Shown: positions 1 through 9,673 of the stretch, piece by piece
How positions within the stretch are numbered: the stretch's first letter is position 1
Layout: each line of letters opens with the position of its first letter
NCBI GenBank assembly: GCA_028698395.1
Contig: JAQVDG010000049.1
Coordinates: forward strand, 1-9,673
DNA length: 9,673 nt
DNA from: Weeksellaceae bacterium
GTDB taxonomy: Bacteria; Bacteroidota; Bacteroidia; Flavobacteriales; Weeksellaceae
Reading direction: 5' to 3'
Notes under the pieces: model-generated
What the model saw: only the letters and a program-made list of their open reading frames with translations
What the model was told of the DNA's origin: nothing
Databases searched by the model: none
Translations under genes and position numbers: made by a program

Positions 1-127
1 TAACACACGCCTATGTCCATTGGCGGGCTGGCGTGCATTCCGGCGGTTTTGCTCCCGCATTCACTTTGTCGTTCCACGACAGCGAACGCTCCCGCAAACC
101 GCCAAATGCCCATAGCCTCGGTCGTTA
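1..127 (+). repeat. attC-like cassette site 1 (class I interior)
   Basis: The window opens on TAACACACGCCTATG, the invariant left block of the repeat. The right block CCCATAGCCTCGGTC runs into GTTA at 124-127. The interior can fold: TGTCGT pairs with ACGACA around a short loop, and GGCGGTTT pairs with AAACCGCC. Unlike the other sites the loop-closing pair is T-A rather than C-G, a compensated change. The bases after GTTA are CCAGC, so this core reads GTTACCAGC. Its 5' flank lies outside the window. It acts as the left boundary of cassette A. Whether it is a functional recombination site is inferred. Confidence 0.8.
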
Positions 128-202
128 CCAGCAAGCCGAAAAAAAAAAGACAAGACCATAATATCTGACAAGTGATTTCTCAAAAACTGAACTGCCAAAA
201 TC

Positions 203-277
203 ATGACAACTATAGAATTTGTTGAAAAGTTTTACCAACAGAAGTACTCTTTTTCGAAAAAAACTCACTACATTTGA
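203..277 (+). CDS. Possible 24-residue peptide or gene remnant upstream of the C gene
   Basis: An ATG at 203 opens a 24-codon frame reading MTTIEFVEKFYQQKY and ending at TGA 275-277, inside the promoter and operator of the next gene. The composition is protein-like, rich in aromatic and charged residues, and resembles the start of a longer protein. It may be a truncated gene start or a chance frame. I see no convincing promoter or ribosome binding site before it. The rest of the stretch from 128 to 268 holds a poly-A tract and nothing else I can identify. Confidence 0.2.
   Translation: MTTIEFVEKFYQQKYSFSKKTHYI
269..276 (+). promoter_or_regulatory. Bacteroidota-type -7 element for the RM module
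   Basis: TACATTTG matches the Bacteroidota primary sigma -7 consensus TAnnTTTG exactly. It lies 39 bases before the ATG of the regulator and would start transcription near 283. No good TTTG is seen at the expected -33 distance, only a T-run at 250-254. A single such element is weak evidence in AT-rich DNA, but this one overlaps a perfect palindrome directly before a C-protein gene, which strengthens the call. Confidence 0.5.
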
Positions 278-290
278 CAAATATTGTCAA
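274..290. promoter_or_regulatory. Palindromic operator (C-box-like) overlapping the promoter
   Basis: TTGACAA at 274-280 and TTGTCAA at 284-290 form a perfect 7+3+7 inverted repeat. It overlaps the end of the -7 element and covers the predicted transcription start. It sits 25 bases before the ATG of an XRE-family regulator in a restriction-modification module. C proteins are known to bind such dyads to time endonuclease expression after entry into a new host. The position over the start site suggests repression by the C protein; this direction is inferred. Confidence 0.6.
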
Positions 291-315
291 ACGGAATTTT
301 TACAGCGAAAAAACA

Positions 316-615
316 ATGACTACAGGTGAATTAATTAGAGAGAAAAGAGAACAAAAAGGATTTTTATTGCGTGACATTTCAACTCAGATTGGTGTTGACA
401 CCGCAATATTAAGCAAAATTGAGAGAGGAGAAAGAAGAGCCACAAAAGAACAGATTTTAAAATTGGCTGACATTCTCGAAATTGAGAGAAGCTTGATATT
501 GACCCAATATCTGAGTGAAAAAATTTTATACGAAATACAAAATGAAGATTTCGGAATTGAAGCATTGAAAGTCGCAGAGCAAACAATTAAATATGGTGGA
601 CCAAACAACAAATAA
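316..615 (+). CDS. XRE-family controller (C) protein of the RM module
   Basis: This is a 99-residue DNA-binding protein of the XRE/Cro type and the probable controller of the restriction-modification genes behind it. The helix-turn-helix fills roughly residues 5-55 (LIREKREQKG, then IGVDTAILSKIERGER, then ILKLADIL), with the recognition helix around TAILSKIERG. A charged tail of about 40 residues follows. The length is normal for C proteins (about 80-100 residues). I chose ATG 316 because the longer frame from TTG 274 would run through the operator. The stop TAA at 613-615 is one base from the ATG of the methyltransferase, so the two are probably translationally coupled. The regulator assignment is firm; the exact target is inferred from the palindrome at 274-290. 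Confidence 0.85.
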   Translation: MTTGELIREKREQKGFLLRDISTQIGVDTAILSKIERGERRATKEQILKLADILEIERSLILTQYLSEKILYEIQNEDFGIEALKVAEQTIKYGGPNNK

Positions 616-616
616 A

Positions 617-2194
617 ATGTCAGAATATTTATCAATAAGTGAAGCAAGTGTATGGGCTTCAGACTATTTAGAAAAGAATGTTACAACCTCTAACATTTCT
701 TACCTTATCCAGTATGGACGTATTACCAAAATAGGGGAAAATGGTTCAACGTTAATTGCCAAAGAAGAATTGATTAATTATTATAAAAGTCAAAAGAAGA
801 CCAAACAAGAATCCTGGAAAGACGAGTTGGGAGAAGACCTTAATTGGACTTTATCTTTTGACCAATATAAAGAATCAGAAACAACAAAACATGTACATAG
901 ACTTCACCCTTACAAAGGAAAGTTTATACCTCAATTGGTTGAGTATTTCCTCGACAATCATACTGACAAGTTTAAAAAAGAAGTCTATTTTAAAGAAGGA
1001 GACATTGTACTCGACCCATTTTCTGGAAGCGGAACAACAATGGTTCAAGCCTGTGAATTAGGAATACATGCAGTTGGTGTGGATGTTTCTGCTTTTAATT
1101 CATTAATTGGCAATTGTAAGGTTACTCACTATGACATAAAGGATGTTCAAACTGAGATAAACAGAATTACAAAATCTCTAAAGTCATTTTTAGAAAACTC
1201 TCACACAGTTGATTTTGAGACAAGGCTTTTACAAGAACTTAACGTATTTAATACTAAATATTTTCCTGTCCCTGACTACAAATACAAGGTTCACAGAAAA
1301 GAAATAAATGAAAAGGAATACGGGAAAGAGAAAGAATTAGAGTTTTTGCCAGTTTTCAATCAATTAGTTGAAGAATACAAAATTAAATTACGTCAGGACA
1401 AAGAAGATACTTTTCTTGATAAATGGTACTCAAATCATATCCGAGAAGAAATCCAATTCGTATTTGATGAGATTAAAAAGATACAAAATCAATACACAAA
1501 AAGAATTGTAAGTGTAATTCTAAGTCGTACAATCAGAAGTTGCAGGGCTACAACTCACGCAGATTTAGCCACGCTTTTAGAACCAGTAACTACAACCTAT
1601 TATTGCGGAAAACATGGAAAGATATGTAAGCCATTGTTTTCTATTCTAAAATGGTGGGAAAGTTATTCAAAAGATACCATTAAGCGATTAGCTGAATATG
1701 ACCGTTTAAGAAAACCTACTTATCATTCTTGTTTGACAGGTGACAGCAGAACAATAGATATTGTTGAAGCTTTGAGAAAGAAGAATCCCGAATTTGCAGA
1801 CTTGATTTCAAGACAAAAAATCAAAGGAATTTTTTCTTCTCCTCCTTATGTAGGATTAATAGATTATCACGAACAACACGCTTATGCTTATGATTTGTTT
1901 GGTTTTGAAAGAAAAGATGAATTAGAAATTGGGCCACTTTTCAAAGGACAAGGAAAAGAAGCAAAACAAAGTTATGTACAAGGAATAAGCGACGTGCTGA
2001 ATAATGCAAAAAAATACTTAGTTGATGACTTTGATATTTTCCTTGTTGCTAACGACAAATACAATATGTACCCAACTATTGCCGAAAATGCCGGAATGCA
2101 GATTGTTAATCAATATAAAAGACCTGTTCTAAACAGAACAGAAAAAGACAAAAGTGCATATTCAGAAATAATTTTTCATTTAAAAAAGAAATAA
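617..2194 (+). CDS. Type II DNA methyltransferase (TdeIII/MjaII-like), N4C/N6A class
   Basis: This is a 525-residue DNA methyltransferase that would protect host DNA from the endonuclease encoded next. Residues 1-60 form a helix-turn-helix-like segment (LSISEASVWASDYL, then TSNISYLIQYGRI) that may bind DNA or regulate the operon. An HPYKGKFIPQL segment (motif X region) precedes motif I, DPFSGSGTT, at residues 133-141, which binds S-adenosylmethionine. The catalytic motif IV, SPPY, is at 408-411. SPPY rather than DPPY suggests N4-cytosine methylation. Motif I before a long central region and then motif IV gives an alpha-like order. Residues 330-337 carry Cys-x2-His-x3-Cys (CGKHGKIC), a possible metal site in the target-recognition region. 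An alternative in-frame ATG at 593 would overlap the C gene by 23 bases. I prefer 617 because it follows the C stop (TAAaATG). Confidence 0.85.
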   Translation: MSEYLSISEASVWASDYLEKNVTTSNISYLIQYGRITKIGENGSTLIAKEELINYYKSQKKTKQESWKDELGEDLNWTLSFDQYKESETTKHVHRLHPYKGKFIPQLVEYFLDNHTDKFKKEVYFKEGDIVLDPFSGSGTTMVQACELGIHAVGVDVSAFNSLIGNCKVTHYDIKDVQTEINRITKSLKSFLENSHTVDFETRLLQELNVFNTKYFPVPDYKYKVHRKEINEKEYGKEKELEFLPVFNQLVEEYKIKLRQDKEDTFLDKWYSNHIREEIQFVFDEIKKIQNQYTKRIVSVILSRTIRSCRATTHADLATLLEPVTTTYYCGKHGKICKPLFSILKWWESYSKDTIKRLAEYDRLRKPTYHSCLTGDSRTIDIVEALRKKNPEFADLISRQKIKGIFSSPPYVGLIDYHEQHAYAYDLFGFERKDELEIGPLFKGQGKEAKQSYVQGISDVLNNAKKYLVDDFDIFLVANDKYNMYPTIAENAGMQIVNQYKRPVLNRTEKDKSAYSEIIFHLKKK

Positions 2195-2229
2195 GACAAA
2201 TAATACTCATTTACAAAATAATCTAACAC

Positions 2230-3285
2230 ATGGCACTTTCATTAAACCAAAAAGAGAGAATATCAATAGAAGTTATAAAAACCCTAGTATCAAGATTTGA
2301 AAGTTTTCCTGAAGATGCTTCAAATAATAGAAATGCTCCATTTCATGATGCATTTTTAAAAGCATTTTCAGATAAATTGGAAGGAAAAGTAACTGACACA
2401 CCATTTTTCATAAGTTTAAGTAGTTGGTTGCAGGGATTAAATACTACATTAGGTCAAACTTTTTTTGAAAATGTCGCTCACATTTTATCTAATGGAGAAA
2501 AAAGAGAATATACTTCAAAAAAGATTGGAAATAAACCAATTACACAAACTCAAAGAAATCACATTTCTCAAATAATTGCCGATTTAAGCAACTCTACGTC
2601 AACACCTAATCTTGTATCAGAAAATGCACTTCTGTTTACTAATTATTCAACGCCAGAAATAAATGCAATGGATTTTTCAGCAGATGTATTTTACGAAGAT
2701 GCAGATAGCGTAACTGCTATAGAGTTGAAATCAGTAAAGCCAAATTCTGGTGAAATGAAAGGAGAGAAACTGAAAATTTTAGAAGGTAAGGCTGCATTAT
2801 ATAAAATGTTCCCGGGAAAAAATATAAATTTCTATATTGGTTTCCCCTTCGACCCAACTGTTAATCCTTCAGTTGAATCAGTAACCAGTTATAATAAAAC
2901 AAGGTTTCTTGGCTCAATTATCAATATGAATAAATTTTTTGCTCCAAATGAGACTCTAGTAGCAAATGAATTATGGGATTTTTTATCCGGTCAAGAAAAC
3001 ACTATGGAAGAAATTCTTGAAATAATAAATATAATTTCTACCACAGCTTTTATTGACAAGTTTAAATTACTGGTTGATGAGAGTCAGAAAGATACCCAGG
3101 AATATCTTGATTTGCTTGTAGAATGGAATTTACATTCTGAAATTGAATTAAATACAAACCGGACAATTATTTTAGAGAACATAGAAGGAAATGCTCCGCT
3201 AACTAGAATTTTCAACAAAAAAAGCTTTGATGTAAAAGGTAGTTTTAATTGGGATAAATATTTTGCATTGAAAAATATTTTTTAA
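2230..3285 (+). CDS. TdeIII/MjaII-family type II restriction endonuclease
   Basis: This 351-residue protein resembles the TdeIII/MjaII endonuclease family, whose characterised members I recall cutting GGNCC; specificity here is inferred only from family resemblance. The N-terminal part (SRFESFPEDASNNRNAPFHDAFLKAF, split by conserved Phe and Asp residues) and the WLQGLNTTLGQTFFENVAHIL region are typical. A PD-(D/E)XK-type nuclease core is visible: Asp152 in SADVFYED, then Glu165-Leu-Lys167 in AIELKS. The gene begins 35 bases after the methyltransferase stop with no promoter between, so it is probably cotranscribed from the operator-controlled promoter. No frameshift is seen. A complete enzyme next to a complete methyltransferase suggests an active system. 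Confidence 0.8.
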   Translation: MALSLNQKERISIEVIKTLVSRFESFPEDASNNRNAPFHDAFLKAFSDKLEGKVTDTPFFISLSSWLQGLNTTLGQTFFENVAHILSNGEKREYTSKKIGNKPITQTQRNHISQIIADLSNSTSTPNLVSENALLFTNYSTPEINAMDFSADVFYEDADSVTAIELKSVKPNSGEMKGEKLKILEGKAALYKMFPGKNINFYIGFPFDPTVNPSVESVTSYNKTRFLGSIINMNKFFAPNETLVANELWDFLSGQENTMEEILEIINIISTTAFIDKFKLLVDESQKDTQEYLDLLVEWNLHSEIELNTNRTIILENIEGNAPLTRIFNKKSFDVKGSFNWDKYFALKNIF

Positions 3286-3319
3286 TATTCAATTATTGCT
3301 AATCGCCCAAAAAGCAAAA

Positions 3320-3371
3320 AAAAGCCACAGCAAGTTGGTGGAAATATTTTAATTGTCTTGCAGTGGCTTTT
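3320..3371. terminator. Terminator-like hairpin after the RM operon
   Basis: AAAAGCCACAGCAAG (3320-3334) pairs with CTTGCAGTGGCTTTT (3357-3371) with one A-A mismatch, leaving a 22-base loop. Outside it AAAAAGC (3310-3316) faces GCTTTTT further right. It lies about 35 bases after the endonuclease stop and has T-rich DNA on its right side and A-rich DNA on its left, so it could stop transcripts from either side. Confidence 0.6.
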
Positions 3372-3399
3372 ATAGCTTTTTGATAATAGGCAGAGCGGT

Positions 3400-3471
3400 C
3401 ACAGTACATTGTTTTTTTAGCTCATTTAGACAGTTGAAGTGCGTTTTGAAAGAAAAAAACAATGCACTGTG
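3400..3471. repeat. 72-bp near-perfect inverted repeat
   Basis: CACAGTACATTGTTTTTTT (3400-3418) and AAAAAAACAATGCACTGTG (3453-3471) are inverted copies with 18 of 19 positions paired. The 34-base loop is unrelated to the arms. It follows the terminator-like hairpin by about 30 bases, in DNA without a gene. It could be a second terminator, the ends of a minute mobile element, or part of a small RNA. The rest of the stretch 3472-3633 shows no gene; frames there run into site 2. Confidence 0.5.
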
Positions 3472-3638
3472 GAGTGTTTATTGTTTTAGTTTTGTGCGTT
3501 AAGACAAGCATATCGGTTATATTCCGGTTGGCTGACAAGAAATGACAAGAAACAAAACAGACTTATTGCGCTGATAAACAGAAAATTAAAACGACTTAAA
3601 ATTAATGACGACATTATGATGACTGAACGGCCAGCTGG

Positions 3639-3764
3639 TAACACACGCCTATGGTCACAGGCTGGCTGACGTGCACTTAGCAGGTTTTGCGCCCGCATTC
3701 ACTTTGTCGCTGTGCGACAGCGAATACGCCCGCAAACCGCCCGTGCCCATAGCCTCGGTCGTTA
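3639..3764 (+). repeat. attC-like cassette site 2 (class I interior)
   Basis: It begins TAACACACGCCTATG and ends CCCATAGCCTCGGTCGTTA. CTATG pairs with CATAG, and just inside, ATGG-CAC faces GTG-CCAT with one unpaired base per side. The core hairpin pairs TGTCGC with GCGACA around TGT and shows the TT bulge on the left arm. The outer flanks do not match each other: GCTGG before TAAC and GCGGG after GTTA. Each instead matches the far end of its own cassette (A and B). It separates cassettes A and B. Confidence 0.85.
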
Positions 3765-3854
3765 GCGGGCATAGTTGAAAAGGAAAAAAGAGACAGATTT
3801 GTATTGAAAAATCTTTGAGGAACTGTCCTTTTTATTTCACATAGACAGACAATT

Positions 3855-3862
3855 TACATTTG
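3855..3862 (+). promoter_or_regulatory. -7 promoter-like element in cassette B
   Basis: TACATTTG fits TAnnTTTG exactly and lies about 95 bases inside the cassette, where cassette promoters would be expected. It would start transcription near 3869, yet no protein gene follows. No clear -33 TTTG is visible. Exact matches to this motif are expected a few times by chance in a window of this composition. Confidence 0.3.
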
Positions 3863-4132
3863 ACAGACTTTCGACTTCAGACAACTTTAGCGGGCGGACA
3901 ATTCCTCGCAGATTTTCGAAGGAAGAAAATAGACTTTTTAGCTTTGGAACTATGACCACTAAAGACCGAATTGGTGAATCCGGATTTGTCAGAGTTTCCG
4001 GGTTAGCCGGCTGAAAGTGGTTTTCGGAGAGAGAAAAGACATATTCTACTTGTTTCGACTGACTTTTCGCTATTGCGGGCTGAAAATGCATTCAGACAGC
4101 GAGAAAAGAAAAAAACAAAAGATAAAAATCTC

Positions 4133-4177
4133 CCCGACAACCCGAAAGAAGAGAAAACCCGTTTCGGGCTTGTCGGG
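4133..4177. repeat. 15-bp stem hairpin in cassette B
   Basis: CCCGACAACCCGAAA (4133-4147) pairs with TTTCGGG-C-TTGTCGGG (4162-4177), with a single bulged C and a 14-base loop. On the minus strand the stem is followed by an ATTTTTATC-like T-rich run, so it could be a terminator for transcripts from the right. On the plus strand no T-run follows, which favours a structural RNA element there. A second, smaller stem (ACACTC/GAGTGT) lies at 4275-4293. Confidence 0.5.
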
Positions 4178-4450
4178 AGAAAGGTTTACAGGAAAGTTTT
4201 TTCGACTTTTGATTTGTTCGTTTTTGACAGAGTTTTCGAGAACGAGACAAGAAATTCACAAAACATGCTCTGAAACACTCATTTTGAGAGTGTGAATCTT
4301 AAAAATTATCCGTTAATTTGTGACAGCTTTGAGAGAAAACTCAGGGTAGGAGAGAGTGAGACCTTTTTCGGACTTGAAAACTTCGGTTTGAGAGAGTTTC
4401 TGCAAAATTCAGGGGCTGAAAACTAAACGGACAGAAAAACTACGACCCGC

Positions 4451-4577
4451 TAACACACGCCTATGCGCTTTGGGCGGCTAATGTGCTTCTGGCAGTCTTT
4501 GCGCCCGCATTTCCTTTGTCGCTATTGCGACAAGAAATTCGCCCGCAGCCCGCCCAAGCCCATAGCCTCGGTCGTTA
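4451..4577 (+). repeat. attC-like cassette site 3 (class II interior)
   Basis: The invariant blocks TAACACACGCCTATG and CCCATAGCCTCGGTCGTTA enclose the second interior type. CTT-GGGCGG on the left arm pairs with CCGCCCAAG on the right, leaving one extra T on the left. TTTC and TTGTCGC pair with GCGACAA and GAAA, leaving a two-base CT bulge on the left. Outside, CCCGCTAAC (4446-4454) pairs with both GTTAGCGGG of site 2 (far end of cassette B) and its own GTTAGCGGG. It separates cassettes B and C. Confidence 0.85.
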
Positions 4578-4621
4578 GCGGGCAGTGAAAAAAAATAAAT
4601 ACCGTTGTTTCAAAAATGAAT

Positions 4622-4629
4622 TATCTTTG
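4622..4629 (+). promoter_or_regulatory. -7 promoter-like element of the cassette C gene
   Basis: TATCTTTG matches TAnnTTTG and lies 18 bases before the preferred ATG at 4648, which implies a leader of about 12 bases. A TTG at 4605-4607 is nearer than the normal -33 spacing. If right, the cassette brings its own promoter and does not depend on read-through. Confidence 0.4.
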
Positions 4630-4647
4630 CATAAAACAATAGATATT

Positions 4648-5679
4648 ATGACGAAAATTAATAGATTCAACAACGAATTTTATTCTAAAATATCAGAAAT
4701 TCTACAGTTTGCTAGAAACAAAGTTATACAGACCGTTAACACAACAATGGTAGAAACTTATTTTGAGATAGGTCGACTAATAATTGAAGAAGAACAAAGC
4801 GGAAGTGAACGGGCTGAATATGGAAAACAAATATTAAAAGAACTTTCCTTGAAATTAACAAGCGAATTTGGTTTGGGTTTCTCGGTGACTAATTTGCAGC
4901 AAATGAAGAATTTCTATAATATTTATGGAAAACAACAGACAGTGTCTGCTAAATCTAACCCGAATGAGTTACCCAGTTTCAAATTAAGTTGGTCACACTA
5001 TCTAAAACTAATGAGAATTGAGGATGAGCTTGAAAGAAAATTCTATGAAATTGAATGTGCGAAAAACAATTGGAGTCTTCGGGAATTACAAAGACAATAT
5101 GATAGTGCATTATATACGAGACTGGCTTTGAGTCGGAATAAAGAAGGTATCAAAAAATTATCGGAACAAGGATTGGTAATTGAAAAACCACAGGATGCGA
5201 TTAAAGACCCTTATGTACTCGAATTTATTGGATTACCCGAGAAATCAGAATATTCTGAAAACGATTTAGAACAAAAACTAATCGACAAGTTAGAGCATTT
5301 TCTGTTAGAATTAGGAACTGGTTTTGCATTTATTGCTCGACAAAAAAGAATTTCATTCGACGAAAAGAATTTCAGAATAGACTTAGTTTTTTACAATCGA
5401 ATTTTGAAATCATTTGTACTTATCGACTTGAAGATTGGTGAATTAAAACACCAGGATATCGGTCAAATGCAAATGTACGTCAACTATTACGATAGAGAAG
5501 TGCGACTTGCAGATGAAAATAAAACAATTGGACTTATTTTATGTCAGGACAAAAGTGAAGCAGTAGTTCAATATACACTTCCTGAAAACAACGAACAGAT
5601 TTTTGCGAGTAAATATCAAACAGTTTTACCAAGTAAAGAAATGCTTATTGAATTGATTGAAAATCAGAACGAAAAATAA
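4648..5679 (+). CDS. DUF1016/YhcG-family PD-(D/E)XK nuclease
   Basis: This 343-residue protein belongs to the DUF1016 (YhcG-like) family, which pairs an N-terminal helical domain with a C-terminal PD-(D/E)XK nuclease fold. The N-terminal part shows the family signatures FEIGRLIIEEEQ, YGKQILKELS and FSVTNLQQMKNFY (about residues 35-90), then LSWSHYLKLMRI and WSLRELQRQYDSALYTRL. The nuclease core carries FRIDLVFYNR with Asp245 and VLIDLK with Asp260 and Lys262, then GQMQMYVNYYD. The active-site residues look intact. Members are often found near restriction systems and in defence islands, and the precise substrate is not settled. I chose ATG 4648 over GTG 4585 because the longer frame starts inside the conserved cassette end and upstream of the promoter element. 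It is the only gene of its cassette. Confidence 0.85.
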   Translation: MTKINRFNNEFYSKISEILQFARNKVIQTVNTTMVETYFEIGRLIIEEEQSGSERAEYGKQILKELSLKLTSEFGLGFSVTNLQQMKNFYNIYGKQQTVSAKSNPNELPSFKLSWSHYLKLMRIEDELERKFYEIECAKNNWSLRELQRQYDSALYTRLALSRNKEGIKKLSEQGLVIEKPQDAIKDPYVLEFIGLPEKSEYSENDLEQKLIDKLEHFLLELGTGFAFIARQKRISFDEKNFRIDLVFYNRILKSFVLIDLKIGELKHQDIGQMQMYVNYYDREVRLADENKTIGLILCQDKSEAVVQYTLPENNEQIFASKYQTVLPSKEMLIELIENQNEK

Positions 5680-5691
5680 TCACCGACCCGC

Positions 5692-5817
5692 TAACACACG
5701 CCTATGTTCACAGGCTGGCTGACGTGCACTTTGCAGGTTTTGCGCCCGCATTCGCCTTGTCGCTGTGCGACAGCGAATGCTCCCGCAAATCGCCCGTGCC
5801 CATAGCCTCGGGCGTTA
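5692..5817 (+). repeat. attC-like cassette site 4 (class I interior)
   Basis: The invariant ends are present, with GGGC in place of GGTC just before GTTA. Its central hairpin is the best paired of the class: CATTCGC and TGTCGC pair with GCGACA and GCGAATG, interrupted only by the CT bulge on the left arm. The outer arms differ by one base (CCCGCTAAC before, GTTAGCGGT after), and each base agrees with the other end of its own cassette. It separates cassettes C and D. Confidence 0.85.
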
Positions 5818-6682
5818 GCGGTAAGTGTAAAAAAAAGAAAAACAGAGTATTATTGATAATTCAGAACAGACAAAATGAGAATTTCAACTCAGAATTAAGA
5901 ATGACCGAATAAAAGAGAATAATTTCAAACTAAACGACTTTTAATTGAACTAAACATGAAAAAAGAATTTAAAAGCACCTTGACAAAACTATTTCCAGCA
6001 GTTATATGCATACTTGTTTTTATTGTATCCGGCTGTAATCAAGATGACTGTGAAATTAAATCTGATAGATGTGTCTTTCTTGAACACCACATAAGTACTA
6101 ATGGAGAAATAATTGAAGGAAATTACATAGAAGGACCAGGAATAGATTCACCAACATTTACTTTTGACTCAAATAGTGGGATTTTATCTGGTGTCATGTT
6201 CTTTGATATTAACAAATCATTAAAAGTTATCTATGGAAATGGCAGAAGCCTTGGTGGAGTAGCGGGTTACGGAGTCAGTACAAGCCTTCTAGGCATATAC
6301 AAATTGCCATATAACTTGGAGAACTTTAAAATTGAGAATGTAGAATCAAACGGAACGATTCATTTCCAATACAAGGACTCGACAATTGTTCTAAAAAGTA
6401 ATGAAGAGTGGCTCGACACAACAACATACGTTGATATTCAAAATAATTCAGGTGAAATTGCTAAAGCACGATTGACAAATATAGACAGATTCGTAAACTA
6501 TGGAATTATTGAGAAATCAAAAATTGAAAAATAGTTTAAGAAATAAACACCTAACCGCTAACACACGCCTATGTGCTTAGGGCGGCTACTGAGCTTTTAG
6601 CAGTCTTTGCGCCCGCATTTCCTTTTTCGCTATTGCGACAGGAAATTCGCCCGCAGACCGCCCAAGCCCATAGCCTCAGTCG
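5815..6682 (+). mobile_element. Cassette D: lipoprotein cassette
   Basis: An 868-base unit. GTTAGCGGT (5814-5822) is the reverse complement of ACCGCTAAC (6554-6562), and AAGTGT beyond it matches ACACCTA before the right arm with one extra base and one change. The unit carries one gene, ending 24 bases before TAAC of site 5. The 138-base leader from 5818 to 5955 has no clear promoter; the best candidate is an imperfect TATTATTG. Its first two dozen bases are nearly the same as those of cassette E. Confidence 0.6.
5956..6534 (+). CDS. Small lipoprotein of unknown function
   Basis: I do not recognise this 192-residue protein. A basic start (MKKEFKSTLTK) is followed by a hydrophobic stretch and a lipobox, IVSGC, with Cys27 as the lipidated residue. 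It would therefore be cut by signal peptidase II and anchored in an outer or inner membrane. The residues after the cysteine, NQDDCE, are acidic, a pattern that favours surface exposure in Bacteroidota lipoproteins; this is an inference. Three cysteines (27, 32, 38 region) lie near the new N-terminus. The remainder is beta-rich in appearance, with many Gly, Asn and Thr residues (GNYIEGPGIDSPTFTF, GRSLGGVAGYG). It is the only gene in its cassette. Confidence 0.7.
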   Translation: MKKEFKSTLTKLFPAVICILVFIVSGCNQDDCEIKSDRCVFLEHHISTNGEIIEGNYIEGPGIDSPTFTFDSNSGILSGVMFFDINKSLKVIYGNGRSLGGVAGYGVSTSLLGIYKLPYNLENFKIENVESNGTIHFQYKDSTIVLKSNEEWLDTTTYVDIQNNSGEIAKARLTNIDRFVNYGIIEKSKIEK

Positions 6683-6685
6683 TTA
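6559..6685 (+). repeat. attC-like cassette site 5 (class II interior)
   Basis: It has the invariant left block and a right block with AGTC in place of GGTC. CTT-GGGCGG pairs with CCGCCCAAG, here with an extra A on the left where site 3 has a T. The central hairpin pairs TTTCC with GGAAA and TCGC with GCGA, with one T-C mismatch and the TT bulge. Its outer arms are ACCGCTAAC and GTTAGCGGT. It separates cassettes D and E. Confidence 0.85.
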
Positions 6686-7856
6686 GCGGTAAGTGTAAAA
6701 AAAAAGGAAAACCAACTGATTTTGAAATAGAAACACATGAAAATAAAACTCAAGAAAGTTTATAAACCGACAATTATAATTCTCTCTGTACTATCGTTGA
6801 TTTCCATTCTATGGGCGAATTCTACAATAAACAAACAGACAGAAAATAAAATTTATACCGAAACGGTTTCGATTCCAGAAAACAATGTTGGACTGCTTTT
6901 AGGGACTTCAAAAATTTTGAAGAACGGAAAGCCAAATCAGTATTTTGAAAACAGAATTTCAGCGACTGTTCAACTATACAAAGCAGGAAAAATCAAAAAT
7001 ATAGTCATAAGTGGAGACAACAGTAGAAAGAGTTACAACGAACCGGAAGACATGAGAAATGAATTGATTAAGCGTGGAATTCCGGAAACTCAAATCTATT
7101 TAGATTATGCTGGATTTAGAACTTATGATTCAGTGTATCGTATGAAAGAAATATTTGGACAAAACAAATTTACAATTATTTCACAGGAATTTCATAATCA
7201 GAGAGCAGTATATATAGCGAATGCGTTGAAACTAGATGCAATTGGGTTTAATGCGAAAGACGTGAATGCATACAATGGTTTTAAGACCAAATTCAGAGAA
7301 AAACTTGCTCGTGTAAAAGTGTTTATTGACTTGATTTTCGATAAGAAACCAAAGTTTTTAGGCGAAAAAATTATAATTAATGCGGGTGATTTATATGAAT
7401 GGGAAGACTTAAACCTTCAATCTTTAACAGACTCTTCTGTTGTTGAAAAAGTAGGCAAACCATTAAAAGAGAAAACCATTTCTATTCAAAAAATAAAAGA
7501 TTTACACCCTTTATATCGTCCTTTAGTTAGATTTATTCCAAAAGGACTTGACAGTGTTACTATAAAAGAGTATTCCTGGGAAAAACCACCATATTTAATG
7601 TATGTTTGGTTTATAAAGGAAAAGAAAGTTTGGATTGCAATTGATGGAATAAAATACGATCCAAATTCAGTAGAATTTTGAGTTTTCCATCATGAGATGA
7701 GATATTGAAAAAAAAACAAAACACCTAACCGCTAACACACGCCTATGTGCTTTGGGCGGCTAATGTGCTTCTGGCAGTCTTTGCGCCCGCATTTCCTTTG
7801 TCGCCATTGCGACAGGAAATTCGCCCGCAGACCGCCCAAGCCCATAGCCTCAGTCG
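6683..7856 (+). mobile_element. Cassette E: SanA-like protein cassette
   Basis: A 1174-base unit with one gene. GTTAGCGGT (6682-6690) is the reverse complement of ACCGCTAAC (7728-7736), and the neighbouring AAGTGT and ACACCTA also match, as in cassette D. The first bases are almost the same as those of cassette D (GTTAGCGGTAAGTG then a long A-run), and both end ACACCTAACCGCTAAC. The two cassettes thus share terminal sequence but carry unrelated genes. Confidence 0.6.
6737..7681 (+). CDS. SanA/YdcF-like (DUF218) membrane protein with extra C-terminal domain
   Basis: Residues 1-225 closely follow the SanA type of the DUF218/YdcF family, envelope proteins linked to vancomycin tolerance and barrier integrity in enterobacteria. 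A membrane segment (about residues 11-27, TIIILSVLSLISILWA) anchors it, and the main domain would face the periplasm. The signatures are LLLGTSK, YFENRI, LYKAGKIKNIVISGDNS, YNEPEDM, DYAGFRTYDSVYRMKEIFG, SQEFHNQRAVYIA and KPKFLGEKI. SanA normally ends near that last motif, at about 240 residues. Here about 90 further residues follow (EWEDLNLQSLTDSSVVEKVGKP onward, rich in Trp and Tyr towards the end), which I do not recognise. The start ATG 6737 lies about 55 bases inside the cassette; TGATTTTG at 6717-6724 is a one-mismatch -7 element. The biochemical activity of the family is not established. Confidence 0.85.
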   Translation: MKIKLKKVYKPTIIILSVLSLISILWANSTINKQTENKIYTETVSIPENNVGLLLGTSKILKNGKPNQYFENRISATVQLYKAGKIKNIVISGDNSRKSYNEPEDMRNELIKRGIPETQIYLDYAGFRTYDSVYRMKEIFGQNKFTIISQEFHNQRAVYIANALKLDAIGFNAKDVNAYNGFKTKFREKLARVKVFIDLIFDKKPKFLGEKIIINAGDLYEWEDLNLQSLTDSSVVEKVGKPLKEKTISIQKIKDLHPLYRPLVRFIPKGLDSVTIKEYSWEKPPYLMYVWFIKEKKVWIAIDGIKYDPNSVEF

Positions 7857-7859
7857 TTA
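7733..7859 (+). repeat. attC-like cassette site 6 (class II interior), interrupted at its core
   Basis: It has the invariant left block, the class II interior and a right block ending CAGTCGTTA. The central hairpin is well paired: TTTCC and TGTCGC with GCGACA and GGAAA, with the TT bulge on the left. The outer left arm ACCGCTAAC matches the start of cassette E. The bases after GTTA (TGGGC) are unlike any other site. I attribute this to insertion of the IS110 element at this point, because GTCGTTA recurs at 9491-9497. Confidence 0.8.
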
Positions 7860-7930
7860 TGGGCAATTCCAAAAATAAAAAATTGATTGACTTAGTCTGC
7901 TAACGAGCAACAAGTTAGAAATGTCTTTCG

Positions 7931-7938
7931 TACATTTG
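7931..7938 (+). promoter_or_regulatory. -7 promoter-like element in the IS left end
   Basis: TACATTTG matches TAnnTTTG exactly. Transcription from it would begin near 7945, cross the structured left end and enter the transposase gene at 8110. No -33 TTTG is seen at proper spacing. Confidence 0.35.
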
Positions 7939-7944
7939 CATGAC

Positions 7945-8100
7945 TCTTTGAAAGGCCGATTTAAGAAGTGTTGCCTAAAAAGCACGAGCGCAATTCTGGT
8001 TGAGATGTTTGCATTGACTTAAGTGGTGGTTCCTTGACAGGAAACCCCGTTCAGAATATTCTTTTAAAGCATTAAGCACATCTCCAAAGAGTTTTTAATT
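7945..8100 (+). ncRNA. Candidate IS110 bridge RNA region
   Basis: IS110-family recombinases use a bridge RNA transcribed from the non-coding end of the element, which pairs with both target and donor DNA. The 5' non-coding end is where the RNA lies in the IS110 subgroup. Visible structure: AGAA and TTGC (7964-7974) pair with GCAA and TTCT (7990-7997) with a GTG bulge, and GGTTCC (8028-8033) pairs with GGAAACC (8040-8046). CTAACGA at 7900-7906, just before the region as drawn, is the reverse complement of TCGTTAG in the rebuilt target. The limits are approximate and the guide assignment is speculative. Confidence 0.4.
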
Positions 8101-8109
8101 CTACAAGTT

Positions 8110-9468
8110 ATGACTGAGAAAGACAAAATTTCAATGGATATTGTCAATCCCCGAGCAGCAGGAATTGACATTGGAAGTCGCTCACATTGGGTGGCTGTTG
8201 GACAAGGTCCAAATGATTTTAAAGAATTTGGTGTGTATAATGAAGATTTATACAGCATTGCACAGTGGCTCAGAGAAAATGAGATTAAAACCGTTGCCAT
8301 GGAAAGCACCGGCACGTATTGGCAATCGCTTTATGCGGTACTTATTGCCGAAGGATTTCAGGTGATCCTGTGTAATGGAAAATTTACCAAGAATATCAAA
8401 GGAAAAAAAACCGATATTCAGGATTGTCAGTGGATTCAAAAACTACACAGTATTGGGTTACTTTCGGGAAGCTTTTTACCGGATCAAGCCACTGAACAAT
8501 TGCGAACATTGTGCAGACACAGAGCGAATTTACTTGATTCGGCAGCGGCAGCTTCCAAGAAAATGCAAAAATATCTCAGACTGTTGAATCTCAGATTGGA
8601 TGTAGTAGTAAATGATATTTGCGGACTGACCGGCATGGCCATTATTAAAGCCATTTGCAATGGGGAAAAGAACCCTGAGCGACTAGCTGAACTTCGTCAT
8701 CATAACTGCAAAAAATCAAAAGAAGAAATAGCCAAAGCATTACACTCGAATGGACGGCAGGATTATATTTTTGCTCTGAAACAAGAGTTGGAAATGTACG
8801 AAATGTTTCAAACCAAGATTGCGCAATGTGACATTGAAATTGAGAAAATGCTCAATGATACCATTGACAATGACGATAATAAGAAGCAGCATTATATTGA
8901 GAAAAAAACATATAAAAAAGTCAACAAAAATACGCCCAAGAATATTGATTTAAATCTGATGGCTTATCAACATTTTGAAGGAGTGGATTTAATGGCTATT
9001 GAGGGAATGAGCTATTCTACTATTCTTTCGCTAATCAGTGAAGTAGGTGTAGACGGAATAAAACGCTTTTCAACTGCAAAGCATTTTGCTTCATGGCTTC
9101 GATTGGCTCCGAACAACAAAATCAGTGGAGGAAAAGTACTTTCGAGCAAAATTCCAAAAGGGAGTAACCGTTTGAAAATTGCGCTCAGAAATGCGGCAAA
9201 TGCGATTGGGAATTTGAAAGATTCAACACCTTTGAGAGATTTCTTTCAAAGAATCAATTTCCGAAAAGGAAGAGTATCAGCCATAAGTGCTACGGCACGA
9301 AAACTGGCGGTGATAATCTGGAACATGGTAGTAAAAGGAGTTCCTTATCACAACCCGGAAGAATACCTTTTCAGGGATCAGAAAAAGAAGCTTGGATTAC
9401 TTAGGAAAATCCAAAAACAAATTACAAAATTTGAACTTGAAAGCACTGACTTTCAATTTTCTAATTGA
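8110..9468 (+). CDS. IS110-family transposase (bridge-RNA-guided recombinase)
   Basis: This 452-residue enzyme has the two parts of IS110 transposases. The N-terminal RuvC-like DEDD domain shows Asp20 in AGIDIGSRSHWVA, Glu65 in VAMESTGTYW, and Asp102 and Asp105 in KKTDIQDCQW. A central coiled region around residues 150-270 is rich in Lys, Glu and Asp. The C-terminal Transposase_20 domain reads MAIEGMSYSTILSLISEVG, then FASWLRLAPNNKISGGK, with Ser339 as the candidate catalytic serine, then NRLKIALRNAANAIG. The phrase NTPKNIDLNLMAYQHFEGVDL is typical of Bacteroidota members. All expected catalytic residues are present and no frameshift is seen, so it may be active. ATG 8110 follows the structured left end directly. 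Confidence 0.92.
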   Translation: MTEKDKISMDIVNPRAAGIDIGSRSHWVAVGQGPNDFKEFGVYNEDLYSIAQWLRENEIKTVAMESTGTYWQSLYAVLIAEGFQVILCNGKFTKNIKGKKTDIQDCQWIQKLHSIGLLSGSFLPDQATEQLRTLCRHRANLLDSAAAASKKMQKYLRLLNLRLDVVVNDICGLTGMAIIKAICNGEKNPERLAELRHHNCKKSKEEIAKALHSNGRQDYIFALKQELEMYEMFQTKIAQCDIEIEKMLNDTIDNDDNKKQHYIEKKTYKKVNKNTPKNIDLNLMAYQHFEGVDLMAIEGMSYSTILSLISEVGVDGIKRFSTAKHFASWLRLAPNNKISGGKVLSSKIPKGSNRLKIALRNAANAIGNLKDSTPLRDFFQRINFRKGRVSAISATARKLAVIIWNMVVKGVPYHNPEEYLFRDQKKKLGLLRKIQKQITKFELESTDFQFSN

Positions 9469-9482
9469 TTAGTTATCAATTG

Positions 9483-9490
9483 TATATTTG
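9483..9490 (+). promoter_or_regulatory. Outward -7 element at the IS right end
   Basis: TATATTTG matches TAnnTTTG and lies 15 bases after the transposase stop, next to the right border of the element. It faces outward and would start transcription near 9497, upstream of the ATG at 9516. In a circular copy of the element the same element would face the left end. Confidence 0.45.
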
Positions 9491-9515
9491 GTCGTTAGTC
9501 AGAACTTTAAAAAAA

Positions 9516-9673
9516 ATGAAGACAGTTATATCGACAATTATAATACTCTTTTTGACAGCTTATGTTTACGCAAACTGTGAGAGTAATGGACTTTCAGTTT
9601 TTCCAACCGGAAAGACTTTGAGACAGAACTCTATTATTGTAATTGAAGGGTACGGAGACAGCCAGACTATTAT
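9516..9673 (+). CDS. Exported small protein, partial (start of cassette F)
   Basis: An open frame starts at ATG 9516 and runs off the window after 52 codons. Its start, MKTVISTIIILFLTAYVYA, is a signal peptide: a Lys, a hydrophobic core, and a plausible signal peptidase I cut after VYA. The mature part begins NCESNGLSVFPTGKTLRQNS, then IIVIEGYGDSQTI. I do not recognise the family. If the IS is removed the gene lies about 22 bases after a GTTAGTCAGAAC cassette start, so it is probably the gene of the next cassette. It may now be driven by the -7 element at the IS end. Confidence 0.65.
   Translation, partial: MKTVISTIIILFLTAYVYANCESNGLSVFPTGKTLRQNSIIVIEGYGDSQTI

What the first reader, a model, noticed from the sequence alone, without database searches (positions are those of the whole stretch)
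124..7736. Cassette ends match across the cassette, not within the site: signature of circular intermediates
The nine bases starting at GTTA of each site are the exact reverse complement of the nine bases ending in TAAC of the NEXT site. A: GTTACCAGC/GCTGGTAAC. B and C: GTTAGCGGG/CCCGCTAAC. D and E: GTTAGCGGT/ACCGCTAAC. That is five of five. Sites 2 and 4 are discriminating, because their own two arms disagree (GCTGG against GCGGG; a final G against T). Partial pairing runs on to about 15 bases, with an extra A on the right arm in B-E and a mismatch at the same place in A. In integrons the inverse core likewise matches the core of the same cassette because they adjoin in the circle. This predicts recombination at G^TTA and a recognition stem longer than the seven-base integron R box.
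Basis: partly seen in the sequence, partly recalled or inferred. Interest (0 to 1): 0.95.

Follow-up and report, generated by a model that had tools for sequence, protein, structure and literature searches.

The report
Hidden integron cassette array, Bacteroidota type
This DNA is a row of swappable gene packages whose two ends match each other, as expected if each package travels as a small circle, and such rows in related Bacteroidota sit beside a recombinase outside the known integron integrases that likely moves them.

Summary
Confirmed and extended. In the window 5 of 5 cassettes have exactly complementary 9-base ends (read). Over all fetched loci 88 of 119 distinct site pairs match 9/9 across the cassette (shuffles: mean 3.7, maximum 11), against 6 of 98 and 2 of 78 within a site. 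A second box beyond a small loop also pairs in 83 of 88. In Bacteroidia MAGs arrays follow a 540-600 aa tyrosine recombinase; an attI-like GTTANNNNN 129-246 bp behind it matches the first cassette's end in 6 of 6 loci with a first site. This family groups with IntI against Xer (SH-aLRT 100) but lies outside the IntI clade and lacks the IntI insert. It is in 83 of 149 Bacteroidia genomes, canonical IntI in 1 of 149. Motif-free chains of matching arms follow 10 of 30 sampled integrases (shuffles 0 of 600). tet(X2), lnu(H) and catB lie between such arms on Empedobacter plasmids; Acinetobacter 'TpnF' looks like a relic of this integrase before tet(X3). I read the window as an integron array with a non-IntI integrase. 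Excision, circles and the window's own integrase are inferred.

The parts
2..126 (+). attC-like site 1 (AAC to GTT)
   Evidence: covariance model 125.7 bits
3640..3763 (+). attC-like site 2
   Evidence: 128.3 bits; own arms disagree
4452..4576 (+). attC-like site 3
   Evidence: 117.3 bits
5693..5816 (+). attC-like site 4
   Evidence: 118.6 bits; own arms disagree
6560..6684 (+). attC-like site 5
   Evidence: 116.9 bits
7734..7858 (+). attC-like site 6
   Evidence: 116.9 bits
124..132 (+). start arm of cassette A, GTTACCAGC
3634..3642 (+). end arm of cassette A, GCTGGTAAC
3761..3769 (+). start arm of cassette B, GTTAGCGGG
4446..4454 (+). end arm of cassette B, CCCGCTAAC
4574..4582 (+). start arm of cassette C, GTTAGCGGG
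5687..5695 (+). end arm of cassette C, CCCGCTAAC
5814..5822 (+). start arm of cassette D, GTTAGCGGT
6554..6562 (+). end arm of cassette D, ACCGCTAAC
6682..6690 (+). start arm of cassette E, GTTAGCGGT
7728..7736 (+). end arm of cassette E, ACCGCTAAC
125..3761 (+). cassette A (G^TT boundaries): HTH regulator 316-615, DNA methyltransferase 593-2194, TdeIII-type restriction enzyme 2230-3285
   Evidence: boundaries inferred
3762..4574 (+). cassette B, no ORF over 92 aa (its short ORFs were not searched)
4575..5814 (+). cassette C: YhcG-type PDDEXK nuclease 4648-5679
5815..6682 (+). cassette D: 192-aa protein 5956-6534, lipoprotein-like start by eye, no Pfam or PADLOC match
6683..7856 (+). cassette E: DUF218 protein 6737-7681
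7857..9673 (+). start of cassette F (GTTATGGGC at 7856-7864), with an IS110-family transposase 8110-9468 inside or after it; end not in the window

Best explanation
The window is part of an integron-type gene-cassette array in which each cassette likely leaves as a circle, whose joined ends would rebuild a fully paired attC-like hairpin, and is likely put back at G^TTA by a tyrosine recombinase of a family outside IntI. Shown by sequence: six attC-like sites, cassette ends complementary to each other and mostly not to their neighbours, an attI-like first arm behind the integrase in related genomes, and a linked integrase family that keeps the catalytic residues. Inferred: that recombination happens, that it uses the folded bottom strand, that circles form, and that the (unseen) integrase of the window's own genome is of this family. 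In the array the right arm of a site belongs to the next cassette, so the hairpin is imperfect; in the circle the cassette's own start joins its own end and the stem closes (9 bp, a 2 x 2-3 base loop, then at least 4 bp). Cassettes carry their own attC at the 3' end and mostly one co-oriented gene; new ones would enter at attI beside the integrase.
For: Across-cassette 9/9 in 79 of 98 pairs, 62 of 78, 88 of 119 merged; within site 6 of 98 and 2 of 78. Second box 83 of 88. Integrase upstream of, and in the same direction as, the array on one contig in L130, L131, L132, L134, L137 and L139; attI arm equals the first cassette's end 9/9 in these 6 of 6, also in L141 and L189. Motif-free chains: 13 steps in L161 (11 with GTTA arms), 8 in L160, 6 in L144; their shuffles reach at most 3. 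In a sample of 40 integrase loci, 30 with at least 2.5 kb downstream: chain of 2 or more in 13, of 3 or more in 10; shuffles 2.2% and 0 of 600. Junction pairs: identity stops within GT of GTTA. Bottom strand with its own circle arm -36.8 kcal/mol against -30.7 (array neighbour, Wilcoxon p 2e-13) and -30.9 (random arm), n 78; bottom below top in 76 of 78. Integrase profile in 83 of 149 Bacteroidia. The R, K, H, R, H, Y positions (roles recalled) are invariant in the 59 aligned proteins. Longest ORF co-oriented in 50 of 62 matching cassettes, opposite in 4, none of 80 aa or more in 8. Outside evidence: in Riemerella anatipestifer aph(3')-IVb with 27 bp 5' and 140 bp 3' enters the chromosome without homology and the 140 bp fold like attC (PMC13148043, section 11 read).
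Against: No recombination assay, no reads. The window has no integrase and no genome is held. 31 of 119 pairs do not match; rare 9-mers match in only 13 of 27. 17 of 30 sampled integrases have no co-oriented chain of 2 or more (two of these have divergent chains of 3 and 4), and L136 has 8 kb downstream without a detected site. Plasmid loci L245, L246 and L247 gave chains of 1, 1 and 0, no better than their shuffles. Among 60 relatives of G004, 26 of the 40 without an integrase match at 1e-60 still have site matches, as MAG gaps, trans-acting or other integrases would give. Many genomes are MAGs, some probably misbinned.
Confidence: 0.9

Rival explanations
1. An ordinary integron with a canonical IntI integrase that happens to lie in Bacteroidota.
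For: Cassette logic, G^TTA, attI and attC anatomy are as in integrons; IntI loci show across-cassette chains too (chains of 3 or more 8-base arms in 7 of 17 loci, leaving out a low-complexity one, no shuffle control); best solved relative is 2a3v, 'site-specific recombinase IntI4'; a C-terminal SPLD-like motif is shared.
Against: Six new integrases score 195.9-222 bits against TIGR02249, cut-off 265, and the long ones skip profile positions about 180-239; box spacing is 64 in 235 of 235 measured proteins (5 of 240 not measurable) against 106-116 in the 8 of 13 IntI that could be measured; IntI is a separate clade with support 100; IntI in 1 of 149 Bacteroidia. In its favour again: two non-Bacteroidota genomes of the site scan (G028, G029) do hold IntI over the cut-off.
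Confidence: 0.06
2. Dispersed intergenic hairpin repeats (terminator- or REP-like) spread by homologous recombination, with no cassette movement.
For: The sites are similar to each other, intergenic and fold stably; some genomes with sites have no integrase match.
Against: A hairpin repeat should pair within itself; outer arms agree within a site in 6 of 98 and 2 of 78 only, across the cassette in 79 of 98 and 62 of 78. attI match 6 of 6. Crossover point fixed.
Confidence: 0.03
3. The arrays are moved by Xer-type recombination at dif-like sites (as pdif modules) and the integrase is only a neighbour.
For: NCBIfam places the protein closest to XerA (NF040815; 232.5, 224.1 and 236.3 bits for L130, L139 and L140, cut-off 220; the other new ones fall below it).
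Against: Sites are hairpins of 120-145 bases, not 28-base dif sites (length recalled; no dif search was made); the integrases part from the Xer and Bacillota XerA-like rows with support 100; integrase-attI-first cassette match 6 of 6; integrase match and sites are associated (20 of 20 against 26 of 40, Fisher p 0.002).
Confidence: 0.03

Closest known systems
Integrons with IntI integrases (class 1-3 and chromosomal)
   Same: Cassette array, attI beside the integrase, attC-like hairpins, boundaries at G^TT, start of a cassette matches its own inverse core, bottom strand folds better, integrases form one group with IntI against Xer.
   Different: Integrase lacks the IntI insert and lies outside the IntI clade; the long form has about 290 extra N-terminal residues with three WxxxxxxWxxP repeats that resemble HARP; mostly co-oriented with the array (divergent in L144, L190, L304, L309); outer arm is 9 bp plus loop plus second box; unpaired central spacer strongly conserved in this subtype.
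Riemerella anatipestifer homology-independent insertion of aph(3')-IVb (PMC13148043)
   Same: Gene with short 5' and 140-bp attC-like 3' flank enters the chromosome as a unit; the authors propose a structure-based site-specific mechanism.
   Different: No integrase was identified there, and I did not test whether Riemerella has one; Riemerella is not among the few organism names shown for the 120 best rows.
TpnF-tet(X3)-ISCR2 structures of Acinetobacter (PMC7722449, PMC8635130; passages)
   Same: TpnF falls inside the long-integrase group; between it and tet(X3) lie an attI-like palindrome, seen by eye, and the start GTTATGTGCCATTTTTGAATGA shared with tet(X2) in Empedobacter.
   Different: There it moves with ISCR2; TpnF lacks the N-terminal part, and the 3' end of tet(X3) does not carry the matching arm.

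Membership tests
Integron (functional definition) | tyrosine recombinase gene beside the array | tested here: met
   In related genomes; not seen in the window itself
Integron (functional definition) | attI: first cassette's start next to the integrase | tested here: met
   9/9 in 6 of 6 loci with a first site, plus L141, L189; three more long loci end too soon and L136 has no site
Integron (functional definition) | attC: imperfect hairpin with R box, unpaired spacer, L box, conserved by structure | tested here: met
   (7 of 11 predicted pairs have a compensatory change; consensus energy weak, -0.68)
Integron (functional definition) | cassettes excise as circles and integrate by site-specific recombination | not testable with these tools
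   Only indirect: arm matching and breakpoints
IntI integrase family | IntI-specific additional domain around patch III | tested here: not met
   definition from PMC9668308 (passages)
IntI integrase family | score over the TIGR02249 cut-off (265 bits) | tested here: not met
   195.9-222 bits for six new integrases
IntI integrase family | inside the IntI clade | tested here: not met
   (quick trees): 13 IntI separate, support 100; the new ones lie beside them
Xer / XerA recombinases | inside the Xer/XerA group | tested here: not met
   support 100 for the split; archaeal XerA not sampled
HARP domain in the N-terminal part | match over the Pfam PF07443 cut-off | tested here: inconclusive
pdif modules moved by XerCD | 28-bp dif-like sites | not tested
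   no dif motif was searched; the sites seen are 120-145 bases

The most novel reading that the evidence does not exclude
Bacteroidota hold a second great lineage of integrons, overlooked because its integrases lack the domain by which integrons are searched: a sister of IntI, with an integrase family present in about half of Bacteroidia species, often with HARP-like DNA-structure-reading repeats in place of the IntI insert, with its own attI and several attC subtypes, and it is the platform from which tet(X), lnu(H) and other Flavobacteriia resistance genes were packaged before some reached Acinetobacter.
Probability: 0.6. Interest if true: 0.95.

Novelty: new variant of a known kind. Interest (0 to 1): 0.9.

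Why it matters
Integrons are usually searched by IntI, and IntegronFinder 2.0 reports for Bacteroidetes proper one complete case, Salinibacter ruber M1 (PMC9024848; passages). Here the integrase family is in 83 of 149 Bacteroidia, and matching-arm cassettes include restriction-modification and nuclease genes (window) and resistance genes (Empedobacter plasmids). It could explain the cassette-like insertion in Riemerella, give TpnF a meaning, and make the question of how IntI gained its extra domain testable with a natural sister group that lacks it.

Tried and rejected
Rfam: no convincing family in the window (3 matches, all far below gathering scores). Phages: no similar site at E 0.01. The Enterococcus locus L066 is probably a chance pattern match: the model finds 0 sites in that genome. 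An ungapped k=7 extension comparison with canonical IntI arrays was too noisy in AT-rich DNA to compare stem lengths, so I rest. An inverted repeat left of attI was significant by shuffling in 6 of 13 loci only, so it is not claimed as general. Shared cassettes in different contexts are few: one search gave 7 pairs, 6 of them with identical context (overlapping or identical contigs) and one, L079/L107, in two contexts; one search gave 11 junction pairs. The window's cassettes were not found elsewhere in fetched loci at 85% identity over 80% (the four Empedobacter loci were left out of that search). Empedobacter chains are weak by number alone: L013's chain of 4 exceeds its 10 shuffles by one (maximum 3) and L012's chain of 3 does not exceed its own (maximum 4); their credit comes from ends that fall at gene borders. 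In the tree the row for L247 is that plasmid's other recombinase, not its integron-like integrase.
Full report
1. The observation. The window holds six sites of about 125 bases with conserved ends AACACACGCCTATG...CATAGCCTC(A/G)G(T/G)CGTT. Each of the five complete cassettes between them starts with nine bases that are the exact reverse complement of the nine bases that end it.

2. A larger set. No genome is held for the window. A two-part pattern found the site in 92 stretches of genome contigs (80 shown), mostly Paludibacter MAGs, also Myroides isolates, a looser pattern matched 23 stretches of viral contigs, and four Empedobacter plasmids hold it. In all loci then held, 227 sites gave 105 distinct consecutive pairs, 98 usable (7 dropped for short flanks): across-cassette 9/9 in 79, within-site 9/9 in 6; of 92 pairs whose first site disagrees with itself, 73 match across. 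A covariance model of the site on 47 sources gave 118 matches and 78 usable pairs (7 dropped): 62 across, 2 within; a few loci overlap in that count. Merged and made distinct: 88 of 119, shuffled mean 3.7, maximum 11. Behind the nine bases lies a loop (mostly CA or AA facing TCG, TAG, TG or AG) and a second complementary box in 83 of 88. Results against: 31 misses, rare 9-mers 13 of 27, non-GTTA arms 0 of 6.

3. The partner genes. A search for TIGR02249 in 32 site-bearing genomes showed open frames of 542-601 aa that match both ends of the IntI profile but skip about positions 180-239. Of ten such loci, five have sites downstream on the same contig and in the same direction (L130, L131, L132, L134, L137) and a sixth, L139, by the model; L133, L135 and L138 end within 363 bp, and L136 has no site. 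Between integrase and first cassette, 129-246 bp after the stop codon, a GTTANNNNN equals the first cassette's end arm 9/9 in these 6 of 6. The six come from MAGs titled Paludibacter (two), Bacteroidales (two), Bacteroidetes and Bacteroidia. L138 and L139, two integrase loci of one MAG, carry the same first cassette behind different attI; identity begins at GTTA. In L189 and L141 and Myroides L144 sites with another spacer follow the same rule.

4. What the integrase is. Pfam: phage integrase plus SAM-like domain. Best solved chain: 2a3v, IntI4. NCBIfam: over a cut-off only for NF040815, 'site-specific tyrosine recombinase/integron integrase', in three of six. Box spacing is 64 residues in all 235 measured of 240, 106-116 in the 8 of 13 IntI measured. 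Trees put the new integrases with IntI, apart from Xer and Bacillota XerA-like rows (support 100), and IntI apart from them (support 100); the new ones as one clade are not rejected (p 0.60) nor proved. These were quick trees with several long branches. The long form has three repeats with invariant W-W-P positions; one relative passes the Pfam HARP cut-off (28.0 against 25). That HARP domains read branched or single-stranded DNA is recalled. Short forms (about 280-400 aa) have one such repeat or none by eye, so the repeats are not needed in all.

5. Prevalence. The profile of 59 new integrases hits 83 of 149 genomes of G004's class (Bacteroidia) at E 1e-60 and 67 of 198 of its phylum at 1e-80, and 0 of 200 of the phylum of G029 (titled Sulfuricella); canonical IntI hits 1 of 149 of the class. 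I took 40 loci from the listed rows, one a genome, choosing contigs that seemed to have room. With a finder that uses no site motif, only chained matching arms starting within 600 bp of the integrase, 13 of the 30 with 2.5 kb or more have chains of 2 or more and 10 of 3 or more, shuffles 2.2% and 0 of 600; two more run divergently with 3 and 4. So about a third are integron-like by this test; for the rest I cannot tell.

6. Where the crossover lies. Eleven junction pairs share one flank but not the other. Identity from the left runs past the base before G and, in the tightest case, 2 bases on (4 if the unmatched arm of L084 is left out); identity from the right reaches G with 0 bases more in the tightest case. 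The crossover is thus within GT (or GTTA). The folded bottom strand of a site is 6 kcal/mol more stable with its own cassette's start than with its neighbour's or a random one.

7. Cargo. Window cassettes: a TdeIII-type restriction-modification set, one without an ORF over 92 aa, a YhcG nuclease (PADLOC PDC-S02), a DUF218 protein and one protein without a family. On the Empedobacter plasmids chain ends fall at the borders of catB, tet(X2), an aminoglycoside phosphotransferase and lnu(H). Proteins named Empedobacter, one of E. stercoris on a 3.5-Mb contig, are 79-82% identical to the integrase of Myroides 1354. In Acinetobacter tet(X3) plasmids the truncated 'TpnF' belongs to the long group and an attI-like stretch precedes a start identical to that of tet(X2) over 18 bases and the start codon; the 3' end does not match. 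These genes are described only.

8. Literature. Ten searches (several with capped lists) showed no title or abstract on this system. PMC8618304 and PMC9668308 list Bacteroidota among phyla with integrons; [quoted passage not shown] PMC13148043 (passages and section 11) shows the cassette-like insertion in Riemerella. In the passages seen of PMC7722449 and PMC8635130 tpnF is a recombinase gene in ISCR2 structures; integron integrase is not mentioned there. bioRxiv and most subscription papers are not in the library.

9. Verdict. It works like an integron; its integrase is not a member of the IntI family. I file it as a new variant of a known kind.

Noticed in passing
window 7856-9468: An IS110-family transposase follows site 6; IS110 genes also lie behind the integrase on Chryseobacterium (L245), Rufibacter (L246) and Pontibacter (H65, near the integrase of H8) plasmids. 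Perhaps an attC-seeking IS like IS1111-attC (recalled).
   Followed up: partly
L243, L244: Acinetobacter TpnF before tet(X3) is a truncated relative of the long Bacteroidota integrases, with an attI-like palindrome and the tet(X2) cassette start.
   Followed up: partly
L144/L175 (Myroides sp. 1354): A six-step chain, divergent from a 279-aa integrase, with nucleotidyltransferase, erythromycin-esterase-like and ABC-F-like genes; gene likenesses are read from sequence by eye.
   Followed up: partly
L189, L188, L141, L144: A second site subtype with a different spacer (AACAATGTATA-like) goes with short or divergent integrases.
   Followed up: partly
window 3400-3471: 19-base inverted repeat, 95% complementary, between the restriction gene and site 2, terminator-like.
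   Followed up: no
L245 14534-15850: A group II intron reverse transcriptase lies downstream of the integrase on the Chryseobacterium plasmid.
   Followed up: no
one search list: Some integrases of the family carry in-frame stops inside the match (several in G198 and G165), so decayed copies occur.
   Followed up: no
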